Positions 1 to 64,000 of a DNA stretch of 64,000 nt are shown piece after piece. Position numbers and translations under genes: made by a program. Origin of the DNA: Caulobacter mirabilis (lineage in GTDB: Bacteria; Pseudomonadota; Alphaproteobacteria; Caulobacterales; Caulobacteraceae); contig NZ_CP024201.1 of NCBI RefSeq assembly GCF_002749615.1, forward strand, positions 1,054,001 to 1,118,000. Direction: 5' to 3'. Every line of letters starts with the position of its first letter. Position 1 is the stretch's first letter. The notes beneath the pieces are model-generated. The model did not search any database and was not told the origin of the DNA. It saw only the letters and a list, made by a program, of their open reading frames with translations.

Positions 1-1
1 C

Positions 2-1132
2 GCCGGCCCCAAGCCCGCCGAGCCGAAGGTTGTCGAAGCCGCGCCGACGCCGGAGGCGCCGGCTTCGGCGGGGGATGAAGCGCCTGCGCCGTCGCGCGCC
101 TCCGCCGCGACGGACGTCCGCCCGGCGGCGGCTCCGCAGACAGGAGCTTCGCCACAGACCGCCGCGATGATGACCGCGCCTGCCGCTGCGAAGGCGCCGG
201 CCGCCAAGACCGCGCCTGAAGCGATCCCCGCGGCCGCCATCGCGGTCGCCGCCGTCGCGGTCGAGGCGGAAGCCGAAGGTCCGGTCCAGGCCGACGCCGT
301 CCGCGTCGGAACGACCGCCGCTGCGACTCCTGCCGCCGCCCAGGCGGCGACTCCTGCGGCGGCGGTTGTCGTCGCCGAAGCCCGTCCGACCCCGCGCGCG
401 GCTTCGACGAAGGCCGAGCGCGCCGCCGTGGCGGCGTCAGCGAACCCGACCGCCGCGGCGACGCGCGCGGACGCCCTTCCGATCGGCTTCGCCGCGACCC
501 AGGCCGCCGATGCGGCGGACGAAGGCCTGGTCGACGCCGTTGTCGCGCCGGCCCTGGCCGAGGCTTCGCCGGACGCGCCGCCGCCGGCCGATGCGGATCA
601 GCCGCTGCCGCCCGCGCCCGCCGACATCCGCGCTGGAGGCCAGGCCGTGGGCGCGCACGCCGCGGCGATGACCCAGCCCGGCGCCCACGCCTCCGCCGAG
701 ACGGTGGCCAAGCTGTCGGCCGACATCGCCCGCAAGCTTGAGGCCCAGTCCTCGAAGTTCGAGCTGCAGCTCGACCCGATGGGTCTGGGCAAGGTCGACG
801 TCAGCGTCGAGATCGCGGCCGACGGCCGGCTGACCGCCGCGCTGACCTTCGAGTCGAACCAGGCCGCCGCCGAGCTGCGCGGCCGGTCGGGCGAACTGCG
901 GGCGGCCCTGGAGCGCGCCGGCTTCGACGTCTCCGACAACAGCTTGAGTTTCGACTTCTCGGGTCAGGGGCAGGGCTTCGGCGGTCGCGAGACCGGCGAA
1001 CAGCCGCAGCGCGCCTTCTCCGCCCGCGCCTTCCAGACCGCCCAAGCCGGCCTCGACGAGGCCGACGCCCTGGCGGCCGTTGCTTCCACCCGTTCGCGCG
1101 CCGCCGCCGGCGGCGTCGATATCCGTATCTGA
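2..1132 (+). CDS. fliK: FliK-like flagellar hook-length control protein (5'-truncated by window)
   Basis: The reading frame is open from base 2 and has no stop before 1130-1132, so the gene begins upstream of the window; the ATG at 167 is internal. Most of the visible protein is a low-complexity Ala/Pro/Glu-rich stretch, as in the variable N-terminal halves of FliK proteins. The folded part is at the C-terminus (about bases 700-960): the run KFELQLDPMGLGKVDVSVEI followed by a helix with LRGRSGELRAALERAGFDVS is the Flg_hook domain that interacts with the export gate FlhB to switch substrate specificity when the hook is complete. The stop lies 10 bases before flgD, so the two are co-transcribed. 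FliK identity rests on this C-terminal domain and the flgD/flgE context. Confidence 0.82.
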   Translation, partial: AGPKPAEPKVVEAAPTPEAPASAGDEAPAPSRASAATDVRPAAAPQTGASPQTAAMMTAPAAAKAPAAKTAPEAIPAAAIAVAAVAVEAEAEGPVQADAVRVGTTAAATPAAAQAATPAAAVVVAEARPTPRAASTKAERAAVAASANPTAAATRADALPIGFAATQAADAADEGLVDAVVAPALAEASPDAPPPADADQPLPPAPADIRAGGQAVGAHAAAMTQPGAHASAETVAKLSADIARKLEAQSSKFELQLDPMGLGKVDVSVEIAADGRLTAALTFESNQAAAELRGRSGELRAALERAGFDVSDNSLSFDFSGQGQGFGGRETGEQPQRAFSARAFQTAQAGLDEADALAAVASTRSRAAAGGVDIRI

Positions 1133-1142
1133 GGGACAGGCC

Positions 1143-1808
1143 ATGGCAGAGGTTTCAGGATCTGGCTCCGTCATCGACAAGATCACCGGTTCACGCAACC
1201 GGATGGCGAACAACACCCAGACGTTCCTCAAGCTGCTGACCACGCAGCTGAAGAACCAGGATCCGCTGTCGCCGATGGATTCGACCCAGTTCACCGCCCA
1301 GATCACCCAGATGACGGGCGTGGAGCAGCAGCTGATCACCAATGATCTGCTGTCGATGCTGGTCGGCATGAACGACGGCGGCCTGGCCGGCACCGTCGAC
1401 CTGATCGGCAAGACCGTCACGGTGGCCACCGACAAGGCCCCGCTGGCGGACGGCAAGGCCAAGTGGACCTACGACCTCGACCGCAACGCGGCCAAGGTGA
1501 AGTACGAGGTCCTGAACTCGGCCGGCCAGGTCATCTACACGACCACCAAGCCTTCGGTGAAGGGCGGAACCGGCAACACCTTCGAGTGGGACGGCAAGAC
1601 CGACAAGGGCGTCCAGCTCGCCAACGGCGACCTCTACACGCTGAGGATCAGCGCCACCGGCTCGGGCGGCGAGAAGATCGGCACGACCACCCACACCACC
1701 GGCATCGCGACCTCCGTCGAATCCAAGAACGGCCAGAACATGGTGACCATCGGCAAGATCCAGGTCCCCGTCGGCGACGTCATTTCCGTCAAGCCCACCG
1801 CGGCCTGA
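1143..1808 (+). CDS. flgD: Flagellar hook capping protein FlgD
   Basis: The product is 221 residues. Residues about 25-55 carry the FlgD N-terminal signature (FLKLLTTQLKNQDPLSPMDS, then TQFTAQITQM and EQQL), which is needed for export and cap function. A Tudor/FlgD-Ig-like beta domain follows (about 75-165), with the typical FEWDGKTDKGVQLANGDLY motif. FlgD sits at the tip of the growing hook and promotes FlgE polymerisation; it is lost when the hook is finished. The ATG at 1143 is chosen because it follows a GGGACAGG ribosome-binding sequence directly after the upstream stop; a longer frame starting at 1080 would run back into the fliK gene. It lies 33 bases before flgE in the same operon. 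Confidence 0.96.
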   Translation: MAEVSGSGSVIDKITGSRNRMANNTQTFLKLLTTQLKNQDPLSPMDSTQFTAQITQMTGVEQQLITNDLLSMLVGMNDGGLAGTVDLIGKTVTVATDKAPLADGKAKWTYDLDRNAAKVKYEVLNSAGQVIYTTTKPSVKGGTGNTFEWDGKTDKGVQLANGDLYTLRISATGSGGEKIGTTTHTTGIATSVESKNGQNMVTIGKIQVPVGDVISVKPTAA

Positions 1809-1841
1809 CCGGACAGCATTTCCAAGGAAGGATAACCCTCC

Positions 1842-3299
1842 ATGAGCATCAACAGCGCCATGCTCGCCGGCGTGACCGGCCTGACCGCGAACTCGCAGGC
1901 CCTGGCCGCGATCTCGGACAACATCGCGAACGTCAATACGGTCGGGTACAAGCGGACCCAGGCCAACTTCCAGACCCTGGTCACCGGCCGCTCGGCCACC
2001 GCCGCCTACTCGGCCGGCGGCGTCGCCGCCCAGACCCGCCGCTTCATCAGCACCCAGGGCCTGCCGACCCAGACCAGCCGCGGCACGGACCTGTCGATCT
2101 CGGGCCAGGGCTTCTTCGTCGTCACCGAGAAGTCCGAAGACCTGACCGCGGCTGACGCCCGTTCCTTCACGCGCGCCGGTTCGTTCCAGCTCGACAGCCT
2201 GGGCTACCTGCGCAACGACGCGGGCCTGTATCTGCAAGGCTGGCTGACCGACGAGAACGGCGTCATCACGACCGACCCGTCGGACATCACCCGCCTGAAG
2301 TCGATCAACGTGTCGTCTGTGGGCGGCGCGGCCGAGCCGACCTCGCGCATCCAGATCAACGCCAACCTGAACTCCGAGACCAAGATCTCGAACGCGGTGA
2401 AGATCATCCCGCCCGCGACGGCGATGACCTACAGCCCGACCGGCGCCAACTCGATGGCCAACTACAACCCGGACACCGGCACGGGCACCAAGCCGGACTT
2501 CTCGGTCCAGGTGCCGGTGTCGGACTCCAAGGGCGGCAAGCGCACGGTCACGATCGACTTCCTGCGCAGCAACACGCCCAACCAGTGGTACGCCGAAGTG
2601 CGCGCGGTGCCGGCCGGCGACGTCGACGTCGGCGCGCCGCTGGCCAACGGCCAGCTGGCTACCGGCGTGGTCGCCTTCACCCAGGACGGCCGCCTGGATC
2701 CGAACTTCACCCCCAACGCCGGCGAGAACAAGCTGTTCGCCGACTTCGCCAACCCGGTGATCAACTTCGCAGCCTCGGACGCCGCGGCGCCCGGCGCCGG
2801 CGGCATCAAGTGGAACTCGGCGCTCGGCATCGGCGCCCAGCAGATCCGCCTGGAGCTGGGTGGCGCGGGCAGCGCCGGCGGCCTGACCAGCTTCAGCAGC
2901 GAGAGCGTGCTGCAGTCGGTCACCACCAACGGCACCGCCTTCGGCAACCTGACCGACGTCGAGATCGACGACCAGGGCTACGTCACCGCGATCTTCGACA
3001 ACGGCATCACCCGCCGGATCGCCCAGGTGGCCATCGCGACCTTCCCCAACGCCGACGGCTTGATCCCTGTTAACGGCAACGCCTTCCGCGTCTCCCGCGA
3101 GAGCGGCACGTACAACTTCAAGACCCCGGGGTCGGGCGGCGCCGGCTACGTGGCTCCCTCGACGCTGGAGTCTTCGACGGTCGATCTGTCGACGGAGTTT
3201 ACCGGCCTGATCACCACGCAACGGGCCTACTCGGCCTCGTCGAAGATCATCACGACGGCGGATCAGATGCTGGAAGAACTTCTGAACATCAAGCGCTAG
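1842..3299 (+). CDS. flgE: Flagellar hook protein FlgE
   Basis: The product is 485 residues. It starts with the rod/hook N-terminal motif (MSINSAMLAGVTGLTANS, then ISDNIANVNTVGYKRT) and ends with the matching C-terminal helix (VDLSTEFTGLITTQRAYSAS, then KIITTADQMLEELLNI), the two segments that form the D0/D1 coiled core of the hook. The centre (about 90-400) is the exposed D2/D3 region. An AAGGAAGG ribosome-binding site lies 8-15 bases upstream of the ATG. The hook is the flexible joint between rod and filament. From memory, C. crescentus FlgE is about 590 residues; this one looks shorter in the surface-exposed middle, but the two ends are intact. It is followed by a hairpin and then sciP. 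Confidence 0.96.
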   Translation: MSINSAMLAGVTGLTANSQALAAISDNIANVNTVGYKRTQANFQTLVTGRSATAAYSAGGVAAQTRRFISTQGLPTQTSRGTDLSISGQGFFVVTEKSEDLTAADARSFTRAGSFQLDSLGYLRNDAGLYLQGWLTDENGVITTDPSDITRLKSINVSSVGGAAEPTSRIQINANLNSETKISNAVKIIPPATAMTYSPTGANSMANYNPDTGTGTKPDFSVQVPVSDSKGGKRTVTIDFLRSNTPNQWYAEVRAVPAGDVDVGAPLANGQLATGVVAFTQDGRLDPNFTPNAGENKLFADFANPVINFAASDAAAPGAGGIKWNSALGIGAQQIRLELGGAGSAGGLTSFSSESVLQSVTTNGTAFGNLTDVEIDDQGYVTAIFDNGITRRIAQVAIATFPNADGLIPVNGNAFRVSRESGTYNFKTPGSGGAGYVAPSTLESSTVDLSTEFTGLITTQRAYSASSKIITTADQMLEELLNIKR

Positions 3300-3300
3300 T

Positions 3301-3337
3301 CTTGAGATTTATCTGATCTTAATTCAGATGTCTCAAG
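3301..3337 (+). terminator. Stem-loop directly after flgE
   Basis: A bipartite inverted repeat: CTTGAGA pairs with TCTCAAG, and inside it ATCTGA pairs with TCAGAT, with a short asymmetric internal bulge. It begins two bases after the flgE stop. No run of T follows, so it may be a weak terminator, an mRNA 3'-end stabiliser or an operator rather than a classical intrinsic terminator. Confidence 0.45.
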
Positions 3338-3350
3338 GTGAAACACAGAT

Positions 3351-3390
3351 GTTAACCTGGGGGATAGGGTGGTTAACCTGTCTAAACCAT
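3351..3390 (+). promoter_or_regulatory. Putative CtrA half-sites upstream of sciP
   Basis: Two copies of GTTAACCTG (3351-3359 and 3372-3380) lie about 85-110 bases upstream of the sciP start, followed by TAAACC. GTTAACC matches the CtrA half-site. The 17-base gap between the TTAA cores is not the canonical 7, so these would be two half-sites rather than one full box. In Caulobacter sciP transcription depends on CtrA, which makes the assignment reasonable but unproved here. Confidence 0.4.
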
Positions 3391-3463
3391 CACGCTTTAC
3401 CGCGCGTTATTGTCGCGGGTGCATATTGCTCGCCAACAGTGATGGTGAGAGAGGCGTAGAAGG

Positions 3464-3745
3464 ATGCTTCAGCAGCAGCGCGTCAACAGCAGGGGCGAGA
3501 AGTACGTGATCGGTCCGACCGGCGCGCCTCTGACGCTGTCCGATCTGCCGCCGGCCAACACCGAGCGCTGGGTGATCCGGCGTAAGGCCGAGGTCGTGGC
3601 GGCGGTTCGCGGCGGTCTTCTCAGCCTCGACGAGGCTTGTGAACGCTACAGCCTGACCAACGAGGAATTCCTCGGTTGGCAGAAGTCGATCGATCGGCAC
3701 GGCCTGGCCGGCCTGCGGACGACCCGGCTGCAGCAGTACCGCTGA
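3464..3745 (+). CDS. sciP: CtrA-inhibitor SciP (DUF1153 family)
   Basis: A 93-residue basic protein with the DUF1153 pattern: YVIGPTGAPLTLSDLPPANT, then RWVIRRKAEVVAAVRGGLLS, LDEACERY and the C-terminal GLAGLRTTRLQQYR. Residues 40-80 form a helix-turn-helix. In Caulobacter, SciP acts late in the cell cycle as a small repressor that blocks transcription of CtrA-activated genes, many of them flagellar. Its position between flgE and fliF is the position it holds in Caulobacter as I remember it. It has its own upstream region with CtrA-like half-sites and a strong intrinsic terminator, so it is a monocistronic unit. A GAAGG ribosome-binding site precedes the ATG. Confidence 0.93.
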   Translation: MLQQQRVNSRGEKYVIGPTGAPLTLSDLPPANTERWVIRRKAEVVAAVRGGLLSLDEACERYSLTNEEFLGWQKSIDRHGLAGLRTTRLQQYR

Positions 3746-3776
3746 TCGGGCGGCGCTTGGGCGCATGCAATCAGGA

Positions 3777-3811
3777 AACGGCCGCGTCCCCGGACGCGGC
3801 CGTTTTTCTTT
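3777..3811 (+). terminator. Intrinsic terminator of sciP
   Basis: An 11-bp G+C-rich stem (AACGGCCGCGT pairing with ACGCGGCCGTT, CCCCGG in the loop) is followed by TTTCTTT. It lies 32 bases after the sciP stop and separates sciP from the fliF operon. Confidence 0.88.
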
Positions 3812-3836
3812 GTCCGGCGCGGCGGGCGGGAACCCC

Positions 3837-3853
3837 TTAAGACGCCGTTTACC
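3837..3853 (+). promoter_or_regulatory. CtrA box in the fliF operon promoter
   Basis: TTAA-GACGCCG-TTTACC fits the CtrA consensus TTAA-N7-TTAACC with one mismatch. It lies about 80-95 bases upstream of the fliF start, between the sciP terminator and fliF. Known biology: the Caulobacter fliF operon is a class II flagellar operon activated by CtrA, repressed by FlbD, and inhibited by SciP. All three regulatory parts lie within this window. Confidence 0.72.
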
Positions 3854-3931
3854 ACGCACCCGGTAATTCCTGCCTAGCTGGGTGCGGGACATTGCGATTC
3901 CGTCCCTTCCGCAGTTTGGGGGCAGGCCCGC

Positions 3932-5605
3932 GTGGAACAGTTCATGAGCGGCGTTCGCGCATTCGGCATCGGCCGACTCGCCGCGCTGCTGGGCATCGGC
4001 GCAGCGCTGATCGCGGGGCTCGTCTTCGCGATGACGACGCTTGGCGCTCAGCCCCAGACGATCCTGTACTCCAACCTCGATCTCAAGGAAGCCTCGCAGG
4101 TCACCCAGGCCCTCGACCAGGCCGGCGTGAAGTACAAGGTGGCCGGCGACGGCTCGACCATCACCGTTCCCCGCGACCAGGTCGCTTCGGCGCGCCTGCT
4201 GGTCGCCGGCAAGGGCCTGGTGACTTCCGGCGCGGTCGGCGGCTACGAGATCTTCGACCAGGGCTCGGCCCTGGGCCAGACCGACTTCGTCCAGCAGCTG
4301 AACCGCCAGCGCGCGCTGGAGGGCGAGTTGGCCCGCACGATCAAGGCCTGGGACGGCGTCACCTTCGCGCGCGTCCACCTGAACCTGCCCAAGCGCCAGC
4401 TGTTCGAGGAGGAGGCCGAGGCTCCGTCGGCCTCGGTGACCATCGGCGTCGGCGGTCGTAAGCCGGGCGAGGACATGGTCCAGGCAGTTCAGAATCTGGT
4501 CGCCGGCGCGGTGCCGAACCTGAAGGCCGACCAGGTCTCGGTCATCGACCAGCACGGCAAGACCCTGTCGGTCGGCGGCTCGGGCTCGCTGGCCAGCAAG
4601 GTGGCGGACGACCGCAAGAGCGAGGTCGAGCGTCGCCTGGCCGCCCGGATCAAGGAGCTCGTCGAGGGCGTCGTCGGGGCGGGCCGCTCGCGCGTCGAGG
4701 TCAGCGCCGACATCGACATGGCTCGCGTCACCGAGCAGCAGGAGCGCTTCGATCCCGACGGCCAGGTGGTCCGCTCCGAACAGACCGGCGAGGAAAACGC
4801 CGCCGAGAACCAGGCCGACGCCGCCCAGGGCGTGACCGCGGCCGGCAACATTCCCGGCGGTGCGACTCCGGGCGTCGGCGGCCCGCAGAACAGCTCCAAC
4901 AGCGGCCGCACCGAATCGACCACCAACTACGAGATCAGCAAGACCGTCCGCACCGAGGTCCGTGAGCCCGGCGCGGTGAAGAAGCTGTCGGTCTCGGTCG
5001 CCGTCGACGGTGTCACCGCCCCAGCCGCCGCCGACGGCAAGCCGGGCGCCTGGACGCCCCGCAGCGCCGAGGAGCTGCAGCGTCTCGACCAGCTGGTGAA
5101 GGCCGCCGTGGGCTTCGACGCCGAGCGCGGCGACGTGGTCAGCGTGGTCAATGTGCGCTTCGCCCGCGAGACCTCCGACGCCGGAACGGCGGCCGAGGGC
5201 GGCCTCTTCGCCAGCTTCGACAAGAACGACCTGATGCGGGCCATCGAGCTGGGCGTGCTCGCCGTGGTGGCGCTGCTGATCCTGCTGCTGGGCGTGCGCC
5301 CGCTTCTGAAGAGCCTGGGCGGTCCGCAGCGCGGCGGTCTGCCGGCCCTGGCCGGGGCGGCGGGCGGCGGCGGCGTCGCTCACCTGGTCGCCACCGCCGA
5401 CGGCCAGATGGCCCAGCTGGCCATCGACCCGGCCACCGGGGAGCCGTTGGCCCTGCCCGGGCCGGACCTCGACCAGCGCATCGACATCGCCCGCATCGAG
5501 GGCCAGGTCCGGGCCTCGTCGGTCAAGCGCGTCGCCGACTTCGTCGACAAACACCCGGAGGAGTCGGTCTCGATCCTCCGCTCCTGGCTGCATGAGAGCG
5601 CGTGA
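3932..5605 (+). CDS. fliF: Flagellar MS-ring protein FliF
   Basis: The product is 557 residues. It has a membrane helix at about 18-36, then two YscJ/FliF ring-building domains ([20 protein letters not shown], then [14 protein letters not shown]-type motifs around 140-155, and [13 protein letters not shown] at about 330). A second membrane helix lies at about 435-457. The C-terminal tail, [20 protein letters not shown], then [16 protein letters not shown], is the FliG-binding segment. FliF forms the inner-membrane ring that seeds flagellar assembly. The GTG at 3932 follows a GGGGG ribosome-binding stretch at a workable distance; an ATG at 3944 is the alternative. The stop overlaps the fliG start, indicating translational coupling. 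Confidence 0.96.
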
Positions 5606-6627
5606 TGGCGAAGACCAAGGCCATCAGCGAGTCGAACAAGCTCAGCGGCCCGGAGAAGGCGGCCGTGATCCTGCTCGCCCTGGGCGAGGATCACACCGCC
5701 ATCTGGAACGCCCTGGACGAGGAGGAGATCAAGGAGGTCTCCCAGGCCATGGCCACGCTCGGCACCGTGTCGGCCAGCGTCGTCGAGGAGCTGCTCGTCG
5801 AGTTCGTGTCCGGCATGTCTTCCAGCGGCGCGATCATGGGCAGCTTCGAACAGACCCAGCGGCTGCTGGGCAGCTTCCTGCCGTCCGAGAAGGTCGACGC
5901 CCTCATGGAGGAGATCCGCGGTCCCGCGGGCCGCACCATGTGGGACAAGCTAGGCAACGTGAACGAGGCGGTGCTCGCCAACTACCTCAAGAACGAGTAC
6001 CCGCAGACCGTCGCGGTGGTGCTGAGCAAGATCAAGGGCGAGCACGCCGCCCGGGTCCTGGCCGCGCTTCCGGAGGACTTCGCCCTCGAATGCGTCCAGC
6101 GGATGCTGCGCATGGAGCCGGTCCAGCGCGAGATTCTCGACAAGATCGAACAGACCCTTCGCACCGAGTTCATGTCGAACCTGGCGCGCACCTCCAAGCG
6201 CGACAGCCACGAGATGATGGCGGAGATCTTCAACAACTTCGACCGCCAGACCGAGGCGCGCTTCATCGCCGCCCTGGAAGAGCGCAACCGCGAGAGCGCC
6301 GAGCGCATCCGGGCGCTGATGTTCGTGTTCGAGGACCTCAACAAGCTCGACCCGGGCGGCGTCCAGACGCTGCTCCGCGCGGTGGAGAAGGACCAGCTGG
6401 CCCTCGCGCTGAAGGGCGCCTCGGACAACCTGCGCGAAATGTTCTTCTCCAACATGTCCGAGCGGGCGTCGAAGATCATGCGCGAGGACATGGAGAGCAT
6501 GGGCCCGGTGCGTCTGCGCGACGTCGACCAGGCGCAGATGTCCATGGTCCAGGCCGCCAAGGACCTGGCCGCCAAGGGCGAGATCATGCTGGCCGGCTCT
6601 GGCGGCGAAGATGAGCTGATCTACTGA
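5605..6627 (+). CDS. fliG: Flagellar motor switch protein FliG
   Basis: The product is 340 residues, the usual FliG length. The N-terminal domain begins with [20 protein letters not shown] and binds FliF; the middle domain carries a [23 protein letters not shown] segment that binds FliM; the C-terminal domain (about 225-335) has the charged torque helix around [20 protein letters not shown] and [13 protein letters not shown]. FliG couples stator ion flow to rotation. Its ATG overlaps the fliF stop (TGATG), and its own stop overlaps the fliH start in the same way. A GTG one codon upstream is a less likely start. Confidence 0.97.
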
Positions 6628-7289
6628 TGACCGGTTCGACCCCCAGACCCTTCGCCTTCGACACCGTCTTCGACGACGCGGGATCGATCGCCTATCAGCC
6701 CCCGGCGCGGAAGCGCCACTACACGGCGGAGGAGATCGAACAGGCTCGCGCCGCCGGCTACGCCGAGGGCGAGCAGTCCGCCCTGGCCCAGGCCGAGGCC
6801 GCCGTGGCCGACGCCCTGGCCGACCTGGCCCGCGCCGCCCGCCTGGGTCTTGGCGCGGTGCAGGGCGTGGCGCACGAGCATCGGGTCGGTTCCGCGGAGC
6901 TGGCCCTGGTCGCCGCTCGCCGCATCGCCGACGCCGCCCTGGCGCGGTTCCCTGAGGCCCCTGTCGCCGCCGCCCTGGAATCCCTGGCGCGCGAGATCGA
7001 GGCGCAACCGCGCCTGATCGTCCGCGTCGCCCCTGATCTGCAGGAGCGGGTCCAGCTCACGCTTGACCACGCCGCCGAGGCCATCGGCTTCCCGGGCCAG
7101 ATCCTGGCCCGGTCCGAGCCCGGCATGCCCGCCGCCGCCTTCGTCCTGGACTGGGGCGACGGCAAGGCGAGCTTCGACCCGGACGCCGCCGCCGCCCGCG
7201 TGGCCGAGGCGCTCGACGCCGCCCTGGCCGCCGAAGGCCTTCACGCCGAACCCCTGATCGCCCCCAGCGAGATCGACGACCATGTCTGA
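6627..7289 (+). CDS. fliH: Flagellar export-apparatus protein FliH (Caulobacter FlbE type)
   Basis: A 220-residue protein with an Ala/Glu-rich helical N-terminal half ([19 protein letters not shown], then a long heptad-like stretch to about residue 75) and a C-terminal FliH/HrpE-like domain with [15 protein letters not shown] and [15 protein letters not shown]. FliH forms a stator-like complex with the FliI ATPase and links it to FliN at the C-ring. Conservation is low, as is normal for FliH. Its position between fliG and fliN, where Caulobacter has flbE, supports the call. Start and stop overlap the neighbouring genes, so expression is coupled within the fliF operon. Confidence 0.85.
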
Positions 7290-7623
7290 CGAGACCCATC
7301 TCACGCTCGACGAGTTCGCCCCCGAGGAAACCCTGGCTTCCGAGCTCCAGGTCGAGGCCGACGAGAAATCGGCCGCCGACCTGGCCCCGGTGTTCGATGT
7401 GCCGGTCAACATCTCGGCCGTCCTGGGCCGGGCCAGCCTGTCGGTCGCCCAGCTGCTGCACCTGGGTCAGGGCAGCGTCCTGGAGCTGGACCGCAAGGTC
7501 GGCGAGGCGATCGACATCTACGTCAACAACCGCCTCGTCGCCCGGGGCGAGGTGGTGATCGTCGACGATCGCCTGGGCGTGACCATGACCGAAATCATCA
7601 AGGACGGCGACACCGCGCTCTAG
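7282..7623 (+). CDS. fliN: Flagellar motor switch protein FliN
   Basis: The product is 113 residues. The C-terminal SpoA/FliN domain is clear: [20 protein letters not shown], then [40 protein letters not shown]. The N-terminal 35 residues are acidic and variable. FliN forms the lower rim of the C-ring, takes part in switching, and docks the FliH-FliI export complex. The gene starts 8 bases inside the end of fliH. No fliM or fliY is visible in the window. Confidence 0.95.
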
Positions 7624-7652
7624 GAGCTGCGGTCGACTGAAGGAGAATAGTG

Positions 7653-9020
7653 ATGCGGCTTCTGGTCGTCGGACGTTTGAACGGACAGCTCTCCCTGGCG
7701 GTGAAAATGGCCATGTCGGCAGGCGCCAAGGTGGCGCATGTCGAGACCATCGAGGCCGCCACCCAGGCGCTGCGCGCGGGGCAGGGGGCCGACCTGATGA
7801 TGGTCGACTTCGATCTGGACATCGCCGGGCTGATCGCCGCCAACGAGGCGGAGCGCATCCGGGTGCCGGTGGTGGCCTGCGGCGTCGGCGCCGACCCGCA
7901 GCGCGCCGGCGACGCCATCCGGGCCGGGGCCAAGGAGTTCATCCCGCTGCCGCCGGACGCCGAGCTGATCGCGGCGGTGCTGTCGGCCGTCAGCGATGAC
8001 AACCGGCCGATGGTCGCCCGCGATCCCGGCATGGAGCAGGTCATCAAGCTGGCCGACCAGATCGCGCCGTCCGAGGCCTCGATCCTGATCACCGGCGAAA
8101 GCGGCGTCGGCAAGGAGGTGATGGCCCGGCACGTCCACCAGAAGTCCCGCCGCGCCAACAAGCCCTTCATCAGCGTCAACTGCGCCGCCATCCCTGAGAA
8201 CCTGCTCGAGAGCGAGCTGTTCGGCCACGAGAAGGGGGCCTTCACCGGCGCCGTCGCCCGCCGCATCGGCAAGTTCGAGGAGGCTTCGGGCGGCACTCTG
8301 CTGCTGGACGAAATCAGCGAGATGGACGCCCGCCTTCAGGCCAAGCTGCTGCGCGCCTTGCAGGAGCGCGAGATCGACCGCGTCGGCGGCGGCAAGCCGG
8401 TGAAGGTCGACATCCGCGTCATCGCGACCAGCAACCGCGATCTGGCCCAGGCCGTGCGCGAGGGAACCTTCCGCGAGGACCTGCTCTACCGCCTGAACGT
8501 CGTGAACCTGCGCCTGCCGTCGCTGCGCGAGCGCCCGGGCGACATCCTGGCCCTGGCCGACCACTTCGTGAAGAAGTACGCGGCCGCCAACGGCCTGCCG
8601 GCCCGCCCCCTGTCGGACGAGGCCAAGCGCCGCCTGGTCGCCCACCGCTGGCCCGGCAACGTGCGCGAGCTGGAGAACGCCATGCACCGGGCGGTGCTGC
8701 TGTCCTCCGGCGCGGAGATCGAGGAGTTCGCCATCCGCCTGCCGGACGGCCAGCCGATGGCCCCGGCGCCGGACGCCGCCGTCGCCCGCAGCGCCTCGAT
8801 GGCCGCCGACGCGGTCAGCCGCGGCTTCGTCGGCCAGACCGTGGCCCAGGTCGAGCAGCAGCTGATCCTGGACACCCTGACCCACTGCGTGGGCAACCGG
8901 ACGCACGCCGCCAACATTCTCGGCATCTCGATCCGCACCCTGCGCAACAAGCTGAAGGAATACTCCGAGGCCGGCGTGGCCGTGCCCGCGCCCCAGGCCG
9001 GGGTCGGCAACGCCGCCTGA
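7653..9020 (+). CDS. flbD: Sigma-54-dependent flagellar transcription factor FlbD
   Basis: A 455-residue NtrC-family activator. Residues 1-115 form a receiver-like fold that is degenerate: the usual acidic pair after the first strand is replaced (LLVVGRLNG), and the conserved Lys near the end is missing (EFIPLPPD). The central AAA+ domain has Walker A GESGVGKE (about 148-155), the sigma-54 contact loop GAFTGA (about 195-200) and LLLDEISEMD as Walker B. The C-terminal Fis-type helix-turn-helix (NRTHAANILGISIRTLRNKL) lies at about 410-440. In Caulobacter, FlbD activates late hook and filament genes and represses fliF. An AGGAG motif 7 bases before the ATG at 7653 decides the start over the GTG at 7650. 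Confidence 0.94.
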   Translation: MRLLVVGRLNGQLSLAVKMAMSAGAKVAHVETIEAATQALRAGQGADLMMVDFDLDIAGLIAANEAERIRVPVVACGVGADPQRAGDAIRAGAKEFIPLPPDAELIAAVLSAVSDDNRPMVARDPGMEQVIKLADQIAPSEASILITGESGVGKEVMARHVHQKSRRANKPFISVNCAAIPENLLESELFGHEKGAFTGAVARRIGKFEEASGGTLLLDEISEMDARLQAKLLRALQEREIDRVGGGKPVKVDIRVIATSNRDLAQAVREGTFREDLLYRLNVVNLRLPSLRERPGDILALADHFVKKYAAANGLPARPLSDEAKRRLVAHRWPGNVRELENAMHRAVLLSSGAEIEEFAIRLPDGQPMAPAPDAAVARSASMAADAVSRGFVGQTVAQVEQQLILDTLTHCVGNRTHAANILGISIRTLRNKLKEYSEAGVAVPAPQAGVGNAA

Positions 9021-9040
9021 CCACTGAGTTCGAGTAACCG

Positions 9041-11137
9041 ATGACCGACGCGACCGTCACCAGCCCATCGAACCGCCCCGGCGCGAAGGACGTGCTGGGC
9101 TGGGTGGCGCGTGGCGAGGTCGGGCTGGCGATCGGCATCGTCGGCATCATCGTCCTGCTGATCCTGCCGATCCCGCCGTTCGTGCTGGACATGCTGCTGA
9201 CGCTCTCGATCGGCAGCTCGATCCTGATCCTGATGACGGCGCTTCTGATCAAGAAGCCGCTGGAGTTCTCGGCCTTCCCGACCGTGCTCCTGATGACGAC
9301 GCTGTTCCGGCTCGGCCTGAACCTGGCGTCGACCCGGCTGATCCTGAGCCACGGCCACGAGGGCGCCCACGGCGCCGGCCAGGTGATCAAGGCGTTCGGC
9401 GACCTGATGATGGGGGGCAACTTCATCATCGGCCTGATCGTGTTCGCCATCCTGGTGCTGGTGAACTTCGTGGTCGTGACCAAGGGCTCGGGCCGGATCG
9501 CGGAAGTGTCCGCCCGCTTCACCCTGGACGCCATGCCCGGCAAGCAGATGGCCATCGACGCCGACCTGTCCGCCGGCCTGATCGACCAGGAGCAGGCCAA
9601 GGCCCGCCGCAAGGAGTTGGAACAGGAGTCCACCTTCTTCGGGGCCATGGACGGCGCCAGCAAGTTCGTGAAGGGCGACGCCATCGCCGGCCTGGTGATC
9701 GTCGCCATCAACATCATCGGCGGCATCCTGATCGGGGTCATCCAGCACAAGATCCCGGCCGGGCAGGCGGCGACCACCTACACCCTGATGACGGTCGGCG
9801 ACGGCCTGGTCAGCCAGATCCCCGCCCTGGTCATCTCGATCGCCGCCGGCCTGCTGGTGTCCAAGGCGGGCGTCGAGGGCTCGGCGGACAAGGCCCTGGT
9901 GACCCAGCTGGCCATGAACCCGATCAGCCTGGGCATGGTGTCGGCGACCACGGGCGTCCTGGCCTTCGTGCCGGGCATGCCGGTGATCCCGTTCCTGGCC
10001 GTTGCGGTCGGGGCCGGCGCGCTGGCCTGGCGACGGTCGAGCACGCCCGAGACGCCCGAGACCGTGATGGAGTCCGAGCCGGCCGTCGCGCCGGAGACCG
10101 AGGAGGAGTCGATCGCCGCTTCCCTGGCCATCGACGACATCAAGATCGAGCTGGGCTATGGCCTGCTGACCCTGATCAACGACCTGGACGGCCGCAAGCT
10201 GACCGACCAGATCCGCGCCCTGCGCAAGACGCTGGCGGCCGACTTCGGCTTCGTCATGCCGCCGGTGCGCATCCTCGACAACATGCGCCTGCCGACCCAG
10301 GGCTACGCCATCCGGATCAAGGAGATGGAGTGCGGCGCCGGCGAGGTGCGCATCGGCAGCCTGATGGCCATGGATCCCCGCGGCGGCCAGGTCGAGCTGC
10401 CCGGCGACCACGTCCGCGAGCCCGCCTTCGGCCTGCCGGCCACCTGGATCGACGACGGCCTGAAGGAAGAGGCCACCTTCCGCGGCTACACGATCGTCGA
10501 CCCGGCCACGGTGCTGACCACGCACCTGACCGAGATCCTCAAGGACAACATGGCCGACCTGCTGTCCTACGCCGAGGTCCAGAAGCTGCTGAAGGAGCTG
10601 GGGCCGGAACAGAAGAAGCTGGCCGACGACGTCATTCCGGCGATCGTCACCGGCACGACCTTCCAGCGCGTGCTGCAGGCGCTGCTGCGCGAGCGGGTCT
10701 CGATCCGCGACCTCCAGGCCATCCTGGAAGGCGTGGCCGAGGCCGCCCCGCACACCGCCTCGATGACCTCGCTGGTCGAGTCGGTGCGCGCCAAGCTTGC
10801 CCGCCAGCTGTGCTGGGCCAACCGCGGCGACGACGGCGCCCTGCCGATCATCACCCTGTCGCCCGACTGGGAGGTCGCCTTCTCGGAGAGCCTGATCGGT
10901 CCCGGCGAGGAGAAGCAGCTGGCCATGGCCCCCAGCAAGCTGCAGGAGTTCATCCGCGGCGTCCGCGAGGCCTTCGAGCGCGCCGCCCTGGCCGGCGATT
11001 CCCCGGTGCTGCTGACCAGCCCGCTGGCTCGGCCCTACGCGCGCCAGATCATCGAGCGCTTCCGCGGCCAGACCGTGGTGATGAGCCAGAACGAGGTCCA
11101 CCCCAAGGCCCGCCTGCGCACGGTCGGTCAGGTCTGA
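9041..11137 (+). CDS. flhA: Flagellar export gate protein FlhA
   Basis: A 698-residue member of the FHIPEP family. The N-terminal 330 residues hold about eight membrane helices with the signature LLMTTLFRLGLNLASTRLIL at about 85-105 and the cytoplasmic FHIPEP loop with GSGRIAEVSARFTLDAMPGK at about 148-167. The C-terminal half (about 360-698) is the cytoplasmic ring that docks substrates and chaperones. FlhA conducts protons and drives type III export. It starts 20 bases after flbD and probably belongs to the same transcript. A short GAGAA-TTTT-TTCTC inverted repeat follows the stop. Confidence 0.97.
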   Translation: MTDATVTSPSNRPGAKDVLGWVARGEVGLAIGIVGIIVLLILPIPPFVLDMLLTLSIGSSILILMTALLIKKPLEFSAFPTVLLMTTLFRLGLNLASTRLILSHGHEGAHGAGQVIKAFGDLMMGGNFIIGLIVFAILVLVNFVVVTKGSGRIAEVSARFTLDAMPGKQMAIDADLSAGLIDQEQAKARRKELEQESTFFGAMDGASKFVKGDAIAGLVIVAINIIGGILIGVIQHKIPAGQAATTYTLMTVGDGLVSQIPALVISIAAGLLVSKAGVEGSADKALVTQLAMNPISLGMVSATTGVLAFVPGMPVIPFLAVAVGAGALAWRRSSTPETPETVMESEPAVAPETEEESIAASLAIDDIKIELGYGLLTLINDLDGRKLTDQIRALRKTLAADFGFVMPPVRILDNMRLPTQGYAIRIKEMECGAGEVRIGSLMAMDPRGGQVELPGDHVREPAFGLPATWIDDGLKEEATFRGYTIVDPATVLTTHLTEILKDNMADLLSYAEVQKLLKELGPEQKKLADDVIPAIVTGTTFQRVLQALLRERVSIRDLQAILEGVAEAAPHTASMTSLVESVRAKLARQLCWANRGDDGALPIITLSPDWEVAFSESLIGPGEEKQLAMAPSKLQEFIRGVREAFERAALAGDSPVLLTSPLARPYARQIIERFRGQTVVMSQNEVHPKARLRTVGQV

Positions 11138-11221
11138 GAATTTTTTCTCGGAACCCGTTCGGACCCTGAGGGGTTTGCGTGACTGGGGACGGGGGGCGCT
11201 TGCGTAGGAACGTGTGCCTCC

Positions 11222-11587
11222 ATGACCTATCGGACCTTGCTGCTCGCCGCTGTCGCGGCGTCTTTCGCCGTCGCCGCCAACGCCCAGGAAACTCCCGCCC
11301 AACAGCCTGAGGACGCCAATCCTCCGGCCGCGGAATCGGCCGCCACCCCGAGCTCCGCGACCGCGGGGACCGAGTTCAAGGTCGGCGCGACCGTGAAGGA
11401 TCGCGAAGGCGCGGCCCTCGGGACCATCCAGGGCGTCAGCGAGGGCGACACCGGGCCGGTCGTCGTCGTGCAGATCGACGGCGCGCTCTACGGCCTGTCG
11501 CCCAACTCCCTGACCTCCGCCGGCGGCGAGACGGTCAGCACCCAGACCAAGGCCGAGATCGTGGCCTCGGCGAAGCCTAAGAAGTAG
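11222..11587 (+). CDS. Secreted PRC-barrel-like hypothetical protein
   Basis: A 121-residue protein with a Sec signal peptide (MTYRTLLLAAVAASFAVAAN, cut probably after ANA), a Pro/Ala/Glu-rich linker to about residue 55, and a small beta domain: FKVGATVKDREGAALGTIQG, then VVVVQIDGALYGLSP. The last part resembles the PRC-barrel pattern (residue-rich turn followed by a strand that names a variable to be 'set'), which I infer from the pattern only. The tail ends in KPKK. It stands alone with its own terminator, downstream of flhA and 84 bases away. Function unknown. Confidence 0.75.
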   Translation: MTYRTLLLAAVAASFAVAANAQETPAQQPEDANPPAAESAATPSSATAGTEFKVGATVKDREGAALGTIQGVSEGDTGPVVVVQIDGALYGLSPNSLTSAGGETVSTQTKAEIVASAKPKK

Positions 11588-11596
11588 GCGCCTTGC

Positions 11597-11633
11597 GGCC
11601 CCGCCGCCTGGAGAGCCGGCGGGGTCGTTCTTT
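11597..11633 (+). terminator. Intrinsic terminator after the PRC-barrel-like gene
   Basis: GGCCCCGCCG and CGGCGGGGTC form a near-perfect 10-bp stem with a 10-base loop, followed by GTTCTTT. It starts 10 bases after the stop codon. Confidence 0.78.
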
Positions 11634-11647
11634 CAGTTTGCTTGGGT

Positions 11648-11799
11648 CCTCTCCTCTGGGGGGAGGCGGCTCGCCCCCCGGGTCGCGCGTAGCGCGCGCC
11701 CGAGGGTAAACTCCGGCGAGACGGAGGGGGTGTCTCAACGGGCTGCCCATAACCCCCTCAGTCGGCTGCGCCGACAGCTCCCCCAGAGGGGAGCATCCT
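11648..11799. repeat. Dispersed palindromic repeat, family A, copy 1
   Basis: The outer ends are inverted: TCCTCTGGGGGGAGG on the left and CTCCCCCAGAGGGGAGCATCC on the right. Inside are GGCGGCTCGCC, GGCGAGACGGAGGGGGT and CTCAGTCGGCTGCGCCGACAG. The same blocks occur at 14222-14335 and 27792-27943. It lies between a terminator and the 3' end of a crotonase gene. Confidence 0.75.
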
Positions 11800-11808
11800 C
11801 TCCGCCGC

Positions 11809-12618
11809 TCAGTCCGCGAACGCCGGCGGCCGCTTCTGCAGGTTGGCCATCACCGCCTCGATCTGGTTGGGCGAGCCGATCAGGGCCCCTTGCTCAGCCG
11901 ACTCGGCCTTCAGGATCTCGTGCTGGTCGCCGCGGGCCGCCACCTCGAACAGACGCTTGTCGGCGCGGATGGCGTGCGGGCTCTTGCCGGCGATCTCGGC
12001 GGCCAGGGCCAGGGCGTCGGCCCGTGGATCGGCGCAGACGCGGGTGGCGAAGCCCAGCTGCACGGCCTCCTCGCCGGTGAACTGCAGGCCGGTGTAGGTC
12101 AGCTCGCGGACCACGTCGTCGCGGGCCAGCTGGCGCATCAGGACCAGGCCGGCCATGTCCGGCACCAGGCCCCATTTGATCTCCATGACCGACATCCGGG
12201 TGTCTGCGGTCACGTAGCGGATGTCCGCGCCGAGGGTCAGCTGGAAGCCGCCGCCGAAGGCCACGCCGTGGATCGCCGCGATCACCGGGACCGGGATCTC
12301 GCGCCAGACCATGACCGCGTGCTGGGCGCGGTTGCTGCCGCCCGGCGTCCGATCGGCGGTGACCAAACCGGCGCCGCCCTTCCGCTCGCCCGAGGCCATC
12401 TTGCCGAAGTTGCCCATGTCCAGGCCGGCGCAGAAGGCTCGGCCCTCGCCGGACAGCACCACGACTCGGACGCCGGCTTCCGTCTTCAGCCGCTCGCCGG
12501 TCTCGATCAGGGCCGAGAACATGGCGTCGTCGAGGGCGTTCATCTTGTCGGCGCGGACCAGGCGGACGTCGGCGACGCCGCCCTCGATGGTCACGGCGAT
12601 GCGGTCTTCGGTGCTCAT
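11809..12618 (-). CDS. Enoyl-CoA hydratase/isomerase (crotonase) family protein
   Basis: The product is 269 residues from the ATG at 12618. The crotonase core is visible: VVLSGEGRAFCAGLDM (oxyanion segment 1), IHGVAFGGGFQLTLGADIRY (oxyanion segment 2) and MSVMEIKWGLVPDMAG. The first catalytic Glu of enoyl-CoA hydratases is replaced by Gln (GGGFQL), whereas the second Glu is kept (VMEIKWG). This pattern fits a delta3-delta2 isomerase or dienoyl-CoA isomerase-like activity better than a standard hydratase; the substrate is unknown. The upstream codons to 12648 lack an obvious ribosome-binding site. The gene stands alone, divergent from a DUF4282 gene. Confidence 0.87.
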   Translation of the reverse strand: MSTEDRIAVTIEGGVADVRLVRADKMNALDDAMFSALIETGERLKTEAGVRVVVLSGEGRAFCAGLDMGNFGKMASGERKGGAGLVTADRTPGGSNRAQHAVMVWREIPVPVIAAIHGVAFGGGFQLTLGADIRYVTADTRMSVMEIKWGLVPDMAGLVLMRQLARDDVVRELTYTGLQFTGEEAVQLGFATRVCADPRADALALAAEIAGKSPHAIRADKRLFEVAARGDQHEILKAESAEQGALIGSPNQIEAVMANLQKRPPAFAD

Positions 12619-12794
12619 GGCGCGCTTCCCTGGCGATTTTCCGGCCACGCTAGCGGCTCGTCCGAGGCCGTCGCAACCGTGCCCTGGCGGAAGGCGCCGG
12701 GACCGATGCGCCTGCGAGGTTGCTCCCCGGAGGCGGCGCCGATAGACATGCGAGGGTTAAGCACGCGGCCGCCGGCCGCCGGGGAAGAGTTCGC

Positions 12795-13184
12795 ATGGCG
12801 CCCAAATCGAGAAAGCGCGGGTCCGGCGGCGGCATCCTGTGGGATCTGCTGACCTTCGATCGCCTGATCAGCGGCCCGCTGATTCACCTGATCTACTGGT
12901 CGGGACTGGGCGTCATCGTCCTGGGCGCCTTCGGGGCGATCGGGGCGGCCGTCGGCGTGGTCCTCAGCGACGACGACATCGTCGGCAAGCTGCTGGCCCT
13001 GCCGGTGTCGATCGCCGGCGTCCTGGTCTGCGTGGCGCTGGTCCTGCTGTGGCGCTCGTTCTGCGAGTTCTACGTCGCCATCTTCCGCATCTCGGAAGAC
13101 CTGCGCGCCATGCGCCAAGCGGGCGAGACCGACCTGAGCCGGGCGGCGCCGACCGCCCCGCCGCCGCAGCGCTTCAACGTCTGA
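12795..13184 (+). CDS. DUF4282 membrane protein
   Basis: A 129-residue protein with a basic N-terminus (KSRKRGSGGG), a LLTFDRLISGPLIHLIYW motif typical of DUF4282, and two membrane helices (about 37-60 and 73-93). The C-terminus has FCEFYVAIFRISEDLRAMRQ and a Pro-rich end. DUF4282 proteins are small inner-membrane proteins of unknown function. The ATG at 12795 follows GGGGAAGAG. The 3' end overlaps the convergent xylanase gene by 11 bases. Confidence 0.83.
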   Translation: MAPKSRKRGSGGGILWDLLTFDRLISGPLIHLIYWSGLGVIVLGAFGAIGAAVGVVLSDDDIVGKLLALPVSIAGVLVCVALVLLWRSFCEFYVAIFRISEDLRAMRQAGETDLSRAAPTAPPPQRFNV

Positions 13185-14352
13185 GCGCGTCGACCACGGC
13201 GGCGAACGCCGCCTTGGGCTGTCCCCGATCGTCGAACAGCAGCGGCGCGTCCTGGGCGTTCTGGCGAGTCAGCCAGCTGTCCCTGTCGCGCAGGCCCCAG
13301 ACCGTGAACGCGAACTGCTGTCGTTCGGGCAGGGCGGCGAAGGCCTCCATCGCCTCGCCATAGAGCCGCGCCTGGGCCAGCTCGCTGTCGCGGCGCGACG
13401 CGAACAGTCCGCCGTGGATCAGCGAGACGTCCATCTCCGACAGATGGATCGGCAGGCCGAAGCCGGCCAGCACCTTCAGCGTCCGGGTGAGCGCCCCGGC
13501 CGGCAGATCGGCGATCAGGTGGGTCTGGCAACCGATGCCGGTCAGCGGGACGCCCGCCGACAGGACCTCGTCGATCAGGCGCTGGTAGCTGGCCAGCTTC
13601 GCCGGCTTGCTCTCCAGGTGATAGTCGTTGGTGAACAGTACGGCGTCGGGGTCGGCGGCCCGGGCGGCCTCGAAGGCGACCTTGAAATGCCCGACCTGGC
13701 CCAGCCGGCGACTCCACAGGCTGTCGCGCGGGCCCGAGCCGTCGTCCTTGATCGGCTCGTTGATCACGTCCCAGCCGCTGGCCAGCCCGCGATAGCGGCC
13801 GACCACGGCGGTGACGTAGTTGCGCAGCGCGCCCTCGAAGCTCTGCCGCCGTTCGTCCAGCCTGGCGAAGGCCTCGGGCTCGTTGGCGTACCAGACCAGC
13901 GTATGGCCGAAGAGGCGCATCCCGCGGCTGCGCGCGAAGTTGGCCAGGGCGTCGCCCCGGTCGAAGCGGAAGCCGCCGTCCGGCTGGACGATGTATTCCA
14001 TCTTCATCTCCCACTCGGCGGTGAGCTGGGAGAAGTGGGTCGCGGCCAGATCGGTCCAGGCCGGATCGGCTGCGTGCAACGCCTGGGCGGCCACGCCGAT
14101 GGGGAAGGGGGCCAGCGACTTCAGGGGCGTTGCATCGATGGGCGGCTGCGCGGCGGCGGGTTCGCGGCTGCAGGCGGCGGCCAGCAGGCCCAGCCCTGAG
14201 GCCAGGGCCGTCCGCCGCGTAGGATGCTCCCCCCTGGGGGAGCTGTCGGCGGAGCCGACTGAGGGCGTTGCGAGAGCGTCAACCGGACCCCCTCCGTCTC
14301 GCCTTCGGCGAGCCACCTCCCCCAGGGGGGAGGATCTCGGTTTGGAGTTCAC
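13174..14352 (-). CDS. Endo-1,4-beta-xylanase, glycoside hydrolase family 10 (start uncertain)
   Basis: The longest frame is 392 residues. GH10 features: WEMKMEYIVQPDGGFRFDRG, FGHTLVWYANEP, GWDVINEPIKDDG with the acid/base Glu in NEP, and LPIHLSEMDVSL with the nucleophile Glu. It would hydrolyse xylan. A twin-arginine signal with a lipobox-like Cys (TRRTALASGLGLLAAACS) lies at residues 45-62 of this frame, so the first roughly 44 residues are not expected in the exported enzyme. Those residues are translated repeat family A (14222-14335). The GTG at 14352 overlaps the fliJ stop. No in-frame ATG lies close to the RR motif, so the true start is unclear. Confidence 0.85.
   Translation of the reverse strand: MNSKPRSSPLGEVARRRRDGGGPVDALATPSVGSADSSPRGEHPTRRTALASGLGLLAAACSREPAAAQPPIDATPLKSLAPFPIGVAAQALHAADPAWTDLAATHFSQLTAEWEMKMEYIVQPDGGFRFDRGDALANFARSRGMRLFGHTLVWYANEPEAFARLDERRQSFEGALRNYVTAVVGRYRGLASGWDVINEPIKDDGSGPRDSLWSRRLGQVGHFKVAFEAARAADPDAVLFTNDYHLESKPAKLASYQRLIDEVLSAGVPLTGIGCQTHLIADLPAGALTRTLKVLAGFGLPIHLSEMDVSLIHGGLFASRRDSELAQARLYGEAMEAFAALPERQQFAFTVWGLRDRDSWLTRQNAQDAPLLFDDRGQPKAAFAAVVDALRR
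14222..14335. repeat. Dispersed palindromic repeat, family A, copy 2, inside the 5' end of the xylanase gene
   Basis: It begins GGATGCTCCCCCCTGGGGGA and ends TCCCCCAGGGGGGAGGATC; the interior has GCTGTCGGCGGAGCCGACTG and CTCCGTCTCGCCTTCGGCGAG. The blocks are those of copies 1 and 3 but in the opposite order. This copy is in-frame with the xylanase coding sequence. Confidence 0.75.
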
Positions 14353-14759
14353 CGCCCCGCCGCCCGGCGCAGGCCGAGCTCGTCCAGGGCGGCGGTCTCG
14401 CGCTTCTCGGCTTCCTTGCGGGCGGCGGTCCGGGTCGCCTCGCGGACGTGCTCGTATTTCTTCAGCGCCTCGAAGGCTTCGGCCAGGGCGTCGCGGGCGC
14501 CGGCCTCCTCGATGGTGATGGTGTCGATCTCAGCCTGGACCGCGGCCCGGCGCAGCTTCAGCCCTTCGCGGAAGCCGACCAGGTACCAGCCGGCGTCGGC
14601 GTCCTGGCGGGCGCGCTGCAGCTCGGCCTCCCCCTCGGCCTCCATCACCACCATCCGAAGCTCGCAAGCCGTGCGCCGGTCGACGATCTCGGCCAGGCGC
14701 TTCTGCAGGTTCTCGACCTCGTGGGTCGAGATGCGGATCAGGGAGTTCATCGCCTTCAT
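14349..14759 (-). CDS. fliJ: Flagellar FliJ protein
   Basis: A 136-residue, highly charged, almost wholly helical protein with long coiled-coil-like heptads ([20 protein letters not shown], later [20 protein letters not shown] and a Lys/Arg/Glu-rich end). FliJ proteins are the stalk-like coiled coil inside the FliI hexamer ring and help engage the FlhA ring. Family similarity is weak, so the call relies on size, coiled-coil content and position: its ATG overlaps the fliI stop by four bases (ATGA), the conserved fliI-fliJ arrangement. A second Met at residue 4 could also serve as start. Confidence 0.85.
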
Positions 14760-16093
14760 GCGAAGTCACCCGCCAGGATGGCGTCGAGGCCGCCGAAGCT
14801 GTCGTCCAGGCTGGTGGCTTCGTCCTTGTCCTGGGACAGGAAGCCTTCCAGCGCCGGGTTCAGGGCGATGGCGCGGTCGATCTGGGGATCGGAGCCGGCG
14901 CGATAGGCGCCGATGCGGATCAGCTCTTCCATGTTGCTGTACGCCGCCAGGGTCTGGCGGGCGGCCTTCACGATTTCCCGTTCATGCGGCAGCTGGCAGC
15001 CGGGCATGGTCCGACTTATGGACTTGAGAACGTTTATGGCCGGAAAACGCCCGCGCTCGGCGATGCCGCGCTCCATGACGATGTGGCCGTCCAGGATGCC
15101 GCGGACCGCGTCGGCGATCGGCTCGTTGTGATCGTCCCCGTCGACCAGCACCGTGAACAGGCCGGTGATCGGGCCGGCCGTGGTGCCGTCCGGCCGGATC
15201 GGGCCCGGTCCGGCGCGCTCCAGCAGCTTGGGCAGCTCGGTGAAGACGGTCGGCGTGTAGCCCTTGGTCGTCGGCGGTTCGCCCGCGGCCAGGCCGATCT
15301 CGCGCTGGGCCATGGCGAAACGGGTGACGCTGTCCATCAGGCACAGCACCTCCAGGTCCTGGTCGCGCAGGGCCTCGGCCACGGCCAGGGTCATGTAGGC
15401 GGCCTGGCGGCGCTTGAGGGCCGGCTCGTCGGAGGTGGCCACGACCACCACGGCGCGCTTGAGGCCTTCCTCGCCCAGGGTCTCCTCGATGAACTCGCGC
15501 ACCTCGCGGCCGCGTTCGCCGATCAGGCCGACCACGACGGCGTCGCAGGTCGCCTCCCGCGCCAGCATCGACAGCAGCACCGACTTGCCCACGCCCGAGC
15601 CGGCGAAGATGCCCAGGCGCTGGCCGCGGCAGGTGGTGGTGAAGACGTTCATCGCCCTCACGCCCAGGTCCAGCCGCTCCCCGACCCGGCCGCGCGCGTG
15701 AGCGGCGGGCGGCGCGGCGCGCAGCGGGTAGGCGGCCTGGCCCTGGGGCAGCGGACCCTTGCCGTCGATCGGCTGGCCGAAGGCGTCGACGATGCGGCCC
15801 AGCCAGGCCTTGGTCGGCCGGACGTTGGCGCCCTCCGGCCGGATCTGGATCTCGGCGCCGGGCGCCACGCCCTCGACGGGGCCGAACGGCATCAGCAGGG
15901 CGCGGGTCTCGCGGAAGCCGACGACCTCGGCCGGCAGGGGCTCGGCGTTGCGCCGCTCGATCTCGGCCCGCGCGCCGACGGGCAGGTGGGTCAGGCCCCC
16001 GCGCGCCTCGATCAGCAGCCCGTTGACGGCCGCGACCCGCCCCGACACGGACAGTGGTTCGATACGCTCGACGGCGGCGATGAGACTGCGCAA
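14756..16093 (-). CDS. fliI: Flagellum-specific ATPase FliI
   Basis: The product is 445 residues, normal for FliI. Walker A GSGVGKS lies at about 165-171, Walker [10 protein letters not shown] at about 247-254, with [20 protein letters not shown] and [20 protein letters not shown] typical of the F1-like flagellar/type III ATPases. It powers or unfolds export substrates together with FliH and FliJ. An in-frame stop lies just upstream, so the first available start is TTG at 16093; there is no strong ribosome-binding site. A CtrA-type TTAACCAT motif lies 46 bases upstream. The pair is transcribed toward the xylanase. Confidence 0.96.
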
Positions 16094-16138
16094 GGAAGGG
16101 CCCCGGGATACTCAGGAAAGCATCCTCGGCGATGCGCG

Positions 16139-16146
16139 TTAACCAT
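16139..16146 (-). promoter_or_regulatory. Putative CtrA half-site upstream of fliI
   Basis: TTAACCAT (plus strand) lies 46 bases upstream of the fliI start. This octamer is the strong half of CtrA sites in Caulobacterales. No second TTAA at the 7-base spacing was found, so it would be a half-site. Confidence 0.45.
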
Positions 16147-16161
16147 AACTGAAACGGCGGC

Positions 16162-16243
16162 GGGGACATGCTCGGGCGCAGCCCGTGCGTGTCCCCTGGG
16201 AGAGCTGTTGATCGGGGACACGCACCCTGCGGGAGCATGTCCC
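16162..16243. repeat. BIME-like repeat, family C, copy 1
   Basis: Two inverted hairpin units. The left is GGGGACATGC-TCGGGC-GCA-GCCCG-TGCGTGTCCCC; the right is GGGGACACGCACC-CTGC-GGGAGCATGTCCC; an 17-base spacer separates them. The outer arms of the whole element are also inverted copies of each other. Other copies are at 26525, 33501, 34287 and 42806. Confidence 0.85.
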
Positions 16244-16253
16244 GGGGTGTCGT

Positions 16254-16378
16254 CCCCAGTACCGTCATCGTCGGACTTGCTCCGACGACCCATGAACACG
16301 GTGGTGGAAGGCTGCGCGTCGAGCCGTCCGCCTCATCACGCATGGGTCCTCGCGACGAGCGCGAGGATGACGGAGATT
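16254..16378. repeat. Possible further dispersed repeat between fliI and the HxlR gene
   Basis: This non-coding stretch contains internal hairpins (CGTCGGAC-TTGC-TCCGACG; CCTCGCG-ACGAG-CGCGAGG) and the words ACCCATG and CGCGAGGATGACGG, a pattern common in intergenic repeats of alphaproteobacteria. Only loose similarity to the 31744-31850 element was found inside this window, so repeat status is tentative. Confidence 0.35.
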
Positions 16379-16382
16379 GGCG

Positions 16383-16871
16383 CTACCCCTTAGCCTTGGC
16401 CAGCGCCTCGCCGACGGTCGGAGCGTCCTCGTGCAGGTGGACGTGGCGCAGGTCGCCGGGGATCAGGGCCTCGCCGCAGTGGTCGCAGACGATGCGCGGG
16501 GTGAACGGCTGGCCGCAGTGGTCGTGGACGAACTGGACCGGCGCCTTGCCCTCGTAGACGTGCTTGTTGCCCCAGTCGGCCATGGTCAGCAGCACGCCGC
16601 GCAGGTCCTGACCCTTCTTCGTGAGGACATACTCGTGCCGCGGCGGACGTTCGGAATAGCGGCGGGTCTCCAGCACGCCGTGCGCGACCAGCGTCTTCAG
16701 CCGGGCCGCCAGCACGTTGCGGGCGACGCCCAGCCGCTCCTGCCACTGCTCGAACCGGCGCACGCCCCGGAAGGCGTCCCGCAGGATCAGGAGAGTCCAG
16801 GGATCGCCGATGATCTCGAGCGCTCCGGCGATGCCGCACGTCTGCTGCGAATAGTCCGCTGTCCTACCCAT
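16383..16871 (-). CDS. HxlR-family transcriptional regulator with C-terminal zinc-ribbon-like tail
   Basis: A 162-residue protein. Residues 10-105 match the HxlR winged helix: CGIAGALEIIGDPWTLLILR, FRGVRRFEQWQERLGVARNV, LAARLKTLVAHGVLETRRYS, HEYVLTKKGQDL. The early Cys at about 12 is the usual HxlR cysteine, which in some members senses oxidants or electrophiles. The C-terminal part has a Cys cluster (HDHCGQPF and VCDHCGEAL), probably a metal site. It is divergent from the thiolase gene with a 224-base intergenic region, and may regulate it or itself. Confidence 0.92.
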   Translation of the reverse strand: MGRTADYSQQTCGIAGALEIIGDPWTLLILRDAFRGVRRFEQWQERLGVARNVLAARLKTLVAHGVLETRRYSERPPRHEYVLTKKGQDLRGVLLTMADWGNKHVYEGKAPVQFVHDHCGQPFTPRIVCDHCGEALIPGDLRHVHLHEDAPTVGEALAKAKG

Positions 16872-17095
16872 GACCTGAGTTTGGGGTTTCCCCTAAGGGA
16901 AGGCAAGAGGGTTGTTATTCTGGACGAACGGGTATAGGTTTCCTTTCGCAACTCACAGTCCTGTTGCCAACTCGGGGCGGAGCGGCCGGAGCCGCTGCGC
17001 CCCGCTCTCTTTTCGGGGAACCGCTTCCCCATTGCCTTCGTCCCGGCGCCGGGCCAAAGGTCCGGCCAATTCCGCTTTCCATTCAGGAGATTCCG

Positions 17096-18283
17096 ATGGC
17101 CGCCGCCGATCCCGTCGTCATCGCTTCCTACGCCCGCACGCCCATGGGCGGCTTCCAGGGCGCGCTCGCCGGCGCCAAGGCGACCGAGCTGGGCGCCGCC
17201 GCCGTGAAGGCCGCGCTGGAGCGCGCCGGTCTCGCTGGCGAAAAGGTCGAGCAGATCATCATGGGCTGCGTCCTGCCCGCGGGCCTGGGCCAGGCGCCCG
17301 CCCGTCAGGCCGCCCTGGGCGCCGGCCTGCCGCTGTCGGTCGAGGCGACCACGGTCAACAAGATGTGCGGCAGCGGCATGCAGGCCGCGATCATGGCGCA
17401 TGACGCCCTGGCGGCCGGCTCGGTCGACGTCATCGTCGCCGGCGGCATGGAGAGCATGACCAACGCCCCCTACGTGATGGCCAAGCACCGTTCGGGCGCC
17501 CGCATCGGCCACGATGTGATCAGCGACAGCATGTACCTGGACGGGCTGGAGGACGCCTACACCCCGGGCAAGCTGATGGGGGCCTTCGCGGAGGACGCGG
17601 CCCGCCAGTACCAGTTCACCCGCGAAGAGCAGGACGCCTACGCCATCGAGAGCCTGTCGCGCGCCGTGAAGGCGACGCAGAGCGGGGCCTTCGCCGGCGA
17701 GATCGTCCCGGTCACCATAAAGACCCGCAAGGGCGAGGAAGTCGTCTCAACCGACGAACAGCCCGGCAAGGCCGATCCGGCCAAGATCCCGACCCTGAAG
17801 CCCGCGTTCGCCAAGGACGGCACGATCACCGCCGCCAACGCCAGCTCGATCAGCGACGGCGCCGCCGCCCTGGTCATGACCCGCGAGAGCGTGGCCAAGG
17901 ACCTGGGCCTGCCGATCGTGGCCAAGGTCGTGTCGCACGCCGCCCACGCCCACGAGCCGGGAATGTTCACCACCGCCCCGGTGCCGGCCATGCAGAAGGC
18001 GCTGAAGAAGGCCGGCTGGAGCGTCGAGGACGTCGACCTGTTCGAGGTCAACGAGGCCTTCGCCGTGGTCGCCATGATCGCCCAGCGCGAACTCGGCATC
18101 CCGCGCGAGAAGCTGAACGTCAACGGCGGCGCCACCGCGCTGGGCCACCCGATCGGCGCGTCCGGCGCCCGTATCCTGGCCACCCTGATCGCGGCGCTGC
18201 AGGCGCGCGGCGGCAAGAAGGGCCTGGCCAGCCTCTGCATCGGCGGCGGCGAGGCCACGGCCATGGCGGTGGAGCTGGTCTGA
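17096..18283 (+). CDS. Acetyl-CoA C-acyltransferase (thiolase II family)
   Basis: The product is 395 residues, usual for thiolases. The nucleophile Cys is in NKMCGSGMQAAIMA (about residue 90), with GGMESMTNAP next. The C-terminal catalytic set is NEAFAVVAM, GGATALGHPIGASGAR (His) and CIGGGEATAMA (second Cys). It condenses or cleaves acetyl-CoA / acetoacetyl-CoA; whether it works in polyhydroxybutyrate synthesis or beta-oxidation is not decided here (no phaB or phaC adjacent). The ATG at 17096 follows CAGGAGA at a good distance; upstream frame extension to 16964 has no homology to the family. Confidence 0.95.
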   Translation: MAAADPVVIASYARTPMGGFQGALAGAKATELGAAAVKAALERAGLAGEKVEQIIMGCVLPAGLGQAPARQAALGAGLPLSVEATTVNKMCGSGMQAAIMAHDALAAGSVDVIVAGGMESMTNAPYVMAKHRSGARIGHDVISDSMYLDGLEDAYTPGKLMGAFAEDAARQYQFTREEQDAYAIESLSRAVKATQSGAFAGEIVPVTIKTRKGEEVVSTDEQPGKADPAKIPTLKPAFAKDGTITAANASSISDGAAALVMTRESVAKDLGLPIVAKVVSHAAHAHEPGMFTTAPVPAMQKALKKAGWSVEDVDLFEVNEAFAVVAMIAQRELGIPREKLNVNGGATALGHPIGASGARILATLIAALQARGGKKGLASLCIGGGEATAMAVELV

Positions 18284-18364
18284 TCGTCCTCGATCCGCGC
18301 GGGTGGGGTATCGACCCTATCCGCGAGGGATCGCTCCGGCGGCTGAGGCGCTTATAGTCCGATC

Positions 18365-18637
18365 ATGACTCACGTGACCGACAACGCCGCCGCCGGACGC
18401 TACGAACTGGTCGAGGATGGCGAGACCGCCTACGCCGATTACCGTCGCCAGTCCGACCGGCTGATCATCGACTATGTCTTCTCGCCCCCGCCGCTGCGCG
18501 GAACGGGAACGTCCGGACGCCTGATGGAGGGCGTGGTCGCCGACGCCCGCGCCAAGGGGCTGAAGATCACCCCCCTTTGCGGGTATGCGGCCGCCTGGCT
18601 GAAGCGGCATCCAGAGACCCACGAACTGCTGACCTGA
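18365..18637 (+). CDS. Small GNAT-like N-acetyltransferase (Gcn5-related, NATD1/YjdJ type)
   Basis: A 90-residue single-domain protein: GRYELVEDGETAYADYRRQS, DRLIIDYVFSPPPLRGTGTS, then LMEGVVADARAKGLKITPLC and a C-terminal YAAAWLKRHPE. This is the minimal GNAT fold in which the acetyl-CoA loop is RGTGTSGRL. The family's substrate is not established. The stop lies five bases before the next gene, so it may be co-transcribed with the YbjN-like genes. Confidence 0.88.
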   Translation: MTHVTDNAAAGRYELVEDGETAYADYRRQSDRLIIDYVFSPPPLRGTGTSGRLMEGVVADARAKGLKITPLCGYAAAWLKRHPETHELLT

Positions 18638-18642
18638 GGGGC

Positions 18643-19161
18643 ATGGGCAAGGGGCTGACCATATCGACGTCGACCGGCCTGGCCATCGCCGGGGCGCTGG
18701 CGGTCATCCAGGGCGCCGCGGCCCAGCCGACGTCACCCTACCTGTCCGCCTGGGGCGTGGAGGACATGAAGGCGGCCGTCACGGGGTCCGGCGCCGCCGT
18801 CACCCGCGCCGACGTCACCGCCGAGGGCGACCCCTACATCGCGGCCAAGTCGCCGTCGGGCGTGAAGTTCACCGTCACCGGCCGTCTCTGCGATTTCGCC
18901 GCCGGAGTCAGGACAGGCCCCAAGCGCTGCCGCGGGGCGGTGCTGACCACTCGCTTCAGCCTGGCCAGCGACGCCGCCGTCGACGCGGCGGTGAAGAAAT
19001 GGGCCCGGGAGTACGCCGCCGTGTCGGTCAGCAATGGCGGCGACAACAACGTTCTGGTCATGCGCTACCTGATTTTCGACCACGGCCTTCATCGCGACAA
19101 TCTCAAGGTCAACATCAGCGTCTTCACCGGCGTGGCTGAAGAGATCTGGGCCGCGATCTGA
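18643..19161 (+). CDS. Secreted YbjN-domain-like protein, tandem copy 1
   Basis: A 172-residue protein with a signal peptide (ISTSTGLAIAGALAVIQGAA, cut near AQP). The mature part has the pattern WGVEDMKAAVTGSGAAVTRA, YIAAKSPSGVKFTVTGRLCD, TTRFSLASDAAVD, VSVSNGGDNNVLVMRYLIFD, and LKVNISVFTGVAEEIW. This order (helix, Asp-Gly strand pair, Cys pair, SNGG/NGGD turn, final helix) fits the YbjN family, a chaperone-like fold whose function outside E. coli is poorly known. The next two genes share the same plan. The ATG at 18643 was chosen because GGGGC precedes it and the signal peptide starts there. Confidence 0.78.
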   Translation: MGKGLTISTSTGLAIAGALAVIQGAAAQPTSPYLSAWGVEDMKAAVTGSGAAVTRADVTAEGDPYIAAKSPSGVKFTVTGRLCDFAAGVRTGPKRCRGAVLTTRFSLASDAAVDAAVKKWAREYAAVSVSNGGDNNVLVMRYLIFDHGLHRDNLKVNISVFTGVAEEIWAAI

Positions 19162-19175
19162 TCGAGAGACCCTGA

Positions 19176-19667
19176 ATGCTGAAGATCCTGGCCGCCGCTA
19201 CCGCCTTTGGCCTTGTCGCAACGACGACGGCTGTCGCCCAGCCGGCGTCGAAGCCCGAGCCTCTGATGACCGACTGGGCGTTGGAGGATGTCCGCGCCCT
19301 GATCGTCGAGCGGGGCGAGACGGTTAGCGACTCGGGCGTTGAGAACGGCCAGCTGTTCGTCGCGGGTCGCACCGCCGCCGGCATGAACTTCGTCGCCTAC
19401 GGCGTCGGCTGCGCGGGGACGCCGGTCCGCTGCAAGGGTCTGAACTTGACCACCGGCTATCGGCTGTCCAACAGCGCCGAGGTCGACCAGGCGCTGAAAC
19501 AGATCAATCTGGTCGCTGTCGGTTCCCGCAACGGCGGCGACAGCGCCCTGGATCTGAACCGCTACGTCCTGTTCGACGGCGGGATCGCTAGGGCGAATCT
19601 CAAGGCCAACATCGACGTCTTCTTCAGGCTGACCGGCCAGGTCTGGAAGAGCGCGCAGGGGCAGTAG
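19176..19667 (+). CDS. Secreted YbjN-domain-like protein, tandem copy 2
   Basis: A 163-residue paralogue of the preceding gene: signal peptide KILAAATAFGLVATTTAVAQ, then WALEDVRALIVERGETVSDS, GRTAAGMNFVAYGVGC, CKGLNLTTGYRLSNSAEVDQ, GSRNGGDSALDLNRYVLFDG and NLKANIDVFFRLTGQVWK. The Cys pair and the NGGD turn are shared with copies 1 and 3. It starts 15 bases after copy 1. No enzyme motif is visible. A periplasmic location is inferred from the signal peptide. Confidence 0.78.
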   Translation: MLKILAAATAFGLVATTTAVAQPASKPEPLMTDWALEDVRALIVERGETVSDSGVENGQLFVAGRTAAGMNFVAYGVGCAGTPVRCKGLNLTTGYRLSNSAEVDQALKQINLVAVGSRNGGDSALDLNRYVLFDGGIARANLKANIDVFFRLTGQVWKSAQGQ

Positions 19668-19768
19668 CCTGCGACGAAATGGCCCCGTCCGCATCCCCCA
19701 TTCCGGGTATGCGCCCGAGGCCATACGGGGTCATCCTCCTCTGCGGGAGAACGCTGCTGGGGATACGG

Positions 19769-20245
19769 ATGTTCAAGATCGCCTTCACCGCCGCGGCCGC
19801 GGCGGCCGTCATTACGCTTCCAGGCGTCGCCGCCGCTCAGGCCTTGCTGAGCAGCGCGAGCGCCGAGGACGTCCGCACCGCCGTTGTCGCCTCAGGCGCC
19901 AAAGTGACCAAGGTCCGCAACGACGATGAGGTCTACATCGCCGCCGAGGCGTCGAGCGGGATGAAGTTCGGCGTCGAGGGACGGGCGTGTAAGGGCGCTT
20001 CGGGCAAGAAACGCTGCGACGGGCTGTATATCGAGGCCACCTTCGACGTCGAGGCCGCGAAGATCGACGACACCGTGAAGAAGCTCGCGCCGCAGTATGC
20101 GGCGGTCGCGGTTCTGGCCAACGGCGGCGACGGCGTCCGCGTATCCCGCTACATCATCCTCGATTATGGGGTCGCCCCCCAGAACCTGGCGATGAACCTC
20201 CAAGTCTTTGTCGCCATCGCCGATAAGGTCTGGAACGCACTTTAG
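19769..20245 (+). CDS. Secreted YbjN-domain-like protein, tandem copy 3
   Basis: A 158-residue paralogue with signal peptide KIAFTAAAAAAVITLPGVAA, then SAEDVRTAVVASGAKVTKVR, YIAAEASSGMKFGVEGRACK, KKRCDGLYIEATFDVE, VAVLANGGDGVRVSRYIILD and NLAMNLQVFVAIADKVWNAL. The ATG at 19769 fits the signal peptide; the 101-base gap to copy 2 leaves room for its own promoter. The three copies diverge in sequence but keep order and spacing, which points to old tandem duplication. Confidence 0.78.
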   Translation: MFKIAFTAAAAAAVITLPGVAAAQALLSSASAEDVRTAVVASGAKVTKVRNDDEVYIAAEASSGMKFGVEGRACKGASGKKRCDGLYIEATFDVEAAKIDDTVKKLAPQYAAVAVLANGGDGVRVSRYIILDYGVAPQNLAMNLQVFVAIADKVWNAL

Positions 20246-20324
20246 GGCTTAACGCCGCCGAACAGTCGTTTCACACTCGCCGTAAGCAGGCGTTCGACCT
20301 GCACAATGAGGCGAGGAGAACGGG

Positions 20325-21758
20325 ATGGGGTTCGCGGAGTATGCGTCGTACGACGGCCTGGGTCTGGCCGAACTGGTGCGGAAGGGCGAAGTCTCGCCGG
20401 CCGAGCTGGTCGAGGCGGCGATCGAGCGGATCGAGCGCCACAACGGCAAGCTCAACGCCGTCACCTACAAGGCCTATGACGAGGCGCGGAAGGTCGCCGC
20501 CGGCGACCTGCCCGACGGACCGTTCAAGGGCGCGCCGTTCCTGATCAAGGACCTGGGCGCCAAGGTTACCGGCTGGCCGCGCACCTCGGGCTCGAACTAC
20601 GCCGACGTCGCCGCCGACAGTGAGGACAGCGAGCTGATCCGCCGCTACCGCGCCAGCGGGGTGGTGCTCCTCGGCAAGACCAACACCCCGGAGTACGGCA
20701 TCCCGGGCATCACCCAGTCGGAGCGACTGGGGCCCTGCGGCAATCCCTGGAATCCGGAGCATGTCTCGGGCGGTTCGTCGGGCGGCGCGGCCAGCGCCAC
20801 GGCGGCGGGGATTGTCCCCCTGGCCCACGCCAGCGACGGCCTGGGCTCGATCCGCATCCCGGCGGCCAACTGCGGTCTGGTCGGAATGAAGATCACCCGT
20901 GACCGCACCCCGATCTGCGAGACCACCGATGGGGCCATGGGCTTCTCGGTGCACCACGTCGTCAGCCGCACGGTCCGCGACAGCGCCGCCATGCTGGACG
21001 CCACGGGCGGTCCTCAGCCGGGCGATCCGTTCGCCCCGCCGCAGAAGGAGCGGCCCTTCCTCGAGGAGGTCTCGCGCAGCCCCGGCAAGCTGCGTATCGC
21101 CTGGTCGCTGGAGACGCCCAGCGGCCGGCCGATGGGCGAGGAGATGATCGCCGCCACCCACCGCACCGTCGCCGTGCTGAAGGCGCTCGGCCATGACGTC
21201 TTCGAGATGGGCCTGGGGATCGACTACCGCCTGATGTACCGGGCTCAGGGCTACGTCTCGGCCAGCAATTTCGCCGCCTCGATGCAGCGTCGGGCCGAGG
21301 CCTACGGCCGCGAGCCTGAGCCGGGCGAACTCGGCCCCCTGGCCCAGCGCGCCTGGGACGCCGGCCGTCGCGTCACCGGCCAGCAGGCCTTCTGGGGCTG
21401 GCAGCAGCTCCGCCTCAGCAACATCCAGGTCCTGGAGCGTTTTCAGCAGTTCGACGTCTTCCTGACGCCGACCATGAGCACGCCGTCGCCGCGGATCGAC
21501 TGGCTGGACCCCTTGGCTCTTGCCGACGACCTGCGCGAGTTCGACAAGCGCCAGGCCGCCACCTACGGCACCACCCCGACCTTCAACTTCACCGGCCAGC
21601 CGTCGCTGTCCCTGCCGCTCTGGCAGAGCCAGGACAACCTGCCGCTGGGCATGATGTTCAGCGGCCGTTTCGGCGACGAGGCGACCCTGTACCGCCTGGC
21701 CGGCCAGCTGGAGAAGGAGATCCCCTGGATCGACCGCAAGCCTGTGGTGTGGGGGTAG
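20325..21758 (+). CDS. Amidase-signature family amidase
   Basis: A 477-residue protein with the full Ser-cisSer-Lys triad of the family: Lys in FLIKDLGAKV (about 72), cis-Ser in HVSGGSSGGAASATAAGIVP and nucleophile Ser in DGLGSIRIPAANCGLVGMK. Such enzymes hydrolyse amides or esters; the natural substrate is not indicated. The length is typical. GAGGAGAA precedes the ATG. The stop is one base before the next gene's GTG. It is not part of gatCAB, because no gatC or gatB is adjacent. Confidence 0.93.
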   Translation: MGFAEYASYDGLGLAELVRKGEVSPAELVEAAIERIERHNGKLNAVTYKAYDEARKVAAGDLPDGPFKGAPFLIKDLGAKVTGWPRTSGSNYADVAADSEDSELIRRYRASGVVLLGKTNTPEYGIPGITQSERLGPCGNPWNPEHVSGGSSGGAASATAAGIVPLAHASDGLGSIRIPAANCGLVGMKITRDRTPICETTDGAMGFSVHHVVSRTVRDSAAMLDATGGPQPGDPFAPPQKERPFLEEVSRSPGKLRIAWSLETPSGRPMGEEMIAATHRTVAVLKALGHDVFEMGLGIDYRLMYRAQGYVSASNFAASMQRRAEAYGREPEPGELGPLAQRAWDAGRRVTGQQAFWGWQQLRLSNIQVLERFQQFDVFLTPTMSTPSPRIDWLDPLALADDLREFDKRQAATYGTTPTFNFTGQPSLSLPLWQSQDNLPLGMMFSGRFGDEATLYRLAGQLEKEIPWIDRKPVVWG

Positions 21759-21759
21759 G

Positions 21760-22488
21760 GTGCTCGGTTTCCTGAAGAGGCTTTTCGGCGACGGGCGGAA
21801 GCCGTCTGCCGTCCCTCCTCCGCCGATGGCTGGGCCCTCCCGGCCGCAACCGCCGCCGTCGCAGGCGCTGCTCCGGCGTCTGCGCATGGACGAGTACGCC
21901 GCCCTGCTGACGCCCGGCATGCGGACCGTGGACCTGGACGAGGCGACGCGGACGCGCGTCCTGGCCGCCGCCCGGTCGGTCTGGCCGCAGACCGGCTTCA
22001 AGCGTTGGGAGGCCCTTTCCCGCCGCGTCGAGCTTGCCGCCCAGACGGCCGACGGCCGGACCGTGCTGGCGCATGTCACGGCGGACTGGAAGGACTGTTT
22101 CGTCATCATCCTGCTGGACCGGTCGACGGACAGTCTGGAGGCCTTCTTCGTGTTCGACATCGGCGCCGAATACCGTCCGTTGACGCTGGAATGTCCGGGG
22201 CTGCGCGACGCGGGCGAATTGACGCCCGAGGTGATCGAGCGGGCCGTCGCCGGCCTGGGCGTCGACGACGATAGCTATCTGATCCTCGACGCCGGCGAGG
22301 GGACCTACATGCAGGCCGCCCGCCGGGAGGAGGGCGTTGTGGTCGAGTTCCAGCTGGCCACCGTCCAGAACCACTTCAAGGTCGCCGCGCCGGTGAACGA
22401 CGCCGTCGCGATCGAGCTCCTGACCAGCTACGCCTTCGGCCGCAAGGAGTGGGCCTCGCGTGTGGACTGGCGTCCCCTATTCCTCTGA
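21760..22488 (+). CDS. Hypothetical cytosolic protein
   Basis: A 242-residue protein that I do not recognise. It has a short basic start (LGFLKRLFGDGRKP), a Pro-rich linker to about 35, and a globular domain with VFVFDIGAEYRPLTLECPGL-like and LGVDDDSYLILDAGEGTYMQ segments. No signal peptide or membrane helix is seen. The GTG start is one base after the amidase stop, so translation is probably coupled. Its stop lies 14 bases before the next gene. Confidence 0.7.
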   Translation: MLGFLKRLFGDGRKPSAVPPPPMAGPSRPQPPPSQALLRRLRMDEYAALLTPGMRTVDLDEATRTRVLAAARSVWPQTGFKRWEALSRRVELAAQTADGRTVLAHVTADWKDCFVIILLDRSTDSLEAFFVFDIGAEYRPLTLECPGLRDAGELTPEVIERAVAGLGVDDDSYLILDAGEGTYMQAARREEGVVVEFQLATVQNHFKVAAPVNDAVAIELLTSYAFGRKEWASRVDWRPLFL

Positions 22489-22502
22489 ACCCGGAAACCG
22501 CC

Positions 22503-23465
22503 ATGAAAGCCGCCGTCTACTACGAGAACGGAACCCCCGACGTCCTGCGCTACGAGGACGTCCCCGACCCCGTCTGCCATCCGAAGGGCGTGATCATCCG
22601 GGTCCTGGCCGTGAGCATCGAGGGCGGCGACACCCTGAACCGCTGGCGCGGACCGCTCGTGACCACCCCGCACATCGTCGGCTACCAGGCCTCGGGCGAG
22701 ATCGTCGAGGTCGGCTCGGAGGTCGAGCATCTGAAGGTCGGCCAGAAGGTCGCCACCGTCGACGGCTTCGGCAGTCACGCCGAGCTGCGTCCGGTTCCGG
22801 CCCGCAACTGCTGGCCGATCCCCGACGGCTTCGATCCTCGGTTGGCCGCCGTGATCCCGGTGGCCTTCGGCACCGCCCACGACTGCCTGTTCGAGTTCGG
22901 ACGGCTGAAGGCGGGCGAGACCGTGCTGGTCCAGGCGGGGGCCTCGGGCGTAGGCCTGGCCGCCATCCAGCTGGCCAAGCGCGCCGGCGCGACAGTGCTG
23001 GCCACGGCCTCCAGCGACGAGCGGCTGGAACGCCTGAAGCAGTGGGGCCTCGACCATGGCGTCAACTACAAGGCCGAGGACGTCGCCCGGGCGGTGATGC
23101 GCCTCACCGACAAGAAGGGCGTGAACCTGGTCGTCGACAGCGTCGGCGGCGCGACCCTGGCCGGCTCCTTGGCCTCGCTGGGTCATCGCGGCCGCTGCTC
23201 GATGGTCGGCAACGCCGGACGCGAACCCATGACGGTGGACGTCTCCAGCCTGATGGGCGGCAACCGCAGTTTGACCGGCGTCTTCCTGGGCGCCGAGATC
23301 ATGACCGACCGGGCCCACGACATGATCCAGGGCCTCATCGACAGCGCCGCCCGCGGCGAGATCGAGGTGGTCATCGACCGCGAGTTCCCGCTGTCGGAAG
23401 CCGCCGCCGCCCATGCCTATATCGAGAGCCGCCAGGCCGTCGGACGGGTGCTGCTGATCCCCTAG
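22503..23465 (+). CDS. Zinc-independent MDR-family NADPH:quinone reductase-like oxidoreductase
   Basis: A 320-residue medium-chain dehydrogenase/reductase: MKAAVYYENGTPDVLRYEDV at the start, GYQASGEIVEVGSEVEHLKV in the catalytic domain and the nucleotide-binding AGASGVGLAAIQLAKRAGAT at about 140-160. The structural-zinc Cys cluster of alcohol dehydrogenases is absent, so it belongs to the quinone-reductase branch. Substrate unknown. The ATG at 22503 was chosen because upstream residues overlap the preceding gene. Confidence 0.9.
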   Translation: MKAAVYYENGTPDVLRYEDVPDPVCHPKGVIIRVLAVSIEGGDTLNRWRGPLVTTPHIVGYQASGEIVEVGSEVEHLKVGQKVATVDGFGSHAELRPVPARNCWPIPDGFDPRLAAVIPVAFGTAHDCLFEFGRLKAGETVLVQAGASGVGLAAIQLAKRAGATVLATASSDERLERLKQWGLDHGVNYKAEDVARAVMRLTDKKGVNLVVDSVGGATLAGSLASLGHRGRCSMVGNAGREPMTVDVSSLMGGNRSLTGVFLGAEIMTDRAHDMIQGLIDSAARGEIEVVIDREFPLSEAAAAHAYIESRQAVGRVLLIP

Positions 23466-23558
23466 GGGACCGTCGCAAAGTCTTCACGCGGCGACATGGA
23501 ACCGCGCCATGGCCGGGCCGCTCTCCCCTCGGGAAACAACCGAAGCGGAGGGCGCGTC

Positions 23559-24251
23559 ATGGCGGCCAAACCGAACATCATCCTCGTCCACGGGGCCTGG
23601 GGCGACGCCTCGCACTGGCGGCATGTGATCCCGCCGCTGGACGCCAAGGGCTATCGCGTTACGGCGGTGCAGAACCCGCTGACCTCGCTGGCCGACGACG
23701 TCGACCGCACCCGGCGGCTGGCCGCGGCCCAGGACGGTCCGACGATCCTGGTCGGCCATTCCTACGGCGGGGCGGTGATCTCGGGCGCCGGACATGAGGC
23801 CAACGTCGTCGGCCTGGTCTATGTCGCCGCCTTCGGCCCCGACGAGGGCGAGAGCCTGGGCGGGATCTTCGGCCGGCGCGAGCCGCCGTCCGGCGGTGCC
23901 GCCATCCGGCCGGACGCCGACGGCTTCCTGTGGCTGGACCGCGGCCTGTTCCACCAGAGCTTCTGCCAGGACCTCGACGCGACCGAATCCCTGGTCATGG
24001 CGCTGACCCAGAAGCCGATCGCCGGCCGCTGCTTCGAGGACAAGGCCGGGCCGCCCGCTTGGAAGACCAAGCCCAGCTGGTATCAGGTCTCGACCGGCGA
24101 CCACATGATCCCGCCCCAGACCGAGCAGGAGATGGCCGAGCGGATGAACGCCCGGAAGATCGTCTCCCTCGACGCCAGCCACGCCTCCCTGGCCTCGCGG
24201 CCGGACGAGATTGTGGCCCTCGTCGAGGAAGCGGCGGCTGGCGTAGGCTGA
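23559..24251 (+). CDS. Alpha/beta hydrolase
   Basis: A 230-residue esterase-type hydrolase. The oxyanion strand is IILVHGAWGDASHW, the nucleophile elbow GHSYGGAVISG (Ser about 70) and the catalytic His is in SLDASHASLASRPDEIV near the C-terminus. The architecture matches the methylesterase/hydroxynitrile-lyase-like group. No signal peptide. GCGGAGGGCG precedes the ATG. It lies 93 bases after the oxidoreductase and converges with the following membrane-protein gene. Confidence 0.92.
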   Translation: MAAKPNIILVHGAWGDASHWRHVIPPLDAKGYRVTAVQNPLTSLADDVDRTRRLAAAQDGPTILVGHSYGGAVISGAGHEANVVGLVYVAAFGPDEGESLGGIFGRREPPSGGAAIRPDADGFLWLDRGLFHQSFCQDLDATESLVMALTQKPIAGRCFEDKAGPPAWKTKPSWYQVSTGDHMIPPQTEQEMAERMNARKIVSLDASHASLASRPDEIVALVEEAAAGVG

Positions 24252-24261
24252 AGCCGTCCGC

Positions 24262-25446
24262 TCAGGTCTTCGGCAGCGCCGCGCCGGGGCAATCCGTGAT
24301 GAAGGCGTAGCGAAGGCCGAACCGCCCCGGATGGACGGCGAGACAGACCGTCGCTCCGATCGGCGAGGCCTCGAACCGCTCGGCGCTGACCGACATGTCC
24401 TCGAGGGGCGTTTGGCGAACGGCGGACGCCAGGGTCAGCGCCGGATCGTCGTCCGCGGCGCCGCTGCGGGCGACGACGCGCGCCTCCATGACCTGCGGAG
24501 CGGCGAGATCGAGCCTCTCGTTTAGCACGACGATCAGGCCCCAGCCGAGCCCGCACCCGTAGAACAGGGCCATCGGCCAGGCCGCCTTTCCGGCGCCCCG
24601 GTCCGTCAGCCAGAGCAGGCCGGTCAGGACCAGGGCGACCGCGAGGCCGAGCGCCACGGCGTTCGTGGTGTCGATCATCCGGACGCCGAACGTCGCGACG
24701 ACCAGAACGAACATTGGAACTACGATGAGGGCGCCCAGGTCGGCGCCGGGCCAATTGCTCTGGCGCAGCAGGCTTACCCCGCCGCGTCCCGCTACGACCG
24801 TCAGGACGCCGACGAGGGGCATGGCGACGACGAGCGCCAGCGCGACATCCCGCCCGTAGTGGCCGAAGAGAAACCAGATGCCGATGATCGCAGACACGAC
24901 CCACGCCGGGACCTGCAGGCGCTTCAGGAAAAGCAGGCGTTCCTGGCGGGCTTCGATGCTGACGCCGAGCTGGTCGTTGGCCTCCAGCCGAGCCTCTTCG
25001 CGCTGGTAGTCCTCGAGATCCAGGTTCTTGAGAGGCGCGACCCAGGCGACGAAATCGGGGTTCTTGGAGAGGTGGCCGGGCAGGGTCAGCCTGCCGTGGC
25101 CGTCGCTTGTCCGGTATTCGACCATGAGGTCGCCGTCCCCCGGCGGGCGATAACCGACGATGTCGGCCGCTCGCACCACGACCGTTCCCGCGAATTGCCG
25201 ATACTCAAGTCGATCCGGATAGAGACGGAGACGATTGAGGAGCGCGTAGACCAGCCCCCCGAGAGCGAACATCGTCAGGAAGGCGCCAACGCCGACGAGG
25301 AACCATGGACGCTCTCGCGCCAGTTCCGGATCCGCAAACCAAAGCGCCGCCGGTAGAGCCGCGACCGCGAACATCGCGATAGCCCCGATCAGGCTCGCGA
25401 CCCGGGGCGGACGGATTTCGATCGGACGGATGTTGGGCCGCGCCAT
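24262..25446 (-). CDS. Multi-pass membrane protein of unknown function
   Basis: A 394-residue protein. Two N-terminal membrane helices (about 18-40 and 50-75) are followed by a soluble stretch with [20 protein letters not shown] that resembles a PH-like (bacterial PH) domain and [17 protein letters not shown]-type strands. A second cluster of about five to six helices spans 180-310, and the C-terminus is soluble. The combination of a short PH-like domain with membrane helices suggests an inner-membrane protein, but no function is known to me. The ATG at 25446 has GAGGGGGAAAC upstream. It is divergent from the LLM oxidoreductase, 83 bases away. Confidence 0.75.
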
Positions 25447-25529
25447 GTTTCCCCCTCGGCGAACGCTCGCCCTCTGTAGAGCGCCGTCCCTGCCGCGCAA
25501 CCGCTTCCGTCGGCGCAAGTCCGTCCTAT

Positions 25530-26525
25530 ATGGCAACCATGGCCAAGCTCTCCGTTCTCGATCTCGCGCCCGTCGTCCAGGGCTCCACCGTCGCCCAGGC
25601 GCTGAACAACAGCCTCGACCTGGCCCAGCATGCCGAGCGATGGGGCTATGAGCGGTTCTGGCTGGCTGAGCACCACAACATGCGCGGCATCGCCAGCGCC
25701 GCGACCTCGGTGCTGATCGGCCATGTCGCGAACGGCACCTCGACGATCCGCGTCGGGGCCGGCGGGATCATGCTGCCCAACCACGCGCCGCTGCAGATCG
25801 CCGAGCAGTTCGGCACCCTGGCCGCCCTCTACGGCCCGCGCATCGACCTGGGACTCGGCCGCGCGCCGGGCACCGACCAGCTGACAGCCCGGGCCCTGCG
25901 CCGGACGATGGTCGGGGACGTCGACCGCTTCCCGCAGGACGTCGTCGAGCTGCTCCGCTACTTCAAGCCGGCCGAGCCGGGGCAGGCCGTGGTCGCCACG
26001 CCGGGCGAAGGGCTGGACGTGCCGGTCTGGATCCTGGGCTCCAGCCAGTTCGGGGCTCATCTGGCCGCGGCGCTGGGACTGCCCTACGCCTTCGCCTCCC
26101 ATTTCGCGCCGCAGGAGATGGAGGCCGCCATCGCCGCCTATCGGGAACGGTTCGAGCCGTCGGAGCATCTCGACCGCCCCTATGTGATGCTGGGGGTGAA
26201 CATCTTCGCCGCCGACACGGACGAGGAGGCGCGGCTGTTGTTCACCTCGCTGCAGCAGGCTTTCGTCAACCTGGCGCTGGGCAAGCCCGGCCGACTGCCG
26301 CCGCCGGTGGAAGGCTTCGGCGACGATCTCGATCCGATGAGCGCCGCCCGCCTGCGTCAGGCGCTGCGCTGCTCGATCGTCGGCGGGCCGGAGACGGTGC
26401 GCCAGGGCATAGCCGAGTTCGCCCACCGCACCGGCGCGGACGAGCTGATGGTCACCGCCCAGATCCACGACCACGCCGCCCGCCTGCGCTCGTTCGAGAT
26501 CACGGCGGAGGCCCATCGGGCGTAG
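25530..26525 (+). CDS. LLM-class flavin-dependent oxidoreductase (luciferase-like)
   Basis: A 331-residue protein of the bacterial luciferase-like family (YhbW type): [93 protein letters not shown]. These enzymes use FMN or F420 to oxidise diverse substrates. The start is uncertain between residue 1 and Met4. The stop shares a base with the start of repeat C copy 2. Confidence 0.93.
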
Positions 26526-26606
26526 GGGACATGCTCCCGCAGGGTGCGTGTCCCCTGTCGACGCCTGTTCAACGGGGACACGCACCGCTTCGCGGAGCAT
26601 GTCCCC
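26525..26606. repeat. BIME-like repeat, family C, copy 2
   Basis: GGGGACATGCTCC-CGCA-GGGTGCGTGTCCCC, a 17-base spacer, then GGGGACACGCACC-GCTTCGC-GGAGCATGTCCCC. It abuts the stop codon of the LLM oxidoreductase. Confidence 0.88.
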
Positions 26607-26684
26607 GGTCCATACCAACGTGTGAATGCGCCCGTCGCATTCGCGGCCTAGTGTGGCCGCACCGATCCCGAACAGGAGGCGAAG

Positions 26685-27110
26685 ATGATCCGCAAAGCCA
26701 CGGCGCACTGGCGCGGCACGGGCCGTGATGGCGACGGCGATCTGACCACCGATTCCGGCGTGCTCTCCCAGACGCCCTACAGCTTCAAGACCCGGTTCGA
26801 GGACACGCCCGGGACCAATCCGGAGGAGCTTCTGGCCGCGGCCCACGCCGGCTGCTTCACCATGGCCCTGGCGTTCCAGCTGCAGCAGGCCGGCTTCGAT
26901 CCCGAGAGCCTGGAAACCCAGGCGGCGGTGTCGCTGGAGGCCGATCCGGCTGGGGGCTTCAAGATCACCAGGTCGGCTTTGACCCTTACCGCCAAGGTTC
27001 CCGGACTGGACGAGGCCAAGTTCGACGAACTGGCCGGAAACGCCGAGAAGGGCTGCCCTCTGTCGAAGGTGATCAACGCCGAGATCACCCTGACCAAGAC
27101 GCTTCTCTAG
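26685..27110 (+). CDS. OsmC-family peroxiredoxin-like protein
   Basis: A 141-residue protein of the OsmC/Ohr fold. The two redox Cys are in TNPEELLAAAHAGCFTMALA (about 60) and NAEKGCPLSKVINAEITL (about 126), with the conserved Glu in PEELL. It would reduce organic or inorganic hydroperoxides with thiols (lipoate-type donors in Ohr, less certain in OsmC). The N-terminus IRKATAHWRGTGRDGDGDL is OsmC-like rather than Ohr-like. An AGGAGG motif lies about 12 bases before the ATG. Confidence 0.94.
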   Translation: MIRKATAHWRGTGRDGDGDLTTDSGVLSQTPYSFKTRFEDTPGTNPEELLAAAHAGCFTMALAFQLQQAGFDPESLETQAAVSLEADPAGGFKITRSALTLTAKVPGLDEAKFDELAGNAEKGCPLSKVINAEITLTKTLL

Positions 27111-27125
27111 GGAGCCTCATCAGAC

Positions 27126-27238
27126 ATCCTCCCCGTCTAGGGGAGGGGGACCATGCGAAGCATGGTGGAGGGGGCCAAAGGCCTTGGGCCCGCTCCACCA
27201 CCCTGCGGGTGGTCCCCCTCTCCCAAAGGGAGAGGATG
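27126..27238. repeat. Dispersed palindromic repeat, family B, copy 1
   Basis: A long imperfect palindrome: ATCCTCCCCGTCTAGGGGAG with GGGGGACCATGCGAAGCATGG, mirrored by CCACCCTGCGGGTGGTCCCC and CTCTCCCAAAGGGAGAGGAT. A second copy is at 44723-44835. It is followed directly by half of a family C element (27239-27257). Confidence 0.8.
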
Positions 27239-27257
27239 TCCGCGGGAGCATGTTCCC
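27239..27257. repeat. Fragment of a family C element
   Basis: GTCCGCGGGAGCATGTTCCC matches the right end of family C elements (TGCGGGAGCATGTCCCC). The rest of the element is missing; family B copy 1 is joined directly to it. Confidence 0.5.
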
Positions 27258-27337
27258 TTCATCATCCTACCTCCCAGGTAATCGATCCGCCGCCGCGGCC
27301 GGGTGATCTTCGCGTCATCAGACACGGAGACACCGCC

Positions 27338-27730
27338 ATGACCGACCTCAGCAGCTTCCTTCGCCGCATCCTCGCCGTCGACGCCGTCACCTGCACGGCC
27401 GCCGGCGCCCTGATGGCCTTCGGGGCCGGGGTCCTCGCCCCGATCACCGGCCTGCCGCAGCCGCTGCTGCTGTGGGCGGGCGTGATCCTCTTCCCCGTCG
27501 CCGCCCTGATGGCCGTCCTGTCGCGCCGTGCGACCGCGCCGACCGCCCTGGTCTGGCTGGTCATCCTGGGCAACGCCGGCTGGGTCGCGGCCAGCATCGC
27601 GGTGCTGTTCCTGACCCAGCCGACCGCGCTCGGGACCGCCTTCGTGGTCGCCCAGGCCGCCGCCGTCGCCGTCCTGACGGTGCTGGAGTGGCGCGCCGCG
27701 ACGACCCGCCCGAGCTTCGCCGCCGCTTGA
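27338..27730 (+). CDS. Small integral membrane protein
   Basis: A 130-residue protein with about four membrane helices (roughly 12-32, 42-62, 72-92, 97-115), polar residues only at the ends, and a Met start preceded by CACGGAGACACC. There are no recognisable catalytic motifs; the plan resembles small DoxX-like or SPW-type membrane proteins, but I cannot assign it. It is monocistronic with a strong terminator. Confidence 0.75.
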   Translation: MTDLSSFLRRILAVDAVTCTAAGALMAFGAGVLAPITGLPQPLLLWAGVILFPVAALMAVLSRRATAPTALVWLVILGNAGWVAASIAVLFLTQPTALGTAFVVAQAAAVAVLTVLEWRAATTRPSFAAA

Positions 27731-27760
27731 ACGATCCGAGCCTCGCCCTTCCTGCCACTG

Positions 27761-27790
27761 GCCCCGGCGTTCCCGCCGGGGTCCTTTTTT
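27761..27790 (+). terminator. Intrinsic terminator of the small membrane-protein gene
   Basis: CCCCGGCG pairs with CGCCGGGG (TTCC loop), followed by TCC and six T. It lies 31 bases after the stop. Confidence 0.9.
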
Positions 27791-27791
27791 A

Positions 27792-27943
27792 TCCTCCCCT
27801 CTGGGGGAGGCGGCTCGCCGACAGGCGAGACGGAGGGTGGCTGCCGACACAGCGCGAAATCCGCGCCGCCGCGGATTCGGCGCCCGACGCCTTTCCCCCT
27901 CAGCCGGCCCTTCGGGCCGGCAGCGCCCCCAGGGGGAGCATCC
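27792..27943. repeat. Dispersed palindromic repeat, family A, copy 3
   Basis: TCCTCCCCTCTGGGGGAGGC and GGCTCGCCGACAGGCGAGACGGAGGGTGG on the left, then an insert with GCGCCGCCGCGGATTCGGCGC, then GCCGGCCCTTCGGGCCGGC and GCCCCCAGGGGGAGCATCC on the right. It sits between two convergent genes. Its centre differs from copies 1 and 2. Confidence 0.75.
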
Positions 27944-27952
27944 AGGCCGAAC

Positions 27953-29524
27953 TCAGACCTTCCGGCCCATCGCCACGTAGTCGTCGCGCAGCTCGCGCTT
28001 CAGCACCTTGCCGATATGGCTGCGGGGCAGGATGTCGACCAGCACCACGTCGGCCAGCCGCTGGGTCTTGCCGACCTGGCCGTTGACGAAGGCTTTCAGC
28101 GCGTCCGGCGCGGCCTCCGCCCCGTCCTTCAGGGCGACGAAGGCCACCGGCGTCTCGCCCCACTGGTCCGACGGCGCGGCGATCACGGCGGCCTCGGCCA
28201 CGGCGTCGTGCTGGACCAGCACCGCCTCCAGGTCGCTCGGATAGACGTTGAAGCCGCCGGTGATGATCATGTCCTTGCGGCGGTCCATCAGAGTCAGGAA
28301 GCCGTCCTCGTCCAGCTTCCCGACATCGCCCGTGCGGATGTAGACGTCGCCGGTCGCCGGGTCGGTCCACTGCGCCTCGGCGGTCTTCTTGGGCTGGTTG
28401 TGGTAGCCGCTCATGGTCGCCGCCGAGCGGCCGACGATCTCGCCGACCTCGTTGGGCCCGACTTCGTTCCCGTCCTCGTCGATCAGCTTGATGATCGCGC
28501 CGGGCGAGGGCTGGCCGACGGTGTGCAGCTTGTCCGGATGCAGGTGGGCCAGCAGCATGAAGCCGCCGCCGCCTTCGGTCATGCCGTAGTATTCGATCAG
28601 CCCGCCCGGCCAGCGCTCCAGCGCCTGCTTCTTCAGTTCGGCCGCGAACGGCGCGCTGGTGCAGAACTTCATCTGGAAGCTGGACAGGTCGTAGCGGTCG
28701 AAGTCCGGGTGCTCCAGCAGACGGCGGTACTGCACCGGCACCAGCATGGCGTGGGTGACCCGCTCGCGCTGGGCGGTCTCCAGCCACTTCACGGTGTCGA
28801 ACTTGGGGATCATGACCATGGTCCCGCCGCCCGCCAGGGTCGGGAAGAAGCAGACCAGGGTGGTGTTCGAATACAGCGGCGTGGAGATGAAGCCGACCGC
28901 GTCCGGGCCGTAGCCGACGCCGTCGGGACGCGGCGCCAGGTGCCGCCAGCGCATGCCGTGGCTCTGGACAATGCCCTTGGGCGTGCCGGTCGTGCCGGAG
29001 CTGTAGATGATGTTGAACGGAGCCTTGCGGTCCAGTTCGACCGGCTGCGGCTCGGCGCCCGCTTCCGGCAGCCACTTCAGGAAGGGCAGGCCCGCGTCGG
29101 AGCCGTCGAGCGACACCTGCTTGGTCACGACCTTGCCCAGGGCCTCGCCCATCTCGGCCGCCACGGCGGCGTCGAGGAAGAACAGGCTGGCCCCGCTGTC
29201 GTTGACCATGGCCACGATCTGGTCGGGCGTGGAGGAGGGAGCGATCGGCGCCACCGCCGCCCCGGCCCGCAGGCCGCCCAGGAACAGCGCCGCGTACTCG
29301 ATCGAGGTCGCGGCGCAGACCGACAGCGCCTGGCCCGGCTTCACCCCGTCGCGCTGCAGGCCCGCGGCGACGCGGTCCATCAGGGCGTCGAGCTCGGCGT
29401 AGCTGATCGACTGATCGCCCTGCACCAGCGCCCGGTGCGTCGGCCGGTCGGCGGCGTGGATGCGGATCAGGTCGGGAACGGTCCCGAAATCCGCGGCGAT
29501 CATGTCGGCGATGGTCAGGCTCAC
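27953..29524 (-). CDS. Acyl-CoA synthetase (AMP-forming), long/medium-chain fatty-acid CoA-ligase type
   Basis: A 523-residue member of the ANL superfamily. The P-loop is IIYSSGTTGTPKGIVQSHGM (about 175-195), the A5 region EYYGMTEGGGGF, A7 YIRTGDVGKLDEDGF, A8 DRRKDMIITGGFNVYPSDLE and the catalytic Lys in PRSHIGKVLKRELRD. It activates a carboxylic acid to acyl-CoA via acyl-adenylate. It is transcribed toward its terminator, 65 bases downstream of the FadJ-like gene on the same strand, so the two may form an operon for beta-oxidation. The start is a GTG. Confidence 0.95.
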   Translation of the reverse strand: MSLTIADMIAADFGTVPDLIRIHAADRPTHRALVQGDQSISYAELDALMDRVAAGLQRDGVKPGQALSVCAATSIEYAALFLGGLRAGAAVAPIAPSSTPDQIVAMVNDSGASLFFLDAAVAAEMGEALGKVVTKQVSLDGSDAGLPFLKWLPEAGAEPQPVELDRKAPFNIIYSSGTTGTPKGIVQSHGMRWRHLAPRPDGVGYGPDAVGFISTPLYSNTTLVCFFPTLAGGGTMVMIPKFDTVKWLETAQRERVTHAMLVPVQYRRLLEHPDFDRYDLSSFQMKFCTSAPFAAELKKQALERWPGGLIEYYGMTEGGGGFMLLAHLHPDKLHTVGQPSPGAIIKLIDEDGNEVGPNEVGEIVGRSAATMSGYHNQPKKTAEAQWTDPATGDVYIRTGDVGKLDEDGFLTLMDRRKDMIITGGFNVYPSDLEAVLVQHDAVAEAAVIAAPSDQWGETPVAFVALKDGAEAAPDALKAFVNGQVGKTQRLADVVLVDILPRSHIGKVLKRELRDDYVAMGRKV

Positions 29525-29589
29525 GCTACGTCACTCCGTTGGCGGCAAAAGGCCCGACACGCCGGTGCGCGTCGGGCCAGGTCAGCGAG

Positions 29590-31656
29590 TTACTTCAGGT
29601 CCTTGAAGCCCTTGCCCTCGGCGGCCAGCTTCTCCAGCAGGGCCGACGGCTTGAAGAAGTCGCCGTGCTTGTCCTGATAGTGCTTCAGCCGCTCGACGAC
29701 CTTGGCCAGGCCCAGGCTGTCGCCGTAGTGCATCGGGCCGCCGCGGTAGACCGGCCAGCCGTAGCCGTTGACCCACACCGTATCGACGTCGCTGGCGCGC
29801 AGGGCCTTGCCCTCTTCGAGGATCTTCGCCCCTTCGTTGACCATCGGCAGGATGGTCCGCTCCAGGATCTCCTCGTCGCTGATCTCACGCGGGTTGACGC
29901 CCGAATTGGCGGCGAAGTCCTTGATGATCTGCTCGGTGACCGGCGAGGGCTTGGCGTTGCGCTTCTCGTCGTAGTCGTAGTAGCCGGCGCCGGTCTTCTG
30001 GCCGCGGCGGTCCATCTCGCAGAGCACTTCGCGGATGGTCGAGCTGGACGACTTCTCCTTGCTCCAGCCGATGTCGAGGCCGGCGAGGTCGCTCATCGCG
30101 AACGGCCCCATCGGGAAGCCGAAGTCGTAGAGCACGCGATCGACGTCCCAGGGCATCGCGCCCTCGGCGACCAGGGCCTGGGCCTGGATCTGGCGCGAGG
30201 ACAGCATGCGGTTGCCGACGAAGCCGTTGCAGACTCCGACCAGCACCCCGACCTTGCCGATGGTCTTGGCCAGCTTCATCGAGGTGGCGACGACCGGCTT
30301 GGAGGTCTTGTCGCCGCGGACGATCTCCAGCAGGCGCATGACATTGGCCGGCGAGAAGAAGTGCAGGCCGATCACGCTCTCCGGGCGGCTGGTCGAGGCG
30401 GCGATCTCGTCGACGTTCAGGTAGCTGGTGTTGGTGGCCAGGATGGCGCCCGGCTTGGCGATGGCGTCGAGCTTGCCGAACACTTCCTTCTTGATGTCCA
30501 TGTTCTCGAACACGGCCTCGATGATCAGGTCGCAGTCGGCCAGGTCTTCCAGGGCCAGCGAGCCGGTCAGCAGGCCCATGCGCTGCTCGACGGCCTCCAG
30601 GGTCAGGCGGCCCTTGGCGGCGGTGTTCTCGTAGTTCTTGCGGATGACGCCCAGGCCGCGGTCGAGCGCGTCCTGCTTCATCTCGACGATCTTCACCGGG
30701 ATGCCGGCGTTGAGGAAGTTCATCGAGATGCCGCCGCCCATCGTGCCGGCGCCGATCACGCCGACCGATTTGACCGGCAGCAGCTCGACGTCGTCGCCGA
30801 TGTCGGGGATCTTGTTGGCGGCGCGCTCGGCGAAGAAGACGTAGCGCTGGGCGGCCGACTGCGGGCCGGTCATCAGCTCCATGAACAGCTTGCGCTCGAC
30901 CTTCATGCCCTCGTCGAAGGGCAGGGTGGAGGCCTCGATGCAGCGGATGTTGTACTCGGGGGCCAGGAAGCCGCGGAACTTGCGGGCGTTGGCCTTGCGG
31001 AAGTCGGCGAACAGCTCGGGCGTGGCGCCGGCGACCTCGCGGTCGCGGACCTTCTTCAGCGGCCAGTTCTCGGCGACGACCTTCTTGGCGAAGGCGATGG
31101 CCCCCTCGCGCAGCTTGCCTTCCTCGACCAGCTCGTCGACCAGGCCCATGGCGTTGGCGGCCTTGGCCGGCACGTGCGCGCCGCTGGTCATCATGTCCAG
31201 GGCCTTGGCGGCGCCGACGATGCGGGGCAGGCGCTGGGTGCCGCCGGCGCCCGGCAGCAGGCCCAGGTTCACTTCCGGCAGACCGACCTTGGCCGACGGG
31301 ACGGCGACGCGGTAGTGGGCGACCAGCGCCACCTCCAGGCCGCCGCCCAGGGCGGTGCCGTGGATCGCCGCGACGACCGGCTTGGGCGAATTCTCCATCA
31401 TGTCCTGCACGGCGGGCAGGTCGGCGCCCTTCCGTTCGCCGCCGAACTCGCTGATGTCGGCGCCGGCGATGAAGGTGCGGCCGTCGCAGATCAGCACGAT
31501 CGACTTGACGGAGTCGTCGGCGATGGCGGCCTTGAAGCCTTCGTACAGGCCGTCGCGGACCCCAGCCGACAGCGCGTTCACCGGCGGCGAGTTCAGGGTG
31601 ATGACGGCGACGTCGCCCTCGTTGCTCAGGTCGGTGACGGAATTGATTGCGGCCAT
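29590..31656 (-). CDS. Bifunctional enoyl-CoA hydratase / 3-hydroxyacyl-CoA dehydrogenase (FadJ/FadB-like)
   Basis: A 688-residue fusion. Residues 1-190 are crotonase: [20 protein letters not shown] and [20 protein letters not shown], with both catalytic Glu present. Residues about 295-480 are the NAD-binding 3-hydroxyacyl-CoA dehydrogenase ([20 protein letters not shown], catalytic His in [12 protein letters not shown], then [14 protein letters not shown]). The C-terminal 3HCDH domains follow to the end. It performs steps two and three of beta-oxidation. The two-enzyme form without an attached thiolase is typical of FadJ/MFP-type proteins. It is divergent from an acyl-CoA dehydrogenase gene. 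Confidence 0.95.
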
Positions 31657-31743
31657 GGCGCGTCGCCCCTTATGTTTCTTTGAAACGCTTGTTTGAGCGC
31701 AAACTGCCGAGCCGGACCGCCAGAGTCCAGCACGCAGTTGCGT

Positions 31744-31850
31744 GGTTCGAGACGCTCGCCCGAGGCTCGCTCCTCACCATGACGACCGTGGGTGCACCCA
31801 TCCCCCTGCGTCATCCTGAGGAGCGATCCCTCAGGATCGCGTCTCGAAGG
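31744..31850. repeat. Long imperfect inverted repeat in the fadJ/acyl-CoA dehydrogenase divergent region
   Basis: The left arm 31744-31784 (GGTTCGAGACGCTCGCCCGA ... CTCACCATGACG) is an imperfect reverse complement of the right arm 31809-31850 (CGTCATCCTGAGGAGCGATC ... CGTCTCGAAGG). The spacer is 24 bases. It lies in the 238-base divergent intergenic region. The words TCATCCTGAGGAGCGA and TTCGAGACGC recur in many Caulobacterales genomes as I recall; I see only one copy in this window. Confidence 0.55.
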
Positions 31851-31894
31851 ACGCAGAGCCGGTCAGCGGGCGACATCGAAGGGAGAGAGACGCG

Positions 31895-33097
31895 ATGGAC
31901 CTGGATTTCCTGCCCGAGCATGCCGAGTTCCGTAAGGAAGTCCGCGGCTGGATCGAAGCGAACTTCCCGGCGGAGAGCCGCCGCAAGATGGACGCCGGCG
32001 AGCACCTGACCAAGGAAGACATCCTCGCCTGGCACCGCATCCTCAACGACAAGGGCTGGCTGGTCCCGTCCTGGCCGGTCGAGTACGGCGGCACGGGCTG
32101 GGACAGCGTCCGCAAGTACATCTTCTCCGAGGAGCTGGCCCGGGCGCAGACCAGCCAGACCAGCTTCGGCATCGGGATGATCGGGCCGGTGCTCTACACC
32201 TTCGGCACGCCGGAGCAGAAGGCGCGGTTCCTGCCCGGGACCATGAACGGCGACATCTGGTGGTGCCAGGGCTACAGCGAGCCTGGCGCCGGATCGGACT
32301 TGGCCGGCCTGTCGACCCGCGCCGAGCGGGTGAAGGGTGACGACGGCAAGGAATACTACGTCGTCAACGGCCAGAAGACCTGGACCACCCAGGGCCATTT
32401 CGCCGACTGGGGCTTCTTCCTGGTCCGCACCGACCCGACCGCCAAGAAGCAGGAGGGCATCTCGTTCCTGCTGATCGACATGACCTCGCCCGGCGTCGAG
32501 GTCCGCCCGATCATCACCATCGAGGGCAGCCACGAGGTCAACGACACCTTCCTGACCAACGTGAAGGTGCCGGTGGAGAACCTGATCGGCGAGGAGAACA
32601 AGGGCTGGACCGTGGCCAAATACCTGCTCGGCCACGAGCGCACCGGCATCGCCGGCGTGGCGCGGTCCAAGCGCGGCATCGAGAAGCTGCGCGAGATCGC
32701 GGCGGGCGAGCCCGGCGACGACGCCCGGCCGCTGATCAAGGACCCCGACTTCCGCCGCAAGGTGGCCGAGCTGGAGGTCGACCTGGCGGCGCTGGAGTAC
32801 ACCGAGCTGCGCACCCTGGCCTCGGAGAGCCGCGGCAAGGGGCCCGGGCCGGAAGCCTCGCTGCTGAAGGTGAAGGGCACCGAGGTCGGCCAGCGTTTGA
32901 CCGAACTGACCCTGGAAGCCGCCGCGCATTACGGCGCGCCGTTCGCCCGGGGACTGACCGGCGACAACGCCCTGCCGATCCCGAGCTGGGCGTCGAAGGC
33001 CGCGCCGACCTATTTCAACATGCGCAAGACCTCGATCTTCGGCGGCTCCAACGAGATCCAGCGCAACATCATGGCCAAGGCGGTGCTGGGGCTGTAG
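31895..33097 (+). CDS. Acyl-CoA dehydrogenase
   Basis: A 400-residue acyl-CoA dehydrogenase. The N-terminal helical part begins LDFLPEHAEFRKEVRGWIEA; the middle beta domain has WWCQGYSEPGAGSDLAGLST and TWTTQGHFADWGFFLVRTDP, which bind FAD; the C-terminal helical domain ends KTSIFGGSNEIQRNIMAKAV. It oxidises acyl-CoA to enoyl-CoA and passes electrons to ETF. AGGGAGAGAG precedes the ATG. It is followed at 35 bases by a DUF4180 gene. Confidence 0.95.
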   Translation: MDLDFLPEHAEFRKEVRGWIEANFPAESRRKMDAGEHLTKEDILAWHRILNDKGWLVPSWPVEYGGTGWDSVRKYIFSEELARAQTSQTSFGIGMIGPVLYTFGTPEQKARFLPGTMNGDIWWCQGYSEPGAGSDLAGLSTRAERVKGDDGKEYYVVNGQKTWTTQGHFADWGFFLVRTDPTAKKQEGISFLLIDMTSPGVEVRPIITIEGSHEVNDTFLTNVKVPVENLIGEENKGWTVAKYLLGHERTGIAGVARSKRGIEKLREIAAGEPGDDARPLIKDPDFRRKVAELEVDLAALEYTELRTLASESRGKGPGPEASLLKVKGTEVGQRLTELTLEAAAHYGAPFARGLTGDNALPIPSWASKAAPTYFNMRKTSIFGGSNEIQRNIMAKAVLGL

Positions 33098-33132
33098 TCG
33101 GTCCCTTCCTCCAGCGGGAAGGGAACAAGGAC

Positions 33133-33495
33133 ATGGCCGGCGCGATCGAAACCCTGGGCGAGCTGCGCGTCCTGGTCCTCGACCGGGACGGCCCGATCCT
33201 GGCGACAGAGCGGGACGGGACCGATCTGATAGGCGACGCCATGGGCGAGGACGCCCGTTGGCTCGCCATTCCGGTGGAGCGGCTGTCCGAGGACTTCCTG
33301 AAGCTGTCGACCGGCTTGGCCGGGACGATCCTGCAAAAGGCCGTCAACTACCGGATCAACGTCGCCATCGTCGGCGACGTCTCGGCGAAGACCGCCGCCA
33401 GCAAGCCGCTGAACGACTTCGTCGGCGAGTCCAATCGCGGCCGGCACGTGTGGTTCGTCCGCGACCTGGACGAACTGCGGGCGCGGCTCGACTGA
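33133..33495 (+). CDS. DUF4180 protein
   Basis: A 120-residue protein. The match to DUF4180 is clear: LRVLVLDRDGPILATERDGT, DLIGDAMGEDARWLAIPVER, ILQKAVNYRINVAIVGDVSA, KPLNDFVGESNRGRHVWFV. The family function is unknown; members are often near regulators or oxidoreductases. It is probably co-transcribed with the acyl-CoA dehydrogenase (GGGAAGGGAAC upstream of the ATG). It ends against repeat C copy 3. Confidence 0.9.
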   Translation: MAGAIETLGELRVLVLDRDGPILATERDGTDLIGDAMGEDARWLAIPVERLSEDFLKLSTGLAGTILQKAVNYRINVAIVGDVSAKTAASKPLNDFVGESNRGRHVWFVRDLDELRARLD

Positions 33496-33500
33496 CGGCT

Positions 33501-33581
33501 GGGGACATGCTCCCGAAGGGTGCGTGTCCCTGTCCATCGCCTGCTTAGGGGACACGCACCGGCTTCGCCGGAGCATGTCCC
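33501..33581. repeat. BIME-like repeat, family C, copy 3
   Basis: GGGGACATGCTCC-CGAA-GGGTGCGTGTCCC, a 17-base spacer, then GGGGACACGCACC-GGCTTCGCC-GGAGCATGTCCC. It lies between the stops of two convergent genes (gap 92 bases) and could act as a bidirectional terminator. Confidence 0.88.
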
Positions 33582-33587
33582 TGAGGT

Positions 33588-34235
33588 TTAGCCGAACAGG
33601 CTCGCGAACCAGCCGGTGATCGCGGCCCAGACGCCGGCCAGCCAGGCCAGGAAGCCGCCGCTCTTCTTCGCCTCTGTCGCGGGGACGAACCAGCTGGGCG
33701 CTGCGGGCGGGGCGCAGTTCATGCGCATGCCGGCGCCCTTCAGATAGCCGCGGCGGATCTTGCCGGCGCCGATGGCGGCGGCCACGCGCTTGTCGCGGCG
33801 TTCGGCGCCCGACAGCTTGCGCACCCAGCCGCGGAAGGGGAGCAGGTCGCGCGTTTCGTTTTCGACCGCGCCGACGACGGCGTCGCCGGCCGCCTGCTGG
33901 ACCTTCTGAACCCTGGTGCGCTTGTCGGGCGGCGGCGTCTCGTCGAGGTCCGGCCCCAGCGCCTCGTCCAGCCGGCCGACCTCGGCGGCGATGGCCTCGC
34001 ACCGCGTCATGCCGTCCATGTCGTAGGGCCCGGCGACGGCGCGCTGCAGCACGTCGGGAATGCGGACGTGCTTGAGGTTCAGGTCGTCGAGCGGCGCGGT
34101 GACCGCGTCGCGCAGGTTCGGTTCCGTCTGGGTCATGCCGCGGTCGTGGCGCGGATCGGGCCTGTCGCCGTCCTGCGCCAGGGCGGGCCCGGCGAGAAGA
34201 AGGCTCAAGGCGGCGATCAGGGTCGGGCGGCGCAT
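33588..34235 (-). CDS. Secreted hypothetical protein
   Basis: A 215-residue protein with a signal peptide (MRRPTLIAALSLLLAGPALA, cut after ALA). The mature part is charged, has LKHVRIPDVLQRAVAGPYDM, DAVVGAVENETRDLLPFRGW and a C-terminal hydrophobic end (GGFLAWLAGVWAAITGWFAS) that could be a membrane anchor or amphipathic helix. I recognise no family. The gene is alone, between repeats C copy 3 and copy 4. Confidence 0.78.
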   Translation of the reverse strand: MRRPTLIAALSLLLAGPALAQDGDRPDPRHDRGMTQTEPNLRDAVTAPLDDLNLKHVRIPDVLQRAVAGPYDMDGMTRCEAIAAEVGRLDEALGPDLDETPPPDKRTRVQKVQQAAGDAVVGAVENETRDLLPFRGWVRKLSGAERRDKRVAAAIGAGKIRRGYLKGAGMRMNCAPPAAPSWFVPATEAKKSGGFLAWLAGVWAAITGWFASLFG

Positions 34236-34286
34236 GGCGGTTCCATAGTCGATTCAGCGCCCCGGCGGAATTGGGGCGGCGGCGCT

Positions 34287-34367
34287 GGGGACATGCTCCC
34301 GAAGGGTGCGTGTCCCCGTCTATCCGTTAACAGGGGACACACACCGGCTTCGCCGGAGCATGTCCCC
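34287..34367. repeat. BIME-like repeat, family C, copy 4
   Basis: GGGGACATGCTCC-CGAA-GGGTGCGTGTCCCC, a spacer of about 15 bases with TATCCGTTAACA, then GGGGACACACACC-GGCTTCGCC-GGAGCATGTCCCC. It lies in a divergent intergenic region upstream of the 34452 operon. Confidence 0.88.
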
Positions 34368-34451
34368 CAAAGCCTTCACGACCGCTTCCCCTCCCGCGCC
34401 TCGTCCGCCTACAGTTCGGCCCAGACCGGAAAACCGGCATCGGGAGGAACC

Positions 34452-35477
34452 GTGACCAGAACGACCCGCCGCTGGGTGCTCGCGCGCCATGTCGAGGGCG
34501 CGCCGGCGCCGGAGGACTTCGCGCTGGAGACGCGGCCCCATCCCGAGCTCCAGGACGGCAAGTTCATCGCCAAGGTGATCCTCAGCTCGGTCGACCCCGG
34601 CATGCGCTCGCGCCTGTCCGGCGGCGACAGCTACGCCGGGGCGATGAAGATCGGCGAGGGCGTCGACGGCTTCTGCGTCGCCCAGGTGATCGAGAGCGCC
34701 AACCCGAACTACGCCGTCGGCGACCTGATCGCGGCGGGCGGCGGCTGGCGTGAGCATTTCGTGTCCGACGGCCGGGGCTACATCCAGAAGATCACCGACC
34801 GCCGCGTGCCGCTGGGCTGCTGGATCGGCGTGCTGGGCATCCCCGGCATGACCGCCTGGTTCGGCCTCCACCGCGTGGCGCAGGCCAAGGCGGGCGAGAC
34901 CCTGCTGGTCACTTCGGCCGCCGGGCCGGTCGGGGCCACGGCCGGGCAGATCGGCCGGAAGCTGGGCATGCGCGTTGTCGGGATCGCCGGCGGTCCGCTG
35001 AAGTGCGCCTGGCTGAAGGACATCGCCGGCTTCGACGCAGTGATCGACTACAAGGCCGAGCCGGACCTGGCCGCGGCCGTCCGCCGGGTCTGTCCCGAGG
35101 GCGTCGACGTCCTGTTCGACAACGTCGGCAATGAAATGGTCGACCGCATCCTGCCGCTGATGAAGCTGCGCGGAAGGGTCGTCGTGTCGGGCCAGGTCGC
35201 CGACTACAACCTCCCCGTCGCGCAGCGCCCGGGCCTGAAGCACACCGACGTCTTCATCACCCATCGCGTGCGCATGGAGGGGCTGGTGGTGTTCGACGAC
35301 CTGCGCCAGTTCCACGCCGCCCAGGCTCAGATGGCCGACTGGATCGCCGACGGCGCGCTGCAGTTCGCCATCGAGGAGTTCGACGGATTGGAAACCGCGC
35401 CGGAGGCCTTCTGCGGCCTGTTCCGGGGCGAGAACTTCGGCCGCCGCCTCGTGCGCCTCGCCCCGGACCCGCAATGA
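34452..35477 (+). CDS. NADP-dependent MDR oxidoreductase (prostaglandin/leukotriene reductase-like)
   Basis: A 341-residue medium-chain reductase: RRWVLARHVEGAPAPEDFAL at the start, VDPGMRSRLSGGDSYAGAMK, GIPGMTAWFGLHRVAQAKAG and NADP-binding SAAGPVGATAGQIGRKLGMR. This order is typical of the zinc-free double-bond reductase branch (2-alkenal or 15-oxoprostaglandin reductase type). GTG at 34452 follows CGGGAGGAACC. Its stop overlaps the next start (ATGA), so it heads a tightly coupled five-gene acyl-CoA operon (34452-39054). Confidence 0.93.
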   Translation: MTRTTRRWVLARHVEGAPAPEDFALETRPHPELQDGKFIAKVILSSVDPGMRSRLSGGDSYAGAMKIGEGVDGFCVAQVIESANPNYAVGDLIAAGGGWREHFVSDGRGYIQKITDRRVPLGCWIGVLGIPGMTAWFGLHRVAQAKAGETLLVTSAAGPVGATAGQIGRKLGMRVVGIAGGPLKCAWLKDIAGFDAVIDYKAEPDLAAAVRRVCPEGVDVLFDNVGNEMVDRILPLMKLRGRVVVSGQVADYNLPVAQRPGLKHTDVFITHRVRMEGLVVFDDLRQFHAAQAQMADWIADGALQFAIEEFDGLETAPEAFCGLFRGENFGRRLVRLAPDPQ

Positions 35478-36268
35478 CCCGCTTCGACCGCTACAGCCGC
35501 TTCACCTTCCGGCGTGAGGGCCGGATCCTGACCGTCGCCTTCAGCGGCAACGCCGTGAACGCCGTCGACGCGGTCATGCACGACGAGCTGGCCGACCTGT
35601 TCGTCGACCTGCAGCGCGATCCGGACAGCGACCTGATTGTCCTGACCGGTGAGCACAGGGCGTTCTGCGCCGGCGGCGATTTCGACTGGTTCGACCGCCA
35701 GATCAGCGACCCGCGAACCTTCCGAGACATCGCTTACGACGCCAAGCGGATCGTCTCGACCCTGCTGGACCTTGAGAAGCCGATCATCGCCCGGCTGAAT
35801 GGAGCGGCGGCGGGACTGGGGGCGACCATCGCCCTGCTGTGCGACGTCATCGTCGCCGACGAGACGGCCAGGATCGGCGATCCGCATGTGAAGGTCGGGC
35901 TGGTCGCGGGAGACGGCGGGGCGATCATCTGGCCGCAGCTGATCGGCTTCGCCCGCGCCAAGGAGCTGCTGATGACCGGCGACCTGCTGACCGCCCGGGA
36001 GGCGGTGGCGATGGGCCTGATCAACCACGCCGTCCCCGCGGGCGATCTCGACGCCAAGGTGGCCGAGATCGCGGGCAAGATTCTGGGCAACCCGCGCTGG
36101 GCGGTGCGCTGGACCAAGACCACGGCCAACATCGCCCTGAAGCAGCTGATGGTCAGCATGACGGACGCCGCCGTGGCCTATGAGGCGATGAGCAACATGA
36201 CCGCCGACCGCAAGGAGGCCGTCGACGCCTTTCGCGAGCGCCGCGCGCCGAAGCTGACGGGAGAGTAG
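35474..36268 (+). CDS. Crotonase-family protein with altered active site
   Basis: A 264-residue crotonase. The oxyanion segments are HRAFCAGGDFDWF and LNGAAAGLGATIALLCDVIV; the second catalytic region reads ARIGDPHVKVGLVAGDGGAI. The Glu that classic enoyl-CoA hydratases carry after the second oxyanion Gly is not present (GLGATIAL), and the later Glu position is Asp/His. It therefore probably does not perform simple water addition by the standard Glu pair; isomerase, hydrolase or another activity are possible. Second gene of the operon, overlapping the reductase by four bases. Confidence 0.9.
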   Translation: MTRFDRYSRFTFRREGRILTVAFSGNAVNAVDAVMHDELADLFVDLQRDPDSDLIVLTGEHRAFCAGGDFDWFDRQISDPRTFRDIAYDAKRIVSTLLDLEKPIIARLNGAAAGLGATIALLCDVIVADETARIGDPHVKVGLVAGDGGAIIWPQLIGFARAKELLMTGDLLTAREAVAMGLINHAVPAGDLDAKVAEIAGKILGNPRWAVRWTKTTANIALKQLMVSMTDAAVAYEAMSNMTADRKEAVDAFRERRAPKLTGE

Positions 36269-36269
36269 G

Positions 36270-36728
36270 GTGGCTGTTTCCTTGAGGCCCGCGCGGGCGG
36301 AAGAGGCGCCGGCGCTCAGTGCGCTCTGCCTGAGATCGAAGGGTCATTGGGGCTACGACGAGGTCTTCCTCGAAGCCTGTCGCGAGGAGCTGACCCTGTC
36401 GTTGGATGAACTTGACAGCGTCGTCGTCGCCGAGGACGGCGTTGAGGTCGTCGGCTTGGCGCAGGTCCTGTTCGAGGATGGAGACGCCGTGCTGGAGAAG
36501 CTGTTCGTCGATCCATCGGCGATCGGGTGCGGCGTTGGGCGGCGGTTGTTTGACTGGGCGGTCGAGGTCGCCCGGTCCGGGGCGGCGACCCGCATGGTGA
36601 TCGACGCCGACCCCGACGCGGCTCCGATCTATCGCGCGATGGGCGCGATCGACGCGGGCGGGGTTCCTTCGGCTTCAATCCCGGGACGAGTGCTGCCGCG
36701 GCTCGTTTTTGTCCTGCGAGAAGGCTGA
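36270..36728 (+). CDS. GNAT-family N-acetyltransferase
   Basis: A 152-residue single GNAT domain. The acetyl-CoA-binding loop is EKLFVDPSAIGCGVGRRLFD (V-x-P-x4-G-x-G-x-x-L), with the preceding strands EVVGLAQVLFEDGDAVLEKL. The substrate is unknown. The start is GTG, one base after the crotonase stop, and its stop overlaps the following acyl-CoA dehydrogenase ATG (TGATG). An acetyltransferase inside an acyl-CoA operon may act on a pathway intermediate or be a passenger. Confidence 0.9.
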   Translation: MAVSLRPARAEEAPALSALCLRSKGHWGYDEVFLEACREELTLSLDELDSVVVAEDGVEVVGLAQVLFEDGDAVLEKLFVDPSAIGCGVGRRLFDWAVEVARSGAATRMVIDADPDAAPIYRAMGAIDAGGVPSASIPGRVLPRLVFVLREG

Positions 36729-37897
36729 TGATCCGTCTTCCCGAACCCGAACCCGACCACGTCACGGCTCTGCGCGCGCAGCTGCAGCGGTTCGTCACCG
36801 AGAAGGCGCCGCGGGAGAAGCGCCGCGAATGGGACCGGACCCACGCCTTTCCGCGCGATCTGTTCCGCGAACTGGCCGGCCTGGGCCTCTGCGGCCTGAC
36901 CGTGCCGGAAGAGTATGGCGGCAGCGGCCCGGACATCCTGGCCGCCGTCGCCGCCATCGAGGAGCTGTGCCGGGCCGGGTCGTTTTTGGCCGGCCCATTC
37001 ATCCAGTGCGCCTTCTACGGCGGCATGAACATCCTGGAGAACGGTTCGGCCGAACAGAAAGCCGAGCTTCTCCCGCGCCTCGCCAAGGGCGAGCTGATCT
37101 TCGCCTACGGCCTGTCGGAGCCTGACGTCGGCGGCGACCTGTCGGCGGTGACGACCCGGGCCCGCCGCGAGGGGGACGAGGTGGTGGTCACCGGCGCCAA
37201 GCGCTGGTGCACCGGGGCCGACTTCGCCGACTACATCTATTGCCTGGTCCGCTCCGATCCCGACGCTCCGGCGCGGCAGGGTCTGAGCTTCGTGCTGATC
37301 CCGACCAAGGCGCCGGGCGTGGTCATCACCCCGATCGACCATGTGAACCTGCGCTACACCCTGTCGTCCGACGTCCACTTCGACGAGGTCCGGTTGCCGG
37401 CCTCGGCCATCGTCGGCGGCCCGGACCGTTGGAACCAGGGCTGGAAGATGCTGGCCGGCCGTGCGCTGGACATCGAGAAGCTGGAAATCAGCGCCTGCGC
37501 CTTCGGCCTGGCCCAGGCGGCGCTCGACGAGGCCTGGCAGTACGCCCAGGACCGCGTCCAGTTCGGCAAGCCGATCGCCGCCCACCAGGCCGTCCGCCAC
37601 GCCCTGGTCGACGCCCGCACCAAGCTCGAAGCCTGCCGCTTGATGCTGTGGAACGCCGCCCGGCTGGCCGACGCGGGCGAGCCCTGCGCCGTCGAGACCA
37701 GCATGGCCAAGCTGTTCATCGGCGAGGCCGGGGTGGAGATCGCCCTGGCCTGCCAGCGGGTCATGGGCGCCTACGCCCTGTCGGCCGACTACGACATCGA
37801 GCGCAACGTCCGCGACCTGCTCGGCATGCCCATCGTCGGCGGCTCGTCGAACATGCAGCGCAACAATCTCGCCGCCCTCTGGAGACTGCCCGGATGA
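36728..37897 (+). CDS. Acyl-CoA dehydrogenase with an Asp at the catalytic-base position
   Basis: A 389-residue acyl-CoA dehydrogenase: GLCGLTVPEEYGGSGPDILA, FAYGLSEPDVGGDLSAVTTR, KRWCTGADFADYIYCLVR, and C-terminal GMPIVGGSSNMQRNNLAALW. By alignment to the medium-chain enzyme motif TEYPVEKLMRD, this protein has ADYDIERNVRD: the catalytic Glu is replaced by Asp. Several acyl-CoA dehydrogenases use a Glu elsewhere, so activity is not excluded. Overlaps both neighbours, so co-translated. Confidence 0.92.
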   Translation: MIRLPEPEPDHVTALRAQLQRFVTEKAPREKRREWDRTHAFPRDLFRELAGLGLCGLTVPEEYGGSGPDILAAVAAIEELCRAGSFLAGPFIQCAFYGGMNILENGSAEQKAELLPRLAKGELIFAYGLSEPDVGGDLSAVTTRARREGDEVVVTGAKRWCTGADFADYIYCLVRSDPDAPARQGLSFVLIPTKAPGVVITPIDHVNLRYTLSSDVHFDEVRLPASAIVGGPDRWNQGWKMLAGRALDIEKLEISACAFGLAQAALDEAWQYAQDRVQFGKPIAAHQAVRHALVDARTKLEACRLMLWNAARLADAGEPCAVETSMAKLFIGEAGVEIALACQRVMGAYALSADYDIERNVRDLLGMPIVGGSSNMQRNNLAALWRLPG

Positions 37898-39054
37898 CGA
37901 CCTTCAACCCCCTCGACGCCGTCCAGTCCCTGATCGAGGAAGTCGCCCGCCGCGGCAACGAGATCGAGGCCGCCCGCCGCTTGCCGCCCGACCTGGCGGG
38001 GAAGATGGCCTCCGCCGGCCTGTTCCGGATGCTGCTGCCCAAGACCATGGCCGGTCACGAGACGCCGCCGACCGAGCTGGCGCTGGCGATCGAGACCATG
38101 GCCCAGGGCGACGCCTCCACCGGCTGGTGCCTGATGATCGGCGCCACCACGGCCTTTATGGCCGCCCGCATGGAGCTCGACGCCGCCCGCGAGGTGTTCG
38201 GCGCGCCCAAGACCATCGCCGCAGGCGTCTTCGCCCCGATGGGCAAGGCGACGGACGACGGCGATCATTGGAAGGTCTCCGGCCGCTGGCAGTGGGGCAG
38301 CGGCGCCCAGAACGCCGACTGGATCGCCGGCGGGGCCGTGCTGACGGGACCGGACGGCAAGCCGCAGCTCGACGCCGACGGCCAGCCGCGCCACCGGATG
38401 ATGATCTTCAAGGCCTCCGAGGTGGAGCTGATCGACACCTGGCGCACCAGCGGCCTGTGCGGCACCGGCAGCCTGGACTTCGCCGTGAAGGAGGTCCGGG
38501 TGCCCAAGGCGAGGTCGGTCGCCCTGCACGAGGATGCGCCCACTCTGAAGGGACCGCTCTACAAGTTCCCGGCCTTCGGCATGCTGGCCCTGGGCGTGGC
38601 GGCGGTGGCGCTGGGCAACGCCCGCGGGGCGCTGATGATCGCCGGCGGCATGGCCCAGCAGAAAAAGCAGCAGGGCTCGCAGCGCACTCTGGCCGAGCGC
38701 AACACGACCCAGACCGACTTCGCCCGCCAGGTCGCGGCCCTGTCGGCGGCCCGGGCCCATTACTTCGAATGTATCGGCGTGCTCTGGGCGGCCTTGGAAG
38801 CGGGGCAGGATCCGACGCTGGAGCAGCGCAACCGCCTGCGCCTGGCCTGCGCCCATGCGGCTCACGTCTCGGCCGATGTCGCCCGCTTCGCCTACGACAT
38901 GATGGGCGGCGGCGCGGTCTTCCTCGAGAACCCGCTGCAGCGGCGGTTCCGCGACGCCCATGTGATCACCCACCACGCGATGGTCGCCCCAAGCATCTTC
39001 GAGCTGACCGGCCGCATCCTGCTGGGCCAGCCCACGCGCGACGCGCTGCTGTAA
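37894..39054 (+). CDS. Acyl-CoA dehydrogenase-fold flavin monooxygenase-like protein (HpaB/DszC/HsaA-type)
   Basis: A 386-residue protein with the acyl-CoA dehydrogenase fold but with the C-terminal domain of flavin-dependent monooxygenases: DVARFAYDMMGGGAVFLENP, LQRRFRDAHVITHHAMVAPS. It has the N-terminal LFRMLLPKTMAGHETPPTEL and the flavin region STGWCLMIGATTAFMAARME, KVSGRWQWGSGAQNADWIAG. Such proteins use reduced flavin from a separate reductase and O2 to hydroxylate aromatics, heterocycles or sterol rings; some are acyl-CoA dehydrogenases. The start ATG overlaps the upstream stop, making it the last gene of the operon. Confidence 0.85.
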   Translation: MTTFNPLDAVQSLIEEVARRGNEIEAARRLPPDLAGKMASAGLFRMLLPKTMAGHETPPTELALAIETMAQGDASTGWCLMIGATTAFMAARMELDAAREVFGAPKTIAAGVFAPMGKATDDGDHWKVSGRWQWGSGAQNADWIAGGAVLTGPDGKPQLDADGQPRHRMMIFKASEVELIDTWRTSGLCGTGSLDFAVKEVRVPKARSVALHEDAPTLKGPLYKFPAFGMLALGVAAVALGNARGALMIAGGMAQQKKQQGSQRTLAERNTTQTDFARQVAALSAARAHYFECIGVLWAALEAGQDPTLEQRNRLRLACAHAAHVSADVARFAYDMMGGGAVFLENPLQRRFRDAHVITHHAMVAPSIFELTGRILLGQPTRDALL

Positions 39055-39179
39055 CCGCCTCTGCAACCGTTAACCGAGGCCCGGCGTTTTCCCGTCGGCG
39101 CCGGGTGTGGGCGCTTCACGGAGCGGCGGACGGCTCAGACCTTTCGCTGCTCGGCCTCGTGGATACGGAGCGAACACCA

Positions 39180-39944
39180 ATGAAGACCAAGATCATCGCC
39201 GCGGCGACCGTGGGCGTGATGCTGCTCAGCACCGGCGCGGCCGTGGCCCAGGGCTATCCGCCGAGCTGGGACCAGTATCGCGCCCAGCAGGACCAGTACC
39301 AACGTCAGCGTGACTCCTATCAGGACCGTCGCGACGACTATGACGCCCAGCGGCGCGCCTACGAGGATCGCCGGGCGCAATGGATGCGTGACCAGGCCGA
39401 CTATGATCGCCGCTACGGCCGCGGGGCGTATGTGCGTCAGTACGGCGACTGGCGCTACGACGATCCCTACTATCAGAACGACCGCTACGACGACCGCTAC
39501 AGCAACAACGACTACTACAACAACGACTACTACGGGCAGTACCGCAACAGCCCCTGCGAGCGGAACAAGAACGACCGCACCGCGGTCGGGGCGGTGATCG
39601 GGGCCCTGGCCGGCGCCGCGCTGGGCTCCAACGCCGCGGCGCGCAACGCCAAGAGCGAGGGGGCGGTGCTTGGCGCCCTGGTCGGCGGCGGACTGGGCGG
39701 CACCATAGGTCGCAGCTCGGCCAAGTGCGACAATGACGGCTATTGGTACAGCCGCGATCAGACGCTTTCCTACCGGGAGTCGGGTTACGGGTACGGCGAG
39801 CGCAGCGGGCGGTACGGCTACGACGACTACCGTCGTCGCGGCTGCCGATTGGCCCAGGCGCCGACCAACGCCTATGGCCAGGCCGAGTATCGTTATGTCC
39901 GCGTCTGTCCTGACAGCCGCGGCCGGTATCGCATCACCGAGTAG
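39180..39944 (+). CDS. Secreted Tyr/Asp/Arg-rich protein with glycine-zipper domain
   Basis: A 254-residue protein with signal peptide KIIAAATVGVMLLSTGAAVA. Residues 24-115 are a low-complexity Tyr/Gln/Asp/Arg region (YQRQRDSYQDRRDDYDAQRR, then YNNDYYNNDYYGQY). A glycine-zipper segment follows, with VGAVIGALAGAALGSNAAAR and GAVLGALVGGGLGGTIG flanked by Cys. The C-terminus is again Tyr/Arg-rich. Glycine-zipper proteins are often outer-membrane associated or stress-related. A TTAACC half-site lies upstream (39069-39074). Its own terminator follows. Confidence 0.82.
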   Translation: MKTKIIAAATVGVMLLSTGAAVAQGYPPSWDQYRAQQDQYQRQRDSYQDRRDDYDAQRRAYEDRRAQWMRDQADYDRRYGRGAYVRQYGDWRYDDPYYQNDRYDDRYSNNDYYNNDYYGQYRNSPCERNKNDRTAVGAVIGALAGAALGSNAAARNAKSEGAVLGALVGGGLGGTIGRSSAKCDNDGYWYSRDQTLSYRESGYGYGERSGRYGYDDYRRRGCRLAQAPTNAYGQAEYRYVRVCPDSRGRYRITE

Positions 39945-39957
39945 AATCCTCTCCACT

Positions 39958-39999
39958 GCCATTCCGGCCCGGCCGCAGCCGGCCGGAATGGCCTTTTCT
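39958..39999. terminator. Bidirectional terminator between convergent genes
   Basis: GCCATTCCGGCC pairs with GGCCGGAATGGC over 12 bp, followed by CTTTTCTC. It lies between the stop of the glycine-zipper gene and the stop of the adenine deaminase gene. Confidence 0.85.
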
Positions 40000-41015
40000 C
40001 ATTGCGCCGCGAGGTAGGCGTCGACCGCCGCGATGTGGCGGGCCTTGTCCGCCGCCGGCAGGAAAGATCCCGAGAAGCTGTTCTTCGCCAGGGTGGCCAG
40101 GTCGTCGCGGGTCAGGCCGACGGCTTCCGCCGTGCGAATGTAGTTGTCGCCGACGTAGCCGCCGAAATAGGCCGGGTCGTCGCTGTTGCAGGTCGCCTTC
40201 AGACCCAGGTCCAGCATCCGCTTCATCGGATGCTCCTTCAGATCCTTCACCACGCACAGGCTCAGGTTCGACAGCGGGCAGACGGTCAGGGTGATCCCCA
40301 TATCCACCAGCCGCCGGGTGAGGGCCTGGTCCTCCAGCGCCCGGTTGCCGTGGTCGATGCGGTCGACGCCCAGGATGTCCAGCGCCTCGTAGACATAGGC
40401 CGGCGGGCCTTCCTCTCCGGCGTGGGCGTTGATCAGCAGGCCGCGCTCCCGGCTGGCCTTCATGACATTGGCGAACTTCGACGGCGGGTGGCCGACCTCG
40501 CCGCTGTCCAGGCCCACCCCGACGAAACGGTCGAGATAGGGTTCGGCCTGACGCAGCGTCTCGAACGCCGCCTCTTCCGACAGGTGGCGCAGGTAGCTCA
40601 TGATCAGGCGGCTGGTGATCCCGAGTTCGTCCTCGGCCTGCTTCATCCCGGCCAGGATGCCGTCGGCGGCGACCGAGAAGGGTAGGCCGCGGTCGGTGTG
40701 GGTCTGGGGATCGTAGAAGATCTCGGCGTGCACTCCGCCATCGGCCTTCAGCCGGCGGAAGTAGGCGATGGTCAGATCCTGGAAATCCTCCTCGGTCTGC
40801 AGCACGCCGGCGCCCTGGTAGTAGATGTCCAGGAAGTCCTGCAGGTTGGAGAAGGCGTAGGCCGCGCGGATCTCCTCCACCGACTGGAACGGCAGGTCGA
40901 TCCGGTTGCGCTGGGCCAGGGCGAACATCAGCTCCGGCTCGAGGCTGCCCTCGATATGCAGGTGGAGTTCGGCCTTGGGCAGGCCCCGAATGAAGGCGTC
41001 GAGCGTATCGGTCAT
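39999..41015 (-). CDS. Adenine deaminase (adenosine-deaminase-like, type 2)
   Basis: A 338-residue metal-dependent amidohydrolase. Zn ligands: PKAELHLHIEG at the start and NAHAGEEGPPAYVYEALDIL; catalytic HAGEE and IDHG; later CPLSNLSLCVV and NSDDPAYFGGYVGDNY. The SDDPAYFGG motif, the YDPQTHTDRGLPFSV stretch and the size fit bacterial adenine deaminases (Pseudomonas PA0148-like and yeast Aah1-like) more than adenosine deaminases. It would convert adenine to hypoxanthine and ammonia. It lies next to a uracil catabolism cluster, transcribed away from it. Confidence 0.9.
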   Translation of the reverse strand: MTDTLDAFIRGLPKAELHLHIEGSLEPELMFALAQRNRIDLPFQSVEEIRAAYAFSNLQDFLDIYYQGAGVLQTEEDFQDLTIAYFRRLKADGGVHAEIFYDPQTHTDRGLPFSVAADGILAGMKQAEDELGITSRLIMSYLRHLSEEAAFETLRQAEPYLDRFVGVGLDSGEVGHPPSKFANVMKASRERGLLINAHAGEEGPPAYVYEALDILGVDRIDHGNRALEDQALTRRLVDMGITLTVCPLSNLSLCVVKDLKEHPMKRMLDLGLKATCNSDDPAYFGGYVGDNYIRTAEAVGLTRDDLATLAKNSFSGSFLPAADKARHIAAVDAYLAAQ

Positions 41016-41228
41016 GAGGCTATGTCGACGCCGCTCCGTCCTCCGGTCAATACCTGGGTCATCTCGGGTTGTTCCCGGATCAACAGATTTCCGTGTTCCG
41101 GTTTCTAATCGCTATGCGCTCGAGATTCGGGGGCGTAGGGTCGGGGCATCGTCGACGAGTGCCGAAGGACGTCGGCGACTGAGAGACGTTACGTGCTCCC
41201 GTCCCAGAACAGGATCTGGAGCGTCATC

Positions 41229-41423
41229 ATGAGAACCTTTTCGTTCTACATCCACGACAGACGCTACAGCGTCCCGACGCTGCAGCTGGTCACCGTCCGC
41301 GACGAGGATCGCGCCCGCGAACTCGCCCGCCAGCGGCTCGAGGAGACCGAGGAGCACCTCGCCGTCGAGGTGACCGAGGGGGCCGTCGAACTCTTCCGCG
41401 TCAGCCGCGAGGCCGCCCTCTAG
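41229..41423 (+). CDS. Small conserved-looking hypothetical protein
   Basis: A 64-residue protein: FSFYIHDRRYSVPTLQLVTV, RDEDRARELARQRLEETEEH, VEVTEGAVELFRVSREAAL. The pattern (strand, long helix, strand) looks like a single small alpha/beta unit; I do not recognise the family. The ATG at 41229 is followed by codon usage typical of neighbouring genes. The upstream region (41016-41228) contains no other gene that I can see. Confidence 0.65.
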   Translation: MRTFSFYIHDRRYSVPTLQLVTVRDEDRARELARQRLEETEEHLAVEVTEGAVELFRVSREAAL

Positions 41424-41470
41424 GGCCCTCTTGTCAGCGTCGAAAATCGAGCGCACGATCCCCGCTCAAA

Positions 41471-41506
41471 GGCTCCTCGCCGGCGAAACCCGGCGCGGGG
41501 CCTTTT
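41471..41506 (+). terminator. Possible intrinsic terminator between the small gene and the URC genes
   Basis: GGCTCCTCGCCGG pairs, with two mismatches, with CCGGCGCGGGGCC across a CGAAAC loop, followed by TTTT. It lies 36 bases before the GTP cyclohydrolase-like ATG. Confidence 0.55.
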
Positions 41507-41541
41507 CCATTTGGAGGCGCCCGAAGAGCGCACAGGGAAGA

Positions 41542-42798
41542 ATGCCGACCAACAAGCAAGGCCATATCCGCCTGACCTCGCACCCGCAGGCAGGCGCCGC
41601 GATCCGTTTCCCCCTGCATTGGGGCGCGCCGACCGCCCGCGAGCGCGGCCCAGTGGTCGCCACCGCCAACGCCGGCCCCGACCGCAACGCCATCGGCGCC
41701 CACGGCGGCGCCTATTCCATCTACCGCTCGCTGGCCATCGCCTCGGGCGCGCTGAACCCGCTGGTCCGGCCGGACCTGACCGACACCGCGCCGGTGGTCG
41801 AGGTCGGCCCGTTCGAGCAGTGGGGCGATCCGCACAGGATCGTCTCGCTGGACCCTTGGGGCCACCGCGTCCAGCTGGACTTCGCCCAGGAGATCGCCGA
41901 AGGCGCCGACATCCGGCCGACCATCGCCATCACCAAGGCCCGCCTGACCCTGCCCGAGATCGGCCAGGCCATCGACGCCGGCCGGCTGAAGATCGACGGG
42001 ACGGTGATCCATGAGAGCCGCGACGTGGCGGTGACCAAGGCGGCGATCGACCCGGTCTGGCATCTGCCGGGCGTGGCCGAGCGTTTCGGCGTCGACGAGA
42101 CCCAGCTGCGCCGGACCCTGTTCGAACAGACCGGCGGCATGTACCCCGAACTGGTCACCCGGCCGGATCTGAAGGTCTTCCTGCCGCCGATCGGGGGCAT
42201 CACCCTCTACATCTTCGGCGACCCGGCCGCGATCGCCGACCCCAACCGCCGTCTGACCTGCCGCGTCCATGACGAGTGCAATGGCAGTGACGTGTTCGGC
42301 TCGGACATCTGCACCTGTCGGCCCTACCTGACGCATGGCATCGAGGAATGCATCGCCGAGGCCCAGGCCGGCGGCGCGGGCCTGATCGTCTACAACCGCA
42401 AGGAAGGCCGGGCCCTGGGCGAGGTGACCAAGTTCCTGGTCTACAACGCCCGCAAGCGGCAGCCCGGCGGCGACCAGGCGGCGACCTATTTCGAGCGCAC
42501 CGAATGCGTCGCCGGGGTTCAGGACGCCCGCTTCCAGCAGCTGATGCCGGACGTTCTGCACTGGCTGGGCATCAAGCGGATCGACCGCTTCGTCTCGATG
42601 TCCAACATGAAGCACGACGCCCTGGTTGAGGGCGGCATCCAGATCGGCGAGCGCGTGCCGATCCCGGCCTATCTGATCCCCGACGACGCCTCGGTCGAGA
42701 TGGAGGCCAAGAAGGCCGCCGGCTACTACACGCCCGAAGGCGCGCCGACGGAAGAAGACCTGAAGAAGACCGTGGGGCGCGATCTTGGCGAGTTCTGA
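41542..42798 (+). CDS. GTP cyclohydrolase II-like protein of uracil catabolism (URC1 type)
   Basis: A 418-residue protein. The zinc site of GTP cyclohydrolase II is present as CRVHDECNGSDVFGSDICTC (C-x10-C-x-C), with IVYNRKEGRALGEVTKFLVY as substrate loop. It is much longer than RibA and has an N-terminal domain with VVATANAGPDRNAIGAHGGA. This longer architecture is that of the URC1/Urg1 protein in the uracil degradation pathway described in Lachancea and found in many bacteria. Here it is followed by a DUF1688 gene and upp, the same set. A riboflavin role is unlikely, since no other rib genes are near. GGGAAGA precedes the ATG. Confidence 0.9.
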   Translation: MPTNKQGHIRLTSHPQAGAAIRFPLHWGAPTARERGPVVATANAGPDRNAIGAHGGAYSIYRSLAIASGALNPLVRPDLTDTAPVVEVGPFEQWGDPHRIVSLDPWGHRVQLDFAQEIAEGADIRPTIAITKARLTLPEIGQAIDAGRLKIDGTVIHESRDVAVTKAAIDPVWHLPGVAERFGVDETQLRRTLFEQTGGMYPELVTRPDLKVFLPPIGGITLYIFGDPAAIADPNRRLTCRVHDECNGSDVFGSDICTCRPYLTHGIEECIAEAQAGGAGLIVYNRKEGRALGEVTKFLVYNARKRQPGGDQAATYFERTECVAGVQDARFQQLMPDVLHWLGIKRIDRFVSMSNMKHDALVEGGIQIGERVPIPAYLIPDDASVEMEAKKAAGYYTPEGAPTEEDLKKTVGRDLGEF

Positions 42799-42805
42799 GG
42801 ACGCC

Positions 42806-42888
42806 GGGGACATGTTCCGGCGCAGCCGGTACGTGTCCCCGAGACGGCTGCTTTCACGGGGATACGTACGCTTCGCGAACATCTCCCC
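42806..42888. repeat. BIME-like repeat, family C, copy 5 (within the URC operon)
   Basis: GGGGACATGTTCC-GGCGCAGCC-GGTACGTGTCCCC, a 16-base spacer, then GGGGATACGTACG-CTTC-GCGAACATCTCCCC. This is the most diverged copy; its left unit has compensating changes that keep the hairpin. It fills most of the 113-base gap between the first two URC genes. Confidence 0.82.
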
Positions 42889-42911
42889 TCAGGGAGCGAA
42901 GGCTGCTCGCC

Positions 42912-44075
42912 ATGGCTGACGATGTGAGGTTTCTGCTTACCGCCGGAGCCGTCCGCCGCGCCGCCGACGCCATGCTCGATCTCGCCCTCGCCGGCGACCT
43001 GCCGGACTGGCGCGTGGACCTCGATCGCCTGCCGCACACGGCGCAGGTCGTGGCCGAGGTGATCCGCGCCCAATACCCGACACTGGAGGTTCCGTTCCAC
43101 GCCCGCTGGCGGCACTTCACGGCCAACGGCCGCGACCTGTGGGCCGAGCTGGACGCCCGCACAGCCTGGCCGGACGCCGCCGTCCGGGCCCGCGCCGCCT
43201 TCGACCTGGTCATCGTCTCGGTGCTGCTTGACGCTGGCGCCGGGCCGGATTGGCGCTACCACGACACGGAGACCGGCCAGACCCTGGCCCGCTCGGAAGG
43301 CCTGGGCGTCGCCTCGCTGCGGCTGTTCCAGTCGGGCGTGCTGTCGGCCTCGGCGGAGGATCCGCTGCGCGCCGACGCTCTGGAGCGGTTCGACGCGACG
43401 ATCCTGGCGACGGCGTTCCAGGTCTCCAACGGCAATCCCTTGCTCGGGCTGGAGGGACGCGCCGCTCTGATCCGCCGCCTGGGCGCGGCGGTCGGACGGC
43501 CGGGCGACCTCTACGACGCCATGTTGGCCCGGGCCGAAGACGACCAGTTGCCGGCGCCGGCGATCCTGGAAGTCCTGCTCGAGCGGCTGGGCCCGATCTG
43601 GGAGAACCGCCTGGTCCTCGACGGCGCCCCCCTGGGGGACACCTGGAAGCATCCGAGCCTGGGCCTGGTTCCGATCCACAAGCTCTCGCAATGGCTGGCC
43701 TACAGCCTGATCGAGCCGCTGCAGGCAGCGGGCGTAGAGGTGACGGACATCGACGGACTCACCGGCCTGGCCGAGTACCGCAACGGCGGCCTGTTCCTCG
43801 ACGACGGGGTGATGATCCTCAAGGACCCGGCCGACCTCGACCGCGTCCATGCCGTGTCCGACCCGCTGGTCGTGGCCTGGCGGTCGCTGACCGTGGCGCT
43901 GCTCGACCGCATCGCACCGCTGGTCCGCGAGCGGCTCGGCGTGTCGGAGGCCGACTTCCCCATGGCCAAGGTGCTGGAGGGCGGCACCTGGGCCGCCGGC
44001 CGCCGCCTGGCCCGCGAGCGCCGCAGCGACGGCGGCCCGCCCCTGAAGATCACCAGCGACGGAACCGTATTCTGA
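42912..44075 (+). CDS. DUF1688 protein of uracil catabolism (URC4 type)
   Basis: A 387-residue protein of the DUF1688 family: [113 protein letters not shown]. The family is essential for the URC uracil route in yeast and its precise reaction is not settled; it may act on an uridine-derived intermediate. It overlaps the start of upp (TGATG), consistent with one operon. Confidence 0.9.
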
Positions 44076-44713
44076 TGAAGGCGCCCCAAGGCGTAACCCT
44101 GGTCGACCATCCGCTGGTCCAGCACAAGCTGACCCGGCTGCGCGACCGGAACACCTCGACCAAGACCTTCCGCGAGCTGGTCCGCGAGATCGCGACCCTG
44201 CTCTGCTACGAAGTCACCCGCGACCTGGCCCTGACCCAGCGCGAGGTCGAGACCCCGCTGGAAGTCACCACCGCGCCCGAGATCGCGGGCAAGAAGCTGG
44301 TCTTCGCCTCGATCCTGCGGGCCGGGGAGGGGATGCTGGAAGGCATGCTGAACCTGGTGCCGTCGGCGCGGGTGGCGCACGTCGGCCTCTACCGCGATCC
44401 CCAGACCCGGGCGGCGGTGGAGTACTATTTCAAGGTCTCCGAGTCCCTGGCCGAGCGGCAGGTGATCGTCATCGACCCGATGCTGGCCACCGGCGTCAGC
44501 GCCCGCGCGGCGCTCGAGCGGCTGAAGGAAGCCGGCGCCCGAGACCTGCGCTTCGTCTGCATCCTGGCCGCGCCGGAAGGCATCGAGGCCCTGCGCGGCG
44601 ACCACCCGGACGTGCCGATCTGGTGCGCGGGCATCGACCGCGGCCTGGACGACCACGGCTACATCGTGCCGGGCCTGGGAGACGCGGGGGATCGGCTGTA
44701 CGGGACGCGGTGA
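44075..44713 (+). CDS. upp: Uracil phosphoribosyltransferase
   Basis: A 212-residue protein with the type I phosphoribosyltransferase site [20 protein letters not shown] and the UPRTase hallmarks [20 protein letters not shown] and [34 protein letters not shown]. It converts uracil and PRPP to UMP. Next to URC1/URC4 it would serve as the URC6-type first step of uracil use (UMP or a uridine derivative as the true pathway substrate). Its start overlaps the DUF1688 stop. Confidence 0.95.
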
Positions 44714-44722
44714 TCCGCTCCT

Positions 44723-44835
44723 GATCCTCCCCTCTTGGGGGAGGGGGACCACCCGAAGGGTGGTGGAGGGGGTCCAAGACCGTTGGCCCTCTCCACCATG
44801 CTACGCATGGTCCCCCTCTCCCAAGGGAGAGGATC
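44723..44835. repeat. Dispersed palindromic repeat, family B, copy 2
   Basis: ATCCTCCCCTCTTGGGGGAG, GGGGACCACCCGAAGGGTGG, then CTCCACCATGCTACGCATGG and CCCCCTCTCCCAAGGGAGAG. It shares outer ends and general plan with the copy at 27126-27238. Confidence 0.8.
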
Positions 44836-44865
44836 ACAGGATTGGCGACGTCCCCTCCGCCCGCT

Positions 44866-45663
44866 ATGGCCATTCCCATGACCCACGAGACCCTGCTCAT
44901 CGAGGACGCCGGGGACGGCGTGATCGTCGTCGCCCTGAACCGCCCGGCGGCGGGGAACTCCCTGTCGACCAAGATGGCGCTCGAACTGCTCGCCCTCTGG
45001 CGACAGCTGGGCGAGCCCGGCGCGGCGCGGGCGATCGTGCTGACCGGGGCGGGGGGCAAGATCTTCTGCGCCGGCGCCGACCTGAAGGAGCGGGACGGCA
45101 TGACCGACGATCAGTGGGTCGACCAGCACCGCCTGTTCGAGGCCATGCGCGACGCCCTGGTCGCCCTGCCGGTCCCGGTGATCTGCGCGGTCAACGGCGC
45201 GGCCTACGGCGGCGGCTGCGAGATCGCCCTGAACTGCGACTTCGTCTACGCCGCCCAGGGCGCCCGGTTCGCCCTGCCGGAAGTGAAACTGGGCATCATG
45301 CCGGGCCTGGGCGGGGTTCAGAATCTGGCCCGCGCCGCCGGCGAGCGCCGCGCCCGCGAGATTCTGCTGACCGGCGATCCGTTCACGGCGGAAGAGGGCG
45401 CCGGCTATGGCGTGGTCAACCGCGTCTGCGCCCCGGCCGACCTGGTCCCGGAGGCCGTGGCGACGGCCTGCAAGATCGCTGGCAACGCCCCGCTGTCGAT
45501 CCGCAACATCCGCCGCACCCTGGACGCGACGCGGGTCCTGTCCGGCGAGGCGGCGATCAAGGTCGAGCTGGAGCACTACGACGCCCTGACCCCCACCGAC
45601 GACCGCCGCGAGGGCGTCGCCGCCTGGGGCGAGAAGCGCAAGCCGGACTGGAAGGGACGGTAG
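44866..45663 (+). CDS. Enoyl-CoA hydratase/crotonase
   Basis: The product is 265 residues from ATG 44866 (an ATG at 44878 is also possible). Both hydratase Glu are kept: AAYGGGCEIALNCDFVYAAQ and FALPEVKLGIMPGLGGVQNL; the first oxyanion loop is KIFCAGADLKERDGM. This is the pattern of an active enoyl-CoA hydratase, unlike the crotonase at 35474. It stands alone downstream of a family B repeat and upstream of a serine hydrolase gene. Confidence 0.93.
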   Translation: MAIPMTHETLLIEDAGDGVIVVALNRPAAGNSLSTKMALELLALWRQLGEPGAARAIVLTGAGGKIFCAGADLKERDGMTDDQWVDQHRLFEAMRDALVALPVPVICAVNGAAYGGGCEIALNCDFVYAAQGARFALPEVKLGIMPGLGGVQNLARAAGERRAREILLTGDPFTAEEGAGYGVVNRVCAPADLVPEAVATACKIAGNAPLSIRNIRRTLDATRVLSGEAAIKVELEHYDALTPTDDRREGVAAWGEKRKPDWKGR

Positions 45664-45744
45664 CGCCGGCGCCGCCAGTTCTGACGAAGGCCTGCATCCA
45701 AACGGGCCTGTCCGCGCCTCTAGGTGGGAAAGGGGCTCCCACGC

Positions 45745-47265
45745 ATGCGCATTACTCCCGACCTCACCCGTCGATCGTTCACCGCGTCCGCGATATCGCT
45801 GGCGGCCGGACCGCCCGCGTCCGCCGCGTTGGCCGCGCCGGTCGAGCGTCGGGATGAGGTCGCCGACATCGACGCCTTCGTGCGCGCGGCGATGGCGAGA
45901 ACGGTCGTCGTCCCCGGCCTGTCCCTCGCCGTCGTCGAGGGCGACCGAGTCGTCATGACCGGCGGATACGGGGTCGCCGACGTGCGCGCCGGGACGCCCA
46001 TCGACGCCGACACCGGTTTCTACATCGCCTCGGCGACCAAGTCGTTTACGGCCCTGGCCATCGCGCTTGAGGCGGACAGGGGCGGACTCGGCCTGGCCGA
46101 TGCTTTGTCGCTGGCCTTTCCCGGCTCGGCCCTCCCGTCGGAGATGGCCGCCTCGGTCACGCTCGAAGACCTGCTGAGCCACCGCTCCGGTCTGGACAAC
46201 GCGCCGATCGCCTTTCGCACGGCCTATTCGGGCGAGCACACGCCGCCGCAACTCCAGGCCTTGCTGGCGCAGACCAAGACCGTCGCCGATGCGCCGCACG
46301 GTGTCTTCCGCTATGCCAACGCCGGCTACAACATCGCCACCACCCTGCTGGAGAGGCGAGACGGCCGCGACTGGCGCGCGCTGGTGCGCGACCGGGTGCT
46401 GACGCCGGCCGGCATGGCCCGCACCACGCCCTGGGTGTCGAAGGCGAGGGCTCGGGGGACGGTCGCCGTCGGCCACTTCGGCCTGGACGCCGGGGGCGCG
46501 ACGCCCAGCCCTTTGCAGAAGGTCGACGCGACCATGCAGTCGGCCGGCGGGTTGGTCTCGACCGCCAACGACATGGCCCGCTGGCTGAGGCTCCAGATCA
46601 ACGACGGCGCCTTCGGCGGCCGCCGTGTCTTCCCCGCCGGGAGGGTCGCCTCGACCCACCGCTCGCGCGTGGCCCAGGACCGCCGGTTCGGCGCCTATCA
46701 GCGCGACGGCTACGGCCTGGGATGGCAGACGGGACGGTACGGCGAGGATCGTTTTATCCACCACTTCGGCAACTTCTCGGGCTCGCGGTCCCATGTCTCG
46801 TTCATGCCCGACCGGCGGTTGGGCGTGGTCGTGCTGGTCAACGAGGATCTGGTCGCGGGCGAGCTCGCCGATGTGGTCGCCAACTACGTCTACGATCGCT
46901 TCGCCGGCCGCGTCGACCTGCGGGCGCCTTACGAAGGCGAGCTCGGGACGCTGACCGCGCGGCGGGACAAGCGGCAGGCCGGCCTGGCGGCGGCCAAGGC
47001 GGAGCGGGCGGCGCGACCCTGGACGCTGTCCCGGCCGCGGGCCGACTACGCCGGAGCCTATGTGAACCCCGGCCTGGGAACGCTGGTGATCGCGCAGGCT
47101 GGCGACCTCCTGACCGCGAAGATCGGCGTAATGAGCGCGGTCGCCGAGGCCTTCGACCAGCCCGAGACCATCCGGGTCGAACTCGTGCCCTTCCAGGGGC
47201 AGACCATCCGCTTCGACGGCGAAAACAGCCTGATTTTCGACGACGCCCGTTTCGTCCGGGGCTGA
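45745..47265 (+). CDS. Tat-exported serine hydrolase, beta-lactamase family (class C-like)
   Basis: A 506-residue protein with a twin-arginine leader (LTRRSFTASAISLAAG). The catalytic SxxK is in YIASATKSFTALAIAL, the YxN in RYANAGYNIATTLL, and HFGNFSGSR-type region follows. The family covers beta-lactamase-like esterases, D-aminopeptidases and DD-peptidases; no true beta-lactamase activity can be claimed. About 90 residues of extra C-terminal domain follow the hydrolase. A GTG-led frame starts at 45724, but the ATG at 45745 follows GGGAAAGGGG and keeps a normal-length leader. The next gene is an AbgT transporter. Confidence 0.9.
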   Translation: MRITPDLTRRSFTASAISLAAGPPASAALAAPVERRDEVADIDAFVRAAMARTVVVPGLSLAVVEGDRVVMTGGYGVADVRAGTPIDADTGFYIASATKSFTALAIALEADRGGLGLADALSLAFPGSALPSEMAASVTLEDLLSHRSGLDNAPIAFRTAYSGEHTPPQLQALLAQTKTVADAPHGVFRYANAGYNIATTLLERRDGRDWRALVRDRVLTPAGMARTTPWVSKARARGTVAVGHFGLDAGGATPSPLQKVDATMQSAGGLVSTANDMARWLRLQINDGAFGGRRVFPAGRVASTHRSRVAQDRRFGAYQRDGYGLGWQTGRYGEDRFIHHFGNFSGSRSHVSFMPDRRLGVVVLVNEDLVAGELADVVANYVYDRFAGRVDLRAPYEGELGTLTARRDKRQAGLAAAKAERAARPWTLSRPRADYAGAYVNPGLGTLVIAQAGDLLTAKIGVMSAVAEAFDQPETIRVELVPFQGQTIRFDGENSLIFDDARFVRG

Positions 47266-47376
47266 TCGAGCCGTTGAGGGTGGACGTCGCGGCAAGATTT
47301 CTTCAGGTTGCCGCCGCAATGAGCGGCCGACCCCGTCGGCGACGTCGCGCTGACCGTGTCGGAGTAACCATCCCCC

Positions 47377-48975
47377 ATGAGTGAAGCATCACAGCCCGGC
47401 CGCCAGCGCGGCTTCCTCGGCTTCGTCGAGCGTGCGGGCAACCTGCTGCCGGACCCGACGATCATCTTCGTCTATCTGATCCTGGCGCTGATGGTGCTGT
47501 CGGCGATCGGCTCGGCGATGGGCTGGGAAGCCTCGCTGCCCTATTCCGGCTCCAAGGCGCCGGAGCACGCCGAGCTGGCCAATGGGGTTCTGACCTATCG
47601 GGCGTCCAGCCTGTTCTCCGAGGAGAACGTGGCCAAGCTGTTCACCGAGATGCCGAAGACCTTCGCGGGCTTCGCGCCGCTGGGCCTGGTGCTGACGATC
47701 ATGATCGGCGCCGCGGTGGCCGAGCGGACCGGCCTGTTCTCGGCCCTGATCCGCGCCTCGCTGCGCAACGCTCACAAGGGGCTGCTGACCCCGATCGTGG
47801 CGGTGATCGGCATGGTCTCGCACCACGCCTCGGACGCCGCCTATGTTGTGTTCATCCCCTTGGCGGCGATCGTGTTCGCGGTGGCCGGGCGACATCCGCT
47901 GGCCGGTCTGGCGGCGGCCTTCGCGGCGGTGTCGGGCGGCTACGCCGGCAACCTGATGCCCGGCCAGATCGACGTCCTGCTGCTCAGCTTCACCCAGGAG
48001 GCGGCGCGGATCGTCGACCCGACCTGGACGATGAACCCGCTGGGCAACTGGTACTACATCTGCGCCATCGTCGTTCTGTTCACCCCGATCGTCTGGTTCA
48101 TCACCGACAAGGTGGTCGAGCCGCGGCTCGGCAAATGGGGCGGCGTGGTCGACGAGGAGCTGCGCGCCGACCTCGACAAGGCCGAGGTCACGGCGGAGGA
48201 GCGCAAGGGCCTGCGCCGCGCCGGTCTGGTCGCCCTGGGCATCATCGCCTTCTTCGCGGCCATGGCGCTCTGGCCGGGCTACACCCCCTTCATCAACGAG
48301 GAAGCCAAGGGCACCGCCCGGCTGCAGCCGCTCTACGCCTCGCTGATCGCCGGCTTCTTCCTGCTGTTCCTGCTGACCGGCATCGTCTTCGGCCGCGCCG
48401 TCGGCGTGGTGAAGTCGGCGGACGATGTCGTGAAGATGATGCAGCACGGGGTCCGGACCATGGCGCCGTACCTCGTCTTCGTGTTCTTCGCGGCCCACTT
48501 CGTGGCCATGTTCAACTGGTCGCGGATCGGCCCGATCATCGCCATCAACGGCGCCGAGGCCCTGCAGGCCATGGCCCTGCCGGCGGCCCTGCTGCTGGTC
48601 TGCGTGCTGCTGCTGTCGTCGTTCCTGGACCTGTTCATCGGCTCGGCCTCGGCCAAGTGGAGCGCCCTGTCGCCGGTGGTGGTGCCGATGTTCATGCTGC
48701 TGGGCGTCAGCCCCGAGATGACCACCGCCGCCTATCGGATGGGCGACAGCTACACCAACATCATGACCCCGCTGATGAGCTACTTCCCGCTGATCCTGGC
48801 CTTCAGCCGGCGCTGGGACGGGACCATGGGCGTGGGCTCGCTGCTGGCGCTGATGCTGCCCTATGCGCTGAGCTTCATGGCGGTCGGCATCGCCATGACC
48901 GTCGGCTGGGTGCTGCTCGACCTGCCGCTCGGGCCGGGCGCCCAGGTCCACTACACCCCGCCGACCGCGGGCTGA
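47377..48975 (+). CDS. AbgT-family transporter (p-aminobenzoyl-glutamate transport type)
   Basis: A 532-residue inner-membrane protein with about 11-12 helices. AbgT signatures: LPDPTIIFVYLILALMVLSA, IMIGAAVAERTGLFSALIRA, GMVSHHASDAAYVVFIPLAA, DLFIGSASAKWSALSPVVVP and YRMGDSYTNIMTPLMSYFPL. AbgT proteins import p-aminobenzoyl-glutamate or export sulfonamides. The 111-base gap to the preceding serine hydrolase allows its own promoter. The hydrolase may process its substrate or product, which is inference from proximity only. Confidence 0.93.
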   Translation: MSEASQPGRQRGFLGFVERAGNLLPDPTIIFVYLILALMVLSAIGSAMGWEASLPYSGSKAPEHAELANGVLTYRASSLFSEENVAKLFTEMPKTFAGFAPLGLVLTIMIGAAVAERTGLFSALIRASLRNAHKGLLTPIVAVIGMVSHHASDAAYVVFIPLAAIVFAVAGRHPLAGLAAAFAAVSGGYAGNLMPGQIDVLLLSFTQEAARIVDPTWTMNPLGNWYYICAIVVLFTPIVWFITDKVVEPRLGKWGGVVDEELRADLDKAEVTAEERKGLRRAGLVALGIIAFFAAMALWPGYTPFINEEAKGTARLQPLYASLIAGFFLLFLLTGIVFGRAVGVVKSADDVVKMMQHGVRTMAPYLVFVFFAAHFVAMFNWSRIGPIIAINGAEALQAMALPAALLLVCVLLLSSFLDLFIGSASAKWSALSPVVVPMFMLLGVSPEMTTAAYRMGDSYTNIMTPLMSYFPLILAFSRRWDGTMGVGSLLALMLPYALSFMAVGIAMTVGWVLLDLPLGPGAQVHYTPPTAG

Positions 48976-49031
48976 CGCTTGACGGAGCGGCGCGTGCAGG
49001 TTGAGCTTCGGCGACATCGCCGGAGCGCCCC

Positions 49032-49553
49032 ATGCTGACCGCCGTTCTTTTCGCCCTGGCCCTCGCCAGCAAGGCGCAGACGCCAGGGGTCAAGCCCGCA
49101 ACGCCGAGTGGCCAGCCGGCGACACGATCGGCGTTCGTCCAAGGCACGCTGAACCTGGCCATCGGCGAGCGCGCCACGCTGCGTCGACAGCCTGACGGGA
49201 GCTATGTCCTCGATCATGTCGAGCGGATCAGCGTCGAAGATGTCGCGCCGCCCGCCAACGGAGGCCGCGCCGAGACGCTCAACGGCACGTCGCCGGGCAC
49301 TGTCCGACTCGCGCTCAACGCCCGCCGCGACGTCGGCTCGATCCTGAAGGTCGAGAACGGGACGGGCGAGGCGCTGCAGTACAACGCCTTCATCGTGCGG
49401 ATCGCCGGCGGCAAGCCGCAGCCGCCGGCGAAGACCTCAGTCTGCACCATCCCCGCAGGCCTCGTCTCCTACGAACACTGGCCTGAGCCGGTGATCCAGG
49501 TGGTGGCGGGGGGGCTCAAGGCGACGCCGGAGAAGACTCCCGCCTGCGGTTAG
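49032..49553 (+). CDS. Secreted hypothetical protein
   Basis: A 173-residue protein with a short signal sequence (LTAVLFALALASKAQTP). The mature part has LAIGERATLRRQPDGSYVLD, RLALNARRDVGSILKVENGT and GGKPQPPAKTSVCTIPAGL. Two Cys near the C-terminus could pair. No family recognised. It lies 56 bases after the AbgT gene and converges with the siderophore operon. Confidence 0.75.
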   Translation: MLTAVLFALALASKAQTPGVKPATPSGQPATRSAFVQGTLNLAIGERATLRRQPDGSYVLDHVERISVEDVAPPANGGRAETLNGTSPGTVRLALNARRDVGSILKVENGTGEALQYNAFIVRIAGGKPQPPAKTSVCTIPAGLVSYEHWPEPVIQVVAGGLKATPEKTPACG

Positions 49554-49584
49554 GATGCGAGGACGGCGCAGACGGGCCTGACGC

Positions 49585-49932
49585 CTACCCGATCCGCACC
49601 AGCAGTCCGCTCGCCAGCAGCATCGCCGCGACGAAGGCCGCGCCCGGCGCCGCCCGGGCGGCCAGCCGGGGGCTGTAGGGGATCAGCAGGGTGACCGCCA
49701 GGGCGGCGGCTATGATCGCCCCAACCCATTGCACCGAGCCGAACTTCCAGCCGGAGGCGACGACCGTGCAGCCGTAGGCGGCGGCGAGGCCGGCGATCCC
49801 GGCCCAGCGGATCTGCTTCTGGCGGAGGGGCTCGAGCTTGCGCCCCAGCAGGTCCGGCTGATGCTTGGCCATCGAGGCGCAGACGCCGGTGAAGCCGGCG
49901 TAGGCGAAGAGGAGGGCGGCGAGACCGATCAT
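49585..49932 (-). CDS. DUF3325 membrane protein (siderophore operon)
   Basis: A 115-residue protein with about four membrane helices: MIGLAALLFAYAGFTGVCAS, then RKLEPLRQKQIRWAGIAGLA, IIAAALAVTLLIPYSPRLAA. DUF3325 proteins lie at the end of TonB-receptor/PepSY operons in many proteobacteria and are linked to iron-siderophore handling. Its ATG overlaps the PepSY stop by four bases. The role of the protein is unknown; it may support the reductase in the inner membrane. Confidence 0.87.
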   Translation of the reverse strand: MIGLAALLFAYAGFTGVCASMAKHQPDLLGRKLEPLRQKQIRWAGIAGLAAAYGCTVVASGWKFGSVQWVGAIIAAALAVTLLIPYSPRLAARAAPGAAFVAAMLLASGLLVRIG

Positions 49933-51539
49933 CAGGCGGCCTCCTCGGTCACCGCGGCGGCCGGCGCCGGCGCGGGCGGCTTGCGTTTGGCCTTGACCGC
50001 CGGCTTGTAGCGCGCCGCCTTCCAGGCGCAGAAGGCCAGGCCGGCGCCCAGCGTCACGAGGGTCAGGTCGAACGCGACCATGGCCCAGTCCCCGCGCAGC
50101 AGGTTGGCGAGCAGGTTGCGGTTCGGCGTCGTGATCGCGCTGACCACCGGCAGCAGGGCGACCAGGGCGGCCGCGGCCGACAGGGTCTCGACCCAAGCCT
50201 TCTTGGTCGGGCGCAGGCAGGCATAGAGGATCATCCCGCCCCAGCCGACGAAGACGGCGTGCACCTCCCATGGCGAGCGGGTCGCCATCTCGACGGGCAG
50301 CAGGCGGTTGGCCCACAGCATCATCGCCATCCCGGCCGGGACGCCGGCGATGGTCCCGATGTTCAGCCGCTCGACCAGGCGGAAGCCGAAGTAGGGTTTC
50401 TCCGGATCGGGCAGCTGCTGGCGTCGCTTGACGGTCCACAGGATCAGGCCGGTGGCGACCATGGCGCAGCCGGTCAGGGCGCAGACGAAGTAGAGCCAGC
50501 GCAGCAGCGGCTTGGCGAACCGGCCCATGTGCAGGCCGTACATCGCGCCGCTGGTCACGGCCGCCGGGCCGGCCTTGGCGCTGCTGGAGACCAGCTTGCC
50601 GCGGGCGTCGAAGGTCAGCGAGCCGCTGCGGTTGGACAGCTGGTCGCCGGTGTGGCGGGTCACCTCGATGGTCGAGGTCGCGTCGCCGGGGTTGCTGACG
50701 CCGACGATCCAGGAGCGGCCGCCGCCCCAGGTCCGGGCCGCCTCGTCCAGCACCAGGGTCAGGGGCGGTGGGCCGACGGCGACGCCGCTGCGCTCGACCG
50801 CCTCGGTCTGCGGGAACAGCTGCTCGAAGAAGGCGTCCTCGGTCTTGTAGTTCGCCAGCGCCCCCCACGGCATGTAGAGCGCCATCAGCGTGACCAGGCC
50901 GGTGTAGGTGATCATGGCGTGGAACGGCAGCGCCAGGACCGCGGTCAGGTTGTGGGCGTCCAGCCAGGACCGCTGCGCCGCCTTGCCGGGCCGGAAGGTG
51001 AAGAAGTCCTTGAAGATGCGCTTGTGGGTGATCACGCCGGAGACGATCGCCGCCAGCATGAACATGGCGCAGAAGCCCGCCACCCAGCGGCCGGCGATGA
51101 CCGGCATGTAGTGCATCTGGAAATGGAACCGGTAGAAGAACTCCCCGCCGCGGGTCTCGCGGGGCTTCACCACCTCGCCGGTGGCCGCATCGAGGACGGC
51201 GCTGGTGTCCGAGCCGCGCCGGCGGCGACGGGGCTTGTCCTCTTCGCCGGCCTTGGGCTGCGGCTCCCAGAAGACATTGACGGTCGAGGACCGTTCGTCC
51301 GGCAGGGTGATGCTCCAGCTCTTGGCGTCGGGGGCCTTGGCCTGAAGGAAGGCCAGCGCGCCGGCCGCCGCGACCGACGGGCTGGCCGGCATGCCGGTCT
51401 CCGGCTCCATCCAGCGGGTGATCTCGGGCCGGAAGTAGGTGGCCGTCCCGGTCGTGAACATCGCGAACAGGACCCAGCCGACGAGCAGTCCGGTCCAGGT
51501 GTGGAGCCAGGCCATCGACTGACGGAAGGCGCCGTTCAT
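49932..51539 (-). CDS. PepSY-domain membrane protein, ferric-siderophore reductase type
   Basis: A 535-residue protein with an N-terminal helix WLHTWTGLLVGWVLFAMFTT, a PepSY domain in the periplasm, FYRFHFQMHYMPVIAGRWVA, GVITHKRIFKDFFTFRP, HNLTAVLALPFHAMITYTGL, and more helices toward the C-terminus. His residues in the helices (HTWTG, HFQMHY, HNLTAV, HAM) resemble the haem or metal sites of FoxB/FpvG-type reductases that release iron from siderophores. An Arg-rich loop (PRRRRRGSD) lies at about residue 105. It is operonic with the receptor. Confidence 0.92.
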   Translation of the reverse strand: MNGAFRQSMAWLHTWTGLLVGWVLFAMFTTGTATYFRPEITRWMEPETGMPASPSVAAAGALAFLQAKAPDAKSWSITLPDERSSTVNVFWEPQPKAGEEDKPRRRRRGSDTSAVLDAATGEVVKPRETRGGEFFYRFHFQMHYMPVIAGRWVAGFCAMFMLAAIVSGVITHKRIFKDFFTFRPGKAAQRSWLDAHNLTAVLALPFHAMITYTGLVTLMALYMPWGALANYKTEDAFFEQLFPQTEAVERSGVAVGPPPLTLVLDEAARTWGGGRSWIVGVSNPGDATSTIEVTRHTGDQLSNRSGSLTFDARGKLVSSSAKAGPAAVTSGAMYGLHMGRFAKPLLRWLYFVCALTGCAMVATGLILWTVKRRQQLPDPEKPYFGFRLVERLNIGTIAGVPAGMAMMLWANRLLPVEMATRSPWEVHAVFVGWGGMILYACLRPTKKAWVETLSAAAALVALLPVVSAITTPNRNLLANLLRGDWAMVAFDLTLVTLGAGLAFCAWKAARYKPAVKAKRKPPAPAPAAAVTEEAA

Positions 51540-51850
51540 AGCCGGGGCTCCAGGATCAGCGCGATCCACAGCACGCCGCCCAGGGCCGCGCAGCCGCCGG
51601 CCAGCCCGGCCCACAGCCGCCAGCTCTTCGGCTCGGCGAAGCACCAGACGACGACCGTGACATAGATGGCGAACGACAGGGTGGTGGCGGCGATCGTCGC
51701 CTCGATCGGCCCGCCAGGCAGCAGCTTGGCCAGCACCGCCGTCGCCAGCGAGGCGAAGACGTAGCCGACGCCGATGGCGGCGACGGCGCGGCCGGCGACG
51801 TCCAGCCGCCGGAGCCAGGTCGGACCTTCCTTGCGCTTGGCGGCGGCCAT
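51536..51850 (-). CDS. DUF3649 membrane protein (siderophore operon)
   Basis: A 104-residue protein with three helices: VAGRAVAAIGVGYVFASLAT, AATTLSFAIYVTVVVWCFAE, LWAGLAGGCAALGGVLWIAL. This matches DUF3649, found next to TonB receptors and PepSY proteins. Its start and stop each overlap a neighbour by four bases, so it is translationally coupled with both. No function is known beyond the iron-uptake context. Confidence 0.9.
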   Translation of the reverse strand: MAAAKRKEGPTWLRRLDVAGRAVAAIGVGYVFASLATAVLAKLLPGGPIEATIAATTLSFAIYVTVVVWCFAEPKSWRLWAGLAGGCAALGGVLWIALILEPRL

Positions 51851-54066
51851 CAGAACGCCGTGCGCAGGGTGACGGTGATCTTGCGCGGCTCGCCATAGTA
51901 GCCGCCGTTGTAGAAGCCGACGCGGCGCCAGTAGGTCTTGTCGAACAGGTTGTCGACGTTGACCGACAGCGAGACGTGGTCGTTGACCCGGTAGCGCGCC
52001 ATCAGGTTGGCCAGCACATACGAATCCTGGCGCACATTGGTCCGGACGGTGGTGGTGTTCGACGTCGGGATGGTGGCCAGGGTGTAGATTTCGCTCTGCC
52101 AGTTCAGTCCGCCGCCGACAGTCAGGCCGTCAAGGACGCCGCCCCACAGGCCGTCCAGGTCGTAGGTGGTGTAGAGGCGGGCGATGTTGCGCGGGTTGAG
52201 GGTGTTGATCCGCAGCGCCGCCTGGTTCTCGGTGTAGGCGTAGGTGTAGCCGCCCTGAACCCGCCAGCGGTCGGTGATCGAGCCGGCGACCTCGAGCTCG
52301 AAGCCGCGGGTCTCGGCGCCCGGGACGGCGCGGTAGGCGGTGCTGCCGTCGGGCAGCAGGAAGCCGTCCGGAACGGTCGGGTCGACCTCGGCCAGGTTCT
52401 CCTGCTTCACGAAGAAGCCGGCCGCCGCGACGTACAGCTTGCCCTCGAAGAACTCGCCCTTCAGCCCCGTCTCGTAGTTCGAGCCGATGACCGGCGGCAG
52501 CTGCTCGTTGTGCTTGTCCTTGTTGCTCTGCGGCTTGAACAGGTCCGAGTAGGACGCGTAGGCCGAGATGTTCGACGTGACGTCGAAGATCACCCCGACA
52601 TAGGGCGTCAGCCGGTCCTCGGCGTATTTGCCGGTGGTGCGTGCATAGGCGCCGGCCACGTAGTGGTCGGTCCGCGTTTCCCACTGGCTGCTGCGCGCGC
52701 CCAGGATGACCTTCAGCCGGTCGGTCGGGTTCAGGCGCAGCGCGCCGTAGACGCCGGTCTCCTTGGTCCGCGCGATCTGCAGCGGCTTGCCGGTGTTGAA
52801 GGTCGTCGGCTTGGGGATGTTCCCGGTCCAGGTCCGGATGTCGGGAATGGTCATGGGATAGGGGCGAGGTTCTCTGATTCCCGTGTCCAGGGTCGTCCCG
52901 TCGCGCTCGTAGCCGTTGGCGCCGAAGACCAGCTCGTGCTTGCGCCCGAACAGCTCGAACGGCCCGGAGGCGTAGATGTCGAAGCCCGTCTCTTCCTCCT
53001 GGTAGACGTTGTAGTAGTCGGCGACGGTCAGGCCGGCGCCGGTCTGGCGGTTCGGATAGCCGCCGTAGCCGTAGAACAGGAGGGCGGTGGACTCGCTCTC
53101 GCGCCGGTTCACCGCCGCCCGCAGGGTCCAGTCGCCCGGCAGCTGTTGTTCGACCACGCCGTACAGGTTCTCGGAGTTGCGGTCCCAGGTGCTCCACTTG
53201 GCCGCGACGTTGTAGCTGCGCGGCAGGTTGGTCGGCGTGCCGTCACGGTAGTAGAGCGGGGTCGTGCCCCAGGTCGTGCCCTTGGGGGTGACCTCCAGGT
53301 AGTCGTAGCCGACCCGCACCAGGGTCGTGTCGGTCACATCCGCCTCGACAGCCAGAAGGCCGAGGGTCTTCTTCTCCTCGTAGAGGTCGAAGTAGGACTG
53401 CCGCTTCTCGAAGCCGGTCACCAGCCGCGCCCGGACCTTGCCGTCGGCGAACACCGGGCCGGACAGGTCGGTCTCGATCCGGCCGCGTCCCCAGCTGCCG
53501 GCGGTCAGGCCGACGCTGCCGACGATGTCCTTGGTCGGCGCCTTGCGGATCAGATTGACGGTGGCGGACGGATCGCCAGAGCCGGTGACCAGGCCGGTGG
53601 CGCCGCGCACCACCTCGACCCGCTCGTAGATGGCGGTGTCGTTCATCACGCTGTTGCCGGACGAGTAACTGGTCGGCACGCCGTCGGCCTGGAAGTTGGC
53701 GATGGCGAAGCCTCGCGAGCTGAAGCCGACTCGGTTGGAGTCCAGCTCCTGGACGGTGATGCCGGTGGTCTGCTCCAGGACTGCGGAGATCGAGGACAGG
53801 GCGAAGTCGTCCATCCGCTCGCGGGTGATCACCGTCACCGACTGTGGCGTTTCCTTCAGGCTGAGCGGCAGTTTGGCGGCGGAGGCGGTCTGTCCGGCCT
53901 GGTAGCCGTTGCGGTGGCCGGTGACGACCACGCCTTCGACGTCGGTGGAGGTCTCGGCTTCATCAGCAGTCCGGGCGAGGGCGGGGGAGGCGAGGGCCGT
54001 CCCCGCCAACAGCAGAACCATCAGCGCGGAGCCCGCGCGACCCGAAGTGGAACTCGAACAACGCAA
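51850..54066 (-). CDS. TonB-dependent siderophore receptor
   Basis: A 738-residue receptor (TTG start at 54066). Signal sequence SALMVLLLAGTALASPALA, then the plug: ETPQSVTVITRERMDDFALS, GITVQELDSNRVGFSSRGFA, VRGATGLVTGSGDPSATVNL. The 22-strand barrel runs to the terminal aromatic ending ITVTLRTAF. The plug's VEGVVVTGHRNGYQAGQTAS is a TonB-box-like region. It resembles FhuE/FpvA ferrisiderophore receptors; the ligand is not known. A GGGGG precedes the TTG by 5 bases; a TTG at 54147 lies too close to the Fur box. It heads the four-gene operon. Confidence 0.93.
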   Translation of the reverse strand: MRCSSSTSGRAGSALMVLLLAGTALASPALARTADEAETSTDVEGVVVTGHRNGYQAGQTASAAKLPLSLKETPQSVTVITRERMDDFALSSISAVLEQTTGITVQELDSNRVGFSSRGFAIANFQADGVPTSYSSGNSVMNDTAIYERVEVVRGATGLVTGSGDPSATVNLIRKAPTKDIVGSVGLTAGSWGRGRIETDLSGPVFADGKVRARLVTGFEKRQSYFDLYEEKKTLGLLAVEADVTDTTLVRVGYDYLEVTPKGTTWGTTPLYYRDGTPTNLPRSYNVAAKWSTWDRNSENLYGVVEQQLPGDWTLRAAVNRRESESTALLFYGYGGYPNRQTGAGLTVADYYNVYQEEETGFDIYASGPFELFGRKHELVFGANGYERDGTTLDTGIREPRPYPMTIPDIRTWTGNIPKPTTFNTGKPLQIARTKETGVYGALRLNPTDRLKVILGARSSQWETRTDHYVAGAYARTTGKYAEDRLTPYVGVIFDVTSNISAYASYSDLFKPQSNKDKHNEQLPPVIGSNYETGLKGEFFEGKLYVAAAGFFVKQENLAEVDPTVPDGFLLPDGSTAYRAVPGAETRGFELEVAGSITDRWRVQGGYTYAYTENQAALRINTLNPRNIARLYTTYDLDGLWGGVLDGLTVGGGLNWQSEIYTLATIPTSNTTTVRTNVRQDSYVLANLMARYRVNDHVSLSVNVDNLFDKTYWRRVGFYNGGYYGEPRKITVTLRTAF

Positions 54067-54154
54067 CGCTACCCCCTGAATCCAACAGCCCCGACGCCCA
54101 GTCGGCGTCTGGCGGCAGGGCGTAGTGCGACTGGTTATCAGATGCAAGAGATTC

Positions 54155-54169
54155 TAAGAATCATTCTCA
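54155..54169 (-). promoter_or_regulatory. Putative Fur box upstream of the siderophore operon
   Basis: TAAGAATCATTCTCA on the plus strand reads TGAGAATGATTCTTA on the operon strand, matching the 7-1-7 Fur pattern TGATAAT-N-ATTATCA at 12 of 15 positions. It lies about 90 bases upstream of the proposed TonB-receptor start, where iron-bound Fur would block transcription. Confidence 0.68.
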
Positions 54170-54321
54170 AGATAGAGTTCTCGATGTGATGTCGATCCGC
54201 GCCGTGTGTGGAACGTTCGTTTTGAGAGAATTTGTTTCAAAAGAAACTTTAGGTTGCATACCCGAGAGGGCGCCGCTCTTCTGAACTCAGCGCGCAAAAG
54301 CGCTCATCTTGGGAGGAGCGT

Positions 54322-54600
54322 ATGATCAGCAAGGTCAAGGTGATCGCCGGAGCGGCGATCCTCGCTTTCATGGGGTCGGCCAGCCAGGCTCAGGGCTACG
54401 ATCCCAATCTGACCGGCTACCACTACGTCTATTACGCCGATGCGGCGAAGACGATTCCGCTGGGCGAGGTCTCCGACCGCGGCTGCGGCGGCTGGGGCGA
54501 GCACAGGTTCGTCCTGCGGGCCTACGTTCCGTCGCCCTACTACGACACCACGGAGATCTTCTACTGCGGCGACGGCGGCATGGAGCCGCCCTGGTGGTGA
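54322..54600 (+). CDS. Small secreted protein (DUF6289-like)
   Basis: A 92-residue protein with signal peptide ISKVKVIAGAAILAFMGSAS. The mature part contains YHYVYYADAAKTIPLGEVSD and RGCGGWGEHRFVLRAYVPSP, with YYDTTEIFYCGDGGMEPPWW. The single Cys pair suggests a disulfide. This fits the small DUF6289 pattern. Its GGAGGAGCGT site is well placed. Function unknown. Confidence 0.75.
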   Translation: MISKVKVIAGAAILAFMGSASQAQGYDPNLTGYHYVYYADAAKTIPLGEVSDRGCGGWGEHRFVLRAYVPSPYYDTTEIFYCGDGGMEPPWW

Positions 54601-54607
54601 TCTGAAG

Positions 54608-54636
54608 AGGGGCCGCCCGAGCGCCGGGCGGCCCCT
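54608..54636. terminator. Bidirectional terminator between convergent genes
   Basis: AGGGGCCGCCCG pairs perfectly with CGGGCGGCCCCT (12 bp, 5-base loop AGCGC). It lies between the stop of the DUF6289-like gene and the stop of the DUF1190 gene. T-rich tracts on either side are short. Confidence 0.7.
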
Positions 54637-54651
54637 AGTCCTTGAGGTCGA

Positions 54652-55293
54652 TCAGCCGCCGTAGCCGCGGCCGCCGCCGCCGAAGCCGCCGCGGGACACC
54701 ACCGACGTCCGGCTCTGAACGCGGGCCGGCGCCTTCTCGAGGCCGTAGTCGCTGGCCTTCACGGACGTCTTGCCGGTGCTGTAGTCGCGATAGACGTATC
54801 CGCCGCCGTAGCCGTTGCCGTAGCGGGCCTCGCAGGAGCCGTTGGAATAGCGGTACGTGCATTCCCGGTAGAGCGGGCGGGTCCCGTAAGACCGGCCGTC
54901 GCTGAGCAGCTGGCCGATGACGAAGCCCGTCACCAGCGGGGTGAAGAACGACCCCGAGCCGGAGTTGTTCACCTGGCACTGCCCGGACCCCCAGCTGTTC
55001 TCGCACTCCTCCTTGGTCCAGAAGCGCGGGGCCGTGCTGGCGGCCTGCTTCTGGGCGTCGGCGAAGGCCTTGTCGCACTGGTCGGCGGACAGCTTGCCCT
55101 CGGTCTTGCACTCGGCCAGGGAGGTATAGGCTGAGGCCGTCTCCACGGCTGAGTTGAGCTGCGACGAGGGCGTCGATGAATCGCAGGCGGCGAGCGTGAA
55201 GCTGGCCGTGGCCATCAGGCCGCTGACGTGGAGGACCCGAGAGCGCTTCAGGCGGCGCGGCGTCGTGGCTTCTGGCGCGTTTGGCTGGGACAT
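54652..55293 (-). CDS. DUF1190 lipoprotein-like protein (YjfM/YgiB family)
   Basis: A 213-residue protein. The start of the protein is basic (RRLKRSRVLHVSGLMATASF) and leads into a lipobox-like TLAACDSS. The DUF1190 pattern follows: YTSLAECKTEGKLSADQCDK, APRFWTKEECENSWGSGQCQ, LVTGFVIGQLLSDG, ECTYRYSNGSCEARYGNG, with conserved Cys pairs. The C-terminus is Gly-rich. It is the last gene of the leftward half of the yjf-like module. In E. coli, YjfM is in an operon with YjfI-L and YjfC; the molecular role is not established. Confidence 0.9.
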   Translation of the reverse strand: MSQPNAPEATTPRRLKRSRVLHVSGLMATASFTLAACDSSTPSSQLNSAVETASAYTSLAECKTEGKLSADQCDKAFADAQKQAASTAPRFWTKEECENSWGSGQCQVNNSGSGSFFTPLVTGFVIGQLLSDGRSYGTRPLYRECTYRYSNGSCEARYGNGYGGGYVYRDYSTGKTSVKASDYGLEKAPARVQSRTSVVSRGGFGGGGRGYGG

Positions 55294-55298
55294 GGCGG

Positions 55299-55712
55299 TC
55301 AGGCCGTCATGCAGGCGGCGTTCAGCAGCCCGATGCAGATGGACACGGAGGCCATGTACAGGCCGGCCGCGATCTCGCCGGCCTCGATCCGCGCGACGAA
55401 GTTCCGGAACGCCAGGCGGCTGATGACGACGAAGGCGACGACCTGGATCACGCCGGCCAGAACCGCCCAGGCGGCGAACTCGGGCAGGCTGACGGTGTGC
55501 GACAGCGCCGACGCCAGGGGCAGGACATAGCCGATCAGGGCGCCGCCCAGGGTGATCGCGGCGGCCGGGTTGCCCTCCCGGATCAGGGAGCGCTCATGAT
55601 AGGGCGTGACCCACTGGTAGATGATTTTGAACGCCAGGGTGAAGATCCCCGCGGCGGCGAAGGCGATCAGGAAGGCGACGGCGCCCTGCTGAAACGCGAA
55701 CCAGTCAAACAT
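55299..55712 (-). CDS. DUF350 membrane protein (YjfL family)
   Basis: A 137-residue protein with four helices (VAFLIAFAAAGIFTLAFKII, PAAAITLGGALIGYVLPLAS, AWAVLAGVIQVVAFVVISRL, EIAAGLYMASVSICIGLLNA). This is the DUF350 pattern, two similar helix pairs with Asn/Gly turns, as in E. coli YjfL. Such proteins are placed in envelope-stress or phage-shock-like gene sets. It lies 21 bases after the DUF2491 gene and 5 bases before the DUF1190 gene on the same strand. Confidence 0.92.
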   Translation of the reverse strand: MFDWFAFQQGAVAFLIAFAAAGIFTLAFKIIYQWVTPYHERSLIREGNPAAAITLGGALIGYVLPLASALSHTVSLPEFAAWAVLAGVIQVVAFVVISRLAFRNFVARIEAGEIAAGLYMASVSICIGLLNAACMTA

Positions 55713-55733
55713 GGAAACTCTCCCAATGCGCGC

Positions 55734-56381
55734 TCAGGCGCGGAACTCGGCCATCTCCAGCGGGATGCCGATCATGATCTCGTGTGTGGTCTCGCCGCCG
55801 TCCGGCTGCTGCTCCAGGGCCAGCATCAGTTCGCGTCCGCTCGACAGCTCGCGGGCGAACAGCATGCAGGTCTGGAAGATCTTCGCGTAGGGGCGGATCG
55901 CGGCGCGGTCGTCCCAGATGGTCTCCCAGAGGGTGACCGGCGGCTGGATGGCGTCGCTTTCCGAGAACCAGAACCGCGGATAGTCCGAAAGGTCTTCGGC
56001 CGCGCCCCGGAACACCGGCTCGGACAGGCGGTCCCGCCAGACCCGCCGCTCCCGCTCGCTGGAAGGGTAGGCCGAGCGCCAGGGGATGAAGAGGCTGAAG
56101 TCGTAGCTCTCCTCGCCGGCCGCATCGTCGCTCATCGCCTGCAGCATGATGTGGTCGTCGGTGTAGAAGCGATGGACGAACTGGCCGCTGTCCAGGGTGA
56201 TCAACCCCTGGGCGGTGATGTCCAGGGCGTCGCGGTCCAACGCGAACACGGTCTCGTCGCCCAACCGTCGCCAGGCGAGCGGATCCAGCGCGACGGCGCG
56301 GCCGACGGTGATGTCGCGCACTTCCGCCAGCCGGCGCTCCGGCTCGTTGTTCTTCTTGCCGCCGAACAGCTTGCCGAACAT
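55734..56381 (-). CDS. DUF2491 protein (YjfK family)
   Basis: A 215-residue cytosolic protein: MFGKLFGGKKNNEPERRLAE, LDPLAWRRLGDETVFALDRD, LDSGQFVHRFYTDDHIMLQA, YPRFWFSESDAIQPPVTLWE, HEIMIGIPLEMAEFRA. This fits DUF2491 (E. coli YjfK). The stop is 21 bases before the DUF350 gene. The proteins are predicted to work with YjfI and a PspA-like protein; no enzyme motif is visible. Confidence 0.9.
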   Translation of the reverse strand: MFGKLFGGKKNNEPERRLAEVRDITVGRAVALDPLAWRRLGDETVFALDRDALDITAQGLITLDSGQFVHRFYTDDHIMLQAMSDDAAGEESYDFSLFIPWRSAYPSSERERRVWRDRLSEPVFRGAAEDLSDYPRFWFSESDAIQPPVTLWETIWDDRAAIRPYAKIFQTCMLFARELSSGRELMLALEQQPDGGETTHEIMIGIPLEMAEFRA

Positions 56382-56383
56382 GC

Positions 56384-57427
56384 CTAGGCCTCCGCCAGCG
56401 CCCGGGAGTCCAGGCGCGCGCTGGCGACATAGAACAGCCGGTCGCCGGTGGATACGAGCGTGTCGGGGCTGGGGTTGAAGCGCGGCTCGGTCTGCCCCGC
56501 CGGCTGGAGCGCCAGCAGGGTCGCGCTGCGCTCCCACAGCCGGCGCGTCAGTTCGCCGGTCGGCCGCTGGGCGCTGTCCCAGGTCAGGCTGAACAGGGTC
56601 GCGCCCTCGTCCAGGTGGCTGGTCAGGGCGCCGATCACCTGGCTCGCCCCAGGGTCTGAGGCGGCTCGGGCCAGCAGCTCGGCGCCCGAGGCCACGACCA
56701 CTTCTACGGCCGGGCAGTGCTGGGCCAGCAGCCGGGCGTTGTCGGTCTCTTCGAAGAAGCAGACGATATGGGCCGAGGGCGAGGCCACGGCCGCCGCCGC
56801 CAGGGTCGCCGCCAGGGTGTCGGCGTCGCTGGACGCATAGACCAGGATGCGGTCCGCCGCCGCCGCGCCGGCGCGGGTCAGCGCCGCGGCGGAGGTCAGG
56901 CTTTCGCTCTGCACGTAGCGGACGCGCGGATCGGGCTCGAGGATGGTCTGGCGCGTGAGCAGGATGAGGGTCCGCCCCGGCGTCTCCTCGGTGCACAGCT
57001 CGTCGATCATCTTCGGCGTGCGCGCCGCGTCATAGCCGATCAGGAGGATGCTGCCGGTCATCCTTGAAAAATCTCCTTTGCCCGCCCGTCGGGCGCGCCA
57101 GACGTCGCCGATCGAGCCGAGCACCTTGGCGACCACGGTGGTGAAGGCGGCGATGGCGCCCGGGAAGACCCAGAGCGCCGTGATGAGCCGGCCCGCCGAT
57201 CCTTGCGGACTGATGTCGCCATAGCCGACGGTGTAGGCGGTGGTCGCGTACCAGTAGAAGAAGTCCGCCGGCGCCTGGAGCTTGGTTTCGTCGGCGATCG
57301 ACAGCATCAGCCATGAGGACGCCGCGTGGAGCACGATCAACCCGGCCAGCATGCGCCAATGCATGTCGGCCGCGGCGTGGAGCGCCCGGTCGAAAACTTG
57401 CGCCAATCTGATGCGCGCCAGCACCAT
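56384..57427 (-). CDS. Potassium channel with TrkA-N/RCK domain
   Basis: A 347-residue two-helix channel. TM1 is LAGLIVLHAASSWLML, the pore helix and filter WYATTAYTVGYGDISPQGSA, TM2 ALWVFPGAIAAFTTVVAKVL. A cytosolic Rossmann domain follows: ILLIGYDAARTPKMIDELCT, IVCFFEETDNARLLAQHCP. The TVGYGD filter means K+ selectivity. The N-terminal GTG at 57430 is followed by ATG at 57427, which is better placed after AGGGGAAGGGT. It leads the leftward operon and is adjacent to the DUF2170 gene's palindromic intergenic region. Confidence 0.93.
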   Translation of the reverse strand: MVLARIRLAQVFDRALHAAADMHWRMLAGLIVLHAASSWLMLSIADETKLQAPADFFYWYATTAYTVGYGDISPQGSAGRLITALWVFPGAIAAFTTVVAKVLGSIGDVWRARRAGKGDFSRMTGSILLIGYDAARTPKMIDELCTEETPGRTLILLTRQTILEPDPRVRYVQSESLTSAAALTRAGAAAADRILVYASSDADTLAATLAAAAVASPSAHIVCFFEETDNARLLAQHCPAVEVVVASGAELLARAASDPGASQVIGALTSHLDEGATLFSLTWDSAQRPTGELTRRLWERSATLLALQPAGQTEPRFNPSPDTLVSTGDRLFYVASARLDSRALAEA

Positions 57428-57479
57428 CACCCTTCCCCTTGATATAACACTGGTCGAACCGCCTAGCCGAAGTCAAGCG

Positions 57480-57501
57480 TTCATGTTACGCGTTACATGA
57501 A
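57480..57501. promoter_or_regulatory. Palindromic operator-like site in the divergent yjf intergenic region
   Basis: TTCATGT-T-ACGCGT-T-ACATGAA is a 22-bp dyad with only two mismatched positions (the T/T pair). It ends two bases before the DUF2170-gene ATG and 50 bases from the channel gene ATG, so a protein bound here could control both operons. No strong Shine-Dalgarno is present for the rightward gene between this site and its ATG. Confidence 0.6.
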
Positions 57502-57503
57502 AC

Positions 57504-58169
57504 ATGCCCAGATCAACGTCCAACACCGCGAATGACCGCATCCGGGCCTGGCGACAGGCGCGGAAGGCGGCCGGAATGGTGAAGATCGAGATCTGGGCCC
57601 CGGAGTCCGCTCGAGAGGACATCAAGGCGGCGGTCCGGGCCATCGTTACAGAATCCACGAGGGCGCCCGAGCTGCGTCCCCGTCCCAGTCGTTCGACTTC
57701 CCGCTCCGGAGCAGACCACAAGATGGACGCCGTGATTGAAACCCCCTGGACCGTGCCGACCATAAAGGCGGCGCTGGAGACCTCCGACCTCGTGCGCGAC
57801 GGCGAGATGACCGTCCGGGTGCTGGAGGGCGCCGAGCCGGTGCTTCTGGCGACGATGCACGAGTACGGAGACCTGCCGATCTACCTCAGCGTCGGCGGGG
57901 CCCAGATCGTCTGTTCGGTGTTGCTGTGGCCGGTCGCCGAGCAGGGCAACCGCGCCCAGTTCAACGAGTTCCTGCTGAAGGCCCAGCGCGTGGTGCCGCT
58001 GTCGAACTTCGCGATCACCACCATCGGCGACGAGGACATTTATGAGCTGATGGGCGAGCTGTCGTGCAAGACCACGCTCCAGACCATTCTCATCGAGCTG
58101 CGCACCCTGGCCGAGAACGCGATCGACGCGACCGAGCTGCGCGAAACCTTCGCGGCCGACGCCGCCTGA
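57504..58169 (+). CDS. DUF2170 protein (YjfI family) with an N-terminal DNA-binding-like domain
   Basis: A 221-residue protein. Residues about 74-220 form DUF2170 (WTVPTIKAALETSDLVRDGE, LPIYLSVGGAQIVCSVLLWP, VVPLSNFAITTIGDEDIYEL, MGELSCKTTLQTILIELR). The first about 50 residues, NDRIRAWRQARKAAGMVKIE and IWAPESAREDIKAAVRAIV, have the strand-helix plan of ribbon-helix-helix DNA-binding proteins and resemble the N-terminus of short antitoxins of the VQIWVPD type. A basic Ser/Pro linker joins the parts. E. coli YjfI is shorter (about 133 residues, from memory), corresponding to the C-terminal part only. Starts at Met25 or Met74 are possible. Confidence 0.85.
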   Translation: MPRSTSNTANDRIRAWRQARKAAGMVKIEIWAPESAREDIKAAVRAIVTESTRAPELRPRPSRSTSRSGADHKMDAVIETPWTVPTIKAALETSDLVRDGEMTVRVLEGAEPVLLATMHEYGDLPIYLSVGGAQIVCSVLLWPVAEQGNRAQFNEFLLKAQRVVPLSNFAITTIGDEDIYELMGELSCKTTLQTILIELRTLAENAIDATELRETFAADAA

Positions 58170-58185
58170 TTTCGGAAGATCCCCC

Positions 58186-58935
58186 ATGTCCATGCTGAGA
58201 AAACTGTCCGCCCTGTTCCGCGGAACCGCGCATGACGCCGCCCAGAATGTGGTCGACGCCAACGCGCTGAAGATCCTCGACCAGGAAATCCGCGACGCCG
58301 ACAACGCCCAGGGCAAGGCGCGCGACGACCTCGCCGGCCTGGTCGCCCGCCGCCGCATGGCGGAAAGCGAGATGCAGAGCTTCCTGGACCAGATCGGCAA
58401 GTACGAGAGCTCCGCCCGCGCCGCCCTCGACCAGGGCAAGGAAGACCTGGCCCGGGAAGTCGCCCAGCGCATCGCCGATATCGAGACCGAGATCGACAAG
58501 CGCGGTCCGATGATCGAGGACATGAAGACGGCCGAGGCTCGCCTGCGGTCGGCCATCGCCGCGACGGACCAGAAGATCGAGACGCTGCGTCGCGAGATCG
58601 ACATCGTGAAGGTCAACGAGTCGGTGCAGCGCGCCCAGGCCTCGGTCGCCCTGAACTCCGCCGGCGCCCAATCGCGGATCGGCTCGGCCGCCGACAGCCT
58701 CCAGCGCATCAAGCAGCGTCAGGCCGTTCAGGAGGAGAAGCTGCGCGCCGGCCAGGAGCTGGAGGACAAGCGCACCGGCGCCGACCTCGACGCCAAGCTG
58801 CGCGACGCCGGCATCCTGCCCGGCCAGGCCTCGGCCGACGACGTGCTGGCGCGTCTGAGCCGGCGCGAGGAGGTGACGGTCGTCACCCCGCGGATCGGCC
58901 AGTCCGTCTCGTCCAAGGACAAGGACCCCGCCTGA
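58186..58935 (+). CDS. PspA/IM30-family coiled-coil protein (YjfJ family)
   Basis: A 249-residue mostly helical protein: LRKLSALFRGTAHDAAQNVV, ILDQEIRDADNAQGKARDDL, then long heptads with Glu/Ala/Lys through about 185, and a loose tail. This is the PspA/IM30 pattern, a membrane-binding ESCRT-III-like protein that stabilises damaged inner membranes. In this context it corresponds to E. coli YjfJ. GGAAGA precedes the ATG; it starts 17 bases after the DUF2170 gene and two bases before the next gene. Confidence 0.93.
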   Translation: MSMLRKLSALFRGTAHDAAQNVVDANALKILDQEIRDADNAQGKARDDLAGLVARRRMAESEMQSFLDQIGKYESSARAALDQGKEDLAREVAQRIADIETEIDKRGPMIEDMKTAEARLRSAIAATDQKIETLRREIDIVKVNESVQRAQASVALNSAGAQSRIGSAADSLQRIKQRQAVQEEKLRAGQELEDKRTGADLDAKLRDAGILPGQASADDVLARLSRREEVTVVTPRIGQSVSSKDKDPA

Positions 58936-58937
58936 GT

Positions 58938-60101
58938 ATGGAGCGTCTGCGTTTCGATCCCCGGCCCGACTGGGACGCCAAGGCCCAGGCCGTCGGCTTC
59001 ACCTGGCGGCACGACGACGGAAAGCTCTACTGGGACGAGTCGGCGGCCTACGCCTTCTCGCTCGAGGAGATCGAGGAGGGAATCGAAGCGCCGACGGCCG
59101 AGCTGCAGGGGCTCTGCCTCGATCTGGTCGCCGAGGCGGTCCAGTCGGAACGCCTGATGGAGCAGCTGGAGATCCCGGAGGCGATGCGCGACTACGTCTC
59201 CGACAGCTGGCGCCGGAGCGCGCCGTCGCTCTACGGCCGCTTCGACTTCGCCTATGACGGAACCGGGCCGGCCAAGCTCTACGAGTACAACGCCGACACC
59301 CCGACCAGCGTCTACGAGACGGCGGTGTTCCAGTGGCTCTGGCTGGAGGACCAGATCGCGGCCGGCGTTCTGCCGGCCGACGCGGACCAGTTCAACAGCC
59401 TGCACGAAAAGCTCGTCGACCGGTTCAAGACCATCTTCCCGAACGGCGGCTTCGTCCATTTCAGCTCCGACGCCGACTTCGTCGAGGATCGCCAGACGGT
59501 GCGGTTCCTCGAAGATCTCGCGCGCCAGGCCGGTCTGGACCCGCAGTTCGTCGCCATCGACCAGATCGGCCTGAACGCCGACGGCCGCTTCGTCGACCAC
59601 GAGAACTGGCTGATCAGCGCGATCTTCAAGCTGTATCCCTGGGAGCAGATGCTCCGCGACGACTACGCCGCCCCGCTGCCGGGCGCGGAGGTGGCCGTGC
59701 TGGAGCCGGCCTGGAAGAGCATCCTGTCCAACAAGGCCATCCTGCCGCTGCTCTGGGAACGGCACGCCGGCCACCCCAACCTCCTGGAAGCCTATTTCGA
59801 GGACGACCCGAAACGCGCGGCGTTGGGCGACAGCTATGCGCGCAAGCCGCTGTTCTCCCGCGAAGGCGCCAACGTCGAGCTGGTGGACGCGGGCGTCAGC
59901 GCGGGCATGGACGACGGCGGCTATGGCGACGGCCGGCACATCCTCCAGGCGTTGCGGCCGCCGCCGAATTTCGACGGGCAGCACGTGATCATCGGCTCCT
60001 GGCTGGTCGGGAACGAGCCCGCCGGCATCGGCCTGCGGGAGGACCCGGGCCGGGTCACGCGCAACACCTCGCGGTTCATCCCGCACTTCATCCGCGGCTA
60101 G
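58938..60101 (+). CDS. Glutathionylspermidine-synthase-like ATP-grasp ligase (YjfC/YgiC family)
   Basis: A 387-residue protein of the glutathionylspermidine synthase preATP-grasp/ATP-grasp family: [120 protein letters not shown]. It would ligate an amine to a peptide or protein carboxyl group using ATP. The amidase half of E. coli Gsp is absent, as in YjfC/YgiC. Substrate unknown; in this cassette the target may be envelope-linked. It starts two bases after the PspA gene. Confidence 0.94.
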
Positions 60102-60151
60102 GACGTGATCGGCCCCGCGCATCGCGCGGCCGACTCTCCTATATTCGGCCT

Positions 60152-62026
60152 GTGACCGATGACGCCGTCCCTTCCTCCGCCGAGACCGCCCTGTCGGGCG
60201 CGGCGCTGATCGCCGACCACGCCAGGCGGCTGCCGGATTCGCCCGGCGTCTACCGCATGATCGGCGACGACGGCGAAGTGCTGTACGTCGGCAAGGCGCG
60301 TTCGCTGAAGAAGCGGGTCGTGCAGTACGCCCAAGGGCGTTTCCACACCAACCGTATCGCCCACATGGTCGACCTGACCCGGGCCATGGAGTTCGCCCAG
60401 ACGCGGACGGAAGCCGACGCGCTGCTGCTCGAGATCAATCTGATCAAGACGATGAAGCCGCGCTTCAACGTCCTGCTGCGCGACGACAAGAGTTTCCCCG
60501 AGATCGTCATCCGGCGCGAGCATCCGGCTGCGCAGCTGCGCAAGCATCGCGGGGCGCACACCATCAAGGGCGACTACTTCGGCCCGTTCGCCAGCGCCGG
60601 GGCTGTGAACCGCACCCTGAACACCCTGCAGAAGGCCTTCCTGCTGCGATCCTGTTCGGACAGCGTCTACGAGAGCCGCACCCGGCCCTGCATGCTGCAC
60701 CAGATCCGCCGTTGTGCGGCTCCCTGCACAGGCCTGATCGCGCTGGACGACTACGGCAAGCTGGTCGAGGAGGCCGAGGCCTTCCTGCGCGGCAAGAGCC
60801 GGGCGGTGATGGGCCGGATGTCGCAGGAGATGCAGGCCGCCTCGGACGACCTGGAGTTCGAGCGGGCGGCGCGGCTGCGGGATCGGATCCGGGCGCTGTC
60901 GGCGGTGGCCGCCGAGACCCAGGTGAACCCGGAAAGCGTCGAGGAGGCGGACGTCTTCGCCCTGCACGCCGAGGGCGGCCAGGCCTGCGTCCAGGTGTTC
61001 TTCTTCCGCGCCGGCCAGAACTGGGGCAACCGCGCCTACTTCCCGCGCGTGGACAAGGCCGACACCGACGCCGAGGTGATGAGCGCCTTCATCGGCCAGT
61101 TCTACGACGACAAGCCGATCCCGCGGCAGGTTCTGGTCAACGTCCTGCCGCACGAGCACGAGCTGTTCACCGAGGCCTTCTCGATGAAGGCCGGGCGCAA
61201 GGTCGAGATCGCTCGTCCGCAGCGCGGCGAGAAGAAGGGCCTGGTCGACCAGGCGGCGCTGAACGCGCGCGAGGCCCTGGGCCGCAAGATGGCCGAGGGC
61301 TCGGCGCAGTCGAAGCTGCTGGCCGGCGTGGCCGAGGCTTTCGGACTCGAAGCGCCGCCGGAACGGATCGAGGTCTACGACAACAGCCACATCATGGGCA
61401 CCAACGCCATCGGCGGCATGGTCGTGGCCGGGCCAGAGGGCTTCGAGAAGAACCAGTACCGCAAGTTCAACATCAAGGGGACCGAGCTCACCCCCGGCGA
61501 CGACTACGGCATGATGAAGGAGGTTCTGCGCCGCCGCTTCTCGCGCCTCGTCAAGGAGGAGGAGTCCGGCGACGACAGCGCCCGCCCGGATCTGGTGCTG
61601 ATCGACGGCGGCCAGGGCCAGCTCGACGCGGTGCTGGAGGTGATGGCCGATCTGGGCGTCGACGACATCGCGGTGGTCGGAGTGGCGAAGGGCCCGGACC
61701 GCGACGCGGGGCTGGAGCGGTTCTTCATCCCGGGCCGCACGCCGTTCATGCTCGAGCCGAAGTCGCCGGTGCTCTACTACCTGCAGCGCCTGCGCGACGA
61801 GGCGCACCGCTTCGCCATCGGCGCCCACCGCACCCGGCGCACCATGGAGATGAAGCGCAATCCGCTCGACGAGATCGAGGGGGTCGGGCCCGGCCGCAAG
61901 AAGGCGCTGCTGCATGCCTTCGGCTCTGCTCGCGAGGTCGGCAAAGCCACGGTCGAGGACCTGATGAAGGTCGACGGCGTCAGCGCCGCCCTGGCCGAGC
62001 GGATCCACGCCCATTTCCGCAAGTAA
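60152..62026 (+). CDS. uvrC: Excinuclease ABC subunit UvrC
   Basis: A 624-residue protein with all UvrC modules: the GIY-YIG nuclease ([20 protein letters not shown] at about 30-50), the Cys-rich segment ([19 protein letters not shown]), the UVR motif ([15 protein letters not shown]), the RNase H-like endonuclease ([38 protein letters not shown]) and C-terminal helix-hairpin-helix repeats ([39 protein letters not shown]). It makes both incisions in nucleotide excision repair. The start is the GTG at 60152; a TATATT box lies 6 bases upstream, so the mRNA may be leaderless. Confidence 0.97.
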
Positions 62027-62103
62027 CGACGTTACCGTTCCTTAAGTTGGCGGCCCTGGCGCCGCTGCTACGGTCTCGCCCTGACAAATGGGGGGAGAGG
62101 ATC

Positions 62104-63273
62104 ATGACTCTGACGCGGCGCGGCGCCTTTGCAGGGGTGATCGGAGCGGCGGGCGCCCTGGCCGCGGCCCGGGCGACGGCTCAGCCGGCGGGCGGCGGCA
62201 AGGACTGGTCCGGCCTCGACGCCATGGCGGCCAAGGTCGTGGCCGACGGGCTGACGCCGGGCCTGACCCTGGCCTTCGCCCGGCGCGGGGAGATCCTCTT
62301 CTCCAGGGCCTACGGCTCGGCCAATCTGGAGACGGCGACCCCGGCGACGACGCGCAACATCTGGAAGATCGGCTCGGTGACCAAGCAGTACACCGGCGCG
62401 GCCTTCCTGCTGCTGCAGGAGGACGGCAAGCTGTCGGTGGACGACAAGCTCAGCCGCTTCCTGCCGGACTTCCCGCTCGCCGACACCGTCACCCTTCGGC
62501 AGATGCTCACCCATACCTCGGGCCTGGGCAACTACACCAACAAGCCGAGCCTGCGGGCCTTCCTCCAGGACGCTCGGCGGGACTACGACCGCGCCGAACT
62601 CCTGGCCGAGATGAAGACGACGAACCCGATGAAGCGGTTCGAGCCGGGGGAGGCCTGGGCCTACAGCAACACCGCCTACGTCCTGCTGGGCCTGGTCATC
62701 GAGACCGCCTCGGGCATGCCCTGGGCGGAGTTCATGAAGACCCGCCTGTTCGATCCGCTGGGACTGTCGAACACCGCCGTGGACGACGCTGCGGATATCG
62801 TACCTGGCCGCGTCTCCGGCTATTCCGCCAAGCCGAAGGGCGGTTGGAAGAACTGCTCCTTCATCTCGATGACCTATCCGGGCGCGGCTGGCGCGATCCG
62901 CTCGACGCCGGAGGACATGTGCCGCTGGCACGCCGCGCTGCTGGGCGGGAAGGCGCTGAAGCCCGAGAGCCTGAAGACCATGCTGACGCCCGGACGGACT
63001 TCCAAGGGCGAGCTGCCGATCTCGCTAACCGGAAAGGACAAGACCCCGGTCCGCTACGGCTTCGGCCTGAACATCGGCGAGGCCGACGGCCGGACCATCG
63101 TGTCGCACGGCGGCGGCATCCAGGGTTTCTCGTCCTCGCTGCACAGCATCGTCGACACCGGTTTCACCGTGGCGATGGTGGTCAACTGCGACGGCCAGCC
63201 GGAAGGGCCGGACCGGCTCGGTCCGGCGCTGCGCGAAATCCGAATGCAGGCCGACAAGGTGTCGCTGGCCTGA
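62104..63273 (+). CDS. Serine hydrolase of the beta-lactamase family with Tat-type leader
   Basis: A 389-residue protein with leader TLTRRGAFAGVIGAAGALAA (RR motif) and catalytic SxxK in IWKIGSVTKQYTGAAFLLLQ, YSN in AYSNTAYVLLGLVIETA and HGG in TIVSHGGGIQGFSSS. These three motifs are typical of class C-like beta-lactamases and related esterases/peptidases. GGGGGGAGAGG precedes the ATG. Together with the gene at 45745 the window has two such enzymes. Confidence 0.92.
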   Translation: MTLTRRGAFAGVIGAAGALAAARATAQPAGGGKDWSGLDAMAAKVVADGLTPGLTLAFARRGEILFSRAYGSANLETATPATTRNIWKIGSVTKQYTGAAFLLLQEDGKLSVDDKLSRFLPDFPLADTVTLRQMLTHTSGLGNYTNKPSLRAFLQDARRDYDRAELLAEMKTTNPMKRFEPGEAWAYSNTAYVLLGLVIETASGMPWAEFMKTRLFDPLGLSNTAVDDAADIVPGRVSGYSAKPKGGWKNCSFISMTYPGAAGAIRSTPEDMCRWHAALLGGKALKPESLKTMLTPGRTSKGELPISLTGKDKTPVRYGFGLNIGEADGRTIVSHGGGIQGFSSSLHSIVDTGFTVAMVVNCDGQPEGPDRLGPALREIRMQADKVSLA

Positions 63274-63336
63274 CAGTCCGATCAGGGGGGCGGCGAGACC
63301 GGCGTTCTGCCGATAGTTGGGCGATCGCTTCCGAAA

Positions 63337-63353
63337 TTAAGGCGGAGCTAACC
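63337..63353 (+). promoter_or_regulatory. CtrA-like box upstream of the globin-coupled sensor gene
   Basis: TTAA-GGCGGAG-CTAACC, one mismatch from TTAA-N7-TTAACC, lies 46 bases upstream of the ATG at 63399. Motility and chemotaxis genes are common CtrA targets in this family. Confidence 0.6.
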
Positions 63354-63398
63354 GTACGGATCGTCTGGGTATCCCCGCGTCAGTGCGAGGGCTTTCAG

Positions 63399-64000
63399 AT
63401 GTCGACCCAGGATCAGCAGCTCAGCGAGCGCCTCGCGTTCATCGGGCTGGACGCTGAGGCGCGTCGGGCTCTGAAGGCGGAGGCCGCCTTCGTCGACGCC
63501 GTGCTGCCGGCGATCCTCGACCGCTTCTACGACACCATCCGCGCCACGCCGGAGACCCGCCGCTTCTTCCGCAGCGAGGACCATATCCGCGGCGCCCACG
63601 GCGCCCAGCGCAAGCACTGGAGCCGCATCGCGCAGGCCGAGTACGACGCCGGCTACGTCGACAGCGTCCGCGCCATCGGCCAGACCCACGCCCGCATCGG
63701 GCTGGAGCCGCGCTGGTACATCGGCGGCTATGCGGTTGTGCTCGAAGGCCTGGTCAGGGAGGCCCTGACCCGCGACTGGCCGGGCAAGCCGCGCTTCGGC
63801 CAGAAGCCGGTCGGGCCGGAGAAGACCAGCGAGCTGGTCGGGGCTCTGATCCGGGCGGCCATGCTCGACATGGACTTCGCCATCTCCATCTATCTCGACG
63901 CCGCCGAGGAGGCCCGTCGCGAGGCGCTGCGCCAGGCCGAGGTCGAGCGTCAGCAGATGCTTCAAGACCTGGCCGATCGCTTCGAGGGGGCGGTCTCCGG
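63399..64000 (+). CDS. Globin-coupled sensor / methyl-accepting chemotaxis-like protein (3' end outside window)
   Basis: The reading frame from the ATG at 63399 is open to the window edge (about 200 residues seen). Residues 10-185 form a globin-coupled sensor domain: FVDAVLPAILDRFYDTIRAT, GAHGAQRKHWSRI with the likely proximal His at about 73, then GYVDSVRAIGQTHARIGLEP and RWYIGGYAVVLEGL. A helical linker (EEARREALRQAEVERQQMLQ, DLADRFEGAV) begins, as before the signalling domain of HemAT-like chemoreceptors. The output module is not visible; it could be a chemotaxis, diguanylate cyclase or other domain. Confidence 0.85.
   Translation, partial: MSTQDQQLSERLAFIGLDAEARRALKAEAAFVDAVLPAILDRFYDTIRATPETRRFFRSEDHIRGAHGAQRKHWSRIAQAEYDAGYVDSVRAIGQTHARIGLEPRWYIGGYAVVLEGLVREALTRDWPGKPRFGQKPVGPEKTSELVGALIRAAMLDMDFAISIYLDAAEEARREALRQAEVERQQMLQDLADRFEGAVS

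Follow-up and report, generated by a model that had tools for sequence, protein, structure and literature searches.

PspA proteins have been studied as ESCRT-III-like membrane repair proteins. To our knowledge, how they are switched on outside the PspF/sigma-54 system is mostly unknown.

A CesT/Tir-PspA dyad with a GSPS-like ATP-grasp enzyme, a K+ channel, DUF350, DUF1190 and DUF2491 was described as the third group of Ravi et al. 2024 (PMC11237479), in one operon. The section of that paper on the operon makes no mention of an N-terminal domain on DUF2170, an operator or an internal start; for a different group, it does note a separate ribbon-helix-helix gene. In the bac operon of Pseudomonas aeruginosa (PMC10948618; structure 8q8o), the DUF2170 gene bacA adjoins a PspA gene, as in the window analyzed here, and negative control of the own operon is reported: the bacA mutant accumulates the operon partners. 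A BacA-BacB contact is predicted with a score of 0.981 (PMC13092808). The bac operon differs from our locus in its downstream genes, in a crystal that represents the short form, and in the proposal of sigma-54 (PMC10948618). In E. coli K-12, yjfI-J-K-L-M-C (PMC12492005) lie contiguously on one strand and cover six of the seven families of the window, with no channel among them; the preliminary description was right to give them as one operon. For the ligase class, peptide-spermidine ligase activity has been reported (Pederick 2023, cited in PMC12568646), and structures have been solved (7uk6, 7uk7, 7uk8 and 7uka), all full-length homologues of the window enzyme (E about 1e-116).

The window is a stretch of 64,000 nucleotides from Caulobacter mirabilis. 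Seven adjacent genes occupy positions 54652-60101, in agreement with the preliminary description, and form two divergent operons. The minus strand encodes a DUF1190 protein (YjfM-like; 54652..55293; Pfam PF06693, 3.8e-36), which is a predicted lipoprotein with a lipobox LAAC read by eye, a DUF350 membrane protein (YjfL-like; 55299..55712; PF03994, 1.5e-36), DUF2491 (YjfK-like; 55734..56381, the ATG at 56381 being read from the sequence; PF10679, 1.7e-54) and a K+ channel (56384..57427). The plus strand encodes the 221-aa long form of DUF2170 (YjfI/BacA-like; 57504..58169; PF09938, 8.3e-47), a PspA/IM30 family protein (YjfJ/BacB-like; 58186..58935; PF04012, 2.7e-48) and an ATP-grasp enzyme of the YgiC/YjfC peptide-spermidine ligase family (58938..60101; PF03738 (GSP_synth), 3.7e-144). 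Pfam matches of all seven genes were taken above the curated cut-offs, and thus the earlier placements in DUF1190, DUF350, DUF2491, DUF2170, PspA and ATP-grasp were all confirmed. The channel starts at the ATG at 57427 with the SD-like AAGGGGAAGG 5′ of it, and a GTG lies one codon upstream. It has a 2TM pore with GYG read by eye (Ion_trans_2, 1.1e-11; 44.8 bits, cut-off 22.5), and residues 58-259 align with MthK across the pore and the RCK region (best E 3.4e-5). TrkA_N, named in the preliminary description, scored 19 bits, under its cut-off of 23.8, and was dropped as a firm assignment; an intracellular ligand-sensing domain of the RCK/TrkA_N kind on the channel is weak and putative.

Against the classical PspA equivalog TIGR02977, the window PspA reached 13.3 bits (cut-off 242.95). 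The DUF2170 protein scored 148.8 bits over residues 13-218 with the NCBIfam BacA model (NF050185; cut-off 300); it has the BacA architecture but is not the equivalog. By full-length homology (YgiC 7uk8, 5.9e-117; YjfC 7uk6, 2.9e-116), the third gene product is a candidate peptide-spermidine ligase, an activity reported for the E. coli relatives. No match was obtained when the window was searched against Rfam and for tRNAs.

The third group of PMC11237479 comprises the same seven families; the adjacency of DUF2170 and PspA, the ligase, the channel pore, DUF350, DUF1190 and DUF2491 are all found in the window, whereas the described set is one operon and ours is two divergent operons that share a site. 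The gene set itself is not new. Hence the term "poorly described", used for it earlier, is only partly apt: the genes and the ligase activity and structures are in print. For the control, comprising an N-terminal domain on DUF2170, a site before its gene and an internal start, we found no published description. An envelope/PspA stress role, also suggested earlier, is in keeping with published work on relatives (PMC10948618, PMC12492005, PMC12041424).

DUF2170 is present in 142/390 genomes of the window's family and DUF2491 in 143/390, and 141 genomes hold both (two genome lists compared by eye). The three singleton genomes (G521, G697 and G760) are drafts of 180-390 contigs. The six non-channel genes were found in the same divergent order in all 76 family loci read, namely the window and 75 from among the 141 further genomes positive for DUF2170, selected partly by flank length (79 loci were extracted in the region reads, 75 of them from the window's family). 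The genes thus co-occur beyond chance. The channel is present in only 6/76 family loci, and where it is absent only about 90-370 bp separate the matched domains of the two operons. The K+ channel, counted earlier as a part of the module, is optional in the window's family. Outside the family, PspA adjoins DUF2170 in 80/80 loci, which are the best 80 among 248 relatives, retrieved by a query containing the N-terminal domain. In one locus (L145) the domain, DUF2170 and PspA are fused. A BacA-like match was detected in 142/398 genomes, and one locus (L199) was read.

The regulatory part was overlooked in the preliminary description: an extra N-terminal domain on DUF2170, a site before its gene and an internal start. 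We consider it fairly probable that the locus is a PspA-type membrane-maintenance module under a one-protein autorepressor switch that senses PspA, with a short isoform in addition.

The C-terminal domain of DUF2170 has the CesT/Tir type-III chaperone fold (Foldseek: 8q8o 2.2e-11; SigE 9.2e-4; ExsC 1.6e-3; SicP 2.0e-3). The N-terminal domain covers residues about 9-50 (57528..57653, plus strand) and appears in AlphaFold models as helix - extended segment - helix. It evolves as a protein, with a third-position excess, and is under purifying selection: the gammaproteobacterial pN/pS is 0.154/0.674, compared with 0.179/0.631 for the C-terminal domain. Across an alignment of 60 alpha- and gammaproteobacterial members, five of its residues never vary. 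Similarity to MazE-like antitoxins was detected at E up to 1 in 41/60 members (best 2.8e-4), with scores under the Pfam cut-off, and similarity to the plasmid repressor UrfF likewise in 41/60 (best 4.9e-6). The window segment scored 18.4 bits with PF11455 (gathering score 22). When four N-terminal segments were searched alone, two gave weak MazE-like matches and two gave only unrelated weak matches. No relative was found among solved structures by profile search (single match, E 0.38), and no match by fold search of the model (best E 5.4). Since neither search was supportive, the label ribbon-helix-helix, a strand-helix-helix dimer fold, was dropped. The domain bears a weak resemblance to MazE-like antitoxins and plasmid repressors, and we take it as a putative DNA-binding domain that probably recognizes the site described next. 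MazE-like antitoxins offer an analogy as regulators with a partner-binding C-terminus; in the window that C-terminus has a chaperone fold instead.

Upstream of DUF2170, in the 76-bp divergent intergenic region, lies the dyad site TTCATGTTACGCGTTACATGAA (57480..57501), which is built on TTACATGTAA and ends 2 bp 5′ of the DUF2170 ATG. Related sites are present in relatives. Taking the best match to TTACATGTAA within 100 bp upstream of DUF2170, at least 9/10 positions matched in 77 of the 80 non-family loci and 34 of the 56 family-set loci that bear the domain; two loci are counted twice, because the contigs of L117 and L099 have the same length and are probably identical, likewise those of L118 and L102, and the 56 include L099 and L102, which belong to other families. 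The remaining 22/56 were under 9/10. None of the 24 loci without an intact domain reached 9/10, fairly counted 0/23, since L109 among them has a domain cut by an in-frame stop and an upstream stretch taken from its later start. Dinucleotide shuffles gave expectations of 0.7 (80 loci), 0.5 (56) and 0.0 (24). A general dyad test was positive at p 0.05 in 61/80, 32/56 and 3/24 loci, respectively. Upstream of PspA, the TTACATGTAA site was found in 0/160. E. coli YjfI is also without the N-terminal domain, and its upstream 150 bp matches the site at best in 7/10.

The 22-bp window site is unique in its own genome at up to 3 mismatches. A degenerate pair pattern occurred exactly once in 11/17 genomes and was absent in 6, with 0 for the reversed control; by coordinates, all 11 paired sites end 16-18 bp upstream of the DUF2170 match. 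The site is single-copy in each of 12 genomes with a match. A point against our reading is that domain and site disappeared together in what amounts to a single event, within a clade of 21 (on a tree shown without support values). Near the 24 domain-less loci no separate gene for the domain was detected, the sole match being the interrupted domain of L109 itself. These distributions bear on the view that the locus is an ordinary described PspA/GSPS cassette, in which some unrelated regulator uses the palindrome and the N-terminal extension serves a different purpose, e.g. PspA or membrane binding. The gene set given in PMC11237479 and a domain with no confident family or fold match are compatible with it. 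Nevertheless, we regard this view as unlikely, given that the paired site stands once, at the DUF2170 gene, in the 11 matching genomes, that the site reaches 9/10 in none of the 24 loci lacking an intact domain, and that the site falls between -35 and -10 in gammaproteobacteria.

That promoter arrangement was examined in 63 gammaproteobacterial loci. TANNNT stands at one fixed offset in 54 of them, TTG precedes this position by 17 bp in 33 loci and by 18 bp in 11, and the last core of the site falls between the two; the ATG follows 6-7 nt downstream in 55. The site occupies the spacer of this sigma-70-like promoter, which looks leaderless. A plain 12-base promoter test at ≥9/12 was positive in 9/80 non-family and 1/56 family-set loci, slightly above shuffles (1.9 and 0.3). 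The promoter statement is based on these relatives, not on the window. In the window, a possible promoter (57470..57498, plus strand) consists of the -35-like AAGTCA (57470-57475), where many relatives have TTGTCA, a 17-bp spacer and the -10-like TTACAT (57493-57498), with transcription predicted to begin at the ATG or close to it. This promoter is weak: the window scored 6/12, with a different -10 frame, and a generic sigma-70 scan of the window found no promoter. For bac, a -24/-12 site was proposed upstream of pa3732/bacA (PMC2587700, PMC10948618), by which sigma-54 would drive expression and BacA would act indirectly as a chaperone. However, a sigma-70-like arrangement precedes the long start in gammaproteobacteria, and, should PA3732 begin at the internal ATG, its immediate upstream DNA encodes the N-terminal domain. 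Control by sigma-54 seems to us quite improbable here.

Within the DUF2170 gene, Met74, at the start of the DUF2170 domain, is nearly invariant (kept by 90% or more of 79 sequences), has GGAG 5′ of it and directly follows a linker modelled as disordered in the AlphaFold model of the window protein. This may be a second start, giving a short form with the DUF2170 domain only (57723..58169, plus strand). The crystallised BacA (8q8o) spans only this form, and relatives without the N-terminal domain start at about the internal Met. In the 80 non-family loci, the SD energy of the long ATG averages -1.44, and 1% of loci reach -6 or lower; the internal ATG has a mean of -9.36 (95% of the 77 scored reach -6 or lower) and the PspA start one of -8.43 (97%). 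Within the window's family, the SD before the internal ATG is only modest, averaging -5.09 with 15% reaching -6 or lower. Four rows (L106, L158, L165 and L190) were excluded because no Met was picked up automatically where one was expected; L106, L158 and L165 do have an internal Met, and L190 is without it. The codon choice at the internal SD was not significant in synonymous shuffles (median p 0.37 and 0.26).

The same data were weighed under two other readings. The internal ATG might be the only real start, with the upstream frame a leader; the non-family loci, in which the SD is strong before the internal ATG and absent before the long one, the short crystal and the 16 kDa given for PA3732 (PMC2587700) would agree with this. 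We judge it quite unlikely, because the N-terminal domain shows protein-like evolution (the third-position excess and pN/pS above) and the five invariant residues, and the NCBI BacA model of 206 residues includes it. Alternatively, an older fusion might have left the internal Met and its SD behind as relics, with the long protein alone being made. This is a somewhat unlikely reading, though the least so of the alternatives: domain-less relatives begin at about the internal Met, codon choice is untuned beyond the amino acids and the SD in the window's family is modest, but in non-family loci the internal SD equals that of PspA in strength, and Met74 is conserved directly after the modelled disordered linker.

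Returning to the autorepressor switch, we propose the following mechanism. The module would comprise PspA, its chaperone-like partner, the peptide-spermidine ligase, DUF350, DUF2491 and the DUF1190 lipoprotein, with the RCK-type K+ channel optional. The long DUF2170 protein would combine the small N-terminal DNA-binding domain with the CesT/Tir-like domain, and its dimer, bound to the dyad around CATG within the promoter region common to both operons, would repress its own operon; in the window, judging from the position of the site, the divergent operon is probably repressed as well. The C-terminal domain would bind PspA, the product of the next gene. In resting cells, the DUF2170-PspA complex would hold the operon low. 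When the membrane is damaged, PspA would move to it, the occupancy of the chaperone domain would shift and repression would be lifted. The short form, which would be made from the internal ATG with its own SD and would lack the DNA-binding domain, may act as a chaperone for PspA or else as a competitor of the long protein.

A more tentative extension is a self-titrating switch. In this possible scheme, the leaderless start yields a DNA-binding repressor joined to a PspA receptor of the type-III-chaperone kind, the internal start yields the receptor alone, and the ratio of long form, short form and free PspA sets the operon, as in a toxin-antitoxin-like autorepressor rather than the PspF/sigma-54 system. 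It would have been overlooked because the annotated P. aeruginosa gene apparently starts at the internal start. The same N-terminal domain and paired site are present in a genome called P. aeruginosa-like because its DUF2170 shares 99% identity with 8q8o. The main text of PMC10948618 contains none of the terms "ribbon", "MazE" and "DNA-binding". If our proposal is true, it provides the YjfI/BacA branch with a regulator, an operator and, for the gammaproteobacteria, also a promoter, explains why the bacA mutant accumulates the proteins of its own operon, suggests that BacA was crystallised without its DNA-binding half, and reduces the open question of regulation to a simple binding assay. A plasmid search returned 66 records, 3 of them covering at least 80% of the query.

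The seven genes lie in the window as two divergent operons at the positions and in the families named in the preliminary description, and Pfam agreed for all of them. The leftward operon comprises the genes for DUF1190 (54652-55293), DUF350 (55299-55712), DUF2491 (55734-56381) and a two-helix K+ channel (56384-57427). The rightward operon comprises the genes for DUF2170 (57504-58169), PspA (58186-58935) and a GSPS-type ATP-grasp enzyme (58938-60101). The protein described as a TrkA-N K+ channel was recognized as a channel by Pfam and aligned with MthK across the pore and RCK, while its TrkA_N Pfam score was below the cut-off. The ATP-grasp enzyme matched YgiC and YjfC, both of which have solved structures, over its full length. 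In E. coli, yjfI-J-K-L-M-C lie in a row. Next to the DUF1190 gene is a 92-codon frame (54322-54600, + strand) that, by eye, probably encodes a signal peptide; Pfam gave nothing for it at E 0.1. Also by eye, a TonB-dependent receptor-like gene (51850-54147, - strand) adjoins the cluster and is followed by a PepSY-like membrane protein.

DUF2170 was present in 142 and DUF2491 in 143 of the same 390 genomes of the window's family (Caulobacteraceae). Comparison of the two lists by eye gave 141 genomes with both and three with only one, each of these a draft in 180-390 contigs. The six non-channel genes kept the same divergent order in all of the 76 family loci read (the window and 75 of 141 other DUF2170-positive family genomes), and the channel was found in six of the 76. 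On the 141 shared genomes and the 76 loci, the families co-occur beyond chance. Of 385 genomes sampled evenly across the class, six have DUF2170. The channel was found in 16 of 17 further loci, mostly alphaproteobacterial judging by title, several of which are on short contigs and two of which are probably duplicates of earlier loci. All 63 gammaproteobacterial loci possessed the DUF2170-PspA dyad, and two had other cluster families within 9 kb, some loci ending at a contig edge. Based on the 76/76, 6/76 and gammaproteobacterial counts, the dyad is the core of the module, the six-gene set is tightly linked within the window's family, and the K+ channel is accessory. In L131, a relative's locus, the channel/DUF2491/DUF350/DUF1190 operon is downstream of the ligase rather than upstream and divergent; therefore, each half can be relocated as a block.

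The set had been called a good candidate for a poorly described system, which is only half right. The retrieved part of Ravi et al. 2024 (PMC11237479) presents this very gene set as one operon class. No account of the N-terminal domain, the site or the internal start described below was found in the portions of the literature searched, which omit most subscription papers. Within that literature, the gene set is known, and the regulatory design is a new variation. In the portions retrieved from other reports, the related P. aeruginosa bac operon influences biofilm and rhamnolipids, and partners from its own operon accumulate in a bacA mutant (PMC10948618); in one study, PA3728-PA3732 belong to a group of 17 genes that were up in every phage-infected sample (PMC12041424); PA3729 and PA3732 are given with negative log2 fold change in a heat study (PMC4957987); and yjfIJKL is strongly expressed in E. 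coli evolved for growth at 45.3 degrees, which is ascribed to a promoter mutation (PMC12492005).

About 75 residues precede the DUF2170 domain (C-domain) in the window's protein. This N-domain was recognizable by motif in 136 of the 160 loci compared, and R, G, K, E and W were invariant in 60 aligned members. The NCBI BacA model was matched by 54 of the 60. With E values of 1 or less accepted, 41 matched the MazE-like antitoxin family of Pfam (best 2.8e-4) and 41 the plasmid repressor family UrfF of NCBIfam (best 4.9e-6); few members matched any other family. The window's N-domain scored 18.4 bits against the MazE-like model, under the cut-off of 22. When four N-domain segments were searched alone, two gave weak MazE-like matches and two gave unrelated matches. 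AlphaFold predicted a helix, an extended segment and a helix for the domain alone (mean pLDDT 86.7), and comparison of the N-domain with solved structures gave no match. The C-domain matched the BacA crystal and type-III chaperones. In gammaproteobacteria, pN and pS were 0.154 and 0.674 for the N-domain versus 0.179 and 0.631 for the C-domain; in 44 family loci the N-domain gave 0.228 and 0.544. Since the gammaproteobacterial values resemble those of the C-domain, the N-domain is protein-coding. In one more of the 160 loci, the relative's locus L109, an in-frame stop (near 7032) separates the N-domain from DUF2170, and this is a broken or split regulator.

The candidate operator TTCATGTTACGCGTTACATGAA (57480-57501) lies in the gap separating the two operons, 2 bp upstream of the ATG of DUF2170. 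It was absent from shuffled sequences and unique in the 4.58-Mb genome with up to three mismatches allowed. Sites of the TTACATGTAA type occupy the same place in relatives. A match of at least 9/10 was found in 77/80 non-family loci with the N-domain (the best 80 of 248 relatives, from a query that included the N-domain; 0.7 expected from shuffles), in 34/56 family-set loci with the N-domain (0.5 expected), in 0/24 loci without an intact N-domain (0.0 expected), and in none of the 160 stretches before PspA. Variant palindromes replace the usual site in some family members; a general dyad test reached p 0.05 in 32/56, 61/80 and 3/24 loci, respectively, of the family set, the non-family set and those without the N-domain. 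Two cores were spaced 13-14 bp in all 29 family-set loci having them; of 75 other such loci, 57 had a spacing of 22-24 bp and 12 a spacing of 14 bp. Among 17 genomes searched for a pair pattern, 11 had a single occurrence and six had none, and a reversed-pattern control gave zero occurrences in the 17. By coordinates, the pattern ended 16-18 bp before the DUF2170 match in all 11. E. coli yjfI has neither the N-domain nor a strong site (best 7/10). Loss of the N-domain coincides with loss of the site in a single clade of 21; therefore, this is counted as one event, not many. Just upstream of the DUF2170 gene without N-domain in the relative's locus L101 stands GACATAATATGTCTTGACATATTATGTC, two tandem palindromes of a different motif, which is why another regulator probably acts there.

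The 63 gammaproteobacterial loci were aligned on the last core. TANNNT appeared at one fixed offset in 54; TTG stood 17 bp before that position in 33 loci and 18 bp before it in 11 loci. The core lies in between, where a repressor would sit. The ATG follows the TANNNT position by 6-7 nt in 55/63 loci, a spacing that suggests a leaderless message. A plain TTGACA/TATAAT test was weaker: at least 9/12 was reached in 9/80 non-family loci (1.9 expected from shuffles) and 1/56 family-set loci (0.3 expected). Many loci of the window's family have TTGTCA at the -35 place, and the window's own DUF2170 promoter is weak.

A Met opens the DUF2170 domain in nearly all long proteins (Met74 in the window; at least 90% of 79 sequences), and it adjoins a linker (residues 53-73) that is disordered in the window's model. 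In the 80 non-family loci the mean Shine-Dalgarno energy was -1.44 for the long ATG, -8.43 for PspA and -9.36 for the internal ATG (77 scored); the corresponding family-set means were 0.17, -6.48 and -5.09 (55 scored). Synonymous shuffles at the internal Shine-Dalgarno did not single out codon choice; therefore, the signal is carried mostly by the amino-acid sequence. One genome, probably P. aeruginosa because its DUF2170 is 99% identical to the BacA crystal structure 8q8o, has an open frame of 206 codons preceded by TTACATGTGAGCTATTGAAGTCTTACATGTAA, and GGAGAAGGAG stands before the internal ATG. The 146 residues after Met60 equal the 8q8o chain length exactly, and the alignment register agrees. 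Since this length fits a Met60 start and PA3732 (bacA) is given as 16 kDa in the retrieved part of PMC2587700, it seems that earlier BacA/PA3732 work was done with the short form.

The simplest reading would be an autorepressor with a built-in sensor, in which the N-domain would sit on the operator and the chaperone-like domain on PspA. Which way PspA would act on repression, strengthening or relieving it, is a guess; the favoured version, by analogy with PspA-PspF, is that repression would be released as PspA moves to damaged membrane. The PspA contact is supported by adjacency (PspA beside DUF2170 in 80/80 non-family loci, the best 80 of 248 relatives), by a single uninterrupted 443-codon frame of N-domain, DUF2170 and PspA in Alkalisalibacterium limincola (L145:9001-10329), which may be a naturally fused gene or the result of a misread stop codon in sequencing, and, in the retrieved parts of two reports, by a predicted interaction of BacA with its PspA-family partner BacB (0.981; PMC13092808) and a strong one mentioned as unpublished (PMC10948618).

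In the relative's locus L099 the ligase gene is followed by one gene of the Orn/DAP/Arg decarboxylase family and one of DUF3326 (L099:9836-12335), and by eye similar frames are present in L102. These neighbours are a possible polyamine link, which would fit a polyamine substrate of the ligase.
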